Source of the DNA: Agromyces subbeticus DSM 16689
GTDB taxonomy: Bacteria > Actinomycetota > Actinomycetes > Actinomycetales > Microbacteriaceae
NCBI RefSeq assembly: GCF_000421565.1
Contig: NZ_ATXG01000014.1
Location: 1 to 64,000 of the forward strand
DNA length: 64,000 nt
Direction: 5' to 3'
Part shown: in pieces, positions 1 to 64,000 of the stretch
Numbering within the stretch: the stretch's first letter is position 1
Layout: every line of letters begins with the position of its first letter
Made by a program: the position numbers and the translations under genes
Notes under the pieces: model-generated
Databases searched by the model: none
Told to the model about the DNA's origin: nothing
What the model saw: the letters and a program-made list of their open reading frames with translations, nothing else

Positions 1-300
1 GACTTCACCGGCACCGGACTCGCGCCCATCACCGCCGACCACCTGGGCTGGACCCCGAACCTCATCGACGGCGGCGAATCCGGACAAGTCGCCGAAGGCG
101 ACCAGGTCGACACCATCCTCGACGACGGCCCCAACGCCGTCGGCCTCGTCGACCAGGAACTGCTCGCCATGGCCTTCAACTCCGGCGAGATCGCCACCGA
201 AGGCCAATGGACCGCCACCGCCGACCTCTTCCTCCGCACCCCCGCCACCGTCACCCCCGGCGACTACACCGCCAACCTCACCCTCTCCCTCTTCGAATAA
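1..300 (+). CDS. C-terminal part of a secreted or surface protein
   Basis: The frame is open from the left edge and ends with TAA at 298-300, giving 99 residues without a start. The end of the chain (PATVTPGDYTANLTLSLFE) has the alternating polar/hydrophobic pattern of a final beta-strand pair in Ig-like or WxL-type extracellular domains. No LPXTG or membrane anchor follows, so this product would be released or non-covalently bound. Codons are strongly C-ending. A strong hairpin terminator follows directly. Function is not recognisable; the extracellular beta-sandwich reading is inference from sequence texture. Confidence 0.6.
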   Translation, partial: DFTGTGLAPITADHLGWTPNLIDGGESGQVAEGDQVDTILDDGPNAVGLVDQELLAMAFNSGEIATEGQWTATADLFLRTPATVTPGDYTANLTLSLFE

Positions 301-316
301 CCACCCCAGAACACCC

Positions 317-356
317 AACGGGTGGGCGACGCGAGATTCGCGTCACCCACCCGTTT
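317..356 (+). terminator. Hairpin terminator after the edge gene
   Basis: Left arm 317-334 and right arm 338-355 pair over 18 positions with one mismatch around a 3-nt loop. The right arm runs into TTT. It closes the left-edge gene and lies between it and the convergent ygfZ. Confidence 0.8.
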
Positions 357-422
357 CGTGCGCTACGGCAGCTTTCGCGCGCGACAATAGTTCGCGCGCG
401 CGCAGCGAGCGTCTCGACCGCG

Positions 423-1583
423 TCAGAGCTTGCGAACGCCGAGCCGCGGGAGCCGCGGAACGTCGACGGCGGCACCGGAGTCGGCGGGCACGATCTCGAC
501 CTGCGCCGCCGCGACGTCGATGCCATGGCTCTGCACGATGAGCGGCAGGTCGGCGGGAACCGCTCGCTTGACGAGGGCGAGCGCGACCGGCCCGAGCTCG
601 TGGTGCATGACCGCGGTCGTGATGTGGCCGACGACCTTGCGCTCGGGCGCTTCACCCGACGCGGGCTCGGGTCGCACCTTCTCGCCGACGACCTCGTCGC
701 CCGGAGCGGGCAGCACCGTGTCGCTGCCGTCGAGGTGCAGCAGCACGAGTCGCCGCGGCGGGCGGCCGAGGTTCAGCACCTTCGCGACCGTCTCCTGACC
801 CTTGTAGCAGCCCTTGCCGAGGTCGACGGCGCTGCGCAGCCAATCGAGCTCGTGCGGAATGGTGCGGTCGTCGACCTCGGTCGCAAGCCTCGGGCGCCAG
901 GCCGCGACCCGCAGGGCCTCGGACGCGAGCGAGCCGGCGACCTCGGTGCGACCGGATGCGACCGCTGCCGCAGCCTCGGCGAGCGCGATGCGCGGCACGA
1001 TGCGCTCGATCCAGTGCCATTCGGACGCCGGGTGGCCGGACGCGTGGGCGTATTGGTGGCCGCCCGGACGCGGGTGCGCCCACGGGTCGACCCAGTCGAG
1101 GGCGACGCCGGCCGGCTCGAAGGCCGGCGTTGCGGCATCGAGCGCCGCCACCGACATCGCACCGAGCACGGCGACGTCTGCACTCGCATCGGCGACCTCG
1201 ACGCGCAGCATGAACCGCATGCGGTCGAGGAACGCCGCCAGCGGCGCGGCTTCGTCGCCCTCGACGACGAGCCAGGTGGTGGTGCCGTCGTCGATGACGT
1301 GTGCCGCGTGCTCGACGCGACCGGAGGCGTCGAGCAGGAGGGTCTCCGCGCCTTCGCCGGCGGGCAGGCGGTCGAGGGCCTGGCTCGCCATCGAGTGGAG
1401 CCAGCTCAGGCGATCCGGACCGGTGGCGGTCACGACACCGCGGTTCGAGAGATCGACGATCGCGTCGCCGCGTTCGAGGTGCCGCTGCTCGACGATGGGG
1501 TTGCCGTAGTGGCCGGCGACGCCGGCATCGACGCCCTCTGCGGCAACGGCGCCCGGGAGGGCGAGGAACGGTGAGGCGGTCAT
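423..1583 (-). CDS. ygfZ: YgfZ/GcvT-family folate-binding protein
   Basis: The 386-residue protein has the YgfZ signature KGCYKGQE at about residues 257-264, within the folate-binding fold shared with the aminomethyltransferase GcvT. Family members act in the cytoplasm, where they use tetrahydrofolate and help iron-sulfur cluster assembly or repair. The N-terminal part (DLSNRGVVTATGPDRLSWLH) is also typical. The start is the ATG at 1583, only 3 bp after the stop of the nitrobindin-like gene, so the two are probably cotranscribed. The family is clear; the substrate clients are unknown. Confidence 0.9.
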   Translation of the reverse strand: MTASPFLALPGAVAAEGVDAGVAGHYGNPIVEQRHLERGDAIVDLSNRGVVTATGPDRLSWLHSMASQALDRLPAGEGAETLLLDASGRVEHAAHVIDDGTTTWLVVEGDEAAPLAAFLDRMRFMLRVEVADASADVAVLGAMSVAALDAATPAFEPAGVALDWVDPWAHPRPGGHQYAHASGHPASEWHWIERIVPRIALAEAAAAVASGRTEVAGSLASEALRVAAWRPRLATEVDDRTIPHELDWLRSAVDLGKGCYKGQETVAKVLNLGRPPRRLVLLHLDGSDTVLPAPGDEVVGEKVRPEPASGEAPERKVVGHITTAVMHHELGPVALALVKRAVPADLPLIVQSHGIDVAAAQVEIVPADSGAAVDVPRLPRLGVRKL

Positions 1584-1586
1584 GAG

Positions 1587-2201
1587 TCAGTCGACCTTCG
1601 CGAGACGTGCCGACGCGTGGGTGCGTAGGTCTTGGCCGAGCGCGGCGATGTCCCACGCCCAGAGCAGATGGGCGTCGACGAGGCCGTAGAGGCGCGTGGC
1701 CGCCGCATAGTCTTTGGCGCCGCTCGTGCGCATCACCGCGTCGGTCGCGAGGTCGATGCGCGGCCCCTTGACCTCGCCGAGGTAGAGCTCGCTGACGCCG
1801 CCGGGGTGCACGAGGGACACCTCGATGTCGAAGCCGCCGTCGGCGTTGCGCAGCGTCTCGACGGCATCGGCGTCGGCGAATCGCGGCTCACCGAGGGCGG
1901 GCAGCATGCCGGGGCCCTGGTCGCCCTCGCCCCGCTGCCTGGCGAGCCGCCAGTAGCCGGTCTCGGTGACGAGCGGAGTCGGCTCGCCCACGGGGTCCGC
2001 CGGGATGAGCCAGGTGTACGAGGTGTAGTTCAGGTGCGGCAGGCCGTCGTGGCTGAAGCTCAGGCGCTGCCCGAACTCGTGCGTGACCGACTCATCACCG
2101 ATCTTGTAGTCGATGACGCCCGACCCCTCCCAGACGCCGAGGAGCCAGGAGAGCGGCACGAGCTCTGCCGGGAGATCGACGGGCAGCTCGATCATCGCCA
2201 C
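1587..2201 (-). CDS. Nitrobindin-like / FABP-family heme-binding protein (DUF1794)
   Basis: The 204-residue protein begins with LLGVWEGSGV, the GxWxGxG motif of the beta-barrel nitrobindin family. Relatives bind ferric heme and isomerise peroxynitrite to nitrate in the cytosol. It sits directly upstream of ygfZ with a 3-bp gap, a pairing that fits a role in protecting iron-sulfur or heme chemistry from reactive nitrogen (inference). It could also be a plain lipocalin-like binder. The start ATG at 2201 gives the usual N-terminal length of the family. Confidence 0.82.
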   Translation of the reverse strand: MAMIELPVDLPAELVPLSWLLGVWEGSGVIDYKIGDESVTHEFGQRLSFSHDGLPHLNYTSYTWLIPADPVGEPTPLVTETGYWRLARQRGEGDQGPGMLPALGEPRFADADAVETLRNADGGFDIEVSLVHPGGVSELYLGEVKGPRIDLATDAVMRTSGAKDYAAATRLYGLVDAHLLWAWDIAALGQDLRTHASARLAKVD

Positions 2202-2215
2202 GCCTTCACCGGCAC

Positions 2216-2332
2216 CTAGCGCTGGCCCTTGAAGAGCTTGTAGACGACGACGCCGCTGACCCAGGCGATCGCAAGGCTCGCGAGACCCAGCAAGCCGATG
2301 AAGAGGAGTTCGAGGGCGAGCAGCTCAGACAT
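2216..2332 (-). CDS. 38-residue single-pass membrane protein
   Basis: A short frame from ATG at 2332 to TAG at 2216 encodes MSELLALELLFIGLLGLASL followed by AIAWVSGVVVYKLFKGQR. It is one hydrophobic helix of about 28 residues with an acidic N-terminus and a basic C-terminal tail, suggesting N-out/C-in insertion. It lies 14 bp upstream of the nitrobindin-like gene on the same strand, so it may lead that transcript. It is too short to assign to a family with confidence. The clean amphipathic layout and tight packing support a real gene; function is unknown. Confidence 0.6.
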   Translation of the reverse strand: MSELLALELLFIGLLGLASLAIAWVSGVVVYKLFKGQR

Positions 2333-2350
2333 GATCCGAGTCTATCGCCC

Positions 2351-2665
2351 TCACGCCGCCGTGACGGGCGCCACCGCGAGTGCGGCGAGCGCCACGAGGG
2401 CGGCGGCGCCGGCGACGCTCCAGCTCGTCCGCAGCACGAACCCCTCGGGCCGTCGGGTCGCGAACTGCACGACGAGAGCACCGACGACGGATGCCGCGAG
2501 CACGACGCCGAGCGCATCGAAGACACCGAGCCGCGAGGTGTCGCCCAACCAGGTCTCGGTGCCCGAATAGGCGAGCGTCACGACCAGGGCGGCACCGAGG
2601 AGTGCGATCGCCCAGACGATCGCGATGCCGCGCCATCCGCTGCCCGTGTTCGCGTCGGCATTCAT
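2351..2665 (-). CDS. Small integral membrane protein, hypothetical
   Basis: The 104-residue protein has three predicted membrane segments: about residues 13-32 (IAIVWAIALLGAALVVTLAY), 47-66 (GVFDALGVVLAASVVGALVV) and 80-102 (SWSVAGAAALVALAALAVAP). There is a short hydrophilic N-terminus and a basic ATRRPEG loop. No catalytic motif is visible. It is upstream of the 38-residue membrane protein and nitrobindin genes on the same strand and is divergent from the GlnR-like regulator, with a 77-bp intergenic region. Function is unknown. Confidence 0.6.
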   Translation of the reverse strand: MNADANTGSGWRGIAIVWAIALLGAALVVTLAYSGTETWLGDTSRLGVFDALGVVLAASVVGALVVQFATRRPEGFVLRTSWSVAGAAALVALAALAVAPVTAA

Positions 2666-2742
2666 CGTCTCCCCGTTCGTGTCGCGGAGCGCCCGTCGGC
2701 GTCCCGTAGTATTGACCGCACCTTACTACTGGAGGGTGTGGC

Positions 2743-3432
2743 GTGGCGCAGCTGCTGATCTTGTCGCCGGCGGCCAACAACGATGTTCTTCCGGCTCTGT
2801 CACTCCTGACTCACCGAACGCGGATCATTCCCGCTTCGCCTGAGCAGCTGGTCAGAGCGCCCGAATCCGATCTCGTCTTCCTCGACGCCCGCACCAATCT
2901 CGCCGGCGCGAAGGCCCTCTCGCAGATCCTCCGCACCACGGGCCTCTCGGTGCCGCTGATCCTCATCGTCACCGAGGGCGGCCTCACCGCCGTCACGCCC
3001 GATTGGGGTCTCGACGACGTCGTGCTCGAGCACGCCGGCCCGGCGGAGCTCGATGCGCGCATCCGGCTCGCCATCGGCCGCTCGCAGTCCTCGCAGCCGA
3101 GCGAGCGCATCCAGACCTCGGGCGTCGTGATCGACGAGGCGAGCTACTCGGCGAAGGTGCACGGCCGCACGCTCGACCTCACGTACAAGGAGTTCGAGCT
3201 GCTCCGCTTCCTCGCCGCCCACCCGTCGCGGGTGTTCACCCGTGAGCAGTTGCTCAGCGAAGTGTGGGGCTACGACTACTTCGGCGGCACGCGCACGGTC
3301 GACGTGCACGTGCGGCGACTGCGCGCGAAACTGGGCGACCTCGACAGCCTGATCGGCACCGTGCGCAACGTCGGCTACCGCTTCAACGTGCACGAGGAAG
3401 ACGACCGCGAGCAGAGCCCGGTCGCCCGCTAG
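2743..3432 (+). CDS. GlnR-like OmpR/PhoB-type orphan response regulator
   Basis: The 229-residue protein has a degenerate receiver domain (about 1-105) and a C-terminal winged-helix domain (about 125-222). DNA-binding hallmarks are [30 protein letters not shown] and [16 protein letters not shown]. The whole resembles actinobacterial GlnR: Asp48 lies in VFLDAR, but the acidic pocket of normal receivers is lacking and no kinase is encoded nearby. GlnR proteins control nitrogen assimilation in other actinobacteria; the same role here is inference. The start is GTG at 2743, preceded by GGAGGG. The stop abuts that of the convergent peroxiredoxin gene. Confidence 0.85.
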
Positions 3433-3945
3433 TCACGAGTGCAATTCGCGCGACTGCGGCTCCGCCGAGGCATCCGTCGCCCTTGTGAGGGCCGTGACGA
3501 CCTCGTTCCGCGAGAAGTTGCCGGTCGGCAATGCTCTCGCGCGCACGGCGAGCAGCACGCCCTCCTCGTCGACGACGAAGGTTCCGCTGTGCTGCAGGCC
3601 GAGGAATCGACCGAGGCCGATGTCGTCGTGCCCAGCGCCCGACGCCCAGACCTCGGCGCGCGTGCCCCTCGCCCGGCGCACGCTGCGCTCGGTGACGACG
3701 GCCTGCCGGGCACCGCCCGGGAGGATCAGCACGAACGCGGCATCCGCGACTTCTCCGGCATCGAACAGTCGCTCGATCGCGCCGGCGTGGGCGAGGCAGA
3801 CGGGGCACGTGCTCGACCGCATGAAGTACACGATCGCGCGCCGGCCGTCGCGCACCACGGCGAGCGTCGAGCGAAGGCCGCGCGCGTCGACCAGGGCGAT
3901 GTCGGGCAGCGCGGAACCGACGGCGGGAACGATGGGCTGGGGCAT
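3433..3945 (-). CDS. AhpC/TSA-type peroxiredoxin-like protein
   Basis: The 170-residue thioredoxin-fold protein carries SSTCPVC with Cys47 and Cys50, so it may act as an atypical two-Cys peroxiredoxin or a thiol reductase. Later family features include SGTFVVDEEGVLLAV. It probably reduces hydroperoxides in the cytoplasm. GAGGAG lies about 6 nt upstream of the ATG at 3945. It is divergent from a MarR regulator with a repeat-rich control region between them, which suggests oxidant-dependent control by that regulator (inference). Confidence 0.8.
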   Translation of the reverse strand: MPQPIVPAVGSALPDIALVDARGLRSTLAVVRDGRRAIVYFMRSSTCPVCLAHAGAIERLFDAGEVADAAFVLILPGGARQAVVTERSVRRARGTRAEVWASGAGHDDIGLGRFLGLQHSGTFVVDEEGVLLAVRARALPTGNFSRNEVVTALTRATDASAEPQSRELHS

Positions 3946-3987
3946 AATGACTCCTCGAGACGCGTGGCGAGCCGGACCGCATGATTG

Positions 3988-4050
3988 CGCAACCCGGTTG
4001 CGTATATTGTCAGGGTGGTTGCGTTCATTGTCAAGGAGGTTGCGTAGTCA
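3988..4050 (+). promoter_or_regulatory. Three repeats at 21-bp period plus inverted repeat, likely MarR operator
   Basis: Copies GGTTGCGTATATTGTCA (3996-4012), GGTTGCGTTCATTGTCA (4017-4033) and GGTTGCGTAGTCA (4038-4050) start exactly 21 bp apart. An inverted arm CGCAACC (3988-3994) faces GGTTGCG (3996-4002) with a 1-nt spacer. The array fills the space between the peroxiredoxin and marR starts and overlaps the marR ribosome site, as expected for an autoregulatory operator. Confidence 0.7.
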
Positions 4051-4499
4051 TGCATGAAGACGCTCTCGACGCATTCACGGAACTCCGGCACGACGACCTC
4101 GGCCTGCTGCTCACGGGCGCGGCATCCGCGATGACTCGACGTGCGCTCTCCGAAGTGGCCGCGACGGGGCACCCGCTCGTGCGCGCCTCGCACATCGCGG
4201 TCTTCATGGGCCTCGAGGCGACCGGCACCAACATCTCGACGCTCGCCGAACGTGCTGGCATCAGCCGGCAGGCGATGGCGGCGCTCGTGAAGGAGGTCGT
4301 GCAGATCGGCTACGTGACCACTCGACCCGATGCCGTCGACCGTCGAGCCGTGCGCGTCGAGCTCACCGATGCCGGTGCCCGCTTCTGCCGCGACGTGGCG
4401 GCCGTGTCGCGGCGGCTGACGGCGCAGTGGGAGGCGCGGTTCGGCACCGAGCGACTCGAATCGCTCAGAGCGCAGTTGCGCGACCTCGCGGGGCAATGA
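4050..4499 (+). CDS. MarR-family transcriptional regulator
   Basis: The 149-residue protein has a winged helix-turn-helix: the recognition region is NISTLAERAGISRQAMAALVKEVVQIGYV, and the wing is RPDAVDRRAVRVELTDAGA. The ATG at 4050 is preferred because GGAGG lies 10 nt upstream. An in-frame extension to 3981 would translate the operator repeats into a Cys-rich heptad and is unlikely. One Cys (RFCRDV) near the C-terminus could be redox-active, but this is untested. Probable control of itself and of the divergent peroxiredoxin is inferred from the intergenic repeats. Confidence 0.87.
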   Translation: MHEDALDAFTELRHDDLGLLLTGAASAMTRRALSEVAATGHPLVRASHIAVFMGLEATGTNISTLAERAGISRQAMAALVKEVVQIGYVTTRPDAVDRRAVRVELTDAGARFCRDVAAVSRRLTAQWEARFGTERLESLRAQLRDLAGQ

Positions 4500-4570
4500 T
4501 TCGCCGGCCCGTCATGCACCCGTGACACCGGCTTCATCGACCCGTCGCAGGCCAATGGCATGATGAGGGG

Positions 4571-6759
<2,189 letters not shown>

Positions 6760-6763
<4 letters not shown>

Positions 6764-7695
6764 CCACCGCGGTCTACGCCGCCGGTGCCGTGTGCTGGCG
6801 CCTCATCGACGGCAAGGTGCACGTGCTGGTCATCCATCGCACCGTCTACGGCGACGTGACGATCCCCAAGGGCAAGGTCGACCCCGGCGAGTCGCTGCCG
6901 CAGACGGCAGTGCGCGAGATCGCCGAAGAGACCGGGCTGGCGGTCGCGCTCGGCGTGCCCCTCGGCGTCTCCCGGTACCCGCTGCCGAGCGGCCGTGAGA
7001 AGATCGTGCACTACTGGGCCGCCGAGGTGAGCGAGCGGGCCGTGCAGCGGTCGACGTTCAAGCCGAACGCCGAGGTCGCGGCCCTCGAGTGGGTCACGGT
7101 CAAGCGGGCCAGGGGCTATCTCAGCTACGAGCCCGACGTCGAGATCCTCGACGCCTTCGCGAAGTTGCTCGACCAGGCGGTGACCTCGACCTTCGCGATC
7201 GCCCTCGTGCGGCACGGCAAGGCAGTCGGCCGCTCCGCTTGGAAGGGCACGGATGCCACGCGGCCGCTCACCGAGCGCGGTGTCGAGCAGGCCGCCGGCC
7301 TCGTGTCGACGCTCGCGGCCTGGGCTCCGAAGCGCATCGTGTCGAGCCCGGCCGTGCGGTGCGTCACGACCGTGACGCCGCTCGCAGCCGCGAGCGGCAT
7401 CAAGATCAAACGGGAAGCGGGCATCAGCCAAGACGCCTGGGAATCGGGCGACGACGAGGTGCGACGCGTCGTGGGCAAGCGGGTGCGATCGGGCAAGAGC
7501 GCGATCATCTGCAGTCATGGCCCGGTGCTGCCCGAGATCATGCGCGAGGTGGCGCTTGCCACCGGCACTCCCCTGGGCTCCTACGTGACGGATGCCGCGG
7601 GGCTCGAGGCCGGCGCGTTCAGCGTCGTGCACCTCTCGGCCACGAGCCCCGGTTCGGGCATCATCGCCATCGAGACGCACGCGCCGCGGGCCTGA
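6760..7695 (+). CDS. mutT1: MutT1-type Nudix hydrolase fused to histidine phosphatase
   Basis: The N-terminal domain has a complete Nudix box at about residues 38-60 ([20 protein letters not shown] then TGL). The C-terminal domain begins with the histidine-phosphatase motif LVRHGKA near residue 150 and has a second His in [10 protein letters not shown]. This 311-residue two-domain form matches mycobacterial MutT1, which hydrolyses 8-oxo-dGTP, 8-oxo-GTP and diadenosine polyphosphates. GTG at 6760 overlaps the ppk1 stop (GTGA). Coupling to polyphosphate kinase suggests nucleotide-polyphosphate housekeeping (inference). Confidence 0.9.
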
Positions 7696-7758
7696 CGGCG
7701 ACGCATGCCGCGTGATCCCGGTCGACCGATCGAAAGATCCACCGAGGAGTAACAGAAT

Positions 7759-8883
7759 ATGACCGACGACGTCGCGATCGAGGTACGTCACGACGAACTG
7801 GACGACCTGCGAGACCGGCTGCTGCGCACTCGCTGGTCCCCTGATTGGCCGAGCACCGGGTGGGCGGCGGGCACCGAGCAGACCGAATTGCGGCGCCTGA
7901 CCGCCTACTGGGCCGACGGTTTCGATTGGCATGCGCAGCAGCAGGCCATCAACGACTTGCCCTGGGCGGTCGCGATGATCGACGCGATCCCGGTGCGCTA
8001 CCTGCGATTCGACGCTGAGCGCACCGGCGCGGTGCCGCTGATCCTCACGAACGGTTGGCCGAGCACCGCGCTCGAGCTCGTCGAACTCGCCCGGCGGCTC
8101 GCCGCCCCATCTCGCTACGGCGGCGACGCGGCCGACTCGTTCACCGTCATCGTTCCGGCGCTGCCCGGCTTCCCGTTCTCGCCGCAGCGAGCAACGCATG
8201 AAGAGCAGACGCATGAACTCTGGCACCGCCTCATGCACGACGAGCTCGGATTCGAGCGCTACGGAGCGCACGGGGGCGATCTGGGCGCGGGAATCACCTC
8301 GAGACTGGCACAGGCTCACCCCGAGTCGGTGATCGGGATCCACTTGCTTGCGGTCGCGGCGCCCACCGATGTCGACGATGCCGCACTGTCTGCACGAGAG
8401 CGTGCCTACGTGGACGAAGTGAAGGCCTGGGTGGCTGCCGAAGGCGGTTACCAACATGAGCAGCAGACACGGCCGCTCAGCCTCGCTCCCGCGTTGTCCG
8501 ACTCGCCGACGGGCCTCCTGGCATGGATCATCGAGAAGTATCGTGCTTGGAGCGACAGCGGCGGTGACCTCTCGTCACGGTTCAGCGACGACTTCCTGCT
8601 GACGCAGGCGTCGCTCTACTGGTTCACGAACTCGATCTCCACCTCCTTCCGACCGTATTGGGAGTTCGCAGCGGGCCTGACCACACGTGTCGTCAGGGTG
8701 GATGTCCCGACCGCCGTGGCGGTCTTCCCCCGCGACCTGACTCGCCCGCCACGTGAGTGGGCGGAGCGCACCTACAACGTGGTCCGATACACCGAGTTGC
8801 CACAAGGCGGTCACTTCGCACCGCATGAGGAGCCCGATCTCCTCGCCGCGGATCTGCACGAGTTCTTCCACTCGCTCCGCTGA
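7759..8883 (+). CDS. Epoxide hydrolase-like alpha/beta hydrolase
   Basis: The 374-residue protein starts with an EHN domain (VRHDELDDLRDRLLRTRW) like microsomal-type epoxide hydrolases. It then has an oxyanion-hole NGWPST, a nucleophile Asp in GGDLGAG near residue 174, and a catalytic His in QGGHFAPHEEP near 351. The family opens epoxides to diols; the true substrate is unknown. It sits between mutT1 and pstS, a place with no obvious link to phosphate, and its codon choice looks slightly less GC-ending than its neighbours, so acquisition is possible but not shown. GAGGAGTAA precedes the ATG. Confidence 0.85.
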   Translation: MTDDVAIEVRHDELDDLRDRLLRTRWSPDWPSTGWAAGTEQTELRRLTAYWADGFDWHAQQQAINDLPWAVAMIDAIPVRYLRFDAERTGAVPLILTNGWPSTALELVELARRLAAPSRYGGDAADSFTVIVPALPGFPFSPQRATHEEQTHELWHRLMHDELGFERYGAHGGDLGAGITSRLAQAHPESVIGIHLLAVAAPTDVDDAALSARERAYVDEVKAWVAAEGGYQHEQQTRPLSLAPALSDSPTGLLAWIIEKYRAWSDSGGDLSSRFSDDFLLTQASLYWFTNSISTSFRPYWEFAAGLTTRVVRVDVPTAVAVFPRDLTRPPREWAERTYNVVRYTELPQGGHFAPHEEPDLLAADLHEFFHSLR

Positions 8884-8935
8884 GTCGCGCACTGGTGCCG
8901 GCGCCACCGGGCGCGAGGCCAGGGCGACAGCGGTC

Positions 8936-8953
8936 GTTCACCTGCTGTTTACC
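8936..8953 (+). promoter_or_regulatory. PHO-box-like direct repeat upstream of pstS
   Basis: GTTCACC (8936-8942) and GTTTACC (8947-8953) form a direct repeat with 11-bp spacing, the layout of PhoP-binding PHO boxes described in Streptomyces (GTTCACC units every 11 nt). It lies 95 bp upstream of the pstS start. A PhoP regulator is not encoded in this window. Confidence 0.72.
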
Positions 8954-9047
8954 GTCGTGGCGGAAGCTCGTAAGGCGCACTCATTAGCGTCGCAGGCGGG
9001 TCGGCACCGGCCCACACCCTGCATACGAACCCCGGAAGGGAATTCAC

Positions 9048-10139
9048 GTGAATCTCAAGCGTTTCGGCGTGCCCGCCGTTGTCGCCGTCACGGCGGCGAT
9101 CGCGCTCAGCTCCTGTGCCTCGAACGAAGGCGGCGGAGCGCCGTCGGAGTCGGCATCGACGCTCGCGGGCAACCTCGTCGGCGCGGGCGCCTCCTCGCAG
9201 GACGCCGCACAGCAGTCGTGGATCGCCGGTTTCCAGACCGCGAACCCCGACGTCACCATCGACTACGACCCCTCCGGATCGGGTGCGGGTCGCGAGACCT
9301 TCCTCGAAGGCGCCAGCGACTTCGCCGGTTCCGACCGTGCGTTCAAGGACGACGAGATCGCCGCCGGCGGCTTCAAGAAGTGCGCGCCCGACTCGAGCCT
9401 CGTCGAGCTGCCGCTCTACATCTCGCCGATCGCCGTGATCTTCAACGTCGAGGGTGTCGACTCGCTCGACCTCGATGCAGCGACCGTGGCGGGCATCTTC
9501 GCCGGCACGATCTCCAACTGGAACGACCCGGCGATCGCCGCGACGAACCCCGACGCGACGCTCCCCGACCTGGCGATCACGCCCGTGCACCGCTCGGACG
9601 ACTCGGGCACCACCGAGAACTTCACCGAGTACCTCGGTGCAGCGGCTGCCGATGTCTGGACCTGGGAAGCCGACGGCGTGTGGCCGTTCGAGGGTGGCGA
9701 AGCCGCCCAGGGCACCTCGGGCCTCGTCGACGCCGTGACCAACGGCAACGGCACCATCGGCTACGCCGACGCTTCGCGCGCCGGTGACCTCGGCACCGTC
9801 GCGATCCAGGTCGGCGACGAGTTCGTGCCGTACTCGCCCGAGGCCGCGGCCGCCATCGTCGACGCCTCGCCGTTCGCCGAAGGCCGCGCAGAGGGCGACC
9901 TCGCCATCGAGATCGACCGCACGTCCGAAGAGGCCGGCGTGTACCCGATCGTGCTCGTGAGCTACCTCATCGCGTGCGGCCAGTACGAGGACCCGGCGAA
10001 CGTCGAACTCGTCAAGGGCTACCTTTCGTACATCGCGAGCCCCGAGGGCCAGGAAGTCGCCGCGACGGACGCCGGCTCGGCGCCCATCTCGGACACGCTC
10101 CGCGAGAAGATCACTGCTGCGATCGACTCGATCAAGTAG
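9048..10139 (+). CDS. pstS: Phosphate ABC transporter substrate-binding lipoprotein
   Basis: The 363-residue protein has a signal peptide ending in a lipobox (ALSSC, Cys near residue 24) followed by a Ser/Gly/Ala linker. The mature part has phosphate-binding motifs: GAGASSQ, DYDPSGSGAGRETFLEG, FAGSDRAF and HRSDDSGTTENFTEYL. It captures phosphate outside the membrane for PstCAB. A PHO-box-like repeat lies upstream. A perfect 13-bp hairpin just after the stop would let pstS accumulate above the permease genes. GAAGGGAA precedes the GTG at 9048. Confidence 0.96.
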   Translation: MNLKRFGVPAVVAVTAAIALSSCASNEGGGAPSESASTLAGNLVGAGASSQDAAQQSWIAGFQTANPDVTIDYDPSGSGAGRETFLEGASDFAGSDRAFKDDEIAAGGFKKCAPDSSLVELPLYISPIAVIFNVEGVDSLDLDAATVAGIFAGTISNWNDPAIAATNPDATLPDLAITPVHRSDDSGTTENFTEYLGAAAADVWTWEADGVWPFEGGEAAQGTSGLVDAVTNGNGTIGYADASRAGDLGTVAIQVGDEFVPYSPEAAAAIVDASPFAEGRAEGDLAIEIDRTSEEAGVYPIVLVSYLIACGQYEDPANVELVKGYLSYIASPEGQEVAATDAGSAPISDTLREKITAAIDSIK

Positions 10140-10146
10140 TAGGTTC

Positions 10147-10183
10147 GTGCCCGACCCCGATCGTCAGCGACGGGGTCGGGCAC
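10147..10183 (+). terminator. Intra-operon hairpin between pstS and pstC
   Basis: GTGCCCGACCCCG (10147-10159) pairs perfectly with CGGGGTCGGGCAC (10171-10183) around an 11-nt loop. There is no T-tract. It sits 8 bp after the pstS stop and 47 bp before pstC, so it probably acts as a partial terminator or 3'-end stabiliser. Confidence 0.75.
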
Positions 10184-10230
10184 GATCGCGTCTCCAGAAT
10201 CCGGAACACGAAACCCGAGGATCGCACCAG

Positions 10231-11166
10231 ATGTCCGTAACGGCCCCGATCAAGGCGAAGCTCCGCGTCGGCGACCTCATCTTCTCCCGCTCCGCGGTGT
10301 TCGCGGGGTCGATGATCCTCGTCACCCTCGCCGCGGTGGCCATCTTCCTCGTCGTGCAGAGCCTGCCTGCGATGGCGGCCTCGAACGAAGAGGCCTCGAT
10401 CCTCACGACGAACTTCTGGGCCTATGTCGGCCCGCTGCTCTTCGGCACGGTCTGGGCGGCCGCGCTCGCACTGGTCGTCGCGCTCCCGGTCTCGATCGGC
10501 ATCGCGCTCTTCATCTCGCACTACGCACCCCGCCGTCTCGCCTCTGTGCTCGGATACATCGTCGACCTGCTGGCCGCCGTGCCGTCGGTCGTCTTCGGCC
10601 TCTGGGGCATCGGCGTCTTCGCGCCGGCCCTCGTCACCGCCTACGCCTGGCTCAACGAGAACCTCGGCTGGATCCCGCTCTTCAGCGGCACCCCGTCGGC
10701 CACCGGCCGCACCATCCTCACCGCGGCCCTCGTGCTCGCCGTGATGGTACTGCCCATCATGACCGCGATCTGCCGTGAGGTCTTCCTGCAGACACCCGTG
10801 CTGCACGAAGAGGCCGCGCTGGCGCTCGGAGCCACCCGCTGGGAGATGATCCGAACCGCGGTGCTGCCGTTCGGTCGCCCCGGCATCATCTCGGCATCCG
10901 TGCTCGGCCTCGGTCGTGCGCTCGGCGAGACGATGGCGGTGGCCATGGTGCTCTCCGCATCTCCGGTCATCACGTTCCAGCTGATCACCTCGATCAACCC
11001 GAACACCACCGCCGCGAACATCGCGCTGAGCTTTCCCGAGGCATACGGCCTCAACGTCAACGTGCTCATCGCGACGGGCCTGATCCTCTTCATCGTGACC
11101 TTCGCGGTCAACGCGTTCGCGCGCTGGATCGTCAGCCGCCGCAAGGAATTCTCGGGAGCGAACTGA
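10231..11166 (+). CDS. pstC: Phosphate ABC transporter permease PstC
   Basis: A 311-residue polytopic permease with six predicted helices. It carries the cytoplasmic EAA loop HEEAALALGATRWEMIRTAVLPFGRPGI and the segment GRALGETMAVAMVL typical of PstC. The ATG at 10231 (MSVTAPIKAKLRVGD) is chosen over further upstream in-frame codons because the latter would start inside the pstS-pstC hairpin region. The stop overlaps the pstA start (TGATG). It forms the membrane channel with PstA. Confidence 0.95.
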   Translation: MSVTAPIKAKLRVGDLIFSRSAVFAGSMILVTLAAVAIFLVVQSLPAMAASNEEASILTTNFWAYVGPLLFGTVWAAALALVVALPVSIGIALFISHYAPRRLASVLGYIVDLLAAVPSVVFGLWGIGVFAPALVTAYAWLNENLGWIPLFSGTPSATGRTILTAALVLAVMVLPIMTAICREVFLQTPVLHEEAALALGATRWEMIRTAVLPFGRPGIISASVLGLGRALGETMAVAMVLSASPVITFQLITSINPNTTAANIALSFPEAYGLNVNVLIATGLILFIVTFAVNAFARWIVSRRKEFSGAN

Positions 11167-12260
11167 TGACTGTCCAAACCGAGCGCCCCGTCGAGGCCGC
11201 AGCTCCCATCTCCAACTCGCTCACCGCCGGCCGGCTGCCGAAGTCGGCGCCGTGGACGATCCTCGTCGTCGCGATCGCCGTCGCGGCCGCCGTCTTCGGC
11301 GTCGTCTCGATCGGCACGGGTGCCGGCTTCAACTGGGGCGGCGCACTGTTCGTGGGAGCGCTGCTCTACATTCCCTCGATCTGGCTGTTCTCGACCCTCG
11401 TCGAGGGGCGCCGACGCGCCATGGACCGCCTGGTCACCGCGCTCGTCACCGGCGCCTTCCTGTTGGCGATGATCCCGCTCGTCTCGCTCGCGATCACCGT
11501 CATCACGCTCGGCGCGGCTCGCTTCGACGCCGATTTCTTCTCGATGTCGATGCGCAACGTCACGGGCGAGGGCGGCGGCGCGCTGCACGCCATCATCGGC
11601 ACGCTGTTCATCACCGGTGCCGCCGCGATCATCTCGATCCCGGTCGGCCTCATGACCTCGATCTACCTCGTCGAGTACGGCCGCGGCCGTCTCGCCCGCG
11701 GCATCACCTTCTTCGTCGATGTCATGACGGGTATCCCCTCGATCGTCGCCGGGCTCTTCGCCTACTCGCTGTTCGCGATCTTCCTCGGCCCGGGCACCCG
11801 CACGGGCATCGCCGGCGCCGTGGCGCTGTCGCTGCTCATGATCCCGGTCGTCGTGCGCTCGAGCGAAGAGATGCTCCGCCTCGTTCCGAACGAGCTGCGT
11901 GAAGCAGCCTTCGCCCTCGGTGTGCCGAAGTGGCTCACGATCGTCAAGGTCGTGCTGCCGACGTCGATCGCCGGCATCACGACGGGCATCATGCTCTCGA
12001 TCGCCCGGGTGATCGGCGAGACCGCCCCGCTGCTCATCGCCGCCGGCTTCACCGCGAGCGTGAACTACAACCTCTTCTCCGACCGCATGCAGTCGCTGCC
12101 GGTGTACGTCTACACGCAGTACGCCAACCAGGGCAACCCGCCCGAGGCGTTCCTCGACCGCGCATGGGCGGCCGCGCTCACCCTCATCCTCATCGTCATG
12201 GCGCTGAACCTCATCGCGAGGCTCGTCGCCCGATTCTTCGCGCCGAAGTTCGGCCGCTGA
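11166..12260 (+). CDS. pstA: Phosphate ABC transporter permease PstA
   Basis: A 364-residue permease with the PstA-type EAA motif ([27 protein letters not shown]) and a helix with [18 protein letters not shown]. The N-terminal extension of about 80 residues with two extra hydrophobic stretches is longer than in enterobacterial PstA and common in actinobacteria. The ATG overlaps the pstC stop by one base, and pstB follows after 22 bp. Confidence 0.95.
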
Positions 12261-12282
12261 CCCACGCAAGCAAAGGAAACCC

Positions 12283-13062
12283 GTGTCCAAGCGCATCGAG
12301 GTCCGCGACCTCAACGTCTACTACTCGAAGTTCCTCGCCGTCGAGGGCGTGAACCTCGCGATCGAGCCCCGCAGCGTCACCGCGTTCATCGGGCCGTCGG
12401 GTTGCGGCAAGTCGACCTTCCTCCGCACGCTGAACCGCATGCACGAGGTGATCCCGGGGGCACGCGTCGAGGGCGAGGTGCTCATCGACGGCAACAACCT
12501 CTACGACCCCGACGTCGACCCCGTGCTCGTGCGTCGTCAGGTCGGCATGGTCTTCCAGCGGCCGAACCCGTTCCCGACGATGTCGATCAAAGAGAACGTG
12601 CTCGCGGGCGTGAAGCTCAACAACAAGCGCATCTCGAAGTCCGACGCCGACGAGCTCGTCGAGCGCTCGCTCCGCGGAGCGAACCTCTGGAACGAGGTCA
12701 AGGACCGCCTCGACCGCCCGGGCTCCGGCCTCTCGGGCGGCCAGCAGCAGCGACTCTGCATCGCGCGAGCGATCGCCGTCTCGCCAGAGGTCATCCTCAT
12801 GGACGAGCCGTGCTCGGCGCTCGACCCGATCTCGACCCTCGCGATCGAAGACCTCATCGAAGAACTGAAGCTCAAGTACACGATCGTGATCGTGACGCAC
12901 AACATGCAGCAGGCGTCGCGGGTCAGCGACCGCACAGCCTTCTTCAACATCGCGGGCACGGGCAAGCCGGGCAACCTCATCGAGTACGACGACACCACGA
13001 CGATCTTCTCGAACCCGTCGGTGCAGGCGACCGAAGACTACGTCTCGGGCCGCTTCGGTTGA
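12283..13062 (+). CDS. pstB: Phosphate ABC transporter ATPase PstB
   Basis: The 259-residue ABC ATPase has Walker [10 protein letters not shown] near residue 38, signature [16 protein letters not shown], Walker [14 protein letters not shown] and H-loop VTHNMQQA. It powers phosphate import by PstCA and in many bacteria also signals to PhoR. GTG at 12283 follows AAAGGAAA. It is the last gene of pstSCAB; no phoU is seen directly downstream, where a convergent aminotransferase gene begins. Confidence 0.96.
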
Positions 13063-13089
13063 TCCCGGCGCCGGTCCGGCCCGCCCCGC

Positions 13090-13977
13090 TCAGTCGCGGG
13101 GTGAGCGCAGGTAGTCGTTGAACGCCCGCGTCTCGGCGGCGTCGACGGCGACGGAGGTCCCGTCGAGCCGGGTGACCCCGACGGCGAGCCGCACGCTCGA
13201 CACGAGCCAGATCGCGTCGGCCGTGCGGAGCTCGGCGACGGGGATGTCGCGGTACTCGGTTGCCCGACCGGTCGCCGCGAGGTGCTCGAAGAGGCTCTGC
13301 TGCGTGGTGCCGTGCAGGATGGCACCCGATGGTGCCGGTGTCGAGTAGACGTCGCCATGGCGGAGGATGACGCTCGACGTCGGCCCCTCCATGACGAAGC
13401 CGTCTGAGGAGACGAAGATCGTGTCGTCGGCCCCGCGGCGGTGCGCTTCGCGGAGCGCGGCCATGTTGGTGGCGTAACTGAGCGTCTTCGCACCGAGCAG
13501 CAGCCACGGAGCCTGCTCAGCGGCGTCGTGCGCGTAGCCGCGGTCGAGCGTGACCACGGCGACGCCGCGCTCGCGCACGGCGGTGAAGTCGTTGGCGCGC
13601 GCCGCGTGCAGCCAGGCGGTGGGCGTCGGCCCGTGTTCGACGCCGCGGCTGAGCACGAGCTTCAACGCCCACTCGCCGTCGTCGGGCAGGGCGCTCACGG
13701 CGCGGTCGATCGCGGCACGCCACTGCGCGAGGTTCGGCTCGGGCAACTCGCAGATGAGTGCCGAGTTGCGCAGGCGCTCGAGGTGCGGCCCAGTCTCCTG
13801 CGCGTGCCCGTCGATGACGGCGAGGGTCTCGAAGACGCCGTCACCGCGTTGCGTCGACAGTTCGCCGACCCGCAGTGCCGGTGCTGCCGCGTCGACCTCG
13901 CGCAGCGTGGCGTCGAGGTCGAAGTCGACGGCGTCGGCGGGAACGGGTTCGATGAGCAGGGTGACGGTGTCGGGCAT
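13090..13977 (-). CDS. pabC: Aminodeoxychorismate lyase / class IV aminotransferase
   Basis: The 295-residue protein has the class IV PLP fold: QRGDGVFETLAV near residue 43, the Schiff-base lysine in GAKTLSYATN (Lys164), and EGPTSSVIL for phosphate binding. It most resembles aminodeoxychorismate lyase, which yields p-aminobenzoate for folate. Branched-chain or D-amino acid aminotransferases share the fold, so the substrate is not certain. It stands alone, convergent with pstB. The start is the ATG at 13977. Confidence 0.8.
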   Translation of the reverse strand: MPDTVTLLIEPVPADAVDFDLDATLREVDAAAPALRVGELSTQRGDGVFETLAVIDGHAQETGPHLERLRNSALICELPEPNLAQWRAAIDRAVSALPDDGEWALKLVLSRGVEHGPTPTAWLHAARANDFTAVRERGVAVVTLDRGYAHDAAEQAPWLLLGAKTLSYATNMAALREAHRRGADDTIFVSSDGFVMEGPTSSVILRHGDVYSTPAPSGAILHGTTQQSLFEHLAATGRATEYRDIPVAELRTADAIWLVSSVRLAVGVTRLDGTSVAVDAAETRAFNDYLRSPRD

Positions 13978-14067
13978 GTACCGATGCTACGCGGATGCCG
14001 CGGGATGGCCGCCGGCCCCGAGGCATCCGCTGCATCGGCAAGCTCGGCCGGAGTCGGGAGACGGAAA

Positions 14068-14147
14068 TGGCCGGCCGCAGAACGCCTCTCGGCGCGAGGC
14101 CGCTCGGAGCGGCGAATATTGGAGCCCGGGGTTACTGCGGCCGGCCA
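14068..14147. repeat. Long-loop inverted repeat
   Basis: TGGCCGGCCGCAG (14068-14080) is the perfect reverse complement of CTGCGGCCGGCCA (14135-14147), with a 54-nt spacer that contains its own small hairpins. It lies in the 223-bp gap between pabC and the 14201 gene, downstream of the latter. It may be an extended terminator or a structured RNA; no gene is visible in the gap. Confidence 0.55.
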
Positions 14148-14200
14148 CGTCAATTGTAAACGAGGTCGGGTGGGGTTTCATTCCCGCCCGCCGGCGATGT

Positions 14201-14839
14201 TCAGTCGAGCGCGTCGCGTCGCCAGAGTCGCGCGCACGAGGAGAGCTCGTCGGCGAGCTCGGTGAGGCGGTAGGCGCGGGTGGTGAGCGCCGAGGAGCGA
14301 TCGGCGTGCACGGAATCGCTCGCGTCGGCGTCGTCGGCGAGACTCGCCGAGCCTGCCGCCGCCACTCTCGCGAACGCCGCGGCCCGTTCGAGCGCGACCG
14401 CGAAGTCTCCGGTGAACAGGCCGCGCAGGATGCGGTCGGCGAGGTCACGGACCTCGTCGGCTCCGGCGGGAACCGGGGCGCCGGCGACGACCTGGTCGAT
14501 CGTGTGCGACACCTCGGTGCCGCGCTGGAACGCGAGGCTGAGGCTCAGCGGATCCTGCCGGATGAGCGTGCGCAGGAGGTAGACGCGCCAGAGCGCGCCG
14601 GGCAGGCTCTTGGCCGACGCCCTCGACCAGAGTTCGGCGATCGCGTCGATGCCGTGCTCGTCGGTGTACGAGACGAGCCGGCCGACGACATCGGGATCGG
14701 GGTCGGCGCGGACCCGCGAGAGCACGGCGGCCGCCGTGTCGTGGGCGACCCTGCTGAGGTGCGCGGGGTCTTCCGCTCCCTGGAAGCCCTCGAACATGCC
14801 GGGCGGGAACTTGGTGGGGCGAGTGAAATCTGAAGCCAT
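14201..14839 (-). CDS. Conserved actinobacterial protein of unknown function
   Basis: A 212-residue, mostly helical, soluble and acidic protein (MASDFTRPTKFPPGMFEGFQ at the N-terminus). It has no signal peptide, membrane segment or recognisable catalytic motif. I recognise the general sequence style as conserved in Microbacteriaceae but cannot assign a domain. The ATG at 14839 is chosen because upstream in-frame sequence is Arg-rich read-through of a non-coding region. It is followed by hairpins at 14068-14200 and is upstream-adjacent to a response regulator on the same strand, 110 bp away. Confidence 0.65.
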   Translation of the reverse strand: MASDFTRPTKFPPGMFEGFQGAEDPAHLSRVAHDTAAAVLSRVRADPDPDVVGRLVSYTDEHGIDAIAELWSRASAKSLPGALWRVYLLRTLIRQDPLSLSLAFQRGTEVSHTIDQVVAGAPVPAGADEVRDLADRILRGLFTGDFAVALERAAAFARVAAAGSASLADDADASDSVHADRSSALTTRAYRLTELADELSSCARLWRRDALD

Positions 14840-14949
14840 CGCCGCACACCTTACCCGCCTTCTCCGGGAGCTGTCGAAGAGCGGTCGTGTGCCCTGTTCT
14901 GGGTGCAGCACATCGCTCGATGCCCGGCGCCGTCTGCCAGGGCCGGAGG

Positions 14950-15633
14950 TCACGAACGGGCGCCGGCAATGCCGTGCTCGAAGGCCCAGATCACGACATG
15001 CACCCGATCGGGCAGGTCGAGCTTGCCGAGGATCGAGCGCACGTGGGTCTTCACGGTGTTGCCGGTCAAGTAGAGGCGTTCGGCGACCTGCTCGTTCGAG
15101 GCGCCGGTGATCAGCAGCATCAGCACCTCCCGCTCGCGCGGAGTGAGCCCCTCGAGCAGCTGCTCGGCGTCATGCGGGGCCGGTGCCCGCGCCACGAAGT
15201 CCAGCAGGCTCGCGGTCGCCCGAGGCGCGAGCACCGCATCGCCCACGTGCACGGCCCTGATCGCTGCGGCGATCTCGTCACTCGAGGCGTCTTTCGTGAG
15301 GAAGCCGCCGGCGCCGGCGCGGATCGCGGCGAACACGTAGTCGTCGAGGTCGTAGGTGGTGAGGATCAGCACCCGGGTGCCGGGTTGATCGGCCATGAGG
15401 CGGCGCGTCGTCTCGATGCCGTCGAGCCGCGGCATCCTGATGTCCATCAGCACCACGTCGAGCCGGTGGGCGCGCGCCGACTCGAGCAGCTCGGTTCCGT
15501 CGGCCGCGACCACGACGAGCTCGAGGTCGTCGTGCGCCTCGATCATCACCGCGACCGCCGAGCGGATCAGCGCCTGGTCGTCGGCGATGGCCACGCGGAT
15601 GCGCGCCGGCGCTGACATGTCGGCGGCAGTCAC
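14950..15633 (-). CDS. NarL/LuxR-type response regulator
   Basis: The 227-residue protein has a receiver domain with acidic pair Asp18-Asp19, phospho-acceptor Asp64 in VVLMDIRMP, and Lys in FLTKDAS. A C-terminal LuxR helix-turn-helix follows (LTPREREVLMLLITGASNEQ, then KTHVRSILGKL). GTG at 15633 overlaps the kinase stop (GTGA); an internal ATG at 15618 is the alternative start. It is partner to the adjacent histidine kinase. Likely targets are its own operon and the divergent membrane protein gene. Confidence 0.9.
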   Translation of the reverse strand: MTAADMSAPARIRVAIADDQALIRSAVAVMIEAHDDLELVVVAADGTELLESARAHRLDVVLMDIRMPRLDGIETTRRLMADQPGTRVLILTTYDLDDYVFAAIRAGAGGFLTKDASSDEIAAAIRAVHVGDAVLAPRATASLLDFVARAPAPHDAEQLLEGLTPREREVLMLLITGASNEQVAERLYLTGNTVKTHVRSILGKLDLPDRVHVVIWAFEHGIAGARS

Positions 15634-17039
15634 TGCGACTGCCCGTCGACGGGTGCCAGCGGAAGGGTGGCGCGGGTGCGCCACCCGGGCCCGACGCCGA
15701 GGGGGCCGGTCTCGAGGCTGCCGCCGCGCTGCTCGACGCGGTCGCGCATGCCTCGGATGCCGCGGCCACCGCCGGGCGACGTCGTCGGCGCGTGCGGAGT
15801 CGTTGCGCCCGAGCCGCCGTCGTCGTCGACGGTGACGACGAGTGCGCGGTCGCTCCATTCGAGGTGCACCTCGCTTCGGCCGGGTGCCGTCGTGTGCTTC
15901 AGGGTGTTCGTGAGCGATTCCTGCACGACCCGGTACACCGTGAGGCCGACGCCGGGGCTGACTGGATGCGGACTGCCCAGCTCGGCGAAGTCCACGGTGC
16001 GGCCTGCTCCCGACGCACGAGCGACGAGATGCTGCAAGTCGGCGAGGTCGGGGCTCGGCTGCCGGGCGGCGAGCGCGGCGTCATCGCCCGGAGCGCCGGG
16101 GTTCGACTCGGCGAGCACGGAGACGAGCCCGCGCATGTCGGCCATCGCATTACGACCGGTCGAGACGACGTGCTCGATCGCCGTGCGCGCCTTCGCCTCG
16201 TCGCGCCCGAGGAGCAGCCTCGAGGCCTCGGCCTGGGCGACCATGACGGCGAGCGAATGGGAGATGACGTCGTGCAGCTCGCGGCCGAGTCGGCGACGGT
16301 CGTCGGCCGCGGCTTCGCGTTCCTGTCGTGCCCGGAGCTCGGCAGCCTGCTCCCGGGCGAGTTCCCTGGCGGCGCGCGTGCGCGTGAACTCGAGCCGGTA
16401 CCGCCCGAGCGCCCAGGCCGCCCCGATCGAGGCGACGAGGAATCCGGCGAGCGCGATCAGGACCCCCGGCTCGGGACGCATCGAGGCAGCTCCGCCGTGG
16501 GCGATCGCCACGACGGTGATCATCGCCGCGCCGCCGAGCCCGAACACGAGCACGGCGATATCGGCACGACGGGCACCGCTCGTGGCCGCGGTGAACACGA
16601 AGACGAGGTACACGACGCTGCTCGGCACCAGCACCGCGACGGCGGGAGTGCCCGGCAGGCTGGCGCCGACGAGCGCGAGCATGATCGCCGAAGCGATCAC
16701 GAGGCCCGCGAACGGTGCGCGCCGGCGCAGTGCCGTCCCGATGTGCAATGCGATGAAGAGAGCGATGACCACGAGAGCCCACGTACCATCGCCCTTCTCC
16801 TGCACCGCACGAAGCACCTCGACCACGGTGATCGGCAGCAGCGCCGCCGCGATCGCGACCGCCCAGACCACGTCGGCGAGCGACGGTGCGAGCCGCGAGC
16901 GAGACGACCGCGTGTGCGCGGCGTCGCCCTCCGGCGGCTCGCCCGGCGACGGCTCGCCCAGCGGCCCGCCTGGCGAGGTCGGCGACGGAGTGGAGGAACG
17001 CGAGCTGGCAACCATTTCGCCGCTCACGCTACCTGCCAC
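15630..17039 (-). CDS. NarL-family sensor histidine kinase
   Basis: The 469-residue membrane kinase has a Pro/Gly-rich cytoplasmic N-terminus (GGPLGEPSPGEPPEG), about five or six membrane helices (residues 50-215) without a large extracellular sensor loop, then a HisKA_3 dimerisation helix with GRELHDVISHSLAVM (His near 254). The HATPase_c domain has VVQESLTNTLKHT and GGGRGIRGMRDRVEQRGG. Such kinases often sense membrane stress or lipophilic compounds. It is coupled to the response regulator by a 4-bp overlap. Confidence 0.9.
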   Translation of the reverse strand: MAGSVSGEMVASSRSSTPSPTSPGGPLGEPSPGEPPEGDAAHTRSSRSRLAPSLADVVWAVAIAAALLPITVVEVLRAVQEKGDGTWALVVIALFIALHIGTALRRRAPFAGLVIASAIMLALVGASLPGTPAVAVLVPSSVVYLVFVFTAATSGARRADIAVLVFGLGGAAMITVVAIAHGGAASMRPEPGVLIALAGFLVASIGAAWALGRYRLEFTRTRAARELAREQAAELRARQEREAAADDRRRLGRELHDVISHSLAVMVAQAEASRLLLGRDEAKARTAIEHVVSTGRNAMADMRGLVSVLAESNPGAPGDDAALAARQPSPDLADLQHLVARASGAGRTVDFAELGSPHPVSPGVGLTVYRVVQESLTNTLKHTTAPGRSEVHLEWSDRALVVTVDDDGGSGATTPHAPTTSPGGGRGIRGMRDRVEQRGGSLETGPLGVGPGWRTRATLPLAPVDGQSQ

Positions 17040-17042
17040 GAG

Positions 17043-17090
17043 AGCGCCCGCGCCTCACCCGTCGGGGTGAGGCGGTCGATCGCGGGCGCT
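17043..17090. promoter_or_regulatory. Nested inverted repeats in a divergent promoter region
   Basis: Outer arms AGCGCCCGCG (17043-17052) and CGCGGGCGCT (17081-17090) enclose inner arms CGCCTCACCC (17051-17060) and GGGTGAGGCG (17065-17074) with a 4-nt centre. The element fills half of the 110-bp region between the histidine kinase and the divergent membrane gene. It is a strong candidate operator for the response regulator. Confidence 0.65.
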
Positions 17091-17149
17091 GGGACGCTGG
17101 CCGAACAGGCCCCATCAGGGCGCACAAACACGCAGAGGAGCCAGGACGC

Positions 17150-18385
17150 ATGACCTCCATCGAACGATCCGCTGACCGCACGCGGTCCGGAGACGGACGC
17201 TCGCCCAACGGCGCAACCGCAGCGCGGCAGTCGAACCTCGAGCGCGGCCGACGATCGGAGCGGCGCACGCGGACGCTCGCCATCGGCGCGCTCATCAGCT
17301 CGGCGGCCGTCACCGGACTCGCGATCGTCTGGCTCACGACGCCGGAGTCGAGCCCCTTCGCCACGACGGCCACCGCCACGAGTCTCGCGGACACACTCCT
17401 CGACGCGGCGGCCGCCGCGCTGCTGGCCCTCGTCGTCGGGGTCACGGGAATCGCACTCGGCACGGCCCTGACCATTCGCCCCGATCTCGCCCGGCGCTTG
17501 GTCGTCGGCAGCGCTGCAGCGGTGCTGGCCCTCGCCTTCGCCTTCCTGTTCGGCAGCATGTCGACCATCGCGATCGCCGGCTATCTCTTCGGGGCGCTCG
17601 CCGTCGTGGCGGGTCCGGTCACGATCCTCGTCCTGCTCTGGCGGGCTCCACGACTCGGCTCTGCCCTGCTCGTGCTGCTTCTCGCGCTGCTCGCGGTCGC
17701 CTTCATGTGGGCGGGACTCACGGTCGACGCCGTCACAGGCTTCGCCGTGAACACCGGCAGAGCCCTCGTCGCCGGCTCCGGTGTGTTCTCGCTCGTCGGC
17801 CTCGGTCTCGTGTCGACACTGCTGTGGAGCGCCATCGCGATCATCGTGCTTCGCTCAGTCGGATCCGGCCGGTTCGAGGCCTGGCTCGTGCGCCACCGCC
17901 GGAGCATCACGCTGCTCGCCGCTGCCGGGCCGCTGCCGTACCTCGTGGCTCGGGCGAGCTGGTTGACGCCGTGGCCGCTCTTCGGCCCGAGCAGTGACGA
18001 CCTGGACCCGGCCACCCTTGCCACCGGGCTCGTTCTCGGCGGTGGGGCCGCGGCCGCCTGCCTGCTCACCCTCGGACTCATCCTGCCGTGGGGTCGTGTG
18101 TTCCCGCGCTGGATGCCGCGCATCGGCGGCCGCTCGGTTCCAGTCGCGGTGGCGGCTGTTCCGGGGTTCACCGCCGCCGGGATCCTCTGCGTCGCTGCGG
18201 TGCCCATGCTGATGACGACGGTCGGACCGGCCGATTCACCCGCCGACGCTCTCTTGGTGAACCTCGTGCTGCCGCTCTGGTTCTGGGGCCCGATGCTCGC
18301 CCTCGCCGTCAGCGCATACGTCGCCTGGCGGGCTCGCGACGGCGTGTCGAGCGCGGCCCGAGCCGGCACCCGCAGTGCTCTGTGA
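17150..18385 (+). CDS. Polytopic membrane protein, probable two-component target
   Basis: The 411-residue protein has a basic cytoplasmic N-terminus of about 45 residues (RGRRSERRTRT) and some ten hydrophobic helices with short loops. There is no ATPase, transporter signature or catalytic motif I can name. AGAGGAG lies 9 nt before the ATG at 17150. Divergent placement from a kinase/regulator pair across a nested inverted repeat suggests it is controlled by, or senses together with, that system (inference). Its 3' end overlaps a convergent HNH gene by 150 bp. Confidence 0.7.
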   Translation: MTSIERSADRTRSGDGRSPNGATAARQSNLERGRRSERRTRTLAIGALISSAAVTGLAIVWLTTPESSPFATTATATSLADTLLDAAAAALLALVVGVTGIALGTALTIRPDLARRLVVGSAAAVLALAFAFLFGSMSTIAIAGYLFGALAVVAGPVTILVLLWRAPRLGSALLVLLLALLAVAFMWAGLTVDAVTGFAVNTGRALVAGSGVFSLVGLGLVSTLLWSAIAIIVLRSVGSGRFEAWLVRHRRSITLLAAAGPLPYLVARASWLTPWPLFGPSSDDLDPATLATGLVLGGGAAAACLLTLGLILPWGRVFPRWMPRIGGRSVPVAVAAVPGFTAAGILCVAAVPMLMTTVGPADSPADALLVNLVLPLWFWGPMLALAVSAYVAWRARDGVSSAARAGTRSAL

Positions 18386-18826
18386 TTGCATGCGACTCCG
18401 CCAGTCATTGCCCATTCGCTCATAGGTGATCTTTGCGTGGCAGTTTCGACAACGCACATCACATTTCGCGATCTCCTCGCTCACACGCTTCCACGAGTAG
18501 GCCGCCTTCGCTAACTTCATTACCTCGGCCGTCTTCTCCACTTCGGCTCGGTGATCGAAGTCGAGCACCCGGAGGTCTGCCTCACCGCAATCGACACATG
18601 GATTGGCGAGCAGATAGGCGCCGATGCGCTCGAGGTGCGCCGCGCGGGTCTTTGCGACCTGCGTGGCGACCGCCTTCCGGTGGCGAATCAGGTTGTCAGC
18701 GTAGTACCGCCGTGCACGTGCTTTGTTGCAGCCCCGGCACACGGATTGCCGTCCATCAGGCGCCGCAGTGCGCAGATTGAACTCCGCGAGAATGAGGCTG
18801 CGTCGACAGCTCGAACACGTCTTCAC
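18236..18826 (-). CDS. HNH-type endonuclease with zinc-finger Cys pairs
   Basis: The 196-residue frame begins at GTG 18826, 5 nt after GGGAGG. Cys pairs occur as TCSSC, CRGC, CVDC and CRNC; the HNH core is VLDFDH followed by RCRNCHAKI, as in phage-type HNH proteins. The recognisable protein ends near residue 148 (ERMGNDWR). The last 50 residues are simply the antisense of the convergent membrane gene, so the native stop was probably lost. Sequence around it is visibly less GC-rich and lies by tRNA-Lys, which suggests horizontal arrival. Activity is unproven. Confidence 0.72.
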   Translation of the reverse strand: MKTCSSCRRSLILAEFNLRTAAPDGRQSVCRGCNKARARRYYADNLIRHRKAVATQVAKTRAAHLERIGAYLLANPCVDCGEADLRVLDFDHRAEVEKTAEVMKLAKAAYSWKRVSEEIAKCDVRCRNCHAKITYERMGNDWRSRMQSQSTAGAGSGRARHAVASPPGDVCADGEGEHRAPEPERQHEVHQESVGG

Positions 18827-18989
18827 CAGCACCTCCCAGAAGAACGACAAGAAACGGTGGATCGAAGCCGCTGCTGAAACGGCCGAGCCGAGCACCGTGC
18901 CCGTGGTCATGAGGCGAGCCTATGACTGCCGGCCGACACGGACCGTCCTGGCACCGCACACACGCTCAAGCAAGCTATTCTGGTTCGAC

Positions 18990-19062
18990 GGGCCTCTAGC
19001 TCAGTTGGTAGAGCAGCGGACTTTTAATCCGCGGGTCGTCGGTTCGAGCCCGACGGGGCCTA
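18990..19062 (+). tRNA. tRNA-Lys (anticodon TTT)
   Basis: The 73-nt cloverleaf has acceptor arm GGGCCTC paired with GGGGCCT (two G-U pairs), a D-arm GCTC..GAGC, anticodon stem GCGGA/TCCGC with loop CTTTTAA, and a T-arm with TTCGAGC. The discriminator is A and the genome continues CCC, so CCA is not fully encoded. Confidence 0.96.
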
Positions 19063-19292
19063 CCCTCTTCTTCAGCCGTCTCGGGGCACCGCCTCGGCGG
19101 GCGTTCGAGCTGGTTCCCGCCATGGCGGCTCCTCCCCAGGTGTCCCTCATGCCCACGGCACCGTGTGCATGGTCTCAACGTAGACCTGCTCCACGGCGAT
19201 GCGCCAGAGGAGATCGGCGAATCGGCGTGCACCGTTCACGCTCGCAAATCGGCGGTTCGTCGAGACGACGCAAGCGGATGTCGCGGCCGAGG

Positions 19293-20339
19293 TCACCCGA
19301 CGAGCGAACGGAACCCCGACATCAGTGCGACGCGTTCGGCCGAGCTGCGAGCGAGCGGTGTCACCGCGAGCGTCGTGACCCCGGCGTCGGCGAACGCGGC
19401 GACCCGCTCCGCGACGTACGAGGCGGGACCGATGAGCGAGACCGCCCGCACGAGCTCGTCGGGCACGGCGGCGATCGCCTCGTCTTTGCGACCCTCGAGG
19501 TAGAGGTCTTGGATCAACGCAGCCTCGGCCTCGAAGCCGTAGTTCGCGATGAGCTCGTTGTAGAAGTTCTTGCCGCGGGCGCCCATGCCGCCGACGTAAA
19601 GGGCGAGCTGCGGCTTCACGAGCGGCAGCACCTGCTCTGGGTGCTCGGTGATCGCCAGTGCCGGGCTCGCGAACACGTCGAGGGGGGCCAGATCGGCCGA
19701 GCGCTTCGTCGCACCCGCGGCGAGCGCGTCGCCCCAGACGCCCGCTGCGCGCTCGGGGTGGAAGAACATCGGCAGCCAGCCGTCGGCGATCTCGGCGGTC
19801 TGCTCGACCGACTTCAGGCCGAGCGACGCGATCGTGATCGGGATGCGCTCGCGCACCGGGTGGTTGATGAGCTTCAGGGGTTTGCCGAGACCGGTGCCCT
19901 CGCCCTCGCCCTCGGGCAGCGGAATGCGATAGCGCCGCCCGTCGTGCACCACTGGCTCGCGACGCCAGACCATGCGGCAGATGTCGACGAGCTCGCGCGT
20001 GCGGCCGAGCGGCGCGTCGTACGGCACGCCGTGGAATCCCTCGATGACCTGTGGGCCGGATGCCCCGATGCCGAGTTCGAACCGACCGTCGGAGACGAAG
20101 TCGAGACCCGCCGCGGTCATCGCCGTGAGCGTGGGCGTGCGCGTGTAGAGCTGCAGGATGCCCGATGCCAGCGTGATCGTCGAGGTGCGTGCGGCGAGGA
20201 AGCCGAGCTGGCTCACCGCGTCGAAGGAGTACGCCTCGGGTACGGCGATCAGGTCGACACCAGCCTGCTCGAGCTCGACGACCTCGTCGGCGACCTCGCG
20301 GAACCCGCCTGCGTAGTTCAGGAACATTCCGACGCGCAT
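19293..20339 (-). CDS. LLM-class F420-dependent oxidoreductase
   Basis: The 348-residue TIM-barrel protein has luciferase-like features: MRVGMFLNYAGGF at strand 1, LASGILQLYTRTP, and SDGRFELGIGASGPQVIEGF. These match F420-dependent reductases of actinobacteria, which transfer hydride between F420 and an organic substrate; flavin-using monooxygenases have the same fold. Substrate is unknown. The ATG at 20339 lacks a strong ribosome site (GAGGAGTGACGG upstream is acceptable). The 230-bp gap between tRNA-Lys and this gene shows nothing recognisable. Confidence 0.85.
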   Translation of the reverse strand: MRVGMFLNYAGGFREVADEVVELEQAGVDLIAVPEAYSFDAVSQLGFLAARTSTITLASGILQLYTRTPTLTAMTAAGLDFVSDGRFELGIGASGPQVIEGFHGVPYDAPLGRTRELVDICRMVWRREPVVHDGRRYRIPLPEGEGEGTGLGKPLKLINHPVRERIPITIASLGLKSVEQTAEIADGWLPMFFHPERAAGVWGDALAAGATKRSADLAPLDVFASPALAITEHPEQVLPLVKPQLALYVGGMGARGKNFYNELIANYGFEAEAALIQDLYLEGRKDEAIAAVPDELVRAVSLIGPASYVAERVAAFADAGVTTLAVTPLARSSAERVALMSGFRSLVG

Positions 20340-20366
20340 CCGTCACTCCTCGTCGTGTGTGGTGAT

Positions 20367-20385
20367 GGGGCCGCCGAACGGCCCC
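20367..20385 (-). terminator. Terminator after rskA
   Basis: GGGGCCG (20367-20373) and CGGCCCC (20379-20385) form a 7-bp stem with a 5-nt loop, 60 bp downstream of the anti-sigma gene on its strand. No other structure is evident in this gap. Confidence 0.55.
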
Positions 20386-20444
20386 GAGCACTCAGACCAT
20401 AACCGAGGGGCTGCAACGGTGCAGCATCCGTTGTCGGTGTTCGA

Positions 20445-21284
20445 CTACGTCGCGATGACGACGATGGGATCCGTCGTGGGTTGCGGCGAACCGCCCGCCG
20501 GCTCGACGGTGACGCCCACGGCGACGCCCGGGGCGAAGGAGCCGTCGAGCACCCGCCAGGTCTCGTCACCTCGCACATCGAACGTTCCGGCCGACTGCGC
20601 ACCGGCCTCGTCGATGTACCAGAGCTCGTAGGTCTCGTCGTCACCGACGTCAGGGAGGCCCTCGACGACGACGCCGGAGCGCGCCTGATCGGCCGACCAG
20701 TACAGGGTGATCGCTCCCCCGCCCTCGACCTCGTGCGTCACCGTCTGCACATCGGGCGCCTCGGCGATCGCCGCCATCTCGCGCTGCGCGCCCCATCCGT
20801 TCGGACCCGACCAGCCGACGCCGACGATGGCTCCGGTGACGAGCGCGACCGATGCAGCCGCGACCGCGATGACGGCGCCGGGTCGCTGGAACCAGCGGCG
20901 TCGCGCCGCCTGCTCGGCCGGGCCGGGGCGCGCTTCGGAGGCCGCGGGCGCACTGGCGGCATCGGGTACGAGGTGGAGTTCGGGGTCGGGCCGCTGCTGC
21001 GGGACCTCGTCGAGCTGGGCCATGAGCCGCGCCTTCAGCGCGGGTGGCGGAGCCTCGGGCAGCGTGGCGGCGCCGAGCTGCGCTGCAGCCTCGGCGTAGC
21101 GATCGAGCTCGTCGCGCAGCTCGGGGTCTGCATCGAGCGCCCGCACGAACGCGGCGAGGTCGTCCTGGTCGAGGGCGTCGAGGGCATGCGCGGCGGCGAG
21201 GCGCTGGAACCCCTCGGTCGAATCGGGCTGCGGCTCGGCCGGGGTCTCGTCGCGGTCGTCGCGAGGGTCGTCGGGCTCGGTCAC
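20445..21284 (-). CDS. rskA: Anti-sigma-K factor RskA
   Basis: A 279-residue membrane anti-sigma factor. It has an N-terminal cytoplasmic sigma-binding domain (AAAHALDALDQDDLAAFVRAL), one membrane helix near residues 145-167 (AVIAVAAASVALVTGAIVGV), and an extracytoplasmic RskA domain with YELWYIDEAG and LDGSFAPGVAVGVTVEPAGG. RskA holds SigK at the membrane and releases it after proteolysis. The GTG at 21284 overlaps the sigK stop by 4 bp, giving coupled 1:1 expression. Confidence 0.92.
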   Translation of the reverse strand: MTEPDDPRDDRDETPAEPQPDSTEGFQRLAAAHALDALDQDDLAAFVRALDADPELRDELDRYAEAAAQLGAATLPEAPPPALKARLMAQLDEVPQQRPDPELHLVPDAASAPAASEARPGPAEQAARRRWFQRPGAVIAVAAASVALVTGAIVGVGWSGPNGWGAQREMAAIAEAPDVQTVTHEVEGGGAITLYWSADQARSGVVVEGLPDVGDDETYELWYIDEAGAQSAGTFDVRGDETWRVLDGSFAPGVAVGVTVEPAGGSPQPTTDPIVVIAT

Positions 21285-21877
21285 GTCGTCACCCCCAATG
21301 CCGTTCTCAATCGGATCATGCCGTCTCGCAATCGGGTCTTGACGGTGCCGAGGGGCACCTCGAGGCGGTCGGCGATCTCGCTCTGGGTCAGACCGCCGTA
21401 GTAGGCCAGCGAAACACACTCGCGTTGCAGTTCGCTGAGTGCACCGAGTGCGGTGCGCACGCGTTCGTGCTCGACCTTGATCTCGACGGCCTCTGCGACC
21501 GTGTCGACGGGAACGTCGAGGTCGCGGGCGCCGATGCGCAGGTCGCGATCGCGTGAGGCCTGCGAGGCACGAATGCGGTCGACGGCCCTGCGGTGGGCGA
21601 GCGTGAACATCCACGCGAGTGCATTGCCGCGGCTCGCGTCGAAGCGAGGTGCCGATTGCCAGATCTCGAGGTACACGTCTTGCGTCACCTCCTCGGCCTG
21701 GGCCGGGTCGACGACGAGTCGCCGTACGAGACCGAAGACCCGAGCAGAGGTGGCGTCGTAGAGCGCGCTGAACGCCGCTCGGTCGCCCCCGCCGACGCGT
21801 GTGAGCAGTTGCTCGGCGGTCGGATCGGGCGCCGGCGCAGTGAGGTCACTGTCGCGGTCGGCCACGCGATCCAGCAT
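21281..21877 (-). CDS. sigK: ECF sigma factor SigK
   Basis: The 198-residue protein has sigma region 2 ([20 protein letters not shown], then [16 protein letters not shown]) and region 4 ([37 protein letters not shown]), as in the SigK group. The ATG at 21877 gives the usual family length; an ATG at 21946 would add 23 poorly conserved residues. Partner RskA is encoded immediately downstream, and a fasciclin lipoprotein is divergent. In mycobacteria SigK drives MPT70/MPT83 fasciclin proteins, so the same regulon logic is likely. Confidence 0.92.
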
Positions 21878-22079
21878 GTCAGATCCGGGGCCTCTCGGTG
21901 TACGGGCCACGGTGGTCGGGTAGTCCAGTTCGATGGCATGGCTCATCCGAAGGTGGTGGGTGGCACGGACAGGAGGCACCGCGAGATGCCGGGGGCGAGG
22001 CCTCTGCGGAGACCGTTGAGGGTCGGGGTGATCACGGGTTCCTGCTTTCTCAGGTCGCCGAGTGGTTCGCAGCGGCGGC

Positions 22080-22160
22080 CCGATCCGATTGGTCGAGTTC
22101 AGGCGGAGGGGCGATGCCGGCACCGCTCGACGGATTTCGGACCGGTTCCAATCCGATCGG
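22080..22160. promoter_or_regulatory. Inverted motif pair between sigK and fasciclin gene
   Basis: Minus-strand CCAATCGGATCGG (22092 to 22080) and plus-strand CCAATCCGATCGG (22148-22160) differ at one base and point outward toward the two divergent genes, with the same motif facing each. They may be paired promoter elements read by SigK or operators. The rest of the 350-bp gap shows no gene. Confidence 0.45.
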
Positions 22161-22227
22161 CACAGGGCGCCGAACCCCTCGCATCGGCCCCGCAACGTGG
22201 GTCGGAAATCCTCGAAGGAGTCGACCG

Positions 22228-22893
22228 ATGCGTTCCACTTCCCGCAGCACCCGCACCGCACTCGCGGTGTTCTCGATCACGGCCGTTGCAATGCTCGGCC
22301 TCGCCGGCTGTAGCGGCGGGGGCACCACCGCCGAGAGCGACGAGCCCACCATGTCCGAAGAAGCCACGCCCAGCGAAGAGCCTATGGAGGTCGACCCCGC
22401 GGCCGATCTCGTCGGCCCCGGCTGCGCCGCCTACGCCGAAGCCGTTCCCGACGGAGCCGGTTCCGTCGCCGGCATGTCGGCCGACCCGGTCGCCGTCGCC
22501 GCGTCGAACAACCCGCTGCTGAAGACCCTCGTCGCAGCCGTCTCGGGACAGCTGAACCCCGAAGTCGACCTGGTCAGCACGCTGAACGGTGACGAGTTCA
22601 CCGTCTTCGCACCGGTCGACGACGCGTTCGCGAAGATCGACCCGGCCACCATCGAAACGCTGAAGACCGACGCGGCCCTGCTGTCGACGATCCTCACGTA
22701 CCACGTGGTGCCCGGCCAGCTCTCGCCCGACGAGGTCGTCGGCACCCAGACGACGGTGCAGGGCGGCGCCGTCGAGGTGACCGGCTCCGGTGACGCGCTG
22801 ATGGTCAACGATTCAGCGGTCATCTGCGGTGGCGTGAAGACCGCCAACGCGACGGTGTACCTCATCGACACGGTGCTGATGCCCCCCATGTAG
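22228..22893 (+). CDS. Fasciclin-domain lipoprotein, MPT83-like
   Basis: The 221-residue protein has a lipoprotein signal with lipobox LAGC (Cys near 28), an acidic Ser/Thr/Glu linker, then a single fasciclin (FAS1) domain with hallmark [18 protein letters not shown] and [14 protein letters not shown]1 domains mediate adhesion; this one would be tethered to the outer face of the membrane. GAAGGAG precedes the ATG at 22228. Divergence from sigK-rskA reproduces the mycobacterial SigK target arrangement. A perfect 11-bp terminator follows. Confidence 0.93.
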
Positions 22894-22909
22894 CACCACT
22901 TGAGACGAT

Positions 22910-22937
22910 CGGCCCCATCGACCCGACGATGGGGCCG
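22910..22937 (+). terminator. Terminator after the fasciclin gene
   Basis: CGGCCCCATCG (22910-22920) and CGATGGGGCCG (22927-22937) form a perfect 11-bp stem with a 6-nt loop, 17 bp after the stop. Confidence 0.85.
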
Positions 22938-23008
22938 TTCGTGTGCCCGGGCCCAGCACGGCACTCACGCGAACAGCCCGACGATGGGGCCGTTCGTGTG
23001 CCCGGGCC
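22922..23008. repeat. 32-bp perfect direct repeat containing a terminator arm
   Basis: Positions 22922-22953 recur identically at 22977-23008, a 55-bp period. The repeated segment includes the right arm of the terminator of the fasciclin gene but not its left arm. It looks like a local tandem duplication and leaves a decoy arm downstream. Confidence 0.85.
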
Positions 23009-23109
23009 GATCGTGTGCGCGCCGCCGGTTGCGTGTGCGCGCCTTCAGCTGTCTCCGAGACGGATGCCGCAGGCTGGAGGTTCCCGAAGGCCGCCCGAGA
23101 GGAGACCAC

Positions 23110-24288
23110 GTGCTCTGGAGCATCGTGCTCGACGTGTTGCTCGTGCTCGTTCTCATCGGCGCCGTCGTCAACGGCTCGCGTGCCGGCCTGCTGCGAACCG
23201 CGGCCGGACTCATCGGACTCGTGGCGGCCGGCATCGCCGCCTACTTCGCCATGCCGTGGGTCGCCGGCCTCGTGCCATGGCCCGAGTGGCGGGCTCCCGC
23301 GGCCATTGCGACCACGGTGGTGCTGCTCTGCCTCGGCACGTGGCTCGGCGCCGTCGTGGGCCATGCGCTCCGCCACGGTGCCCGCGCGGTCAAGCTCGGC
23401 GTGCTCGACCGAGTGCTCGGAGGAATCGGCAACCTGCTCGTGACCGCCTTCGTGATCGCCCTCGTCGGTTCCGGCGTGTCTGCGATGGGCGTGCCGGTGC
23501 TCTCGCCTGCGGTGGCCGGATCACGAGTGCTGCAGACGCTCGACGCGGTCACCCCGACGCCGGCCCGCACCCTGCTCGCCGAGATCCGCACCGCGGCGCT
23601 CGGCGAGGGCATTCCCTGGCTCGTCGATGTGCTCGGCGGTCCCACCGAGAGTCCGGCACTGCCGACGTTCGACGTCGACGATGCCGAGCTCGCCCGCGCC
23701 GCGGCATCCGTGGTTCGCGTGACCGGCAGTGCGTTCCAGTGCGGTTCGACCCTCTCGGGCAGCGGTTTCGTGGTGGCACCCGACCGCATCGTGACGAACG
23801 CGCACGTCGTCGCCGGGGTGAACGAGCCGATCATCGAGGCGCCGGGCCAGCCGGCGATCGCCGGGCGCGTCGTCGCCTTCGATGCGGCGAACGACCTCGC
23901 CATGATCGCCGTCGAGGGGCTCGCGACACCACCGATCGCGCTCGCGACGGCCACTCCGGGCCAAGAGGTCGCGGTCGCCGGCTACCCCTTCGGCGGTCCG
24001 TTCGAGCTGCGTCCCGCGAACGTCATGTCGAGCGGTCCGCTCACGATCCAGACGGCCGGAACCACCACGACGCGCGACGTGGTCACCCTCGCCGCCGAGG
24101 TCGACCACGGCAACTCGGGCGGCCCCGTGCTCACGGGCGACGGAACGGTGGGCGGCGTGATCTTCGCCAAGTCGGAGACCGTCGACAATGTCGGGTTCGC
24201 GATTCCCACCTCGACCCTCACGCCGATGGCGAGCAGCGCCACGAGCCTCGACGCGGCCGTCGACACCGGGGCCTGCGTCGTCGGTTGA
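23110..24288 (+). CDS. MarP-type membrane serine protease (CvpA plus trypsin-like domain)
   Basis: The 392-residue protein starts with a CvpA-like domain of four membrane helices (residues 1-125). After a periplasmic linker comes a trypsin-like protease with His near 231 (TNAHVVAG), Asp near 262 (ANDLAMI) and Ser near 336 (DHGNSGGPV). Two Cys (FQCGST and the C-terminal ACVVG) could form the disulfide known in MarP (Rv3671c), which supports acid and oxidative resistance in mycobacteria. GTG at 23110 follows GAGAGGAG. Proximity to sigK-rskA, whose activation needs proteolysis, is suggestive only. Confidence 0.9.
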   Translation: MLWSIVLDVLLVLVLIGAVVNGSRAGLLRTAAGLIGLVAAGIAAYFAMPWVAGLVPWPEWRAPAAIATTVVLLCLGTWLGAVVGHALRHGARAVKLGVLDRVLGGIGNLLVTAFVIALVGSGVSAMGVPVLSPAVAGSRVLQTLDAVTPTPARTLLAEIRTAALGEGIPWLVDVLGGPTESPALPTFDVDDAELARAAASVVRVTGSAFQCGSTLSGSGFVVAPDRIVTNAHVVAGVNEPIIEAPGQPAIAGRVVAFDAANDLAMIAVEGLATPPIALATATPGQEVAVAGYPFGGPFELRPANVMSSGPLTIQTAGTTTTRDVVTLAAEVDHGNSGGPVLTGDGTVGGVIFAKSETVDNVGFAIPTSTLTPMASSATSLDAAVDTGACVVG

Positions 24289-24300
24289 GGCGCGTCGCGG

Positions 24301-24450
24301 CGAGCGCTGCCACGACTCCGCGCTGAAACCCTCGAAGCGGATGCTCCGCAAGGCGAGCGCTGCCACTACTCCGCGCTGAAGCCTTCGAGGCGGATTTGCT
24401 CCGCAAGGCGAGCGCTGCCACTACTCCGCGCTGAAGCCTTCGAAGCGGAT
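24301..24450. repeat. Three tandem copies of the galM 3' end
   Basis: Near-identical units start at 24301, 24354 and 24409 (periods 53 and 55 bp), each beginning CGAGCGCTGCCAC and running through the segment that encodes the C-terminal FEGFSAE of galM. The third copy overlaps the real galM terminus; the first two are non-coding duplicates lying in the 132-bp gap to the protease gene. Confidence 0.9.
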
Positions 24451-25353
24451 GCCCCACGACAGCTGCCACTCTTCGCCGGGATCGAGCCAGCGCAGCCCAC
24501 GACCGGAGTTGAACGCCTCGGCCGGCGCCGTCATCGGCTCGACGGCGATCGCGACGTCGCCGCCCTCACCCGGGAACTCGCGCGAGGTGTACACCTGCAC
24601 GTAGTCGAACTCGTCGTCGGCCCAGATCGAGACGCTGCGGCCGTCGGGAGCGGTGAGGGTGTGCAGCACCTGGCCGTCTTCACTCGCGAGTTCGCCGAAC
24701 GCGTCGTCGAGCGACACGTCGCCGACCCGGCGACCCTCGCGGAAGTCCCACTCGGTGCCGTCGACCGGCACCTCGCCGGTGGGCAGCAGCCGCTCGTCGA
24801 CCTCGATGTGGCTCGCGGCGTCGAGGCGAAGCGTGAGGTCAGCCGTGGGCACGCCGCCGATCTTGAGGTACGGGTGCGTGCCGATCGCCACGGGCGCGGG
24901 CGCCGCGCCGAGGTTCTCGACGAAGTGCGTGACCCGCAGTCCGTCGGCGACGAGCTCGTAGTGCACGGCGGTGCCGAGCAGGAACGGGTAGCCGAGCTGC
25001 GGGTACACGGTCGCGGAGAGCGTCACCGAGTCGCGCTCGCGGGCGATCGGCTTGTACTCGGAATAGCGCAGCAGACCGTGGATCGCGTTGGCCCGTGCAG
25101 GCTCGGTGATGGCGAGCTGGTGCTCGACGCCGTCGTGGCTCCACCGGCCGTCGCGGATGCGGTTCGGCCACGGCACGAGCACGGTGCCCGCGCCCATGGG
25201 CGGCGCCTGGTCTTCGGCGTACGGCGGCACCAGATCGATGCCGTTGATGCTGAGGGTGCGGATGCTGGCGGCGACGGCGGTGATGGTCGCACGGATGTCG
25301 CCGCTCGCCGTCGACGTCTCGAGGACGAACTGTTCGCCCGTGGGAAGAGTCAT
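24421..25353 (-). CDS. galM: Aldose 1-epimerase family protein
   Basis: The 310-residue protein has the galactose mutarotase beta-sandwich with motifs VPWPNRIRDGRW, NAIHGLLRY (His as general acid) and GTHPYLKIGG. It would interconvert alpha and beta galactose or glucose ahead of GalK. The ATG at 25353 overlaps the stop of the DeoR regulator (ATGA). The C-terminus ends FEGFSAE, and this terminal segment is duplicated twice downstream. Part of a split gal cluster whose galT-galK half runs in the other direction. Confidence 0.88.
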   Translation of the reverse strand: MTLPTGEQFVLETSTASGDIRATITAVAASIRTLSINGIDLVPPYAEDQAPPMGAGTVLVPWPNRIRDGRWSHDGVEHQLAITEPARANAIHGLLRYSEYKPIARERDSVTLSATVYPQLGYPFLLGTAVHYELVADGLRVTHFVENLGAAPAPVAIGTHPYLKIGGVPTADLTLRLDAASHIEVDERLLPTGEVPVDGTEWDFREGRRVGDVSLDDAFGELASEDGQVLHTLTAPDGRSVSIWADDEFDYVQVYTSREFPGEGGDVAIAVEPMTAPAEAFNSGRGLRWLDPGEEWQLSWGIRFEGFSAE

Positions 25354-26198
25354 GGATCCACTCTAGAGTCTCGCGCGAAGTGCACCGCGAGCCCCGCGTC
25401 GACGAGCTCCGCGACGATCGGCGCCGGCGCAGCGGCATCCGTGACGAGCGCATCGAACGCGTCGATGGGGGCGATGCGGCCGAGGTGCACCTCGCCGAGC
25501 TTGGTCGCGTCGGCGACCGCGATCGAGCGGGCGGCGGCCCGCAGCATGAGCGACTTCACCGCGGCCTCCGGCAGGTTCGCGTTCGTCACGCCGTGCTGCA
25601 GGTCGACGCCGTTGCAGCCGATGAAGGCGAGGTCGACGTGCACCTCGTCGAGCATCGATCCGGCGAGCGGATGCACGAGCGAATGCTGCTTGGGCCGCAG
25701 CGTGCCGCCCGTGACGACGACGGTGAAGCGCGGGATCTCGGCCTCGAGCTCGAGCGCGATCGAGAGTCCATTGGTGAAGACCACGAGATCGTCGAGGTCG
25801 GCTCGAGCGCGAAGGGCGCGGGCGACCTGCAGCGTCGTGGTGCCCACGTCGAGGATGATGCTCTGCCCGCTCTTCACGAGCGAGGCCGCGAGTTCGCCGA
25901 TGCGCCGCTTCGGTTCGACGGATGCCTCGAGCGCCTCTTCGAAGCTCGGTTCACGGTCGGGGCGCTCGGCCGAGAGCGGCGAGGAGACGGGCACGGCGCC
26001 GCCGTGGACACGGCGGATGCCGCCGGCTCGCTCGAGCGCGTCGAGGTCGGCGCGGGCCGTCACGGTGGTGACGCCGAACGCGCTGCTGAGTTCGGCGACC
26101 CGCACGAAGCCGCGCTCGGCGACGAGGGCGAGCGCGAGCTCGCGGCGGCGGGGCGCGTCGAGCTGGGCGGACGCGGCAATCCCGGGCGTGGCACTCAT
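25350..26198 (-). CDS. DeoR/GlpR-family transcriptional regulator of the gal cluster
   Basis: The 282-residue regulator has an N-terminal winged HTH (GFVRVAELSSAFGVTTVTAR, then RVHGGAVP) and a C-terminal DeoRC sugar-phosphate sensor domain (SGQSIILDVGTTTLQVARAL, FIGCNGVDLQHGVTNANLPE). It is coupled to galM by a 4-bp overlap and divergent from galT, so galactose control with a phosphorylated sugar as inducer is the likely role. The ATG at 26198 has no purine-rich ribosome site upstream, so it may be translated from a leaderless or very short-leader mRNA. Confidence 0.88.
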   Translation of the reverse strand: MSATPGIAASAQLDAPRRRELALALVAERGFVRVAELSSAFGVTTVTARADLDALERAGGIRRVHGGAVPVSSPLSAERPDREPSFEEALEASVEPKRRIGELAASLVKSGQSIILDVGTTTLQVARALRARADLDDLVVFTNGLSIALELEAEIPRFTVVVTGGTLRPKQHSLVHPLAGSMLDEVHVDLAFIGCNGVDLQHGVTNANLPEAAVKSLMLRAAARSIAVADATKLGEVHLGRIAPIDAFDALVTDAAAPAPIVAELVDAGLAVHFARDSRVDP

Positions 26199-26235
26199 AG
26201 GGGAATCATGCGGCCTCGGCGGGAACTTTGCAATA

Positions 26236-26258
26236 CGAAACCAAGTTGTTTGCGAAAC
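26236..26258 (+). promoter_or_regulatory. CGAAAC repeats between deoR-type regulator and galT
   Basis: CGAAAC occurs at 26236-26241 and 26253-26258, 17 bp apart, followed by a related CGAAAG. The stretch is clearly more AT-rich than its surroundings and lies in the 83-bp divergent gap. It fits the direct-repeat operators of DeoR-family repressors. Confidence 0.5.
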
Positions 26259-26281
26259 GAAAGGCGCGTAGGGTGTGGCGC

Positions 26282-27441
26282 GTGAACGACTCGAACGACA
26301 CCGCCGGCGCGACCTCTGCCACCCCCGTCGACCCCCGCATCACCGTGACGTCGACGCGGCTCGCCGACGGTCGCGAGCTCATCTACTTCGACGACGCCGA
26401 CTCGACGCTGCCGGCCGAGCGCGGCATCGACGAACGAGTGCTCGACCCGCGACCGGCGAACGCCCAGATGCGTCAGGACCCGCTCACGGGCGAGTGGGTG
26501 TCAATCGCCGCCGCACGGCAGAACCGCGTGTTCCTGCCGCCCGCCGACCTCGATCCGCTCGCGCCGCAGCGACCCGGCAACCCATCCGAGATCCCGAGCA
26601 ACTACGACGTCGCGGTCTTCGAGAACCGCTCGCCGTCGTTCGGACCCGAACTGGCCGCACCGGATGCCGCGGGCGCCGACGCCCTCACCGAGCTGCGTCG
26701 CGTCGGCCTCGAGCGCACCCACCCGTCGTTCGGCCGGTGCGAGGTCGTCTGCTTCAGCCCCGAGCACGAGGGCTCCTTCGGCACGCAGACCGTCTCCCGA
26801 GCGCGCACCGTGATCGAGGCGTGGGCCCAGCGCACCGCGGCTCTCTCTGCGCTCCCGGGCGTGCAGCAGGTGTTCCCGTTCGAGAACCGCGGTCAGGAGA
26901 TCGGGGTGACGCTCGGTCACCCGCACGGCCAGATCTACTCCTACCCGTATGTCACGCCGCGCACCGAGCGCCTGCTCGGATCGATCGACGCCTACGGGTC
27001 GACCCTCTTCGCCGACCTGCTCGATCGCGAGCGCAACGGGCCCCGCGCGCTCTTCAGCGGCGAGCACTGGACCGCGTTCGTGCCCTTCGCCGCCCGCTGG
27101 CCGATCGAGGTGCACCTGCTCCCCCATCGCCACGTGCCCGACCTCGCCGAGACCACCCTCGCCGAGCGCGACGAGCTCGCGTCGCTGTACCTGCGCCTGC
27201 TCCGCGGCATCGACCGGCTGTACGACACCCCGACGCCGTACATCGCCGCCTGGCATCAGGCACCGGTGCACGAGCGGCGCGACGAGGTGCGCCTCATGCT
27301 GCAGCTCACGAGCCCCCGAAGGGCGGCCGACAAGCTCAAGTACCTCGCCGGCTCGGAAGCGGCGATGGGAGCATGGATCGGGGATGTCACCCCCGAATCC
27401 CAGGCAGAGGCGCTTCGCGCCGCGATCGGAACGGACGAGGC

Positions 27442-27445
<4 letters not shown>
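26282..27445 (+). CDS. galT: Galactose-1-phosphate uridylyltransferase
   Basis: The 387-residue protein has the active-site HxH in GHPHGQIYSYPYVTPR and the upstream VFENRSPSFGPE and CFSPEHEGSF segments of class I GalT. It exchanges UMP between UDP-glucose and galactose-1-phosphate. GTG at 26282 is taken as start; GTG at 26273 is an alternative with GAAAGG upstream. The stop overlaps the galK ATG by 4 bp. A second-half sugar-binding motif (WHQAPVHERRDEVRLMLQL) is intact. Confidence 0.93.
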
Positions 27446-28589
<1,144 letters not shown>

Positions 28590-28593
<4 letters not shown>

Positions 28594-28609
28594 GCGCCGA
28601 GGCGCTCAG
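28590..28609. terminator. Terminator between galK and ybaK
   Basis: CTGAGCGC (28590-28597) and GCGCTCAG (28602-28609) form an 8-bp stem with a 4-nt loop overlapping the galK stop region. The neighbouring genes are convergent, so it may serve both. Confidence 0.55.
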
Positions 28610-28642
28610 CGCGCCGGGCGCTCGCGCGCGGTCGCCGGCGCG

Positions 28643-29137
28643 TCAGGCGACCGCGGATGCCGGCGGCTCGACGGCGCTCGGTGTGCCGCCGGTGATGCGC
28701 ACGAGCTCGTCGAACGACGTCGGGAACACCGTCTTCGCATGCCCCGCGGCTGCCCAGACCACCGCGTAGTCGGCGAGCTGTACGTCGACGATCGTGCGCA
28801 CCGGTGCCGGGTGGCCGAGGGGCGCGACACCCCCGATCACCTGTCCGGTCGCCGCCTTCACCGTCTCTTTCGAAGCGCGCCGGATGACGCCGCCGAGCTG
28901 CTGCCCGAGCCACTCGGTGTCGACGCGGTGCGACCCCGAGGTCATCACGAGGATGGGCTCGTCGTCGATCGTGAAGACCAGTGAGTTCGCGATCTGCGCT
29001 GCCTCGACGTCGAGCGCGTCTGCGGCGAGCTGCGCGGTCGTGACGGCGTCGTCGAACCACACGATCTCGGCGTCGATGCCGTGCCCGGCGAGGGCCTCGC
29101 GGACGCGATCGACGGCGGAGTGGGAGAGCTCAGTCAT
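28643..29137 (-). CDS. ybaK: YbaK/EbsC-type aminoacyl-tRNA deacylase
   Basis: The 164-residue protein has the YbaK/ProX fold, with QIANSLVFTIDDEPILVMTSGSHRVD, the conserved Lys in RASKETVKAATGQVIGGVAP and the GHPAPVRTIVD loop. Relatives clear mischarged Cys-tRNA(Pro) or similar tRNAs in the cytosol. It is divergent from the permease gene with 62 bp between starts. Specificity within the family cannot be read from the sequence. Confidence 0.88.
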   Translation of the reverse strand: MTELSHSAVDRVREALAGHGIDAEIVWFDDAVTTAQLAADALDVEAAQIANSLVFTIDDEPILVMTSGSHRVDTEWLGQQLGGVIRRASKETVKAATGQVIGGVAPLGHPAPVRTIVDVQLADYAVVWAAAGHAKTVFPTSFDELVRITGGTPSAVEPPASAVA

Positions 29138-29199
29138 GCGTCGATCGTAGATGCCCGCGCCGACGCCGGCACGTCACCGGCATGGCGTAGGGTGCCATC

Positions 29200-30504
29200 G
29201 TGGATCAGCCCGCCCTCGCCCGACGACTCGGACTCCGCGATGCTGTCGCGATCGGCCTGGCGGCCATGATCGGGGCGGGCGTCTTCGCGGCATTCGCCCC
29301 CGCGGCCGAGGCAGCCGGCGCGGGCCTGCTTGTCGGTCTCGCGATCGCCGCCTTCGTCGCGTTCGCGAATGCGAGTTCGACGGCGCAGCTCGCGGCCCGG
29401 TATCCCGAGTCGGGCGGCGCCTATCGTTACGGCCGCGAGCGGCTGGGCGAATGGCCCGGGTTCCTCGCCGGGTGGAGCTTCGTGATCGGCAAGACCGCGA
29501 GTTGCGCGGCGATGGCGATCACCTTCGCCGCCTATCTCGCACCGGTCGAGTGGCAACGACCGCTCGCGGTCACTGCGGTGATCGTCCTGGCCGCCGTGAA
29601 CCTGCGCGGCATCACCCGCACCGCCCGCGCGGCGACCGTCATCGTCATCGGCGTGCTGCTCGTGCTCGGCCTCGTGGTCGTGGCGGGCGTCACCACCGTG
29701 TTCGGTGGCGCCGCGAGCGCAGCGGGCGCCGCCGGCGGAGACTCGCTGTTCGGCGCCGGACTGTTCGATCAGGGCTGGCTCGGCATCCTGCAGTCGGCGG
29801 GCCTCCTGTTCTTCGCCTTCGCCGGCTACGCCCGCATCGCAACGCTCGGCGAAGAGGTGCGCGAACCCGCCCACACGATTCCGAGAGCGGTCGGCATCGC
29901 GCTCGGCATCGCGGTCGTCGTCTACGCGGCCGTCGGCGCCGCGGCACTCGTCGCCCTCGGGGCTGATCGGCTCGCGGCATCCGTCGCCCCGCTCGTCGAC
30001 GTCGTCGGCGCAGCCGGGTGGCAGTGGGCGCAGCCGATCGTGCGCGTCGGGGCCGCGGTCGCCGCCCTCGGCGCGCTGCTCGCCCTCATCGCCGGCATCG
30101 GTCGCACCTCGCTCGCGATGGCGAGAGACGGCGAGCTGCCCCGGCCGCTCGCCCGGGTGCATCCGCGCTTCCAGGTGCCGCACATCGCCGAGATCGCGGT
30201 CGCACTCGTCATCATCGTGCTCGTGATCACCGTCGACCTGCGCGGGGCCATCGGGTTCTCGTCGTTCGGCGTGCTGCTCTACTACTTCGTCGCGAACGTC
30301 GCGGCGATCACCCAGCCCGCGCGCGAGCGGCGTGTACCGCGTGCACTCTCGGTGGCCGGTGCGGTCGGATGTCTCGTGCTCGTGGCCACCCTTCCGCTCG
30401 TCTCGCTCGCGGCGGGCGTGGGCGTGCTCGCCGTCGGCGCCCTGATCCGGCTCGTCGTGCGCGGGGTGCGCTCGCGTCGAGGGCCGCGGGGCGGCCGCGC
30501 GTAG
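29200..30504 (+). CDS. APC-family amino acid permease
   Basis: A 434-residue protein with about 12 membrane helices. The APC family signature is in helix 1 (GLAAMIGAGVFAAFAPAAEA) and around PESGGAYRYGRERLGEWPGFLAGWSFVIGK. It is a secondary transporter for amino acids or amines; the substrate is not predictable. GTG at 29200 follows GTAGGGTG. A hexapeptide-repeat carbonic anhydrase-like gene follows after 9 bp. Confidence 0.88.
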   Translation: MDQPALARRLGLRDAVAIGLAAMIGAGVFAAFAPAAEAAGAGLLVGLAIAAFVAFANASSTAQLAARYPESGGAYRYGRERLGEWPGFLAGWSFVIGKTASCAAMAITFAAYLAPVEWQRPLAVTAVIVLAAVNLRGITRTARAATVIVIGVLLVLGLVVVAGVTTVFGGAASAAGAAGGDSLFGAGLFDQGWLGILQSAGLLFFAFAGYARIATLGEEVREPAHTIPRAVGIALGIAVVVYAAVGAAALVALGADRLAASVAPLVDVVGAAGWQWAQPIVRVGAAVAALGALLALIAGIGRTSLAMARDGELPRPLARVHPRFQVPHIAEIAVALVIIVLVITVDLRGAIGFSSFGVLLYYFVANVAAITQPARERRVPRALSVAGAVGCLVLVATLPLVSLAAGVGVLAVGALIRLVVRGVRSRRGPRGGRA

Positions 30505-30513
30505 GCTGTCGGC

Positions 30514-31050
30514 ATGCCTGCAGATCCTTCGGCCCGCATCCTCACGATCGCTGGGGTGGCCGCCCCCGTGCTCGACGAGACGGCGTTCGTCGCGGCAGGA
30601 GCGGTGGTCGTCGGCGACGTGCGCCTCGCCGCCGGGTCGAGTGTCTGGTACAACGCCGTGCTGCGCGCCGAGGCCGAGCCGATCGTCATCGGCGAGAACG
30701 CGAACCTGCAAGACACCGTCGTCGGGCACGTCGATGCGGGCTACCCGCTGACCGTCGGCCGTGGCGTCTCGGTGGGCCACGGCGCCGTGCTGCACGGCTG
30801 CACGATCGAAGACGACTGCCTCATCGGCATGAGCGCCACGGTGCTGAACGGCGCCGTGATCGGCGCCGGCTCGCTCGTCGCCGCCGGTGCAGTGGTGCTC
30901 GAGGGCACGGTCGTGCCACCGGGGTCGCTCGTGGCGGGCGTGCCGGCCAAGGTGCGCCGAGAGCTCAGCGACGTCGAGCGCGCGGGCATCCAGCGCAACG
31001 CCGCGGCCTACCTGCGCCACGTCGAGGAGCATTCCGCGCCGGTCGACTGA
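30514..31050 (+). CDS. Gamma-carbonic anhydrase-family protein
   Basis: The 178-residue left-handed beta-helix protein has hexapeptide repeats and the three zinc ligands His72 (VVGHVDAG), His89 and His94 (VGHGAVLHGC), with Gln66 and Asp67 (LQDT) also conserved. Family members are trimers that hydrate CO2 or, in other branches, act as acyl-CoA transferases (PaaY-like). The 9-bp gap to the permease suggests cotranscription. Catalysis is likely but not certain. Confidence 0.85.
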   Translation: MPADPSARILTIAGVAAPVLDETAFVAAGAVVVGDVRLAAGSSVWYNAVLRAEAEPIVIGENANLQDTVVGHVDAGYPLTVGRGVSVGHGAVLHGCTIEDDCLIGMSATVLNGAVIGAGSLVAAGAVVLEGTVVPPGSLVAGVPAKVRRELSDVERAGIQRNAAAYLRHVEEHSAPVD

Positions 31051-31082
31051 TGTCGGGCGGGCACCGGGGGCGCGGGGGGCGG

Positions 31083-32540
31083 CTACGCCTCGAGCGGGCC
31101 CGAGCGGTACTCCAGCACGCGCTTGCGCACCGCACGGGCGCGACGCACGAGCCAGCGGGCGGGAATCGCGACCAGCATCGAGAGCGCGCCCGCGAGCGAG
31201 CGGTCGTGCGCGCCGAGCATGCGCTTGCGCTCGAACGATCGGCGCAACGCCCCGCCGGTGAGGTTGTACGCGCGGTCGCGCGGGCGCAGCGCGGCGGCTG
31301 AGCGCTGCTCGAGCAACGCGTCGAGGCGGCCCCTCCAGTCATCGTGCTCACGACCGTGGAAGTAGTTGTCGACGAGCCACTCCGCGTTCGGCGAGCGCAA
31401 CGACCAATCGGCCAGCGCGTCGGCGCCGCCGAAGAATCCGCTGCCCTCGAACACGGTGTTGATGAGCTTCGGCGTGACGCCGAACTCGTCGACGAGTAGC
31501 ACCGGCAACCCCGTCGCCACGGCCTCGAGCACCGCCGTCGAGCTCACCGTCACGAGGCCGGCGGCTCCGGCCAGGTGCCGCGACATCGGGCCGTCCTCGA
31601 CGACGAGATTGGGCGGCAGCGTTCCGCCGAGCACGTGCCGCACCTCGGCGTCGGCGAGCAGTTCGGCGAAGTCGAACGCCTCGGCGTGGGTCTGCGCCTC
31701 CCCCCGGCGGGCGCGCACCTTGATGACGACCCGCCGGCCCGGCCGATGCCGGGCGGCATCCGCGAGCCAGCCGAGCAGTCGCACACGATCCTCGCGCTCG
31801 GCGGGCACCTTGGCCTGGGCAGCGAAGACGAGATCGCCGGCAGGTCGGACGGATGCGAGATCCGCGACCGATGCGACATCCGTGCCGGCCGCGACATCCG
31901 TGCCGGCCGACGCCGTCGTCGGCGCGTCCGACAGCGCCAGAACATCCGGCAGGAACGGCAGGGTGGCGAGGCCGAAGTCGACGGCGACCCCGAGTCGATC
32001 GGCGTTCGCCCGGAACTCGCGCACCTCGCGGTGGCTGTGCAGCACGATGAGGTCGACCTGCTCGCGGTAGATGATCGCTTTCGGCTCTGCAGGGATCGTG
32101 AGCCCCGGGAAGCCGCTCACGAGCACCGGGCGATCGGGCAAGCCCGCCACGATGGGAGCGACGACCCGCACGAGCGGTCCCCGCAGTGCGAGCAGCACCG
32201 CATCGGGGCGCGTCAGCGCGAGTCGCGCGGTCAGCTGCTCGAGGCTCAGCGCCGGCACGTCGCCGACTGCGAATAACGTTCCGGCGAGCGCGGAGGCGAG
32301 CTGCCGTGCGCTCGGCTGCACGGGCGTCTGCAGCACCACGAGCTCGGCGTGCCAGTGCGCAGCGAGGCGCGACGCGAAGGCGGCACCCCACTTCACGTAG
32401 GAGTCGGAGTCGGCGATCACGAGCATGCGGGCGGGCGAGGCCACGTATGCCGCGGCCGACAGCACCCCCGCGGCATCCGTGCCCACCTCGTTCCCGTCGC
32501 CGAGGCGGCGCCCGTCTCCGAGGTCGTGCCCGTCGCTCAC
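31083..32540 (-). CDS. Putative glycosyltransferase (DUF6716-like) in nonulosonate operon
   Basis: The 485-residue protein has a GT-B-like pattern: an N-terminal Rossmann-like half (ARMLVIADSDSYVKWGAAFA, VLVSGFPGLTIPAEP) and a C-terminal half with GPMSRHLAGAAGLVTVSSTA and VLEAVATGLPVLLVDEFGV, the sort of loop that binds a nucleotide-sugar donor. An alanine-rich insert has three degenerate GTDVA units. The C-terminus is basic (RRARAVRKRVLEYR). It overlaps neuB by 4 bp, so it probably transfers the CMP-activated sugar onto a cell-wall or surface glycan. No N-terminal signal is present. Confidence 0.7.
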   Translation of the reverse strand: MSDGHDLGDGRRLGDGNEVGTDAAGVLSAAAYVASPARMLVIADSDSYVKWGAAFASRLAAHWHAELVVLQTPVQPSARQLASALAGTLFAVGDVPALSLEQLTARLALTRPDAVLLALRGPLVRVVAPIVAGLPDRPVLVSGFPGLTIPAEPKAIIYREQVDLIVLHSHREVREFRANADRLGVAVDFGLATLPFLPDVLALSDAPTTASAGTDVAAGTDVASVADLASVRPAGDLVFAAQAKVPAEREDRVRLLGWLADAARHRPGRRVVIKVRARRGEAQTHAEAFDFAELLADAEVRHVLGGTLPPNLVVEDGPMSRHLAGAAGLVTVSSTAVLEAVATGLPVLLVDEFGVTPKLINTVFEGSGFFGGADALADWSLRSPNAEWLVDNYFHGREHDDWRGRLDALLEQRSAAALRPRDRAYNLTGGALRRSFERKRMLGAHDRSLAGALSMLVAIPARWLVRRARAVRKRVLEYRSGPLEA

Positions 32541-33412
32541 AGTGCGGGAACTCGGCGGAGCTTTGCGCGCGGCGCCTCTTCACCGGGGAACACTCGCTTC
32601 ACGCCGTCGCCCATCGCCTCGCCGATCACGCGGATGTCGCGCACGAGGTGATCGAACCCGGTCGGCTCGAGCGATGCCGCCTGGTCGGAGCCCCACATGG
32701 CGCGGTCGAGCGTGATGTGGCGTTCCACCGCGACCGCGCCGAGTGCCACCGCGGCGAGCGAGATCTGCAGGCCGCGCTCGTGACCCGAGTAGCCGATCGG
32801 CACGCCCTGGTAGCGACCGCGCAGCGTCTCGATCGTGCGCAGGTTCGCCTCCTCGGGCGGCATCGGGTAGCTCGAGGTCGCATGCAGCATGACGAGCCGG
32901 TCGGTGCCGAGCGCCTCGACCGCGCGGTCGATCTCGTCGAGCGTCGACATGCCCGTCGAGAGGATCACCGGCTTGCGGGTCTGCGCGATGGCCTCGAGCA
33001 GCGCGAGGTCGGTGACCGACGCCGACGCGACCTTGTGCGCGACCACGTCGAGCCCCTCGAGGAACTCGACCGAGGGCACGTCCCACGGCGAGGCGAACCA
33101 GTCGATGCCGGCGCGCAGCGCATACGAGGCGATCTCGAGGTACTCGGCCTCGCCGAACTCGACCCGGCGCCGGTAGTCGAGGTAGCTCATCGTGCCCCAC
33201 GGCGTCTCCCGCGGCACGTCGCGCATGTGCTCGGGCGTCGCGATCTCGGGCGTGCGCTTCTGGAACTTCACGGCCTGAGCGCCCGATTCGACGGCCACGT
33301 CGATGAGGCGCTTGGCGATCTCGACGTCGCCGTTGTGGTTCAGGCCGATCTCGCCGATGACGTAGACGGGGTACTCGGCGCCGATCATCGATCGGCCGAT
33401 GCGCACGGACAT
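32537..33412 (-). CDS. neuB: NeuB-type nonulosonic acid synthase lacking SAF domain
   Basis: The 291-residue TIM-barrel enzyme has the NeuB motifs YVIGEIGLNHNGDVEIAKRL, AVKFQKRTPE, KVASASVTD, ILSTGMSTLDEI and GYSGHERG. It would condense phosphoenolpyruvate with an N-acyl hexosamine to form a nine-carbon acid. The ATG at 33412 has AGGGAG 6 nt upstream; an ATG at 33427 overlaps the upstream stop. Classical NeuB is about 345 residues with a C-terminal antifreeze-like SAF domain, which is missing here. Whether the product is Neu5Ac, Kdn or another acid is open. Confidence 0.85.
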   Translation of the reverse strand: MSVRIGRSMIGAEYPVYVIGEIGLNHNGDVEIAKRLIDVAVESGAQAVKFQKRTPEIATPEHMRDVPRETPWGTMSYLDYRRRVEFGEAEYLEIASYALRAGIDWFASPWDVPSVEFLEGLDVVAHKVASASVTDLALLEAIAQTRKPVILSTGMSTLDEIDRAVEALGTDRLVMLHATSSYPMPPEEANLRTIETLRGRYQGVPIGYSGHERGLQISLAAVALGAVAVERHITLDRAMWGSDQAASLEPTGFDHLVRDIRVIGEAMGDGVKRVFPGEEAPRAKLRRVPAL

Positions 33413-33423
33413 GTGGTTCTCCC

Positions 33424-34812
33424 TCATTCGGAATCGCGCGGGTGCGCAGGGTCGGCGGTGGTGCTCACGGCAGGTCGCGCGTCGGAGCGCACGCTGCGCG
33501 CGCCGGTCGCAGCAGCCGCACGGGCGGCGAGGATCAGGTCGGCGAGCTCGCGCACGGCACCGTGCCCACCCGGCTGCGTGAGCACGTGGCGTGCCGCGGC
33601 GAGAGCGTCGGGCGCGGCATCCGGAACCGCGATCGGCCAGCCGACGAGCTCGAGCGCGGGCAGGTCGCCGCGATCGTTGCCGAGGTAGGCGATGCGGTCG
33701 AGTGGGATGCCGCGGTTCGCGGCCCACTCGCGCAGCACAGCGCCCTTCTCGTCGACGCCCTGCGCGCACTCGACCCCGAGCTTCTCGGCGCGGCGGCCGA
33801 CCACGGGGTTCTCCTCGGCCGAGAGGATCAGCACCGGGATGCCCGCTCTGCGCAGCCGTGAGATGCCGTGACCGTCGCTGCGGCTCACCCGCACCGATTC
33901 GCGGCCGAGCTGGTCGACCATGACGGTGTCGTCGGTGTGCACGCCATCGAAGTCGGTGACGAGCGCGTCGACCTCGATGAGCGGTTGCGACCCGGCGGCG
34001 ATCGGCCCACGACCGGATGCCGCGATCCCGCGATCCACGTGAGCGGCGAGGGCCCTGGCGCGCTCGAGGTCGGCGAGGTCGTCGATCTCGATGGCGTGGT
34101 CGGCGTCGACCGGCTGGATGCCGACGCGGCCGAAGAACCGGTGTCCGGCCGCACGAAACCCGTCGGTGCCGAAGACGTAGAACGCCCCGGTCTCGCGGTA
34201 CTCGGGCTCGCGTTCCTGCCGCATCAGGCGCGCGGCCGAGTCGTGGTTCACCCCGACGGCGCTTTCGGCACTCGGGTCGTCGCGCCAGAGGAAGACGTGC
34301 GAGGGCGCGGCAGCGAACACGACGTCGCGTTCGCCCGACGCGACACAGTCGATCGCGGCGTCGAGGTCAGCGGGGTCGATGAACGGCGAGGTCGCCTGAA
34401 TGAACACGGTCACGGCGAGGGCCGGCTCGAGCCCGTCGAAGACGTCGAGCGCGTCGAGCGCGTCGAGCGCGTGCAGCAGCGCCGACTCGCTCGAGACGCG
34501 ACCCCCGGCGAGGTCGGCCGGCCGGTCGACGACCTCGGCGCCGGCCGAGCGAGCGGCATCGGCGATCTCGACATCGTCGGTCGTGACGACGACGCGGGCG
34601 ATGCGATCGGCGGCGAGCGCGGCCCGCACGGCGCGCGCGACGAGCGGCACCCCGCCCACCCGCGCCAGGTTCTTGCCGGGCAGGCCGACCGAGCCGCCGC
34701 GCGCGGGGATGATCGCCGTCGCTCGTGCGGTCGCAGCGACTGCCGTCACGTCGGCGACGGCCGGAACCGCCGCCGGGGCGGCCGGTGCATCGACGAGTTC
34801 GGCGCTGGCCAT
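33424..34812 (-). CDS. neuA: CMP-nonulosonate synthetase fused to KdsC-like HAD phosphatase
   Basis: The 462-residue protein has two enzymes in series. Residues about 30-265 are a cytidylyltransferase (AIIPARGGSVGLPGKNLARV, FIQATSPFIDPADLD, REPEYRETGAFYVF). Residues about 285-435 are a HAD phosphatase (TDFDGVHTDD, SRSDGHGISRLRRAGI, LSAEENPVVGRRAEKL, GNDRGDLP) as in KdsC or the C-terminal half of animal CMAS. The phosphatase would act on the nonulosonate-9-phosphate before activation with CTP. A GTCGAGCGC repeat encodes LDALDAL at 34440-34470. The stop overlaps the upstream neuB ATG. Confidence 0.88.
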   Translation of the reverse strand: MASAELVDAPAAPAAVPAVADVTAVAATARATAIIPARGGSVGLPGKNLARVGGVPLVARAVRAALAADRIARVVVTTDDVEIADAARSAGAEVVDRPADLAGGRVSSESALLHALDALDALDVFDGLEPALAVTVFIQATSPFIDPADLDAAIDCVASGERDVVFAAAPSHVFLWRDDPSAESAVGVNHDSAARLMRQEREPEYRETGAFYVFGTDGFRAAGHRFFGRVGIQPVDADHAIEIDDLADLERARALAAHVDRGIAASGRGPIAAGSQPLIEVDALVTDFDGVHTDDTVMVDQLGRESVRVSRSDGHGISRLRRAGIPVLILSAEENPVVGRRAEKLGVECAQGVDEKGAVLREWAANRGIPLDRIAYLGNDRGDLPALELVGWPIAVPDAAPDALAAARHVLTQPGGHGAVRELADLILAARAAAATGARSVRSDARPAVSTTADPAHPRDSE

Positions 34813-34840
34813 GGCGCGAAGCTACGCGCGCAAGACGGCC

Positions 34841-34869
34841 GCCCGGTGCACGAGTGGTGAACACCGGGC
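34841..34869 (-). terminator. Terminator after folD
   Basis: GCCCGGTG (34841-34848) and CACCGGGC (34862-34869) form an 8-bp stem with a 13-nt loop, 15 bp downstream of folD on its strand. It separates the glyA-folD unit from the nonulosonate operon. Confidence 0.65.
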
Positions 34870-34883
34870 GACCGGCAGGTCGA

Positions 34884-35768
34884 CTACCGGTGCAGGCGCT
34901 GTTCGGCGGCCTTCACGACGTTCGCGAGCAGCATGGCGCGGGTCATCGGCCCGACGCCGCCCGGGTTCGGCGACAGGTGCCCGGCGACCTCTGCCACAGC
35001 GGGATCGACGTCGCCCGTGAGCTTGCCCTTGCCGGTGTCGTCGTCTTGCACGCGCGTGATGCCCACGTCGAGCACGGCGGCGCCCGGCTTGATCCACTCG
35101 GCCTTCACGAGGTGCGGAACGCCGACGGCGGCCACGACGATGTCGGCACGTCGCACCTCGGCGGCGAGGTCTTCGGTGCGCGAGTGGGTGAGCGTGACCG
35201 TCGCGTCGAGCCCCTTGCGGGTGAAGAGCAGGCCGAGCGGGCGCCCGACCGTCAGGCCCCGGCCGATCACCGTGACGTGACGCCCTCGAATGGGCACGTC
35301 GTAGCGACGCAGCATCTCGACGATGCCGGCCGGTGTGCACGGCAGCGGCGACTGCAGCTCGCCCTCGATGCCGAGCACGAGCCTGCCGAGGTTCGTCGGG
35401 TGCAGCCCGTCGGCGTCTTTGTCGGGGTCGATGAGCTCGAGCATCGCGTTCTCATCGTGCCCGGCCGGCAACGGCAGCTGCACGATGTAGCCCGTGACCT
35501 CGGGCGACGAGTTGAGGTCGCGGATCGCGGCCCGCACGTCGGCCGTGGTGGCCGAGGCCGGCAGGTCGATGCGAATCGACTCGATGCCGACCTCGGCGCA
35601 GTCGCGGTGCTTGCCCGCGACGTACGACCGCGAGCCCGGATCGTCGCCCACGAGGAGCGTGCCGAGCCCCGGCACGACGCCATGCGCCTTGAGCAACTGG
35701 ATGCGCGAGGCGAGCTCGGACTTGACGGCCGACGCCGTGGCGACGCCGTCGAGGGTGATCGCGGTCAT
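34884..35768 (-). CDS. folD: Bifunctional methylenetetrahydrofolate dehydrogenase/cyclohydrolase
   Basis: The 294-residue protein has the FolD motifs: catalytic Lys53 in [29 protein letters not shown] near 96, [11 protein letters not shown], and the NADP loop [18 protein letters not shown]. It interconverts methylene-, methenyl- and 10-formyl-THF. It lies 8 bp after glyA in one transcript, downstream of a ZTP riboswitch, which fits control by the folate/purine alarmone ZTP. Confidence 0.96.
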
Positions 35769-35776
35769 CGGAATCC

Positions 35777-37051
35777 CTACTGCGTGAGGCCCGGGTACAG
35801 CGGGAACGCCGCCGTGAGGGCTTCGACGCGGGAACGGAGCGTCGCAACATCCGCTTCGCCCTGCAATGCCAGCGCGATGATGTCGGCGACCTCGGTGAAC
35901 TCGACGTCGCCGAAGCCGCGGGTCGCGAGCGCCGGCGTGCCGATGCGCAGGCCGGAGGTGACCATGGGCGGGCGCGGATCGAACGGCACGGCGTTGCGGT
36001 TCACCGTGATGAGCGCCGCGTGCAGGAGGTCTTCGGCCTGCTGGCCGTCGATCTTCGAGTTGCGGAGGTCGGCGAGCACGAGGTGCACGTCGGTGCCGCC
36101 CGTGAGCACGTCGATGCCGGCAGCACGCGAGTCGTCGGAGGTGAGGCGTGCCGCGAGGATCTGCGCACCGCGGATGGTGCGCTCCTGGCGGTTCTTGAAC
36201 TCCTCGGATGCCGCGATCTTGAACGCCGTGGCCTTCGCCGCGATCACGTGCATGAGCGGGCCGCCCTGCTGGCCCGGGAACACGTTGGAGTTGAGCTTCT
36301 TCGCGAGCTCGGTGTCGCGCGCGACGATGAAGCCCGAGCGGGGGCCGCCGATCGTCTTGTGCACGGTCGACGAGACCACGTCGGCGTGCGGCACGGGGCT
36401 CGGGTGCAGGCCCGCTGCGACGAGGCCGGCGAAGTGCGCCATGTCGACCCAGAGCTTCGCGCCGACCTCGTCGGCGATCGCGCGGAACGCGGCGAAGTCG
36501 AGGTGACGGGGGTACGCGCTCCAGCCGGCGATGATGACCTGCGGCTTGTGCTCGAGGGCCTTGTCGCGCACGACGTTCATGTCGACGAGGAACGTCTCGG
36601 GGTCGACACCGTACGAGACGGCGTTGTAGAGCTTGCCCGAGAAGTTGAGCTTCATGCCGTGCGTGAGGTGGCCGCCGTGCGCGAGCTCGAGGCCGAGGAT
36701 CGTGTCGCCGGGCGTGGCGATCGCGGAGAGCACCGCGGCGTTCGCGGTGGCGCCCGAGTGCGGCTGCACGTTGGCGTAGGCGGCGCCGAAGAGCGACTTC
36801 GCCCGCTCGATCGCGAGCGACTCGGCGACGTCGACATACTCGCAGCCGCCGTAGTAGCGGCGACCGGGGTAGCCCTCGGCGTACTTGTTGGTGAGCACGC
36901 TGCCCTGCGACTGCAACACCGAGACGGGAACGAAGTTCTCGCTCGCGATCATCTCGAGGTAGTCGCGCTGGCGACCGAGTTCGAGCTCGAGGACTTCAGC
37001 GATCTCGGGGTCGACTTCGGAAAGCGGCGCATTGAAAACGGACTCGGCCAA
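35777..37051 (-). CDS. glyA: Serine hydroxymethyltransferase
   Basis: The 424-residue PLP enzyme has [20 protein letters not shown] near the N-terminus, [12 protein letters not shown], and the Schiff-base lysine in [16 protein letters not shown]. It makes glycine and methylene-THF from serine. The TTG at 37051 is preferred because AAGGAG (37063-37058) sits 6 nt upstream; an in-frame ATG at 37066 would put that site inside codons 2-3. The 5' leader holds a ZTP riboswitch. folD follows. Confidence 0.95.
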
Positions 37052-37127
37052 GACTGGCTCCTTCATGACTGACTGACGGACTGCAGAGGGGTGCTGCCTC
37101 GCGCGCGCCAGCGCCGAGGTATGCGTA

Positions 37128-37204
37128 CCGGCCCAGGCGTGCGGTCGATCCGTGCCAGTCGCTCCCCGATGGTATCCATCTCAACGCCAGTCGCGACCCT
37201 CGAA
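37128..37204 (-). promoter_or_regulatory. ZTP (pfl) riboswitch of glyA-folD
   Basis: Read on the minus strand, the leader contains in order GGGTCGCGACTGGCG (37199-37185), a hairpin GATGG-ATA-CCATC (37180-37168), CGGGGAGC (37168-37161), then after a variable spacer CCGC and CGCCTGGGCC (37139-37130). This is the conserved order of the pfl motif, which binds ZTP/ZMP and precedes folate and purine genes such as glyA, folD and purH. A bulged hairpin at 37119-37097 just before the ribosome site is a candidate expression platform. Confidence 0.9.
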
Positions 37205-37322
37205 GCTTAGCAACGGATGCACCTCGATGACCACGACCGCACTGCCGCCCGGTGGCGATTCGTGCGACGATGTGAGTTAGGAATCCTTACCTTTGTTTCC
37301 CCTCCCGACCGAGCGAGGACGC

Positions 37323-38981
37323 ATGCACCGTCGCAGCCGCCCCGGCACGCGCACACGCACCCGCATCGCCGCGAGCCTCATCGTCGCGGCCGTCGTCTGC
37401 CCCGCACTCGCCCTCGCCGGCTGCACCGCCCAACAGAACGGAGACGCCGTGACCGGCATCATCCCGGCCCCCGTCGAATTCGAACTCACGGGCGGTGGCT
37501 CGTTCACCCTCACGGAGGAGTCGCGTTTCGTCGCGGAAGGAGAGGCGGCCACCGTCGCCGAGACCTTCGCCGCGCAAGCGCGCCTCGCCACCGGATTCGA
37601 GCTGCCCGTGGTCGGCGGCGAGGCCGACGCATCCGACCTCGCGCTCGTCATCGACCAGGGCGCCGGCGACGGCCCAGAGGCGTACACGCTCGAGAGCGGC
37701 GCCGACGGCGTCCGCATCACGGCGCCCGCCCCCGCCGGGCTCTTCCGGGGAACCCAGACGCTGCGTCAACTGCTGCCGGCCGAGATCGAGCGAACGGATG
37801 CTGCGAAGGTGCCGGCCGACGGATGGATCGTGCCCGCGGCATCCGTCGCCGATGCCCCGCGATTCGCCTATCGCGGCTCCATGCTCGACGTGGCGCGCCA
37901 TTTCTTTCCGGTGGAGGACGTGCTCGACCACATCGACCGCATCGCCCTGCTGAAGCTCAACGTGCTGCACCTGCACCTCACCGACGACCAGGGCTGGCGC
38001 ATCCAGATCGACGCATGGCCCGAGCTGACCGGCATCGGCGCGTCGACCTCGGCGGGCGGCGACGGCGGCGGCTTCTACTCGAAGGCCGACTACGCCCGCA
38101 TCGTCGAGTACGCCGCCGAGCGGTTCGTGACCGTCGTGCCCGAGATCGACCTGCCAGGGCACACGAACGCGGCGCTCAGCGCCTACCCCGAGCTGAACTG
38201 CGACGGGGTCGCCCCGAAGCCCTACGAAGGCATCGAGGTCGGCTTCTCGTCGCTCTGCGCCTCGCCCGAGCGAGCGGAAGCCACCGACCGGTTCCTCGCC
38301 GATGTCCTGGGCGAGGTCGCGGCGATGACACCCGGCCCATGGCTGCATGTCGGCGGCGACGAATCGCTCGCGACGTCGGAGGCCGATTACCTCGACCTCG
38401 TGCGGCGCATCACGGCGGCCGGCGCAGCGACCGGCAAGACCGTCATCGGCTGGCACGAGATGGGAGCGTCTCGCGAGCTGCCCGACGGCACGATCGGCCA
38501 GTACTGGGACTTCGTCGCCCCGCGCGACGATGCGGCCGAGCTCACGACCTCGTTCGTGGAGCAGGGCGGCAGCGTCATCCTCTCCCCCGCCGATGTCGCC
38601 TACCTCGACATGAAGTACCCCGACGACCCCGACGGCCCGCTCGGCGGCAAGGTCGGGCAACTCTGGGCCGACGGCCCGACGACGCTCGAGGAGGCGTACG
38701 CGTGGGAGCCGTCTGCAATCGTTCCCGGTCTTGCCGAGTCCGATATCCTCGGCGTCGAGGCGCCCGTCTGGACCGAGACGATCGCGACCGCGACCGATCT
38801 CGAGTTCATGGCCTTCCCGCGCATCACCGCGATCGCCGAGATCGCGTGGTCGCCCGCCCCCGCGAGCGGCGCGGCTCGCGACGAGGGGTCGTTCCACGCC
38901 CGGCTCGCCTCGCTCGGCACGCACCTCGACGCGCTCGGCGTCGCCTACCGCAAGGTCGGCGGGGTGGCCTGGATGGAGTGA
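37323..38981 (+). CDS. GH20 beta-N-acetylhexosaminidase lipoprotein
   Basis: The 552-residue protein has a lipoprotein signal (Arg-rich start, lipobox LAGC with Cys near 35), a GH20b domain, and a GH20 catalytic barrel with LHLHLTDDQGWRIQID and the acid/dipole pair in LHVGGDES (Asp-Glu near 353). It releases terminal GlcNAc or GalNAc outside the cell. The ATG at 37323 follows GAGGAC. It is located beside the amino-sugar ABC importer and the divergent catabolic operon, which explains its job. A near-palindrome TTAGGAATCCTTA at 37277-37289 lies in its promoter region. Confidence 0.9.
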   Translation: MHRRSRPGTRTRTRIAASLIVAAVVCPALALAGCTAQQNGDAVTGIIPAPVEFELTGGGSFTLTEESRFVAEGEAATVAETFAAQARLATGFELPVVGGEADASDLALVIDQGAGDGPEAYTLESGADGVRITAPAPAGLFRGTQTLRQLLPAEIERTDAAKVPADGWIVPAASVADAPRFAYRGSMLDVARHFFPVEDVLDHIDRIALLKLNVLHLHLTDDQGWRIQIDAWPELTGIGASTSAGGDGGGFYSKADYARIVEYAAERFVTVVPEIDLPGHTNAALSAYPELNCDGVAPKPYEGIEVGFSSLCASPERAEATDRFLADVLGEVAAMTPGPWLHVGGDESLATSEADYLDLVRRITAAGAATGKTVIGWHEMGASRELPDGTIGQYWDFVAPRDDAAELTTSFVEQGGSVILSPADVAYLDMKYPDDPDGPLGGKVGQLWADGPTTLEEAYAWEPSAIVPGLAESDILGVEAPVWTETIATATDLEFMAFPRITAIAEIAWSPAPASGAARDEGSFHARLASLGTHLDALGVAYRKVGGVAWME

Positions 38982-39079
38982 TCCCGGCAGCCCGTCCTGC
39001 GGTCACTGTCGGCGTCGTCGCGCCGGGTCTATGCTCCCGTGAGGCGCGGTCGTGCCGTGCCCCGACGAAGGAGGCGGAG

Positions 39080-39469
39080 ATGCCAGGCATCGTGCATTTC
39101 GAGATTCCGGCCGACGACCAGGAGCGTGCGCGGGCGTTCTATCGCACGGCGTTCGACTGGAAACTCGATCCCATTCCGGGCATGGACTACACGAACGTCG
39201 TGACCACCCCGGTCGACGAGTCCACCCAGCAGCCGCTGGAGCCGGGGGCCATCAACGGCGGGATGTTCCAGCGGGCCGATCGACTGACGACCCCGATCCT
39301 CACGATCGACGTCGACGACATCGACGGCTCGCTCGAGCGCATCACCGAGATCGGCGGTTCCGTCGTGTCCCCCCGCGCTGCGGTGCCCGGCATGGGTTGG
39401 TTCGCGTATTTCGAGGACTCCGAGGGCAACATCCTCGGACTCTGGACGACCGACCCCAGCGCCTCCTGA
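39080..39469 (+). CDS. VOC-family (glyoxalase/bleomycin-resistance fold) protein
   Basis: The 129-residue protein has the paired beta-alpha-beta-beta-beta modules of the vicinal-oxygen-chelate fold: MPGIVHFEIPADDQERARAFY at the start, PILTIDVDDIDGSLERI and YFEDSEGNILGLW. Metal-ligand positions His6 and Glu near the C-terminus are present. Substrate is unknown. The ATG at 39080 follows GAAGGAGG. It stands alone, with a strong terminator after it shared with the convergent permease gene. Confidence 0.8.
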   Translation: MPGIVHFEIPADDQERARAFYRTAFDWKLDPIPGMDYTNVVTTPVDESTQQPLEPGAINGGMFQRADRLTTPILTIDVDDIDGSLERITEIGGSVVSPRAAVPGMGWFAYFEDSEGNILGLWTTDPSAS

Positions 39470-39500
39470 TTCAGCGAGGCGGTTGGCTCGCGCCAGGCTG

Positions 39501-39540
39501 AGCGGATGTCGCGGGGCAAGCGGCACCCGCGACATCCGCT
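39501..39540. terminator. Bidirectional terminator
   Basis: AGCGGATGTCGCGGG (39501-39515) pairs perfectly with CCCGCGACATCCGCT (39526-39540), a 15-bp stem and 10-nt loop, between the convergent VOC and permease genes. Confidence 0.88.
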
Positions 39541-39551
39541 GGTTCTGGTGG

Positions 39552-40460
39552 TTACTTGACGCTGCCGGCGGTGAGGCCGCCGACGAGGCGCTTCTCGATG
39601 AGCATGAAGAGGATCACGACGGGCACGATCGCCACGATCGAGACACCGAACACGTACTGCCACGACGTCTCGTACTGCCCGACGAACTTCGTGAGGGCAA
39701 CGGAGAGCGGCTGATTTCCGGCCGTCGAGAGGATCACGAGCGAGGCCGCGAACTCGTTCCAGCAGGCCACGAAGGTGAACACGATCGCCGTGACGATGCC
39801 GGGCCAGACGAGCGGCAGGCTGATCGTGAAGAGCACCCTGAGCCGGCCGGCACCGTCGATCTGCGCGGCCTCGTCGACCTCTTTCGGGATGCCCGCGAAG
39901 AAGCTGTGCATGATCCACACCGCGAACGAGAGGTTGAACGCCGCGTTGATGAAGATCATCGCCGCCCACGTGTCGATGAGCTCGAGCGCGACGAATTGGC
40001 GGAACAGGCCCGACGTCAGCACCGCGGGCTGCAGCATCTGCGTGACGATCACGAGGAAGAGGAACACCATGCGGCCCGGGAACTTGAACCGAGCCGTGTA
40101 GTACGCGGCGGGCAGCGAGACCAGCAGCACGAGCAGCGTCGCGAAGACCGAGATGATGATCGTCGAGATCAGGTTCTGCGGCAGCGGCGTCTCGGGCGTC
40201 GACCACATGTTGATGTAGTTCTCCCAGTGCCACTCCTGGGGGAAGTACGTCGGGTCGACCGAACGGATCTGCGCCTTCGTCTTGACCGAGCCGAAGAACA
40301 TGATGACGTACGGCAGCACGAAGACGGCCAGCACGAGGAAACCGGCGACCATGCGCCAGATCATCTTGCCGAGCGGCACCTGGTCTTCGGTGTAGCGGCG
40401 CTTGCGAGCGGATGCCGCGGGCGGGGCGATCGTCTCGAACGCGGGTGCGGTGACGGCCAC
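39552..40460 (-). CDS. Sugar ABC transporter permease, MalG type
   Basis: A 302-residue permease with six helices and the CUT1 EAA loop KEVDEAAQIDGAGRLRVLFT, then LPLVWPGIVTAI. It is the third gene of a binding protein-MalF-MalG importer and starts 3 bp after the MalF-type gene. No ATPase is encoded here, so it would share a general MsiK-like ATPase. Amino-sugar or oligosaccharide uptake is inferred from the flanking hexosaminidase and catabolic operon. Confidence 0.9.
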   Translation of the reverse strand: MAVTAPAFETIAPPAASARKRRYTEDQVPLGKMIWRMVAGFLVLAVFVLPYVIMFFGSVKTKAQIRSVDPTYFPQEWHWENYINMWSTPETPLPQNLISTIIISVFATLLVLLVSLPAAYYTARFKFPGRMVFLFLVIVTQMLQPAVLTSGLFRQFVALELIDTWAAMIFINAAFNLSFAVWIMHSFFAGIPKEVDEAAQIDGAGRLRVLFTISLPLVWPGIVTAIVFTFVACWNEFAASLVILSTAGNQPLSVALTKFVGQYETSWQYVFGVSIVAIVPVVILFMLIEKRLVGGLTAGSVK

Positions 40461-40463
40461 GGC

Positions 40464-41480
40464 TCAGACCTCCTTCATGGGCTTGACCACGCGCACGTAG
40501 ATGGCGACGATCACGATGACGATGAGGAAGGCGACGACCGAGAGCGCGCTCGCCACGTCGACCTTGTGCTGGTTCTGGATGTACTTGAAGATCATCGTCA
40601 TGATCGTGTCGGCGTCGTAGCCGGGGATCGACCCGGTCATCACCTTCAGGATCGGCAGCGAGTTGAAGACGTTGATGATGTTGATGAGCACCGCGACCGA
40701 GATCGCGCTGCGCAGCTGCGGCAGCACGACGCCCCAGTAGGTGCGCACCGGCCCGGCGCCGTCCATCTTGGCGGCCTCGAGCACCTCGCCGGGCATCGTC
40801 TGCAGCCCGGCGAGGATCGTGTAGGTCGTGAACGGCAGCGACACGAACACGGCGACGACGATCGACCAAGCGAAGGCGGTCTCGGGGTTGCGGGTCCAGC
40901 CGTAGCCCTCGGGCGTCGCGATGAGGCCGATGTCGACCAGGAACTTGTTGATGATGCCGAAGTACGGCTCGAGGCCGTAGTAGACGACCATCGTCGTCAT
41001 CACGACGGATGCCGCCCACGGGATGATCACCGCGAGGCGCACGATGCGGCGGCCCGGGAAGGCCTTGTTCAGCAACTGCGCGAGCGCGAGCGAGATGAGC
41101 ACGGTGGCCACGACGACCACCACCACCCAGACGATCGTGCGACCGAAGATCGGCCAGAAGTAGGGGAAGGAGAAGACCTCGATGTAGTTGTCGAAGCCGA
41201 CGGAACCCTTGTCGAGACCCGAGATCGAGATGTCGCGGGTCGAGTTGAAGAACATGACGACGGCCGGGAAGAGCACGACGCCGAAGATGAGGATGAGGGC
41301 GGGCCCGATCCAGGGCAGTGCGCCGAGGAGCTCTCGGCCGCCGCGGCGGGGCTTGACCTCGCCGGCGGTACCGCCGGGGCGGGGGCGGCGGGAATTGCCC
41401 TGCCCGCCCTGCCCGCCGGGGCGGGGGCGGCCGGTGGCCGCCCCCGCGGGGATCGATGACGTTTCGGACGTGGTGCTCAT
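40464..41480 (-). CDS. Sugar ABC transporter permease, MalF type
   Basis: The 338-residue permease has a Gly/Arg/Pro-rich cytoplasmic N-terminus of about 50 residues (ATGRPRPGGQGGQGNSRRPR), then six helices and the EAA loop GEVLEAAKMDGAGPVRTYWG. Its DNA counterpart is a compositionally biased GC tract at 41340-41450. It pairs with the MalG-type permease and lies 58 bp after the binding-protein gene. Confidence 0.9.
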   Translation of the reverse strand: MSTTSETSSIPAGAATGRPRPGGQGGQGNSRRPRPGGTAGEVKPRRGGRELLGALPWIGPALILIFGVVLFPAVVMFFNSTRDISISGLDKGSVGFDNYIEVFSFPYFWPIFGRTIVWVVVVVVATVLISLALAQLLNKAFPGRRIVRLAVIIPWAASVVMTTMVVYYGLEPYFGIINKFLVDIGLIATPEGYGWTRNPETAFAWSIVVAVFVSLPFTTYTILAGLQTMPGEVLEAAKMDGAGPVRTYWGVVLPQLRSAISVAVLINIINVFNSLPILKVMTGSIPGYDADTIMTMIFKYIQNQHKVDVASALSVVAFLIVIVIVAIYVRVVKPMKEV

Positions 41481-41538
41481 GGTTCGGTGGTCACCGATCC
41501 CTCCGGGTAAAACGTGCGGACGTGCGGGTCGAGCTGGA

Positions 41539-42786
41539 TCAGCCCGCGTCGACCTGGGCCTGGATCTCGGTCAGGACGTCTTGGGCCGGCTTCGTCTGAA
41601 GCTGTCCGAAGAGCGCCTTGAACGCGGCATCCGCTGCCGACCACTTCTCGTTGGTGCTCGGGTAGAACTGCGCGTCGGGCAGCACCTCGAGGAAGGGCGC
41701 GAGCGCCTCTTCACTGGAGAGCGCCTCAGCACCCGACTTCGTCACCGGGAGGAAGCCCTCGGCCTGCACCCACGGCACGTACACGTCGGACGTGTAGTAG
41801 TAGTCGAGGAACTTCGTGATGGCGTCCTGCTTGTCGCCGTCGTTCTCGAAAGCCATCAGCTGGTCCATGACGCCGAGCGTGAACGGCGAGCCGTCCTGCG
41901 TGGGGATCGGGACGATCGAGTAGTCGAGCTCGGGGTTGTTCTCCTCGATCTGGCCGACGGTCGGCGGGAGGCCGACCTGCATGCCGATCTGCCCCTGGAT
42001 GAAGATGTCCATGAGCGGCGAACGGTCGGTCGAGCCCGGGTCGGCCTGGGTGGCGCCCGCGTCGATCATCTTCTTGATCTGCTCGGCGCCCGGCAGGTTC
42101 GCGGGGTCGTCGATCGTGATGGCGTCGGCGTCACCGAAGGTGCCGCCACCGCCCCAGAGCCAGACTGCTGCCTCTGCCTGGGCCTCTTCGGAGCCGAGTG
42201 GCATGCCGTAGCCGGCGATGCCGCCGCCGAGTGCGGAGACCTTCGTCGCCGCGTCGAGCAGCTCGTCCCACGTGGTGGGAGGCGCGGTGACGCCGGCCTG
42301 CTCGAGCAGGGCGTTGTTCACGAACAGGGCGCGAGCCGATGCGATGAGGGGCAGCGCGTAGGCGGTGCCGTCGACCTCGGCGTTCGCGATGAACGAGTCC
42401 TGGAAGTCGCTGAAGGTCTCGGGCGAGACGACGTCTTCGGCGGGGTACAGCAGCTCATCGGTGACGAAGCCGGCGAAGGGGCCGCCGTTGTAGATGTCGG
42501 GAGCCTCGCCGCCCTGGATCTTCGTGGCGATGAGGGTCTCGAGGTTGTCCCACGACGCCACCTCGAGCTTGACGTCGATGTCGGTGTTCTCGGCTTCGAA
42601 CCCCTTGATGACGTCTTCCCAGAGGCTCTGGGTGTTGTCGGAGTAGCTCGGCACGAGCAGGTCGAGGGTGGTCTTGCCACCGGCTTCGTCGTCGCCCGAA
42701 CCGCCGCCGAAGCCGCAGGATGCGAGCGTGAGCGATGCCGTGGCCGCGAGCGCGACGGCGGCGCCGAGACGCAGAGACTTCTTCAT
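41539..42786 (-). CDS. Sugar-binding lipoprotein of CUT1 ABC importer
   Basis: The 415-residue solute-binding protein has a signal peptide with lipobox LASC (Cys near 24), then a Gly/Asp/Glu linker and the SBP_bac_1 fold (TLDLLVPSYSDNTQSLWEDV, FEAENTDIDVKLEVASWDNL, EAQAEAAVWLWGGGG). It delivers sugar to the two downstream permeases. The gene is divergent from the SIS-ROK-PfkB-aldolase-NagA operon with a 385-bp control region containing matched inverted motifs, pointing to joint regulation. Confidence 0.9.
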   Translation of the reverse strand: MKKSLRLGAAVALAATASLTLASCGFGGGSGDDEAGGKTTLDLLVPSYSDNTQSLWEDVIKGFEAENTDIDVKLEVASWDNLETLIATKIQGGEAPDIYNGGPFAGFVTDELLYPAEDVVSPETFSDFQDSFIANAEVDGTAYALPLIASARALFVNNALLEQAGVTAPPTTWDELLDAATKVSALGGGIAGYGMPLGSEEAQAEAAVWLWGGGGTFGDADAITIDDPANLPGAEQIKKMIDAGATQADPGSTDRSPLMDIFIQGQIGMQVGLPPTVGQIEENNPELDYSIVPIPTQDGSPFTLGVMDQLMAFENDGDKQDAITKFLDYYYTSDVYVPWVQAEGFLPVTKSGAEALSSEEALAPFLEVLPDAQFYPSTNEKWSAADAAFKALFGQLQTKPAQDVLTEIQAQVDAG

Positions 42787-42915
42787 GGATGCTTCCTCAC
42801 TGTGATGGATGGTGCACCCGCGCCGGAGGTGAAGCCTCGCGCGACGGTGCGTGTGTTCCGGACGGGCGTTCTGCGATCGTGCCAGAGTGCTGTTTCCTGA
42901 ACGTTTCGCCGACCA

Positions 42916-43108
42916 AACGATCATGTTCGTTCATCCGACGCTGGAAATCTACGTCGGATGCCGGTGGCCCGTCAAGACGCGCAACACATTCGTTATGAGA
43001 TTTTGTTCAGATCCCTCACAAACTCCGCCGTGCAACAACGGCGCCGGCGTTCAATCGTTTCTATGATCGTTGTGTACGGATTGCAGTCATCTGCGCTCAT
43101 CTGCAATC
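42916..43108. promoter_or_regulatory. Divergent control region of the amino-sugar locus
   Basis: This AT-richer 385-bp gap has AACGATCATGTTCGTT (42916-42931, near-palindromic) and an inverted match ATGATCGTT (43063-43071), one near each divergent promoter. A further inverted repeat GATTGCAG (43079-43086) / CTGCAATC (43101-43108) lies close to the SIS gene. These are candidate operators of the DeoR regulator encoded at 46870. No gene is visible in the gap. Confidence 0.55.
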
Positions 43109-43171
43109 ATTGGAACCGTCATGTCGCTGCGGATCGCCGCCGCGATCGCCGCACACCTGTCTGGAGCCCTC

Positions 43172-44083
43172 TTGACCGAGCAATCGACCACCGCACACGC
43201 CCCCGCAGAACACATGGCCGCTGAGCTCGCGTCGCAGCCCCAGACATGGGCACGAGCCGCCGAGCTCCGCGCCGAGCAGGCGCAGCTGCCGGCCCGCGGC
43301 GCGCGCATCGCAGTGGTGGGATGCGGAACGTCCTGGTTCATCGCGCAGTCGTACGCGTGGCTGCGCGAGTCGGGCGGTCACGGCGAGACCGACGCCTTCG
43401 CGGCATCCGAGGCCTTCGTCGATCGCGGCTACGACGCCGTCGTCGCCCTCTCGCGCTCGGGCACCACGACCGAGGTGCTGCAGCTCGTCGGCGAACTGCG
43501 CGACCGAGTGCGCACCATCGGCATCATCGGCGACGAGTCCTCCCCGCTGGTCGACCTCGCCGACACCGCGGTGACCCTCCCCTTCGCCGATGAGCGCTCG
43601 GTCGTGCAGACCCGGTTCGCCACGACGGCGCTCGCGCTCTTCCGCGCGTCGCTCGGCGAAGACCTCACCGGAGCAATCGCCGATGCCGAGCGCGCGGTCG
43701 CCGAAGAGCTCCCGGCCGTGCTGACCGACGCCGAGCAGTACACGTTCCTCGGCCGCGACTGGGCGGTCGGGCTGGCGCACGAGGCCGCCCTCAAGATGCG
43801 CGAGGCCTCGCAGTCCTGGACCGAGTCGTACCCCTCGATGGAGTACCGCCACGGTCCGATCGCGATCGCCGCGCCCGGACGAGTCACCTGGCAGTTCGGT
43901 GAGGCGCCCGAGGGGCTCGACACGGATGTCGCGGCCACCGGCGCCCACTTCGAGGCCGGCCGCCTCGACCCGATGGCCGAGCTCGTGCGCGCCCAGCGCG
44001 TCGCCCTCGCCCGCGCCCGTGCGAAGGGCCTCGACCCCGACTCGCCCCGCAACCTCACTCGTTCCGTCATCCTCGACGCCTGA
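43172..44083 (+). CDS. SIS-domain sugar isomerase, probable amino-sugar-6-phosphate deaminase
   Basis: The 303-residue protein has two SIS halves with GCGTSWFIAQSYA, SRSGTTTEVLQLV and the C-terminal EYRHGPIAI motif seen in GlmS-like and deaminating SIS enzymes. In this operon it would convert galactosamine-6-phosphate to tagatose-6-phosphate, or glucosamine-6-phosphate to fructose-6-phosphate (NagB-II type). TTG at 43172 has TGGAG 5 nt upstream and is preferred; ATG at 43121 is an alternative. The stop overlaps the ROK kinase ATG. Confidence 0.78.
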   Translation: MTEQSTTAHAPAEHMAAELASQPQTWARAAELRAEQAQLPARGARIAVVGCGTSWFIAQSYAWLRESGGHGETDAFAASEAFVDRGYDAVVALSRSGTTTEVLQLVGELRDRVRTIGIIGDESSPLVDLADTAVTLPFADERSVVQTRFATTALALFRASLGEDLTGAIADAERAVAEELPAVLTDAEQYTFLGRDWAVGLAHEAALKMREASQSWTESYPSMEYRHGPIAIAAPGRVTWQFGEAPEGLDTDVAATGAHFEAGRLDPMAELVRAQRVALARARAKGLDPDSPRNLTRSVILDA

Positions 44084-45057
44084 TGGTCGAGCACTCGTCT
44101 CCCGAACCTGCGGCCCTCGGCCCGGGCGACGCCGTGCTCGCCTTCGACGTCGGCGGCACCGACACGAAGTCGGCGCTCATCGATGCGTCCGGCCGCGTGC
44201 TGGGCCTTCGCCGGTCGTCCACGCCGCTCGACCCGGCCGACCCGGCCGGCACGATCGTGGCGTCGCTGGCCGTGCTCGCACGCGAGCAGTTGGAGGCCGC
44301 TCCGGGCGTCGTGCCGGTCGCCGCGGGTGTGAGCGTACCGGGTCTCGTCGACGAGGTCGCCGGCGTCGGCATGTTCGCCTCGAACCTCGGCTGGCGCGAC
44401 GCGCCGATCCGCTCGCTCGCCGAGCAGGCACTCGGGCTGCCCGTCACCTTCGGCCATGACGTGCGCGCCGCCGGCGATGCAGAGCACCGGCTCGGCGCTG
44501 CCCGCGGGTACGGCGACGTCGTCGTGCTCGCGATCGGCACCGGCATCGCGAGCGCCCTCGTGCTCGGCGGCCACCCCTACGCGGGCGGCGGCTACGCCGG
44601 CGAGATCGGTCACTCCCTGGCAGATCCGCTCGGCGAGCGATGCCCGTGCGGCGCCATCGGATGCCTCGAGACGATCGCCTCGGCGGGGGCCATCGCTCGC
44701 CGCTACTCCGCCGCGACCGGCGTCGCCGTCGCGGGTGCCCGGGAGGTGCTCGAGGCGGCCACGGCGGGCGATCCGCTCGCGAAGCGCGTCTGGGACGACG
44801 CGGTGGAAGCCCTCGCGGAAGCTCTCGCCAGACTCGTCGCGAACCTTGCGCCCGAAGCCGTCGTGATCGGCGGTGGCCTCGCGCAGGCGGGCCCCGCCCT
44901 CTTCGCGCCGCTCGGCGCCCGGCTCGACGCCCTGCTCAGCTTCCATCGCCGACCCGTGCTCGTGCACGCCCAACTGGGCGACGACGCCGGCCTTCTCGGC
45001 ACCGCCCTCGCCGCCCGCGACCTCGCCGTCGCGCGTCGGAACGGCGGCGCGCGATGA
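44083..45057 (+). CDS. ROK-family sugar kinase, probable N-acetylhexosamine kinase
   Basis: The 324-residue kinase has the N-terminal phosphate loop AFDVGGTDTKSALID, an Asp in FGHDVRAAG, AIGTGIASALV, GEIGHS and the ROK zinc motif CPCGAIGCLE. It would phosphorylate imported GalNAc or GlcNAc at C6. The ATG overlaps the SIS stop by one base, and its stop overlaps the PfkB ATG, so the block is tightly coupled. It lacks a DNA-binding domain, so it is an enzyme, not a repressor. Confidence 0.85.
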   Translation: MVEHSSPEPAALGPGDAVLAFDVGGTDTKSALIDASGRVLGLRRSSTPLDPADPAGTIVASLAVLAREQLEAAPGVVPVAAGVSVPGLVDEVAGVGMFASNLGWRDAPIRSLAEQALGLPVTFGHDVRAAGDAEHRLGAARGYGDVVVLAIGTGIASALVLGGHPYAGGGYAGEIGHSLADPLGERCPCGAIGCLETIASAGAIARRYSAATGVAVAGAREVLEAATAGDPLAKRVWDDAVEALAEALARLVANLAPEAVVIGGGLAQAGPALFAPLGARLDALLSFHRRPVLVHAQLGDDAGLLGTALAARDLAVARRNGGAR

Positions 45058-46022
45058 TCCTCACGGTGACGCCGAACCCGGCACTCGACCTGACCTGGCA
45101 CGTCGATCGGTTGCTGCCGGGAGAGACCCACCGCGTCGATGCAGGAGCGACGCGTGCCGGTGGCAAGGGACTGAACGTCGCCCGCGTGCTGCACGCACAG
45201 GGCCATGACGTGATCGCCCTCGCGACCTCGGGCGGCGGCGTCGGTGCCGAGTTCGCCGCCGAGCTCGTGGCGAGCGGCATCCCGCACCGCCTCGTGCCGG
45301 TCGCAGCGCCGACGCGACGCAGCATCGCCATCGTCGACGAGGCTGCCGGCGAGACGAGCGTGCTGAACGAACACGGCGATGCGATCTCGCCCGACGAGCT
45401 CGCTGCACTCATGGCGAACGTCGTCGAACTCGCGCACGATGCCGATGCGGTGGCGATCTGCGGGAGCCTTCCGCCCGGATTCGGCCCCGACCAGCTCGGC
45501 GAACTGGTTTGCATCCTGACCGTCGCCGGCACGCCGGTGATCGTCGACACGAGCGGCCCGGCGATGCTCGCAGCGGCACGTGCCGGTGCGATCGCGGTGA
45601 AGCCCAACGCCGAAGAACTGCTCGCCGCGACCGGGGCCGCCGACACCGCGGCCGGCATCGCCGCGCTGCTCGAGCTCGGCGCGGGGATCGTCGTCGCCTC
45701 CCTCGGTGCCGAGGGCCTCGTGGTCGCGACCGCGGATGCCTCCGACATCCGTGCCCGACTGCCGCGTGCGCTGCACGGAAACGCGACCGGTGCCGGTGAT
45801 GCCGCGGTCGCCGCGATCGCCGCGGCCGTGGCCGAGACGCCCGGGCTCACCGCGAACACCCCCGACGGCGAGTCCGCGCGAATCCGCCTCGCCCGCCGGG
45901 CGACCGCGTGGTCGGCCTCCGCCGTGCTGATGCCGCTCGCCGGCGAGCTCTCCCCCGAACACGACGGCCTCGAACGCGAGGTCGTCGTGAGCCCCGCCTC
46001 CGAGCCGAAGGAGTCAGCATGA
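45054..46022 (+). CDS. PfkB-family kinase, 1-phosphofructokinase/tagatose-6-phosphate kinase type
   Basis: The 322-residue ribokinase-fold enzyme begins MILTVTPNPALDLTWHVD as in FruK/LacC, has GGKGLNVARVLHAQG for substrate binding, and ends with the catalytic loop GNATGAGDAAVAAI (Asp base). In context, phosphorylation of tagatose-6-phosphate to the 1,6-bisphosphate is most likely; fructose-1-phosphate is the alternative. ATGA overlaps on both sides tie it to the kinase before and the aldolase after. Confidence 0.83.
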   Translation: MILTVTPNPALDLTWHVDRLLPGETHRVDAGATRAGGKGLNVARVLHAQGHDVIALATSGGGVGAEFAAELVASGIPHRLVPVAAPTRRSIAIVDEAAGETSVLNEHGDAISPDELAALMANVVELAHDADAVAICGSLPPGFGPDQLGELVCILTVAGTPVIVDTSGPAMLAAARAGAIAVKPNAEELLAATGAADTAAGIAALLELGAGIVVASLGAEGLVVATADASDIRARLPRALHGNATGAGDAAVAAIAAAVAETPGLTANTPDGESARIRLARRATAWSASAVLMPLAGELSPEHDGLEREVVVSPASEPKESA

Positions 46023-46873
46023 CCCTCACCCCCACTCGCGCCATCCTCACCGACGCCGTCGCCGCCGGGTGGGGGGTCGGCGCGTTCAACGTGCTGCATC
46101 TCGAGACGGCCGAGGCGCTCGCCGCCGCGGCCGAGGCGACGCGGCTGCCCGTGATCCTGCAGATCTCGGAGAACGCGATCCGCTACCACGGGGGCTTCGA
46201 ACCCATCGCACGGGCGACCCTCGCCGTCGCCGAGGCGTCGAGTGCGGCGATCGCCGTGCACCTCGACCACGCCGAAGACGCGGCTCTCGCGCTCCTGGCC
46301 ATCGACCACGGATTCGGCTCCGTCATGTACGACGGTGCGAAGCTCGACTTCGCCGACAACGTCGCGACCACCCGTCGCGTCGTCGGCCACGCGGCGAGCG
46401 CGGGCGTGCTCGTCGAGGCCGAGCTCGGCGAGATCGGCGGCAAAGACGGCGCGCACGCGCCCGGCGTGCGCACCGACCCCGACGAGGCGGCGCAGTTCGT
46501 CGCAGAGACCGGGGTCGGCGCCCTCGCCGTGGCCGTCGGCTCCTCGCACGCCATGACCGAGCGGGTTGCAGCGCTCGACCTCGGGCTCGTCGCCCGCATC
46601 CGCGCCGCCGTACCGGAGACCGTGCCGCTCGTGCTGCACGGTTCCTCCGGCGTCGCCGATGAGACGATCGTCGCCGGCATCCGCGCCGGCCTCACGAAGA
46701 TCAACGTCTCGACCCACCTGAACGCCCGGTTCACGGGCGCGATCCGCAGATTCCTCGATGAGCACCCCGGCGTCGTAGACTCGCGCAAGTACCTCTCTGC
46801 CGGCCGCGACGCCATCGAATCGGAGGCGGCTCGCCTCCTCCGACTGTTCGCTGGAAAGGACACCAACGGATGA
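46019..46873 (+). CDS. Class II aldolase, GatY/KbaY-like
   Basis: The 284-residue zinc aldolase has AVHLDHAEDAALALLAID (catalytic Asp and first zinc His), EAELGEIGGKDG, VGSSHAM, LHGSSG and KINVSTHLN. It belongs with fructose/tagatose-bisphosphate aldolases; the GatY/KbaY branch is favoured by the preceding PfkB kinase and NagA. It would split tagatose-1,6-bisphosphate into DHAP and glyceraldehyde-3-phosphate. Stop and start overlap neighbours by 4 bp on both sides. Confidence 0.83.
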   Translation: MTLTPTRAILTDAVAAGWGVGAFNVLHLETAEALAAAAEATRLPVILQISENAIRYHGGFEPIARATLAVAEASSAAIAVHLDHAEDAALALLAIDHGFGSVMYDGAKLDFADNVATTRRVVGHAASAGVLVEAELGEIGGKDGAHAPGVRTDPDEAAQFVAETGVGALAVAVGSSHAMTERVAALDLGLVARIRAAVPETVPLVLHGSSGVADETIVAGIRAGLTKINVSTHLNARFTGAIRRFLDEHPGVVDSRKYLSAGRDAIESEAARLLRLFAGKDTNG

Positions 46874-47655
46874 ATCGTGCCGAGCGACTGAGCGCTGTGC
46901 TCGACCTCCTCGCCGAGAGCGGGCAGGTCGACGTCGACCAGATCGTCGATCACCTCGAGGTGTCGCCGGCCACGGCCCGCCGCGACCTCGACGCGCTCGC
47001 CCGCCAGCAGCTGCTGACCCGCACGCGCGGTGGCGCGGTCGCGCATTCGGTCGCCTACGACCTGCCGATCCGCTACAAGAACCAGCAGAACCCGAGCGCC
47101 AAGGCGGCGATCGCGCAAGCGGCGAGCGCGCTCGTGCCGCGCGGCGCCGTGATCGGCCTCTGCGGCGGCACGACGTCGACGGCGATCGCCGATGCGCTCA
47201 TGTCGCGCGGCGACATCATGGAGCCGGCGCCCGACCCGAGCCTCACCGTCGTGACGAACGCGATCAACATCGCGATGCAGCTCGCGATGCGTCCTCAGAT
47301 CAAGACGGTCGTGACCGGCGGCGTCGTGCACGCCCGGTCGTACGAGCTCGTGGGCGCCTACACCGACGCGGTGCTCGGCAGCATCACGCTCGACCTCGCC
47401 TTCATCGGCGTGAACGGCATCGACCCCGTGCTCGGACCGACCTCGCACGATGAGCGTGAGGCGGCGGTCAACGCACTCATGGCCGGCCGTGCGACCCAGG
47501 CTGTGCTCGTCGCCGACTCGTCGAAGATCGACAAGCGCGCGTTCGCGGCGATCGGCCCACGCCGACTGTTCTCGACGGTCATCACCGATTCGGGCATCAC
47601 CGATGACCAGCGCGAGCGCCTCTCCGATGCGGGCTACGACGTTATCGTTGCTTAG
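46870..47655 (+). CDS. DeoR/GlpR-family regulator of the amino-sugar operon
   Basis: The 261-residue regulator has an N-terminal winged HTH (SGQVDVDQIVDHLEVSPATA, RTRGGAV) and a DeoRC domain (GGTTSTAIADAL, VVTGGVVHARSYELVGAYTD, FIGVNGIDPVLGPTSHDERE). It is embedded in the operon, overlapping the aldolase stop, and is followed directly by nagA. Its ligand is probably a sugar phosphate from the pathway, as in AgaR. Likely sites are the inverted motifs at 42916 and 43063. Confidence 0.88.
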   Translation: MNRAERLSAVLDLLAESGQVDVDQIVDHLEVSPATARRDLDALARQQLLTRTRGGAVAHSVAYDLPIRYKNQQNPSAKAAIAQAASALVPRGAVIGLCGGTTSTAIADALMSRGDIMEPAPDPSLTVVTNAINIAMQLAMRPQIKTVVTGGVVHARSYELVGAYTDAVLGSITLDLAFIGVNGIDPVLGPTSHDEREAAVNALMAGRATQAVLVADSSKIDKRAFAAIGPRRLFSTVITDSGITDDQRERLSDAGYDVIVA

Positions 47656-48816
47656 GTGAGCAGCGCACCCGTCGTCATCCATTCCGCACGCCTCGTGAGC
47701 GGCGCCGACACCGTGACCGACGCGTGGGTGCGCTTCGAGGGAGACCGGGTCGCGGCGCGGGGCATCGGCGACGGCTGGCGCGACGAGGTTCCCGAGGGCG
47801 CCGTCGAGGTCACGGATGCCGCGGGGCGGTTCCTCACCCCCGGATTCATCGACATCCACTGCCACGGTGCCGGCGGCGCGTCCGCCGATGAAGGCGAAGC
47901 CGCGATCGAGACGATGCTCGCCGTGCACAATGCGCACGGCACGACGCGCACGGTGCTCTCGCTCGTGACCTCCACGGTCGAGCGCCTCGCTGCGGAGCTG
48001 ACGACGATCTCGCGGTTCGCCGAGCGCGATCCCCGAGTGCTCGGCGCCCACCTCGAGGGCCCGTTCCTCGATCACGACTTCCGTGGAGCGCACGATCCGG
48101 CGCTGCTGCGCGCCGCCGACGCGGCATCCGTCGACCTGCTGCTCGAGGCCGCAGCCGGCGCGCTGCGGCAGATCACGATCGCGCCCGAGCACGACGGAGC
48201 GCTCGACGCGATCGGGCGGCTCACCGAGGCGGGTGTCAAGGTCGCCGTCGGGCACACGGGTGCCGACTTCGAGACGGCGCTCGCGGCCTTCGACGCGGGG
48301 GCCTCGATCCTCACCCATGCCTTCAACGGCATGCGCGGCATCCATCACCGCGCACCGGGCCCGGTCGCCGCGGCCATGCACGCCGACCACGTGACGCTCG
48401 AGGTCATCAACGACGGGGTCCATGTGCATCCCGACGTCGTCAGGCTCGCATTCGCCGGAGCTCCCGGCCGGGTGGCGCTCGTGACCGATGCGATGGCGGC
48501 GGCGGGCTCGGCCGACGGCACCTACCTGCTCGGAACGCTCGAGGTCGTCGTGGCCGACGGCGTCGCCCGGCTTCGCGAGGGGGGCTCCATCGCGGGGTCC
48601 ACGCTCACCCAAGACGAAGCGCTTCGGCGCGCCGTGCTCGACAGCGGCATCCCGCTCGACGAGGCGGTCGGCGCCGTGACGCTCACCCCGGCGGCCGCCA
48701 TCGGCCGTGCGGCAGACCTCGGCCGGCTCGACACTGGGTTCGCCGCCGACGCGGTGCTGCTCGACGCCGAGCTACGCGTCGATGCCGTCTGGGGCGCGGG
48801 CACGCGGCTCGCCTGA
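47656..48816 (+). CDS. nagA: N-acetylglucosamine/galactosamine-6-phosphate deacetylase
   Basis: The 386-residue amidohydrolase has the metal site HCHGAGG near residue 73, the metal Glu in LGAHLEGPFLD, His in VGHTGADF and HAFNGMRG, and catalytic Asp in TDAMAAAGSADG. It removes acetate from GlcNAc-6-P or GalNAc-6-P. GTG at 47656 begins right after the regulator's TAG. It is the last gene of the operon and the only deacetylase in the window, so it may also serve the second (NagB) operon. Confidence 0.92.
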   Translation: MSSAPVVIHSARLVSGADTVTDAWVRFEGDRVAARGIGDGWRDEVPEGAVEVTDAAGRFLTPGFIDIHCHGAGGASADEGEAAIETMLAVHNAHGTTRTVLSLVTSTVERLAAELTTISRFAERDPRVLGAHLEGPFLDHDFRGAHDPALLRAADAASVDLLLEAAAGALRQITIAPEHDGALDAIGRLTEAGVKVAVGHTGADFETALAAFDAGASILTHAFNGMRGIHHRAPGPVAAAMHADHVTLEVINDGVHVHPDVVRLAFAGAPGRVALVTDAMAAAGSADGTYLLGTLEVVVADGVARLREGGSIAGSTLTQDEALRRAVLDSGIPLDEAVGAVTLTPAAAIGRAADLGRLDTGFAADAVLLDAELRVDAVWGAGTRLA

Positions 48817-48881
48817 CCGCTCGCGGGCTCGCCCGCGGGCACGGGCGCTGGGCCCTCGCGGGGCTCGCCCGCCCACGGGCC

Positions 48882-48918
48882 GGGTTCGGAGGCGTGTTCC
48901 CCATCGCCTCCGAAACCC
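48882..48918 (+). terminator. Terminator region after nagA
   Basis: GGGTTCGGAGGCG (48882-48894) pairs with CGCCTCCGAAACCC (48905-48918) with one bulged base and a 10-nt loop. A GC-rich stretch with smaller hairpins precedes it. It lies in the 402-bp gap before the sigma-factor gene. Confidence 0.65.
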
Positions 48919-49015
48919 GCCCGGTCGAGCGGCGCATCGTTCCCCCGATGCTCTCCGCCCTGGCGCCGGCAGGGCCGGCATCCGTCTCGGGATTCGGGTC
49001 GCCTGAGACGGCGGT

Positions 49016-49039
49016 GGTGAAGGCGAATTCGCCTTCACC
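49016..49039. repeat. 24-bp perfect palindrome
   Basis: The arms GGTGAAGGCGAA (49016-49027) and TTCGCCTTCACC (49028-49039) are exact reverse complements with no spacer. As RNA it would be a 10-bp stem with an AATT loop; as DNA it is a perfect dyad suitable for a dimeric regulator. It is 180 bp upstream of the fused sigma factor. No T-tract follows, so operator and terminator are both possible. Confidence 0.8.
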
Positions 49040-49218
49040 CAGAGAGACGGGGCACTGCGCCTTCTATGACGCGCATTCCGGAAAGATTCGTACGCGAGTT
49101 TCACAGCGATTTCTGCTGGAATGTACAGGTCCGTGACTCGCGTCATGAATCGCGTATCGACGCGTCTCTTCAGTGGGCCGACCATTCCGACACCGGCCCG
49201 CGAACCGAAGGAGCATCA

Positions 49219-51181
49219 GTGCCACCGCTGCGTACCGACCGATCGGCCGACGCCGCGCTCATCGAGCGCACGCGTCAGGGCGACCGCTCCGCGTACGCCG
49301 AGCTCTGGGAGCGGCACTCGGCCTCGGCACGCACCGTCGCGCGCTCGTACAGTTCGCTCGACCCCGACGACCTCGTGGCCGAGTCGTTCACCAAGATCTA
49401 CAGCACGATCCTCGCGGGCGGCGGGCCCACCGGTGCGTTCCGCCCGTACCTCTTCACGACGATCCGCAACACGGCGGCGGGCTGGGGGCGCGCGCGCCAC
49501 GAGACCACGCTCGACACGCTCGAGTCGTTCGAAGACCCTGCGTCGAGCGAGTCGGCCACGCTCGAAGCCCTCGACCGCGGCGCAACGGCGCAGGCTTTCC
49601 GATCGCTTCCGACCCGGTGGCAGGAGGTGCTCTGGTACTCGGAGGTCGAGAACATGACCCCGCAGCAGATCGCTCCGCTGCTCGGCATGAGCGCCAACAG
49701 CACGGCGGCGCTCGCCTACCGGGCTCGCGAGGGACTGCGGCAGGCCTGGATCCGCGTGCACCTGCGCAACCCCGCGAACGCCCCCGAGTGCCAGTGGACG
49801 ATCGATCGCCTCGGCAGCTACACCCGGGGCAAGCTCCGCACTCGCGAGACCACGCGACTCGAGGCGCACCTCGACGACTGCGCCAAGTGCACGATCGTCG
49901 CCGCCGAGGCTCGCGACGTCGGCTCCCGCCTCGCCCTCGTGCTGCTCCCGCTCACGGCAGGCATCGGCGGCGCGACCGCCTACTCCGCCTGGCTCTCGCA
50001 AGGCGCACCGGTCGCCGATCTCGCACTCGGCGCGGCCGGCATGCCTGCCGTCGTCACCGGTCTACACTCGGCGGGCGCGACCGGAGCTGCGGGCGCAACC
50101 GGAGCTGCCGGCGCATCCACGGGCGCATCCGGCACAGCCGGCGCGGGTGCCGGTTCCGGTGCCGCCGGAACCACGGCGGGCGCAACGGCCGGCGCATCGA
50201 CGGCCGGCGGCCTGGTCGGCGCGGTGGGCGGTGCCGGTGTCGTCATCGGTGCCGGAGTCGGTACCCTCGTGCTCGCGGCGGCGGCCGTCGCTGCCGTCAT
50301 CATCGTGCCGACGCTCGCCGCGGCGCCGCCTCCGCCCGAGACCTCGGTGGTCGCCGAGCCGGCGCCCGATACGACCGAGATCGAGGTTCCGAATGTCGCG
50401 GCGCCGGTGCCGCTTCCGATCGTGCCGCCGATCGCACCGCCGAATCCCGTCGCTCCCCCCGGTCGACGTCGAGCCCGAAGAGGTCGACGCCGCGCCATCG
50501 CCTTCGCCGATTCCCGACCCCACTCCGCCGACGACCACGCCCACGACACCAACGCCCACGACACCGACCACGCCGCCCGATCCCGAGCCCGTCGACACCG
50601 TGGCCCTGCCGCCGGTGGTGTTCGAGCCCGACACCGGCGGCGGCCTCGTCGACCCGATCCTGTCGGGCACCGCCGAACCGGGTGCAGAGATCCGAGTGCA
50701 GGTGCAGTCCGACGTCGTTCTCTCGGCCGCGTCCGCATCTGCCGCTGTCGCCGAGCCCGACGCGACCGCCGACGCCGACGGAAACTGGTCGCTGACGTAC
50801 TCGGGCCTTCCGGCTGGCACGCACCTGCTCACCGTCACCCAGACCGACCTGGCCGGCAACGACTCTGTTCCCGGCATACCGGTCGAGGTCTCGCTGTCGA
50901 GTCCCCAGTTGGTGCTCGAGGGTATCGGTCGCTACGTGTGGCGCATCTCGTTCGATGGCGCCCCGGGTGCAACCGTGCAGGTGCTCGTCGACGGCGCGGA
51001 GTACAGTCGGGTCGTGCTCGATGCGGAAGGCGATTACACCGTTCGCGGGCTCTTCGACATCCCCCGCGACATCATGGTCACGGTGCGATACACCGCGGAT
51101 GAACGGTATGGTCCGACCGCCGTAGCCGAGCGCTGGTGGTGGGCCGACGAGGCATCCGCTCCGGCTAGTCTTGCGGGATGA
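49219..51181 (+). CDS. ECF-type sigma factor fused to zinc finger, membrane and Ig-like region; interrupted by a one-base frameshift
   Basis: GTG at 49219 follows GAAGGAG. Residues 1-185 hold sigma region 2 (RSYSSLDPDDLVAESFTKIY) and region 4 (LPTRWQEVLWYSEVENMTPQ, GMSANSTAALAYRARE). A zinc-finger anti-sigma-like motif HLDDCAKC follows, then hydrophobic segments near 235-256 and 332-368 flanking a Gly/Ala/Thr-rich collagen-like linker, and a Pro-rich stalk. The frame then breaks: a C6 run at 50455-50460 needs one base skipped to continue into VDVEPEEVD, a Thr/Pro stalk, an Ig-like domain (NWSLTYSGLPAGTHLLTVTQ) and the stop at 51181, which overlaps purU. Unshifted, the frame runs to 51102 with Arg/His-rich nonsense. 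Real mutation, phase variation or sequencing error cannot be told apart. Confidence 0.75.
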
Positions 51182-52059
51182 CCGAGCACGTTCCCGGCGC
51201 ACCTCCCGAACGCCTGCACCACTGGGTCGTCACCCTCAGCTGCACCGACGGCCCCGGCATCGTGCACGCCGTGAGCGGCGCGATGGTGGCCGCCCGCGGC
51301 AACATCACCGAGAGCCAGCAGTTCGCGAGCCTCGATACGGGCCGCTTTTTCATGCGCCTGCAGGTCGAATCGCCGGCGGGCCGTGACGAGGTCGAAGCGG
51401 CGCTGCATCCGGTCACCGAGCGCTGGGGCATGCAGTGGCACCTCGACGAGGTCGCCCGCCCCCTGCGCACCCTCGTGCTCGCCTCGACGGCCGGGCACTG
51501 CGTGAACGACCTGCTCTTCCGCCAGCGCGCGGGGCAACTGTCGGTCGAGATCCCGCTCGTGCTCTCCAACCACGGCACTCTCCGCGACCTGGTCGACTTC
51601 TACGGGGTGCCGTTCGAATCGCTCGCCGTCACGGATGCCGCGTCGAAGGCCGAGTTCGAACGACGCGTGCTCGCTGCGGTCGACGAACACGACATCGAGC
51701 TCGTCGTGCTGGCGCGCTACATGCAGATCCTCTCGCCCGAGCTGTGTGCTGCGCTCGAAGGCCGCTGCATCAACATCCACCACTCGTTCCTGCCCGGATT
51801 CAAGGGGGCGAACCCCTATCGACAGGCGCACGCACGCGGCGTGAAGCTGATCGGTGCGACAGCGCACTTCGTGACGAGCGACCTCGACGAGGGCCCGATC
51901 ATCGAGCAGAACGTCGTGCGCGTCGATCACTCGCGCAGCCCCGCCGAGCTCGTCGCGATCGGGCAAGACGAAGAGAGCCGCACGCTCAGCCAGGCGGTCA
52001 AGTGGTTCGCCGAGCGCCGGGTGCTCGTCGACGGCGCCCGCACGATCATCTTCCGCTGA
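51178..52059 (+). CDS. purU: Formyltetrahydrofolate deformylase
   Basis: The 293-residue protein has an N-terminal ACT domain (VVTLSCTDGPGIVHAVSGAM) and a formyl-transferase-fold hydrolase with IPLVLSNHGTL, VLARYMQILS, INIHHSFLPGFKGANPY and the Asp in VTSDLDEGPIIEQ. It releases formate from 10-formyl-THF to balance the one-carbon pool and purine synthesis. The ATG at 51178 overlaps the TGA of the shifted frame of the sigma gene, which supports that frame as genuine coding sequence. Confidence 0.95.
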   Translation: MTEHVPGAPPERLHHWVVTLSCTDGPGIVHAVSGAMVAARGNITESQQFASLDTGRFFMRLQVESPAGRDEVEAALHPVTERWGMQWHLDEVARPLRTLVLASTAGHCVNDLLFRQRAGQLSVEIPLVLSNHGTLRDLVDFYGVPFESLAVTDAASKAEFERRVLAAVDEHDIELVVLARYMQILSPELCAALEGRCINIHHSFLPGFKGANPYRQAHARGVKLIGATAHFVTSDLDEGPIIEQNVVRVDHSRSPAELVAIGQDEESRTLSQAVKWFAERRVLVDGARTIIFR

Positions 52060-52081
52060 GGCGCGGGTAGGCTTGAGGGTC

Positions 52082-52480
52082 GTGAGCGAAGCACAGCACC
52101 AGCACGACCGGCAGCAGCGCGACGAACAGCGTGCGCAGATGGCGAAGATCGGGCCGAACGACATCCTCCGGTTCTTCCTCGAGCTCTTCGCCTTCGTCTC
52201 GCTCGGCATCTGGGGTTTCCTCGCCTTCCCGCTGCCGTGGCCGGGAGTGCTCATCGGCATCGGTGCGCCGCTCCTGGCGATTCTCGCCTGGGCGCTGTTC
52301 GTCTCGCCGAAAGCCGTGTTCCGGGTCGACCTCTTCGGCAAGGCGCTCGTCGAGATCGCCGTCTTCTCAGCGGCCGCCCTCGGCTGGTGGACCCTCGGCC
52401 AGCCGATCGTCGCGGTGGTCTTCGCCGTGGCCGCCGCGATCAGCGGCGTCGTGCACGGCCGCCGTCAACTCGCCGGCTGA
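52082..52480 (+). CDS. YrdB/DUF2568-family small membrane protein
   Basis: The 132-residue protein has a hydrophilic Gln-rich N-terminus (EAQHQHDRQQRDEQRAQ) and four hydrophobic helices: ILRFFLELFAFVSLGIWGFL, VLIGIGAPLLAILAWALFV, VEIAVFSAAALGWWTL and IVAVVFAVAAAISGVVH. This matches the DUF2568/YrdB pattern. Function is unknown. GTG at 52082 follows GAGGG; an internal ATG at 52139 is possible. It follows purU by 22 bp and may be cotranscribed. Confidence 0.75.
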   Translation: MSEAQHQHDRQQRDEQRAQMAKIGPNDILRFFLELFAFVSLGIWGFLAFPLPWPGVLIGIGAPLLAILAWALFVSPKAVFRVDLFGKALVEIAVFSAAALGWWTLGQPIVAVVFAVAAAISGVVHGRRQLAG

Positions 52481-52646
52481 CCATCGCGCTGCGGCTGCTC
52501 CCCGGTCGCCATGATGAACGCCGTGAGCACGACACGGCGACGCCTCACCAGCGCGAGCACGCCCGAGCACGCGCGACATTCGGGCGCCTGACGGCGATGG
52601 GGTGGACGGATGCCGCGGCATCCGCTCACGCGATCGGGTGCTCGGC

Positions 52647-53432
52647 TCAGATGCCCTGCCACGCGGGCTTGTTCGCCCAGGCGTGCCGGTAGTAGTCGAG
52701 GTTCGTGAGCTCGGACGCCGCGGCCTCGTCGACGATGACCGTGGTGTGCGGGTGCAGCTGGATCGCAGAACCGGGCTGGCTCGCCGAGACGGCGCCCTCG
52801 ACCGCTGCCGCGACGGCGTGGGCCTTGGCCGCACCGAAGGCGAGCAGCACGAGGTGTCGTGCCCGCAGGATGGTGCCGATGCCCTGCGTGATGCAGTGCA
52901 TCGGAACGTCAGCGGGCGAATCGAAGAATCGCGCGTTGTCGAGCCGAGTCGGTTCGGTGAGCGTCTTCACGCGCGTGAGTGAGGCGAGCGACGAACCCGG
53001 CTCGTTGAAGCCGATGTGCCCCGTGCGGCCGATGCCGAGGATCTGCAGGTCGACACCGCCGGCAGCGGTGATCGCCGCCTCGTAGTCGCCACCGGCGTGC
53101 TCGATCGACGCGGGGTCGCCGTTCGGCACCCGCACGAGCTCGGGCGTGAGGCCGAGCGGCTCCACGACCTCGCGCGTGATGACGGCGCGGTAGCTCTCGG
53201 GGTGGCCGGCGGGCAGCCCGACGTACTCGTCGAGCGCGAAGCCGCGCACGCCGCGCACGTCGATCTCGTCGTCGGCGATGCGGCGGGCGAGCGCGCGATA
53301 GCTCGCGAGCGGCGTGGATCCGGTCGCGAGGCCGAGCACGACGTCGGGCTTCGAGCGGATGAGCGTGACGATCGCGTCGGCGACGATGGCGCCCGCGGCG
53401 TCTTCGTTCTCTACGATGACGATTTCAGCCAT
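52647..53432 (-). CDS. nagB: Glucosamine-6-phosphate deaminase
   Basis: The 261-residue protein has the NagB motifs VLGLATGSTPLASYRALARR, FALDEYVGLPAGHPESYR (catalytic Asp), GIGRTGHIGFNEPGSSL and the closing HTTVIVDEAAASEL. It converts glucosamine-6-phosphate to fructose-6-phosphate and ammonia. The ATG at 53432 lies inside the end of the ROK kinase gene (22-bp overlap). It is the last gene of the minus-strand GlcNAc operon. Confidence 0.95.
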   Translation of the reverse strand: MAEIVIVENEDAAGAIVADAIVTLIRSKPDVVLGLATGSTPLASYRALARRIADDEIDVRGVRGFALDEYVGLPAGHPESYRAVITREVVEPLGLTPELVRVPNGDPASIEHAGGDYEAAITAAGGVDLQILGIGRTGHIGFNEPGSSLASLTRVKTLTEPTRLDNARFFDSPADVPMHCITQGIGTILRARHLVLLAFGAAKAHAVAAAVEGAVSASQPGSAIQLHPHTTVIVDEAAASELTNLDYYRHAWANKPAWQGI

Positions 53433-54343
53433 TGGTGTTCTCCTACGAGGGCGGCGCCGACGGCTGCCGCCGGGAAACCGAAGGGGATGACCTGCACGCG
53501 AGCCGCGAGGCCGATCGATGCGATGAAGGCCGATTCATCGGCCCACCGATTCAGGATACGGCGTGTGCCGACCAGCAGCGGTTCACCGAGGGCAGCGAGC
53601 CCGCCCCCGATCACCACGGTGTCGACGTCGACGGTCAGTGCGAGCAGGCGCACGGCCGACGCGACGCCCGTCAGGAACTCCTCGCGCACCGCCTGCGCGC
53701 GCGCATCGCCGGCCTCGGCCGCCGCGAAGAGCTCTCGGGCAGGGTGCTCTGAGGCGGTCGGCCACGTGCGGGCGATCGCGAGTCCGGAGGCGAGGGTCTC
53801 GAGGCAACCGCGCTGCCCGCAGCCGCACCTGACGCCAGCCGGGTCGACGGGGATGTGGCCGATCTCGCCCGCGACGCCGTGCCCGCCGCGCAGCAGCCGG
53901 CCATCGAGCACGACGCCGGCGGCGAGACCCGTTCCGAGGTTGAGGTAGGCCATCGAACTCACCCTGATGCCGTCGGCGACGCCGAGCAGGTGATGCGCTC
54001 CGAGCGCCGCCGCCTTGACGTCGTTCTCGATGCGTACCTCGACGCCGAGGCGGTCGGCCAGGCGCGGGCCGAGGTCGAGCCCCTCGAGGCCGAGGTTCAC
54101 CGCGTGCTCGACCCGACCGGTGGCGTTGTCGACGGCACCGGGGATGCCGATGCCGATCGAGGTGAAGGCCGAGGCGCCGACGCCCGCGAGCGCGGTCATG
54201 CGCTCGACGGTGCGGATGGCGGTCGCCACGACGGCCTCGGCACCGAAGCCCGTCGGCATGCGCACCTGATCGCTCAGCTCTCCGTCGGCACCGATCGCCA
54301 CCGCGGCCGTCTTCGTGCCGCCGATGTCGATGCCGAGCCTCAC
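53411..54343 (-). CDS. nagK: ROK-family kinase, probable N-acetylglucosamine kinase
   Basis: The 310-residue ROK enzyme has GIDIGGTKTAAVAIG, the catalytic Asp in RIENDVKAAALG, LNLGTGLAAGVV, GEIGHIPVD and zinc ligands in CGCGQRGCLE. It lacks an HTH, so it is a kinase rather than a repressor. GTG at 54343 overlaps the GH3 stop, and the 3' end overlaps nagB. Order GH3-ROK-NagB implies GlcNAc released from a glycan is phosphorylated, deacetylated by NagA elsewhere, then deaminated. Confidence 0.87.
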   Translation of the reverse strand: MRLGIDIGGTKTAAVAIGADGELSDQVRMPTGFGAEAVVATAIRTVERMTALAGVGASAFTSIGIGIPGAVDNATGRVEHAVNLGLEGLDLGPRLADRLGVEVRIENDVKAAALGAHHLLGVADGIRVSSMAYLNLGTGLAAGVVLDGRLLRGGHGVAGEIGHIPVDPAGVRCGCGQRGCLETLASGLAIARTWPTASEHPARELFAAAEAGDARAQAVREEFLTGVASAVRLLALTVDVDTVVIGGGLAALGEPLLVGTRRILNRWADESAFIASIGLAARVQVIPFGFPAAAVGAALVGEHQWLKSSS

Positions 54344-55875
54344 GGCGTCGCCACCGCCGCCCGCATCGCGTCGCCGATGAACTCGATGACGGCTTCGCCG
54401 AGCAGGCGCGAGGCACCGAACGTCGCGACGTCTGCGTAGGCGCGATCGTTCGATGGCCAGCCCATGTCGATCGTCACGACGTCGTCGCGCACCGCGCGCA
54501 GCGCGTCGATCGCCGAGCGGGCGAACGGATGCCGGTGCAGGTCCTTGCCCACGACGAGCACCGGTCCGGCGAGCGCGGCTGGGTCGGCGAGCCCCTGCGC
54601 GGCGGAGACCGCGACCGTCTGCGCGGCGCCGAGCCACGATGCCGTGCCGTTCGCCGCCTCGGCGGCGAACGGGCCCCAAGGGGCGTCGCCGACCGCGATG
54701 TTCACGACCGTGTCGATGCGCACCACGGTGCCGATCCGCCGGGCGCCGGCGAGACGCGCACGCGCGCCGTCGGTCGCCTCGAAGACCTCGACGACCCGGC
54801 CGACCTCGCCGGCGTCGTGCGCGGGCTCGATGACGGATGCCGCGACGGGACCGGTCGGCATCGCCGGCGCGGTCGCGGCGAGCTCGCGAACCCGGCGGGC
54901 CGCCTCGACCACCCGGTCGGCGGGAAGGCGCCCGGCGTCGATCGCCGACTCGATCGTCGCGATGATCTCGGTCAGCTGCGCGTCGGTGTTGTTCGACCCG
55001 ATGCAGAGCAGGTCGCATCCGGCGGCGAGGGCGCGCACTGCGGCTTCGGGGATGCCGTGCACGCCACTCGCCCCCGTCATGTCGAGGGCGTCGGTGACGA
55101 TGACGCCGTCGAACCCCAGCTCTCCGCGGAGCAGGCGATTGAGGATCTGCGGAGAGAGGGTGGCCGGATTCTCCGCGTCGAGCTGCGGAATGAGGATGTG
55201 CGAGGTCATGATCGTGCGCGAGCCGGCGGCGATCGCTGCCCGGAACGGCACGAGTTCGCGCTCGAGCAGGGTGTCGAGCGGCACGTCGACGACGGGCAGG
55301 GCGAGGTGCGAGTCGGTCGCCGTGTCGCCGTGACCGGGGAAGTGCTTCGCGCTCGCGGCGACGCCCGTCTGCTGCAGGCCCTCGACCCACGCGGCCGAAT
55401 GCCGGGCGACGAGCTCGGGATCGGCGCCGAAGCTGCGGATGCCGATGACCGGGTTGTCGGGGTTCGCGTTGACGTCGACGTCGGGCGCGAACGTCACCGT
55501 GCAGCCCGTGGCGGCGAGGGCCTCCCCGACCGCCCTCGCGACCCGCGCAGTGAGCTCGAGATCGTCGATGCGGCCGAGCACGGCGTTGCCCGGAAAGGGC
55601 GCACCGCGATCGTAGAAGAGCCGGGTGACGTCGCCGCCCTCCTCGTCGACGGCGATGACCGCGTCGGGGTTCGCCGTGCGGAGCGAGGCGTTCAGGGCGC
55701 GCAACTGCTCGGGCGACTCGACGTTCTGCCCGAACAGGCACACGCCGCCGAGGCCGGCGCGGAAACGGTCGAGCAGCCACTCGGGCGCCGTCATTCCGTC
55801 GAACCCGGGCAGGAGCGTCGTGAGGATGTCCCGGCGGAGGCTGGTGCCCGGGCCGGTCGATGCGATCGCGGTCAT
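54340..55875 (-). CDS. GH3-family beta-N-acetylglucosaminidase-like protein
   Basis: The 511-residue protein has the GH3 N-terminal barrel with the NagZ-type loop KHFPGHGDTATDSHLALP (His/Asp acid-base pair) and the nucleophile Asp in VIVTDALDMTGAS. A C-terminal domain of about 170 residues follows, longer than enteric NagZ. No signal peptide is seen, so it acts on imported oligosaccharides or muropeptide-derived sugars in the cytoplasm. Release may be hydrolytic or phosphorolytic, as reported for some actinobacterial GH3 enzymes. ATGA overlap with the permease. Confidence 0.88.
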   Translation of the reverse strand: MTAIASTGPGTSLRRDILTTLLPGFDGMTAPEWLLDRFRAGLGGVCLFGQNVESPEQLRALNASLRTANPDAVIAVDEEGGDVTRLFYDRGAPFPGNAVLGRIDDLELTARVARAVGEALAATGCTVTFAPDVDVNANPDNPVIGIRSFGADPELVARHSAAWVEGLQQTGVAASAKHFPGHGDTATDSHLALPVVDVPLDTLLERELVPFRAAIAAGSRTIMTSHILIPQLDAENPATLSPQILNRLLRGELGFDGVIVTDALDMTGASGVHGIPEAAVRALAAGCDLLCIGSNNTDAQLTEIIATIESAIDAGRLPADRVVEAARRVRELAATAPAMPTGPVAASVIEPAHDAGEVGRVVEVFEATDGARARLAGARRIGTVVRIDTVVNIAVGDAPWGPFAAEAANGTASWLGAAQTVAVSAAQGLADPAALAGPVLVVGKDLHRHPFARSAIDALRAVRDDVVTIDMGWPSNDRAYADVATFGASRLLGEAVIEFIGDAMRAAVATP

Positions 55876-56831
55876 CCCTTGACGGCCCCGCTCACGAGGC
55901 CGCCGACCATGCGGCGCTGCACGAACAGGAAGAAGATGACGACGGGCAGCGTGATGAGCGTGGAGCCGGCCATGACCGCACCCCAGTTCGTCGCCTCGGT
56001 CGCCGACTGGAAGGAGTTCAGCCACGGCGGGAGGGTGAGGTTGTAGCCCTTCAGCAGGAGGAGCGCCATCAGGAACTCGTTCCAGCTCTGGATGAACGCG
56101 AAGATGCCGGTCGCGACGAGCCCCGGCGCCAGCAGGGGGAACGTGACCTTCCAGAACGCCTGCGCCTTCGTGCAGCCGTCGATCTGGGCCGCCTCCTCGA
56201 GCTCGGCCGGCACTCCCCTGACGAAGCCGCGCAGGGTCCAGATCGTGAACGGCACCACCGCGGCGAGGTGCACGATGAACAGCCCGACGAGGGTGTTCAT
56301 GAGGCGCCAGTCGTCGACCATGTTGTAGATCGTGAACATCATCGCCTCGCCGGGCACCATCTGCACGACGAGCACGCTCACGATGAAGACGACCCGGCCG
56401 CGGAAGGCGAAGCGGGCGATCGCGATCGACGCGAGGAAGGCGATCAGCGCGCCGACCACGACGACGGCGAGCGCCACGGTGAGGCTGGACGCCAGCGCGT
56501 GCGGGAAGTCGGTCTGGCCGGGGGCCGCCTCGCGGGTCCACGCCGTCACGTAGTTCTTGAACGTGAAGTCGAACGGCAGGAAGCTCGGATTGCGGCTGAT
56601 GATCTGGTTCGGCGGGGTGAACGACATGTTCACCATCCAGTAGACGGGGAACACCGAGCACACGATCACGAGGAGCGCGAAGACGTTGAGGCCGAACCGG
56701 CCGGCGCGTCCCTTGGCGCGGCCCGCGCGGCGGCCGAGCCGCCCGCCGTCGCCGATCGTCGTGGCGGCACGCGTGGATGTCGTGACCGGGCCCGGCGTCT
56801 CGGCGATCTGGATTCCTGGGCTGATGCTCAC
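55872..56831 (-). CDS. Sugar ABC transporter permease, MalG type (second importer)
   Basis: The 319-residue permease has six helices and the CUT1 EAA loop AELEEAAQIDGCTKAQAFWK, then VTFPLLAPGLVATGI. It overlaps the MalF-type permease (ATGA) and the GH3 gene. Together with the lipoprotein at 57958 it would import GlcNAc or chito-oligosaccharides; no ATPase is encoded in the operon. Confidence 0.9.
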   Translation of the reverse strand: MSISPGIQIAETPGPVTTSTRAATTIGDGGRLGRRAGRAKGRAGRFGLNVFALLVIVCSVFPVYWMVNMSFTPPNQIISRNPSFLPFDFTFKNYVTAWTREAAPGQTDFPHALASSLTVALAVVVVGALIAFLASIAIARFAFRGRVVFIVSVLVVQMVPGEAMMFTIYNMVDDWRLMNTLVGLFIVHLAAVVPFTIWTLRGFVRGVPAELEEAAQIDGCTKAQAFWKVTFPLLAPGLVATGIFAFIQSWNEFLMALLLLKGYNLTLPPWLNSFQSATEATNWGAVMAGSTLITLPVVIFFLFVQRRMVGGLVSGAVKG

Positions 56832-57817
56832 AGCTCTGCCTCATCCTTCAGGGAGGAGCGGACGTTGAAGTAGGAGATGGCCATCAGCAGGATCACCATG
56901 AACACGCCGATCGCGGCGGTGACGCCGAACTCGCCGAGGCCCTGCCGGAACAGGTAGGTCGGCAGGATGTTCGTCTCGCTCGCGAGCCCGCCCTGCTGCT
57001 GCAGCGCGTACACCTGCGTGAAGATCCGCAGGTTCCAGATGGTCTCGAGCACGAGTACAGCGGTCAGCACGCCACGCATGTACGGCATGATGATGAGCCG
57101 GAACCGCTGCCACGCGCTCGCACCGTCGAGCGCAGAGGCCTCGAGCACCTCGTCGGGCACCTGCCCGAGTCCGGCGTAGAAAGTGACGGCGGCGAACGGC
57201 ACGCTCTGCCAGACGACGATGATGACGAGCACCATCATGAACGACATCGGGTCGATGAGCCACGAGTGGCCCCTGAAGTCCTGGGTGCCGGTGATCGTGT
57301 TGAGCGCCCAGTTCACGAGGCCGTAATCGGTGTCGAAGATCCAGCCGAAGACGACGGTCGCCGAGAGCGGCGGCATCGCCCAGGCGAGCATCAGGCCGAT
57401 CGAGACCGCGAGGCGCCAGCCCTTCGAGAGCTTCGTCATGAGCAGGGCGACGAGCATGCCGATCACGACGATGAGCACGGTGAGCACGACCATGAGCCCG
57501 AGGCTGCGGGCGAGCACGGCGGGGAAGTCCGATTCGGTGAAGACTTCGATGTAGTTGTCGAAGCCCACGAAGTTCGGCGAGGTGCCGAGCATCTTGTTCT
57601 TGATCTGCAGGTCCGTGAACGAGTTCACGAACATCACGATCGTCGGGTAGAGCACCATGACGCAGAGCAGGAGGATGCTCGGCGCGAGCAGCAGCCACGG
57701 GGCCCAGGGCAGCGACTTCCTGCGGGGTCGCTCGCCTGCGGACTCGCGCGGTGCGCGGGGCGGTCGGGTGGTCGGCGTGCGCGGCGCTGCGTCAGGCTCG
57801 GTGAGGGTTGCGCTCAT
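56828..57817 (-). CDS. Sugar ABC transporter permease, MalF type (second importer)
   Basis: A 329-residue permease with six helices and EAA loop DEVLEASALDGASAWQRFRL, then IIMPYMRGVLTAVLVLE. The N-terminus is a Pro/Arg-rich cytoplasmic stretch. It is separated from the binding-protein gene by 140 bp containing a perfect 11-bp hairpin, which would lower permease expression relative to the lipoprotein. Confidence 0.9.
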   Translation of the reverse strand: MSATLTEPDAAPRTPTTRPPRAPRESAGERPRRKSLPWAPWLLLAPSILLLCVMVLYPTIVMFVNSFTDLQIKNKMLGTSPNFVGFDNYIEVFTESDFPAVLARSLGLMVVLTVLIVVIGMLVALLMTKLSKGWRLAVSIGLMLAWAMPPLSATVVFGWIFDTDYGLVNWALNTITGTQDFRGHSWLIDPMSFMMVLVIIVVWQSVPFAAVTFYAGLGQVPDEVLEASALDGASAWQRFRLIIMPYMRGVLTAVLVLETIWNLRIFTQVYALQQQGGLASETNILPTYLFRQGLGEFGVTAAIGVFMVILLMAISYFNVRSSLKDEAEL

Positions 57818-57911
57818 GGCTGCTCCTCGTGGTCGCCGCGGGGGGATCGCGGATGTGACTGATGGTACGTCTCGGGCGCGGCGGCAAGCCGTCCGGAGGA
57901 TGTCGTGGGAA

Positions 57912-57943
57912 CGGGGGCGGAGCTGTGTGGAACTCCGCCCCCG
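57912..57943 (-). terminator. Intra-operon hairpin after the binding-protein gene
   Basis: CGGGGGCGGAG (57912-57922) and CTCCGCCCCCG (57933-57943) pair perfectly with a 10-nt loop, 15 bp after the lipoprotein stop on the minus strand. It mirrors the hairpin between pstS and pstC. Confidence 0.75.
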
Positions 57944-57957
57944 CGGGGCTCAACAGG

Positions 57958-59202
57958 CTAGCTGTTGAGGATCTCCTCGATCTGCGCGTCGAGGTCGGCC
58001 GCGATGGCCGCCACGTCGCCACCCTGGGCGATCTTCACGAGCGCCTCCTGGATGATCTGCGCAGCCTCGACCTCGGCCCACTTCGGCGTGGTCGGGGTCA
58101 CCTTCGAGTTGGCGAGCGCGTCGGCCTGGGCCTTGGCGATCTCGGTGTCGGGCAGCGAGGCGGCTGCCGCGGTGAAGCCCGGGGTCAGGCCGCCCTCGGC
58201 CAGGAGGGTCTGGTAACCCTCGCCGGCCATGATGTCGAGCGCAGCGCGAGCCTGCTCGGGGTTGGCGCTCTTGGTCGCAACCGCGACGTTCGAGCCACCG
58301 GCGAAGATCGGTGCGGTCTCGCCGGCCTCGAGGCCGGGCAGCGGGAACGCGCGCAGGTCGGAACCGAAGGTGTCGGCGCAACCCGGCGCCTCGGCGTCGG
58401 CCGGAGCCGTGATCGACCACTGCACCCACGCGGGAGCGGAGAGGAAGACGTCTTCACCGGCGCAGAATGCGACCTGCGGGTCGGTCTCGTCGCCGTCCTT
58501 CGCAGCGTTGGACGCGTTGACGTACACGTCCTGCAGCTGGGTCAGGCCGGCGATGCCGCCTTCGCTCGAGAAGCCGGCCTTCCACTCGTCGCCCTCCTGC
58601 TCGGCGATGAAGCCGTCGTGAGCCCAGACGTAGGGAAGCGCGTTGTACCAGTCGCGACCCGGCGCCCAGATGCCCGAACGGGTGTCGGTCTTCAGTGCCT
58701 TGCCGGTCGCCACGTACTCGTCGAGCGTCGTCGGCACCGGGGTGGCGCCGAGGATCTGCTCGCTGTAGAACACGATGCGTCCACCGGCGTAGTACGGCGC
58801 GGCGTAGAGCTCGCCGTCGTACGTCGCGGACTCGACGAGACCGGGCAGGTAGTCATCGGCCGGGAAGTCGGTGAGCGGCAGGAACAGCCCCTGGTCCGCG
58901 AAGCTCGCGGTCTGGGTGTTGCCGACCTCGACCACGTCGGGCGAGTCGTTCGACTGCAGGGCAGCCGCGTAGGTGTCGCTCACATCGGCCCAGGTCTTCT
59001 CCTCGACCGTGAGGGTCCAACCTTCATTCTCGGACTCGAACGTGTCCTTGAGGTATTCGCGAGCCGTGTCGGGCGTGTCGGTGCCGACGACCCAGACGGT
59101 GATCTTGCCACCGTCGGCCGACTCTTCTCCACCACCGGCGCTACAACCGGCGAGGGTCAGGGCCGCAGCGGCGCCGAGCGCCGCAATGCCGAGTTTCCTC
59201 AT
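57958..59202 (-). CDS. Sugar-binding lipoprotein (second importer)
   Basis: The 414-residue solute-binding protein has a lipobox LAGC (Cys near 20), a Gly/Ser/Glu linker and the SBP_bac_1 fold (KITVWVVGTDTPDTAREYLK, YYAGGRIVFYSEQIL, WAPGRDWYNALPYVWAHDG). AAAGGAAA precedes the ATG at 59202. It lies 70 bp downstream of a same-strand ROK regulator, which probably controls it and the GH3-ROK-NagB genes. Confidence 0.9.
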   Translation of the reverse strand: MRKLGIAALGAAAALTLAGCSAGGGEESADGGKITVWVVGTDTPDTAREYLKDTFESENEGWTLTVEEKTWADVSDTYAAALQSNDSPDVVEVGNTQTASFADQGLFLPLTDFPADDYLPGLVESATYDGELYAAPYYAGGRIVFYSEQILGATPVPTTLDEYVATGKALKTDTRSGIWAPGRDWYNALPYVWAHDGFIAEQEGDEWKAGFSSEGGIAGLTQLQDVYVNASNAAKDGDETDPQVAFCAGEDVFLSAPAWVQWSITAPADAEAPGCADTFGSDLRAFPLPGLEAGETAPIFAGGSNVAVATKSANPEQARAALDIMAGEGYQTLLAEGGLTPGFTAAAASLPDTEIAKAQADALANSKVTPTTPKWAEVEAAQIIQEALVKIAQGGDVAAIAADLDAQIEEILNS

Positions 59203-59272
59203 TTGTCGTTTCCTTTCATGGGGGTGGGGAAACAGCGGGGGTTCGCTGTCACCCTTGGTGCGATGGAGTCCC

Positions 59273-60514
59273 TCACGAGACTCCGAGTTGTCCGGAGAGG
59301 ACCATGACGGCCGCGCCGCGGAGAACGATGTCCTCCGCCTGCTCGGACATCCGGAGCCTCAGATCACGGTTGAATTCCGCCATCGTCCGCTTCCGGAGCG
59401 TGTCGACGGTCGCTTCGTGCAGCGGACCGTCAAGCAGTTCGGCCGGGCCGCTCAGCACGACCTCGGAGAGGTTCAGCGCGCCGACCACGGGGGCGAGCAC
59501 GATGCCGAGTCGTCGGCCCGCCTCGCGCAGGATGTCATCGCGAGCGGATGCCGCGGCCTCGCCCTGCGCGCCGGCGGCGGCGAGCCGGGCGGTGAGCCTC
59601 GGCACGGCGAGCCAGGTCTCGAGGCATCCGGCCTTGCCGCATGCGCAACGCGGACCGCCGTCTGTACCGACGACGACGTGGCCGATCTCGCCGGCCGCGA
59701 ACCCGCCGCCGACGACCGGGCGCCCGCCGATGATGAGCCCGGCGCCGACACCGTGGCCGATCTTGATCAGCAGCAGGTCGTCGTGGTGCGAGCTGCCGTG
59801 TTCAGCGAGCACGCCGACGTTGGCGTCGTTGGCCACGTGCACGGGCAGTGCGAACCGCTCGGCGAGCCGCTCCTGCAGCGCGACGTCGCTCCAGCCGAGG
59901 TTCGGGGCCGAGCGCACGACGCCGAGCGGGTCGACGACACCTGGCGAGCCGATGCCGATGCCGAGCACGGGCGTCGAGGTGCGGGCGAGCAGGCGCTCGA
60001 CGAGCCGATCGACGAGCAGCACGGCCGCTTCGCCGGTCGCGGCGTCGCGGGCGATCTCGTCGCGCTCGATGATCTGGCCGTCGAGGCCGACGACCGCGCC
60101 GCGGAACACCTCGTGCTCCGAGAGGTCGACGCCGATGATGTGGAAGGCGCCGCGATCGACGTCGATGAGCGTGGCCGGCTTGCCGGGACGGGCGTCTTCG
60201 CGCTGGCCGAGCTCGATCACGAGCCCCTCGGCGATGAGGGCGGCGACGAGGTCGGAGATGGTGACCCTCGTGAGCCCCGTCTCGCGGGCGACATCCGCCC
60301 GGCTCTGCGGGCCGGCCGAATAGAGGGTCTGCAGCACGAGCGCGCGGTTGTGGGTGCGGGCGTGTTCGGGAAGCACCTTGCCCGTGGGTCGCAGGGCGCG
60401 CGACCGGCTGAACGTGCCGGCCACCGGCGCGGCGAGCAGCTCGGACGCCACCGGGGAGGTGGGGGGCGTCGGCTCCGTGGTGACCGGGCCTCGCTGCGCA
60501 TCCGTTGCAGTCAC
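59273..60514 (-). CDS. ROK-family transcriptional regulator (NagC-like)
   Basis: The 413-residue protein has an N-terminal MarR-like winged HTH (RADVARETGLTRVTISDLVA) and a C-terminal ROK sugar-binding domain with zinc motif CACGKAGCLE and GEIGHVVVG, as in NagC/Mlc. It heads the GlcNAc operon and probably responds to GlcNAc or GlcNAc-6-P. The GTG at 60514 directly abuts a 27-bp near-palindrome and has no ribosome site, so translation may be leaderless or start elsewhere. Confidence 0.88.
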   Translation of the reverse strand: MTATDAQRGPVTTEPTPPTSPVASELLAAPVAGTFSRSRALRPTGKVLPEHARTHNRALVLQTLYSAGPQSRADVARETGLTRVTISDLVAALIAEGLVIELGQREDARPGKPATLIDVDRGAFHIIGVDLSEHEVFRGAVVGLDGQIIERDEIARDAATGEAAVLLVDRLVERLLARTSTPVLGIGIGSPGVVDPLGVVRSAPNLGWSDVALQERLAERFALPVHVANDANVGVLAEHGSSHHDDLLLIKIGHGVGAGLIIGGRPVVGGGFAAGEIGHVVVGTDGGPRCACGKAGCLETWLAVPRLTARLAAAGAQGEAAASARDDILREAGRRLGIVLAPVVGALNLSEVVLSGPAELLDGPLHEATVDTLRKRTMAEFNRDLRLRMSEQAEDIVLRGAAVMVLSGQLGVS

Positions 60515-60541
60515 GTTTGTTAGTAAACCTTACGAACAAAC
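60515..60541 (-). promoter_or_regulatory. ROK-type operator touching the start codon
   Basis: GTTTGTTAGTAA (60515-60526) and TTACGAACAAAC (60530-60541) form an imperfect dyad of 27 bp (one mismatch per arm), strikingly AT-rich for this genome. ROK/NagC operators are AT-rich dyads of similar size. It ends one base before the GTG of the ROK regulator, implying autoregulation. Confidence 0.75.
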
Positions 60542-60661
60542 CCGGCGCAAGGCCTGTCGCAACTTTTTCGGCGCTGTTACCCAGTTGTGATCCGCACTCG
60601 CGCGGACCCGCACGCACCCGCGCGTACAGGCGGCGCGTCGCAACCGCGGCGCGAACGACGA

Positions 60662-60689
60662 AGGGGCGGATGCCGCAGCATCCGCCCCT
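60662..60689 (-). terminator. Terminator after icd
   Basis: AGGGGCGGATGC (60662-60673) and GCATCCGCCCCT (60678-60689) pair perfectly with a CGCA loop, about 20 bp downstream of the icd stop on its strand. The remaining gap to the ROK regulator shows nothing else. Confidence 0.82.
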
Positions 60690-60708
60690 CGTGAACTGGG
60701 TCGTCGAA

Positions 60709-61926
60709 CTAGCCGGCGACGCGCGTCTTCAGGTTGTCGGCCAGCGTCGCGAGGAACTCCTCGGTCGTCTGGTAGGCCTGCTCGGGGCCGACGAGGGCCG
60801 CGAGGTCCTTCGTCATGGCACCCGACTCGACGGTCTTGATGACGACGTCTTCGAGCGTCAGCGAGAAGTCGATGAGCTCCTGGTTGCCGTCGAGCTTGCC
60901 GCGGTGCGCGAGGCCGCGCGTCCAGGCGTAGATCGAGGCGATCGGGTTCGTCGACGTGGGCTTGCCCTGCTGGTGCTGGCGGTAGTGGCGCGTGACCGTG
61001 CCGTGCGCCGCCTCGGCCTCGACGACCTTGCCGTCGGGCGTGGCCAGAACCGAGGTCATGAGGCCGAGCGAGCCGAAGCCCTGCGCGACGGTGTCGGACT
61101 GCACGTCGCCGTCGTAGTTCTTGCAGGCCCAGACGTAGCCGCCCTCCCACTTGAGCGAAGCCGCGACCATGTCGTCGATGAGGCGGTGCTCGTAGGTGAG
61201 GCCGGCGGCGTCGAACGCCTCCTTGAACTCGGCCTCGAAGACCTCCTGGAAGAGGTCCTTGAAGCGGCCGTCGTACGCCTTCAGGATGGTGTTCTTCGTC
61301 GAGAGGTACACCGGGTAGTTGCGCGAGAGGCCGTAGTTCAGCGAGGCGCGGGCGAAGTCGCGGATCGACTCGTCGAGGTTGTACATGCCCATCGCGACGC
61401 CCGAACCGGGCGACTGGAAGACCTCGAACTGCTGGGGCTCCGAGCCGTCTTTCGGGGTGAAGGTCATCGTGAGCGTGCCCTCGCCCTCGAAGCGGAAGTC
61501 GGTGGCGCGGTACTGGTCGCCGAACGCGTGGCGGCCGACGATGATCGGCTTGTTCCAGCCGGGCACGAGGCGCGGGATGTTCGAGATGATGATCGGCTCG
61601 CGGAAGATGACGCCGCCGAGGATGTTGCGGATCGTGCCGTTCGGCGACCGCCACATCTTCTTCAGGCCGAACTCCTCGACGCGCGCCTCGTCGGGCGTGA
61701 TCGTCGCGCACTTGACGCCGACGCCGTGCTTCTGAATCGCGTGCGCCGCGTCGACCGTGATCTGGTCGTCGGTCTCGTCGCGCTTCTGGATCGAGAGGTC
61801 GTAGTACTCGAGGTTCACGTCGAGGTACGGGTGGATCAGTGTGTCTTTGATGGCCTGCCAGATGATTCGCGTCATCTCGTCGCCGTCGAGTTCGACGACG
61901 GTGCCTTCAACCTTGATCTTGGACAA
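60709..61926 (-). CDS. icd: NADP-dependent isocitrate dehydrogenase
   Basis: The 405-residue enzyme is of the homodimeric, eukaryote-like NADP-IDH class: [19 protein letters not shown], the substrate loop [37 protein letters not shown] and the coenzyme region [20 protein letters not shown]. It oxidises isocitrate to 2-oxoglutarate in the TCA cycle. AAGGAGA precedes the ATG at 61926. It is a single-gene unit with its own terminator. The 191-bp upstream gap shows no further gene. Confidence 0.97.
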
Positions 61927-62117
61927 GTGGATGTCTCCTTGGATCTACTGGGGGAAACGGGAAGCCTGCAGGGCGGTTCGACACGCCGTCTGCCAGCTTA
62001 CCGCGTCGCTCGACAGTATCTCGACGTCAAGAGATCTGGTCCGACATCGAGAGAGACCCGGCGGGAAGTTCCGTCACGGCTACCTGCGCGGTCGCTGCAC
62101 GGGTTAGCCTTGGCTGC

Positions 62118-62570
62118 ATGGCTGAGCTGAGACTGGAAGACCTGTCGGCGTCGAACATCGTGGCGGCGAACTCGTTGTCGCTCAAGCCCGGTCAAGAGCA
62201 GTTCATCGCACCGGTCACCTACTCCGCCGAGTCCTCGGTCGTGAACCCGGCCACCGCGTGGCAGCGGGTCGCCCTGCTCGAAGACCGCGTCGTCGGCTTC
62301 ATCCACGGCAACTTCGACCCCGAGAACGAGCACGAGGAGTTCCGGGCCTGCATCTGGCGCATCAACGTCGACGCCGACGTGCAGGGCCAGGGCGTCGGCC
62401 GCTACCTCGCGACCGCGCTGGCCGAAGAGGCCAAGCAGCGCGGCTTCGACCGCATCACCGTGCTCTGGGAGCCGGGTGAAGAGGGGCCGGAGGCGTTCTT
62501 CCACCGCATCGGCTTCACCGACATCGGCGAGACCGCCTACGGCGACGTCATCGGCGCGCTCGAGCTCTGA
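62118..62570 (+). CDS. GNAT-family N-acetyltransferase
   Basis: The 150-residue protein has the GNAT acetyl-CoA loop in INVDADVQGQGVGRYLATAL and the final strand region FFHRIGFTDIGETAYGD. It is probably a cytoplasmic small-molecule or protein acetyltransferase; the acceptor is unknown. It is divergent from icd and followed after 35 bp by an alkyltransferase-like gene on the same strand. Confidence 0.85.
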   Translation: MAELRLEDLSASNIVAANSLSLKPGQEQFIAPVTYSAESSVVNPATAWQRVALLEDRVVGFIHGNFDPENEHEEFRACIWRINVDADVQGQGVGRYLATALAEEAKQRGFDRITVLWEPGEEGPEAFFHRIGFTDIGETAYGDVIGALEL

Positions 62571-62605
62571 CCCTGGCGAACACCGAGGCACGGTCGGGCG
62601 AGCGG

Positions 62606-62923
62606 ATGCCGCAGCAGCACGCCGAGGGCTTCGTCGAGGCCGTGCTCGTGGTCGTCGCCGACATCCCGCCGGGCCAGGTCGCGACCTATGGCGATGTCGC
62701 CGCCCTGCTCGGTTCGCGCGGCGCCCGCGCCGTCGGACAGGTGATGGCGCGCTCCGGCGCCGAGGTCGCGTGGTGGCGGGTCGTGCGCGCGGGCGGACGC
62801 GCCCCGGCCGGTCACGCCGAGCGTGCTCGAGTGCACTACGAGGCCGAGGGCACGCCGCTTCGCCCGGCGAACGACGACGACGGGTACCGCATCGACCTCG
62901 CCGCCTGCCGCTGGCGAGGCTGA
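62606..62923 (+). CDS. Alkyltransferase-like protein (ATL, MGMT-type DNA-binding domain)
   Basis: The 105-residue protein has the MGMT C-terminal domain: VADIPPGQVATYGDVAALLG, RAVGQVMA (recognition helix) and WWRVVRAGG where methyltransferases have PCHRV. The reactive Cys is replaced by Trp, the mark of ATL proteins, which bind O6-alkylguanine and hand it to nucleotide excision repair. The ATG at 62606 is used; the short N-terminus is normal for ATL. Confidence 0.88.
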   Translation: MPQQHAEGFVEAVLVVVADIPPGQVATYGDVAALLGSRGARAVGQVMARSGAEVAWWRVVRAGGRAPAGHAERARVHYEAEGTPLRPANDDDGYRIDLAACRWRG

Positions 62924-62935
62924 ACGCCCCGCTCG

Positions 62936-64000
62936 TCAACCCGCGAGCGTCTCGCTCTCGAGCGGGATGCGCACCGTGATCGTGGTTCCGGAGCCCTCCG
63001 GGCTCTCGACGACGAGCCTCCCGCCCACGGCCTCGACCCGGTCGATGATGCCGAGCATGCCGGTGCCGGCCTCGACCGATGCCCCGCCGATGCCGTTGTC
63101 GCGCACGACGAGCTCGAGTGCACCGCCGTCGACGGCGGCTCGCACCCAGCCGCGGGTCGCCTGCGCGTGCTTGGCGATGTTCGCGAGCGCCTCCGAGACG
63201 ACGAAGTACGCGGTCGACTCGACGACCTCCGGCAGTCGGCCGCCCGGTTGCACCTCGATCTCGACGGGAACCGGGCAACGGCCGGCGAGCTCGGGCACGG
63301 CGAGCGCGAGCCCGCCCGACGACAGCAGCGACGGGTGGATGCCCTGCGCGAGCTCGCGCAGTTCTCTCAGCGCCTCGTTGAGCATGCCGATCGTGCCGTC
63401 GAGCTCGACCGCGAGCGGCTCGACGCCGCGATCTCTCGCCTGGTTCGCCGCGAGGCGCAGGCGCATGCCGAGCGAGACGAGGTGCTGCTGCGCTCCGTCG
63501 TGCAGGTCGCGCTCGATGCGGCGTCGCGCGTCGTCGCCGGCCTCGACGATGCGGCTGCGCGACTGGCGCACCTGCTCGAGCGTGCGTTCGATCTCGGATC
63601 GGAGTCGGCCGTTGTCGACCGAGAGCCGCAGTGCGCTCGACACCCCGTCGAGCAGCCGCATGTTGTCGGTGAGCACCCGGTCGTGGCGGATGAGCGCGAT
63701 CGGCACGCCCGTCGGCGAGGCCACCGGCAGCAGCCCGTGGTCGCCGCGCCGGCCGGCGTCGTCATCGTCGAGCACCTGCCCCGCGGCATCCGCGTACCGG
63801 CCGTGCTCGTCGTCCCACCAGAAGACCCGTACGGATGCGTCCCGCAGGGTGCGGGCGAGCGACTCGGCCCAGAGCCCTCGATCGGCACCCTCGCGGGTGA
63901 TGCGCATGAGATCGGCCACTCGCGCGCGCATGTTGCGGGCATGCGAGATGCCCGCGACGAAGCTGATCGGGATCGAGGCGATCGCCACGAGGGAGACGGT
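62936..64000 (-). CDS. Sensor histidine kinase, truncated by the window edge
   Basis: At least 354 residues remain, with the N-terminus beyond the right edge. A hydrophobic segment at the edge (VSLVAIASIPISFVAGI) looks like a membrane helix. It is followed by a GAF-like region with VRVFWWDDEHGRYADAAGQV, the HisKA_3 helix RRRIERDLHDGAQQHLVSLG with phospho-His, and HATPase_c motifs VVSEALANIAKHAQ, VRDNGIGGAS and GTGMLGIIDRVEAVGG. It is a NarL-type kinase; its response regulator is not in the window. Confidence 0.9.
   Translation of the reverse strand, partial: TVSLVAIASIPISFVAGISHARNMRARVADLMRITREGADRGLWAESLARTLRDASVRVFWWDDEHGRYADAAGQVLDDDDAGRRGDHGLLPVASPTGVPIALIRHDRVLTDNMRLLDGVSSALRLSVDNGRLRSEIERTLEQVRQSRSRIVEAGDDARRRIERDLHDGAQQHLVSLGMRLRLAANQARDRGVEPLAVELDGTIGMLNEALRELRELAQGIHPSLLSSGGLALAVPELAGRCPVPVEIEVQPGGRLPEVVESTAYFVVSEALANIAKHAQATRGWVRAAVDGGALELVVRDNGIGGASVEAGTGMLGIIDRVEAVGGRLVVESPEGSGTTITVRIPLESETLAG

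Follow-up and report, generated by a model that had tools for sequence, protein, structure and literature searches.

A stretch of 64,000 nucleotides from Agromyces subbeticus DSM 16689, hereafter the window, which lies on contig C14 of a genome of 34 contigs and 4.3 Mb, carries at positions 49219–51181 a gene that joins an ECF sigma factor to a zinc-finger anti-sigma region, two hydrophobic segments, a Pro/Thr stalk and two Ig-like domains; its reading frame changes by one base at a run of six C. We consider it probable that this gene specifies a transmembrane signalling pathway in one polypeptide, in which a sigma factor would be held back, released by a trigger at the cell surface and directed to transcribe from a promoter-like element, and that the break in the window copy is recent, neither conserved nor programmed.

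Domain architecture, topology and distribution

All features lie on the forward strand unless stated otherwise. The gene was read from a GTG at 49219, preceded by the ribosome-binding site AAGGAG (49208–49213), and an ATG-started ORF at 49066 was set aside because that start lies upstream of the promoter-like element. From the GTG, 413 residues are open (49219–50457), containing the sigma domain, a zf-HC2 domain, a hydrophobic segment, a linker and a second hydrophobic helix, with homologues along this first part. Sigma region 4 (49588–49731, residues 124–171) matched Sigma70_r4_2 above the Pfam cut-off (3.1e-6), whereas region 2 (49303–49476, residues 29–86) matched Sigma70_r2 below it (0.0041) and is spanned by the NCBIfam model sigma70-ECF, which scored 9e-17 on the first part. 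Regions 2 and 4 only, with region 2 under the Pfam cut-off, place the protein among the ECF sigma factors. The zf-HC2 anti-sigma zinc finger (49789–49890; 3.1e-7, above cut-off) includes HLDDCAKC at residues 217–224 and was present in 66 of the 66 intact homologues scanned.

The first hydrophobic segment (49930–49995) is highly conserved, with a borderline hydropathy of 1.51 in the window, and is followed in the translation by a Gly/Ala/Thr-rich linker (50008–50244) and by a second hydrophobic segment (50245–50307; hydropathy 2.59), likely a transmembrane helix. Behind the C6 run (50455–50460), the second frame encodes the Pro/Thr stalk (50459–50602) and the two Ig-like, beta-sandwich domains (50603–51178), which matched Big_6 (1.1e-10) and Big_13 (1.1e-8) in Pfam and end at a TGA (51179–51181) that overlaps the ATG at 51178 of an ORF named purU by reading its sequence (51178–52059), forming ATGA. 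The earlier note had described these parts from the letters, namely sigma regions 2 and 4, the HLDDCAKC zinc finger, two hydrophobic segments with a Gly/Ala/Thr linker, a one-base shift at 50455–50460 leading into a Thr/Pro stalk and an Ig-like region, and a stop overlapping purU, and its description held throughout, with the Ig-like region comprising two domains.

A structure model of the tail showed two beta-sandwiches (pLDDT 88), and its nearest PDB entries include the adhesins Bap and SiiE (7dm0_A, 2.7e-7; SiiE 2yn3/2yn5, about 1e-4 to 6e-4), with low TM-scores of 0.2–0.4 for the two-domain model and similar scores for eukaryotic FnIII domains. The AlphaFold model of the sigma and zinc-finger part was weak (pLDDT 69, pTM 0.37), and a contact of the two was not seen in it.

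Charges flanking the second helix were counted in 139 genes, giving 34 K/R and 10 D/E within at most 25 residues before the helix and 55 K/R (8 of them from the frame-shifted gene L072) and 407 D/E in the 25 residues after it, a balance that leans towards the linker being inside and the stalk outside. K/R alone do not favour this arrangement, with more before than after the helix in 12 genes, more after than before in 33 and equal numbers in 94. By hydropathy, the first segment too qualifies as a helix in 126 of the 139 genes, and if it also spans the membrane the Ig domains would lie on the cytoplasmic side.

The closest named relatives are mostly Agromyces, and the genomes of the window's genus are taken here as Agromyces. 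Counting the window's own, the sigma gene was found in 55 of 60 Agromyces genomes (E ≤ 1e-40) and in 102 of 299 Microbacteriaceae genomes (E ≤ 1e-60). An Ig family was matched in 22–23 of the 66 scanned homologues at the threshold used; most of the others had no listed sensor domain, and the 10 families listed for the 66 included no carbohydrate-binding family. One homologue (L281, genome G359) is a short form of 339 residues without a sensor, which ends just past the second helix, has RRAK before that helix and is followed by another gene. A Microbacteriaceae-type gene with 64% identity (L109) comes from a record titled Planococcus sp. APC 4015, which is perhaps mislabelled or contaminated.

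The frame break at the C6 run

At 50455–50460 the coding frame switches, and the homologous tail runs on in the next frame to its TGA, while the first frame stays open to 51102 as an Arg-rich stretch. The tail has kept its coding composition, with a GC3 of 0.81 in its own frame versus 0.54 in the first, and no further damage was seen in it. Since homologues have both halves in one frame, and since a codon-usage HMM, tuned until it found this break as its positive control, located across the 64 kb just one frame switch that has no stop close by, at this very run, the frame change is more than chance. A C6 run is unremarkable in itself: the window contains 10 C/G runs of this length.

In a first set of 30 genes (the window gene and 29 same-genus loci), 27 were open to the stop, one was cut by a contig end and two were broken, the window gene and that of Agromyces sp. 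S2-1-8 (G033; L022, identical with L072). A wider set, overlapping the first, held 160 sequences representing 145 distinct genes, of which 133 were readable, 11 ran off a contig end and one (L122) contained an N gap. Among the readable genes, 127 were open, one was unclear (L276) and five were broken: the window gene, L072 in G033, L158 in G017, L110 in Microbacterium ihumii, which has two shifts, and L275, from a genome 86% complete; automatic flags on L091, L102, L123 and L247 were dropped after reading by eye. G033 has an independent break at another C6 run, shifted in the same direction. No C6 run marks the breaks in G017 and M. ihumii, although C5 runs occur close by. Eight of 27 intact Agromyces genes contain a C6 or C7 run beyond the second helix, and all eight remain in frame (three in the stalk, four at the junction of the stalk and the first Ig domain, one in an Ig domain).

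Further candidate breaks found by the HMM in 400 kb per genome numbered one in the window's genome, not at a homopolymer, none in G033 and one in G017, and because they are so rare these assemblies are not generally frame-damaged. The occurrence of a break in this gene in three Agromyces genomes (window, G033 and G017) exceeds the rate suggested by the 400-kb samples, in a comparison for which the window gene was picked for its break and the control was not matched for C-rich stalks. The stalk is thus a weak spot for mutation or sequencing, with no switch shown, and the break appears to be a recent accident or a slip of sequencing rather than a switch built into the gene.

A real and recent loss of the sensor, leaving a mutant or pseudogene allele that encodes a membrane-anchored sigma factor ending in an incorrect, Arg-rich tail, comes close to being the probable explanation. 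The clean assembly argues for it, as do the single break, the otherwise undamaged tail and the existence elsewhere of the sensor-less form L281, while the same points that favour an error stand against it. Such an error of sequencing or assembly, with the gene intact in the isolate, is a serious possibility that we rate as somewhat improbable. Most readable relatives are intact, and five of the 11 genes that run off a contig end (L068, L080, L086, L093, L129 and six others) do so 891–972 bases past the start, in the low-complexity linker. A split Streptomyces clavuligerus orthologue was suspected of being an error by the authors of PMC5826349, and among 104 genomes with a match to the C-terminal half of a Streptomyces-type gene, 91 had both halves on one contig and strand (the other 13 having them on different contigs or strands, or missing the N-terminal half), with equal open frames in 87 and out-of-frame halves in four when the rows were compared by eye. 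These four breaks, two in the stalk, one in a Gly-rich linker and one across an N gap, fit an error too but are not leaned on here, because the two of their genomes that were sampled break often elsewhere (4 candidate breaks per 200 kb each). Against an error, the window assembly is otherwise clean, its genome's one further candidate in 400 kb not lying at a homopolymer and no other being found in the window.

The earlier note had proposed that slippage at the C6 tract possibly switches the gene, so that the display of the surface sensor would be turned on and off within a population. Six bases make a short tract, which counts against such phase variation. The tract is not conserved, relatives share no common tract of the length-varying kind that marks a phase-variable locus, in-frame C6 or C7 runs occur in the 8 of 27 intact Agromyces genes, and the five breaks among 133 genes fall at differing places, those of G017 and M. 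ihumii not at a C6. The independent break of G033 at a C6 run in the same direction speaks for slippage, as does the homopolymer phase variation known in Mycobacterium tuberculosis, itself an actinobacterium with homopolymer frame changes as described in PMC11898584; the Agromyces gene differs from those variants in having neither a conserved tract nor a sign of reversal. Because the breaks are few, scattered and mostly at other tracts, slippage was dropped as the leading reading, and we judge it very unlikely. Relatives that were all intact and free of the tract, which the earlier note had named as evidence against its switch, were found in part: most are intact, but a few other copies are broken and in-frame runs are common. 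Programmed +1 frameshifting at CCC CCC G, which would yield the full-length protein and draws on the two consecutive CCC codons at the site, was rejected as barely conceivable because most readable relatives are in one frame and need no shift, and the shift site was not conserved among the homologues.

A promoter-like element and the genes behind it

A shared motif, GCGTCATGA-N14-CGTCTC, precedes the gene in relatives: among 41 loci examined, 19 matched a loose pattern, and 17 of these have a spacing of 14 between GCGTCATGA and CGTCTC. A TGGAAT further upstream was rejected as a −35 box because its distance varies from 8 to 23. In the window, the element reads GCGTCAT-N16-CGTCTC and lies at 49140–49168, directed toward the sigma gene, with near-constant spacing in relatives and enrichment over a reversed control. 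The exact element occurs at four sites in the 4.3-Mb genome: this one, a divergent copy at 49044–49072 on the reverse strand, directed away from the gene, and two others, each immediately preceding a small CxC-motif ORF. Searches allowing up to two mismatches were noisy (364 sites versus 122 in the control). Directly behind the divergent copy, at about 49017–49041, lies a palindrome, GGTGAAGGCGAATTCGCCTTCACC, with a similar hairpin in several relatives, which may be the end of nagA or the start of a small divergent RNA.

Followed by a T, the element occurs 92 times in 41 of the 60 Agromyces genomes, compared with 3 sites for the reversed control; 27 sites lie before the sigma gene in its direction, 19 are divergent and 46 lie elsewhere. 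Exact sites were found at 39 of 56 Agromyces sigma genes, a count that excludes three weaker paralogues, and were absent at 17. Five Agromyces genomes lack the sigma gene at E ≤ 1e-40; among them are two fragmented assemblies, of 810 and 840 contigs, and G010, in which a distant homologue scores 1e-20. Together these five contain one of the 92 sites, which precedes no clear gene. Across the 299 Microbacteriaceae genomes, 51 exact sites fell in 34 genomes versus 4 control sites, and a site was present in 29 of the 102 genomes that carry the sigma gene versus 5 of the 197 that do not (Fisher p 8.5e-11, the kinship of the genomes being ignored); 73 of the 102 had no exact site. In G114, G188, G340, G105, G118, G301 and G211, the element often lies near the end of the sigma gene and in its direction, as judged from coordinates compared by eye, as if these non-Agromyces elements served the next gene downstream.

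The position, spacing and co-occurrence of the element suggest that the sigma factor recognises it. An operator or promoter belonging to another regulator could also explain the element, since two divergent copies might equally be an operator, 17 of the 56 sigma genes have no exact site, and 6 of the 51 family sites come from 5 genomes that lack the sigma gene. We consider this unlikely, because the spacing of 14 between GCGTCATGA and CGTCTC is held while the distance to TGGAAT drifts, the element is associated with the sigma gene across the family, and one of the 92 Agromyces sites falls in the five genomes lacking that gene.

The genes behind 35 of the 46 Agromyces sites away from the sigma gene were read. 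Twenty-three of these sites precede a small CxC ORF, a share that may be too high because 15 sites were given and 20 were picked with a preference for the GCGTCATGA/AA type, so that the picks leaned to consensus-like sites and 11 sites were left out. Seven precede a secreted-looking protein, comprising five of the choice-of-anchor-A family, one of which (at L402) has a match that begins further downstream without a clear start, and two of DUF6923; five precede nothing clear. The CxC ORFs (L330:1186-1455, L329:1301-1480 and 21 others) fall into 20 of the type HRE.F...C.C.R..DHW, mostly HREFF...CTC.RG.DHWY, and three of a second type, and those scanned (5 of 23 in Pfam, 3 of 23 in NCBIfam) had no match above cut-off. 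A profile of the CxC protein matched 9 of the 299 family genomes, and because its six matches outside Agromyces are weak (3.8e-6 to 9.3e-4) the protein looks mainly Agromyces-bound. Two non-Agromyces sites precede secreted-looking proteins, one of them with a CshA-type repeat. The sigma factor probably turns on its own gene and a few small-protein and surface genes.

Proposed mechanism and comparison with known systems

From what is seen in the sequence, namely the domain order, its conservation, an open frame in the majority of readable relatives, the element and the genes that follow it, we infer the holding and release of the sigma factor, its topology, its recognition of the element, the signal sensed and the cause of the break. 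The chain would run from the ECF sigma domain through the zinc-finger anti-sigma part, the first hydrophobic segment, the linker and the membrane helix to an extracellular portion made up of the Pro/Thr stalk and two Ig-like domains of adhesin type. In the resting state, the sigma domain would be retained at the membrane by the zinc-finger part; when the surface domains receive a signal, cleavage or a conformational change would set the sigma domain free to transcribe from GCGTCAT-N16-CGTCTC. Its targets would be its own gene, in a positive feedback, and a handful of others, often encoding small CxC proteins and secreted surface proteins. The window copy would have recently lost its frame in the stalk by one base, through mutation or through a sequencing or assembly error.

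More speculatively, and rather doubtfully as a whole, Microbacteriaceae might possess a complete surface-sensing pathway encoded by one gene, served by a promoter type of its own and reinforced by positive feedback, with a very small regulon of undescribed CxC proteins and surface proteins; the C-rich stalk would be a mutational weak point at which the sensor is occasionally lost in nature, as in the three broken Agromyces genes. If true, the cell would sense the state of its own surface and adjust that surface. Fused sigma/anti-sigma proteins are little studied, and a predicted promoter, a regulon of few genes per genome and a different sensor make a small system, testable in harmless soil bacteria, for asking about the signal, the cutting of the chain and the role of the CxC proteins. 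Within the limited paper collection searched, nothing was found on the fused sigma family in Agromyces or Microbacteriaceae; as far as this literature goes, the kind of protein is known, and the type of sensor, the promoter-like element and the genes behind it are new.

The nearest described system is SCO4117 of Streptomyces coelicolor, the first ECF52 member characterised, which according to PMC5826349 likewise joins in one chain a sigma factor, zf-HC2, a transmembrane region, a proline-rich extension and a C-terminal extracytoplasmic domain, a likeness drawn from that description and from Streptomyces-type genes. The N-terminal part is homologous to those genes (profile A3, best five 2.3e-63 to 6.3e-67). 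Autoregulation, as proposed here, was also suggested for SCO4117 (PMC5826349). By contrast, an NPCBM C-terminal domain was found in 5 of 5 Streptomyces-type proteins scanned in place of the Ig-like domains, the published SCO4117 motif CSGYN-17-SRHA is unlike GCGTCAT-N16-CGTCTC, and the effects described for SCO4117 concern development and antibiotics (PMC5826349). Of the ECF52 features given in PMC5826349, the window gene has the C-terminal zinc finger, the transmembrane region (by hydropathy alone) and the proline-rich extension, and in place of a carbohydrate-binding domain it has Big_6/Big_13; it resembles SCO4117, and membership in ECF52 is not claimed.

ECF53 and ECF48 are similar by description, being actinobacterial with a zinc finger, one to two transmembrane helices and a proposed proteolytic activation (PMC8999054), and release by proteolysis has been proposed for actinobacterial fused sigma/anti-sigma factors (PMC8999054, PMC5826349). 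The earlier note's interpretation agrees with these ECF52 and ECF53 proposals in its core, a membrane-anchored sigma/anti-sigma fusion that probably has an extracytoplasmic sensor and is released by a signal, and was not supported as regards slippage switching. IutY of Pseudomonas putida (ECF243) is likewise described in PMC8999054 as a sigma factor that shares its chain with a membrane anti-sigma part and is freed by proteolysis, but its system serves iron-starvation cell-surface signalling in a Gram-negative bacterium. The Ig-like repeats of Bap and SiiE are near the predicted sensor in structure, but these are surface adhesins, not signalling proteins. A second stretch resembling the tail, with 32% identity (5.5e-12), lies elsewhere in the window's genome (G000:C4:99999-100616).
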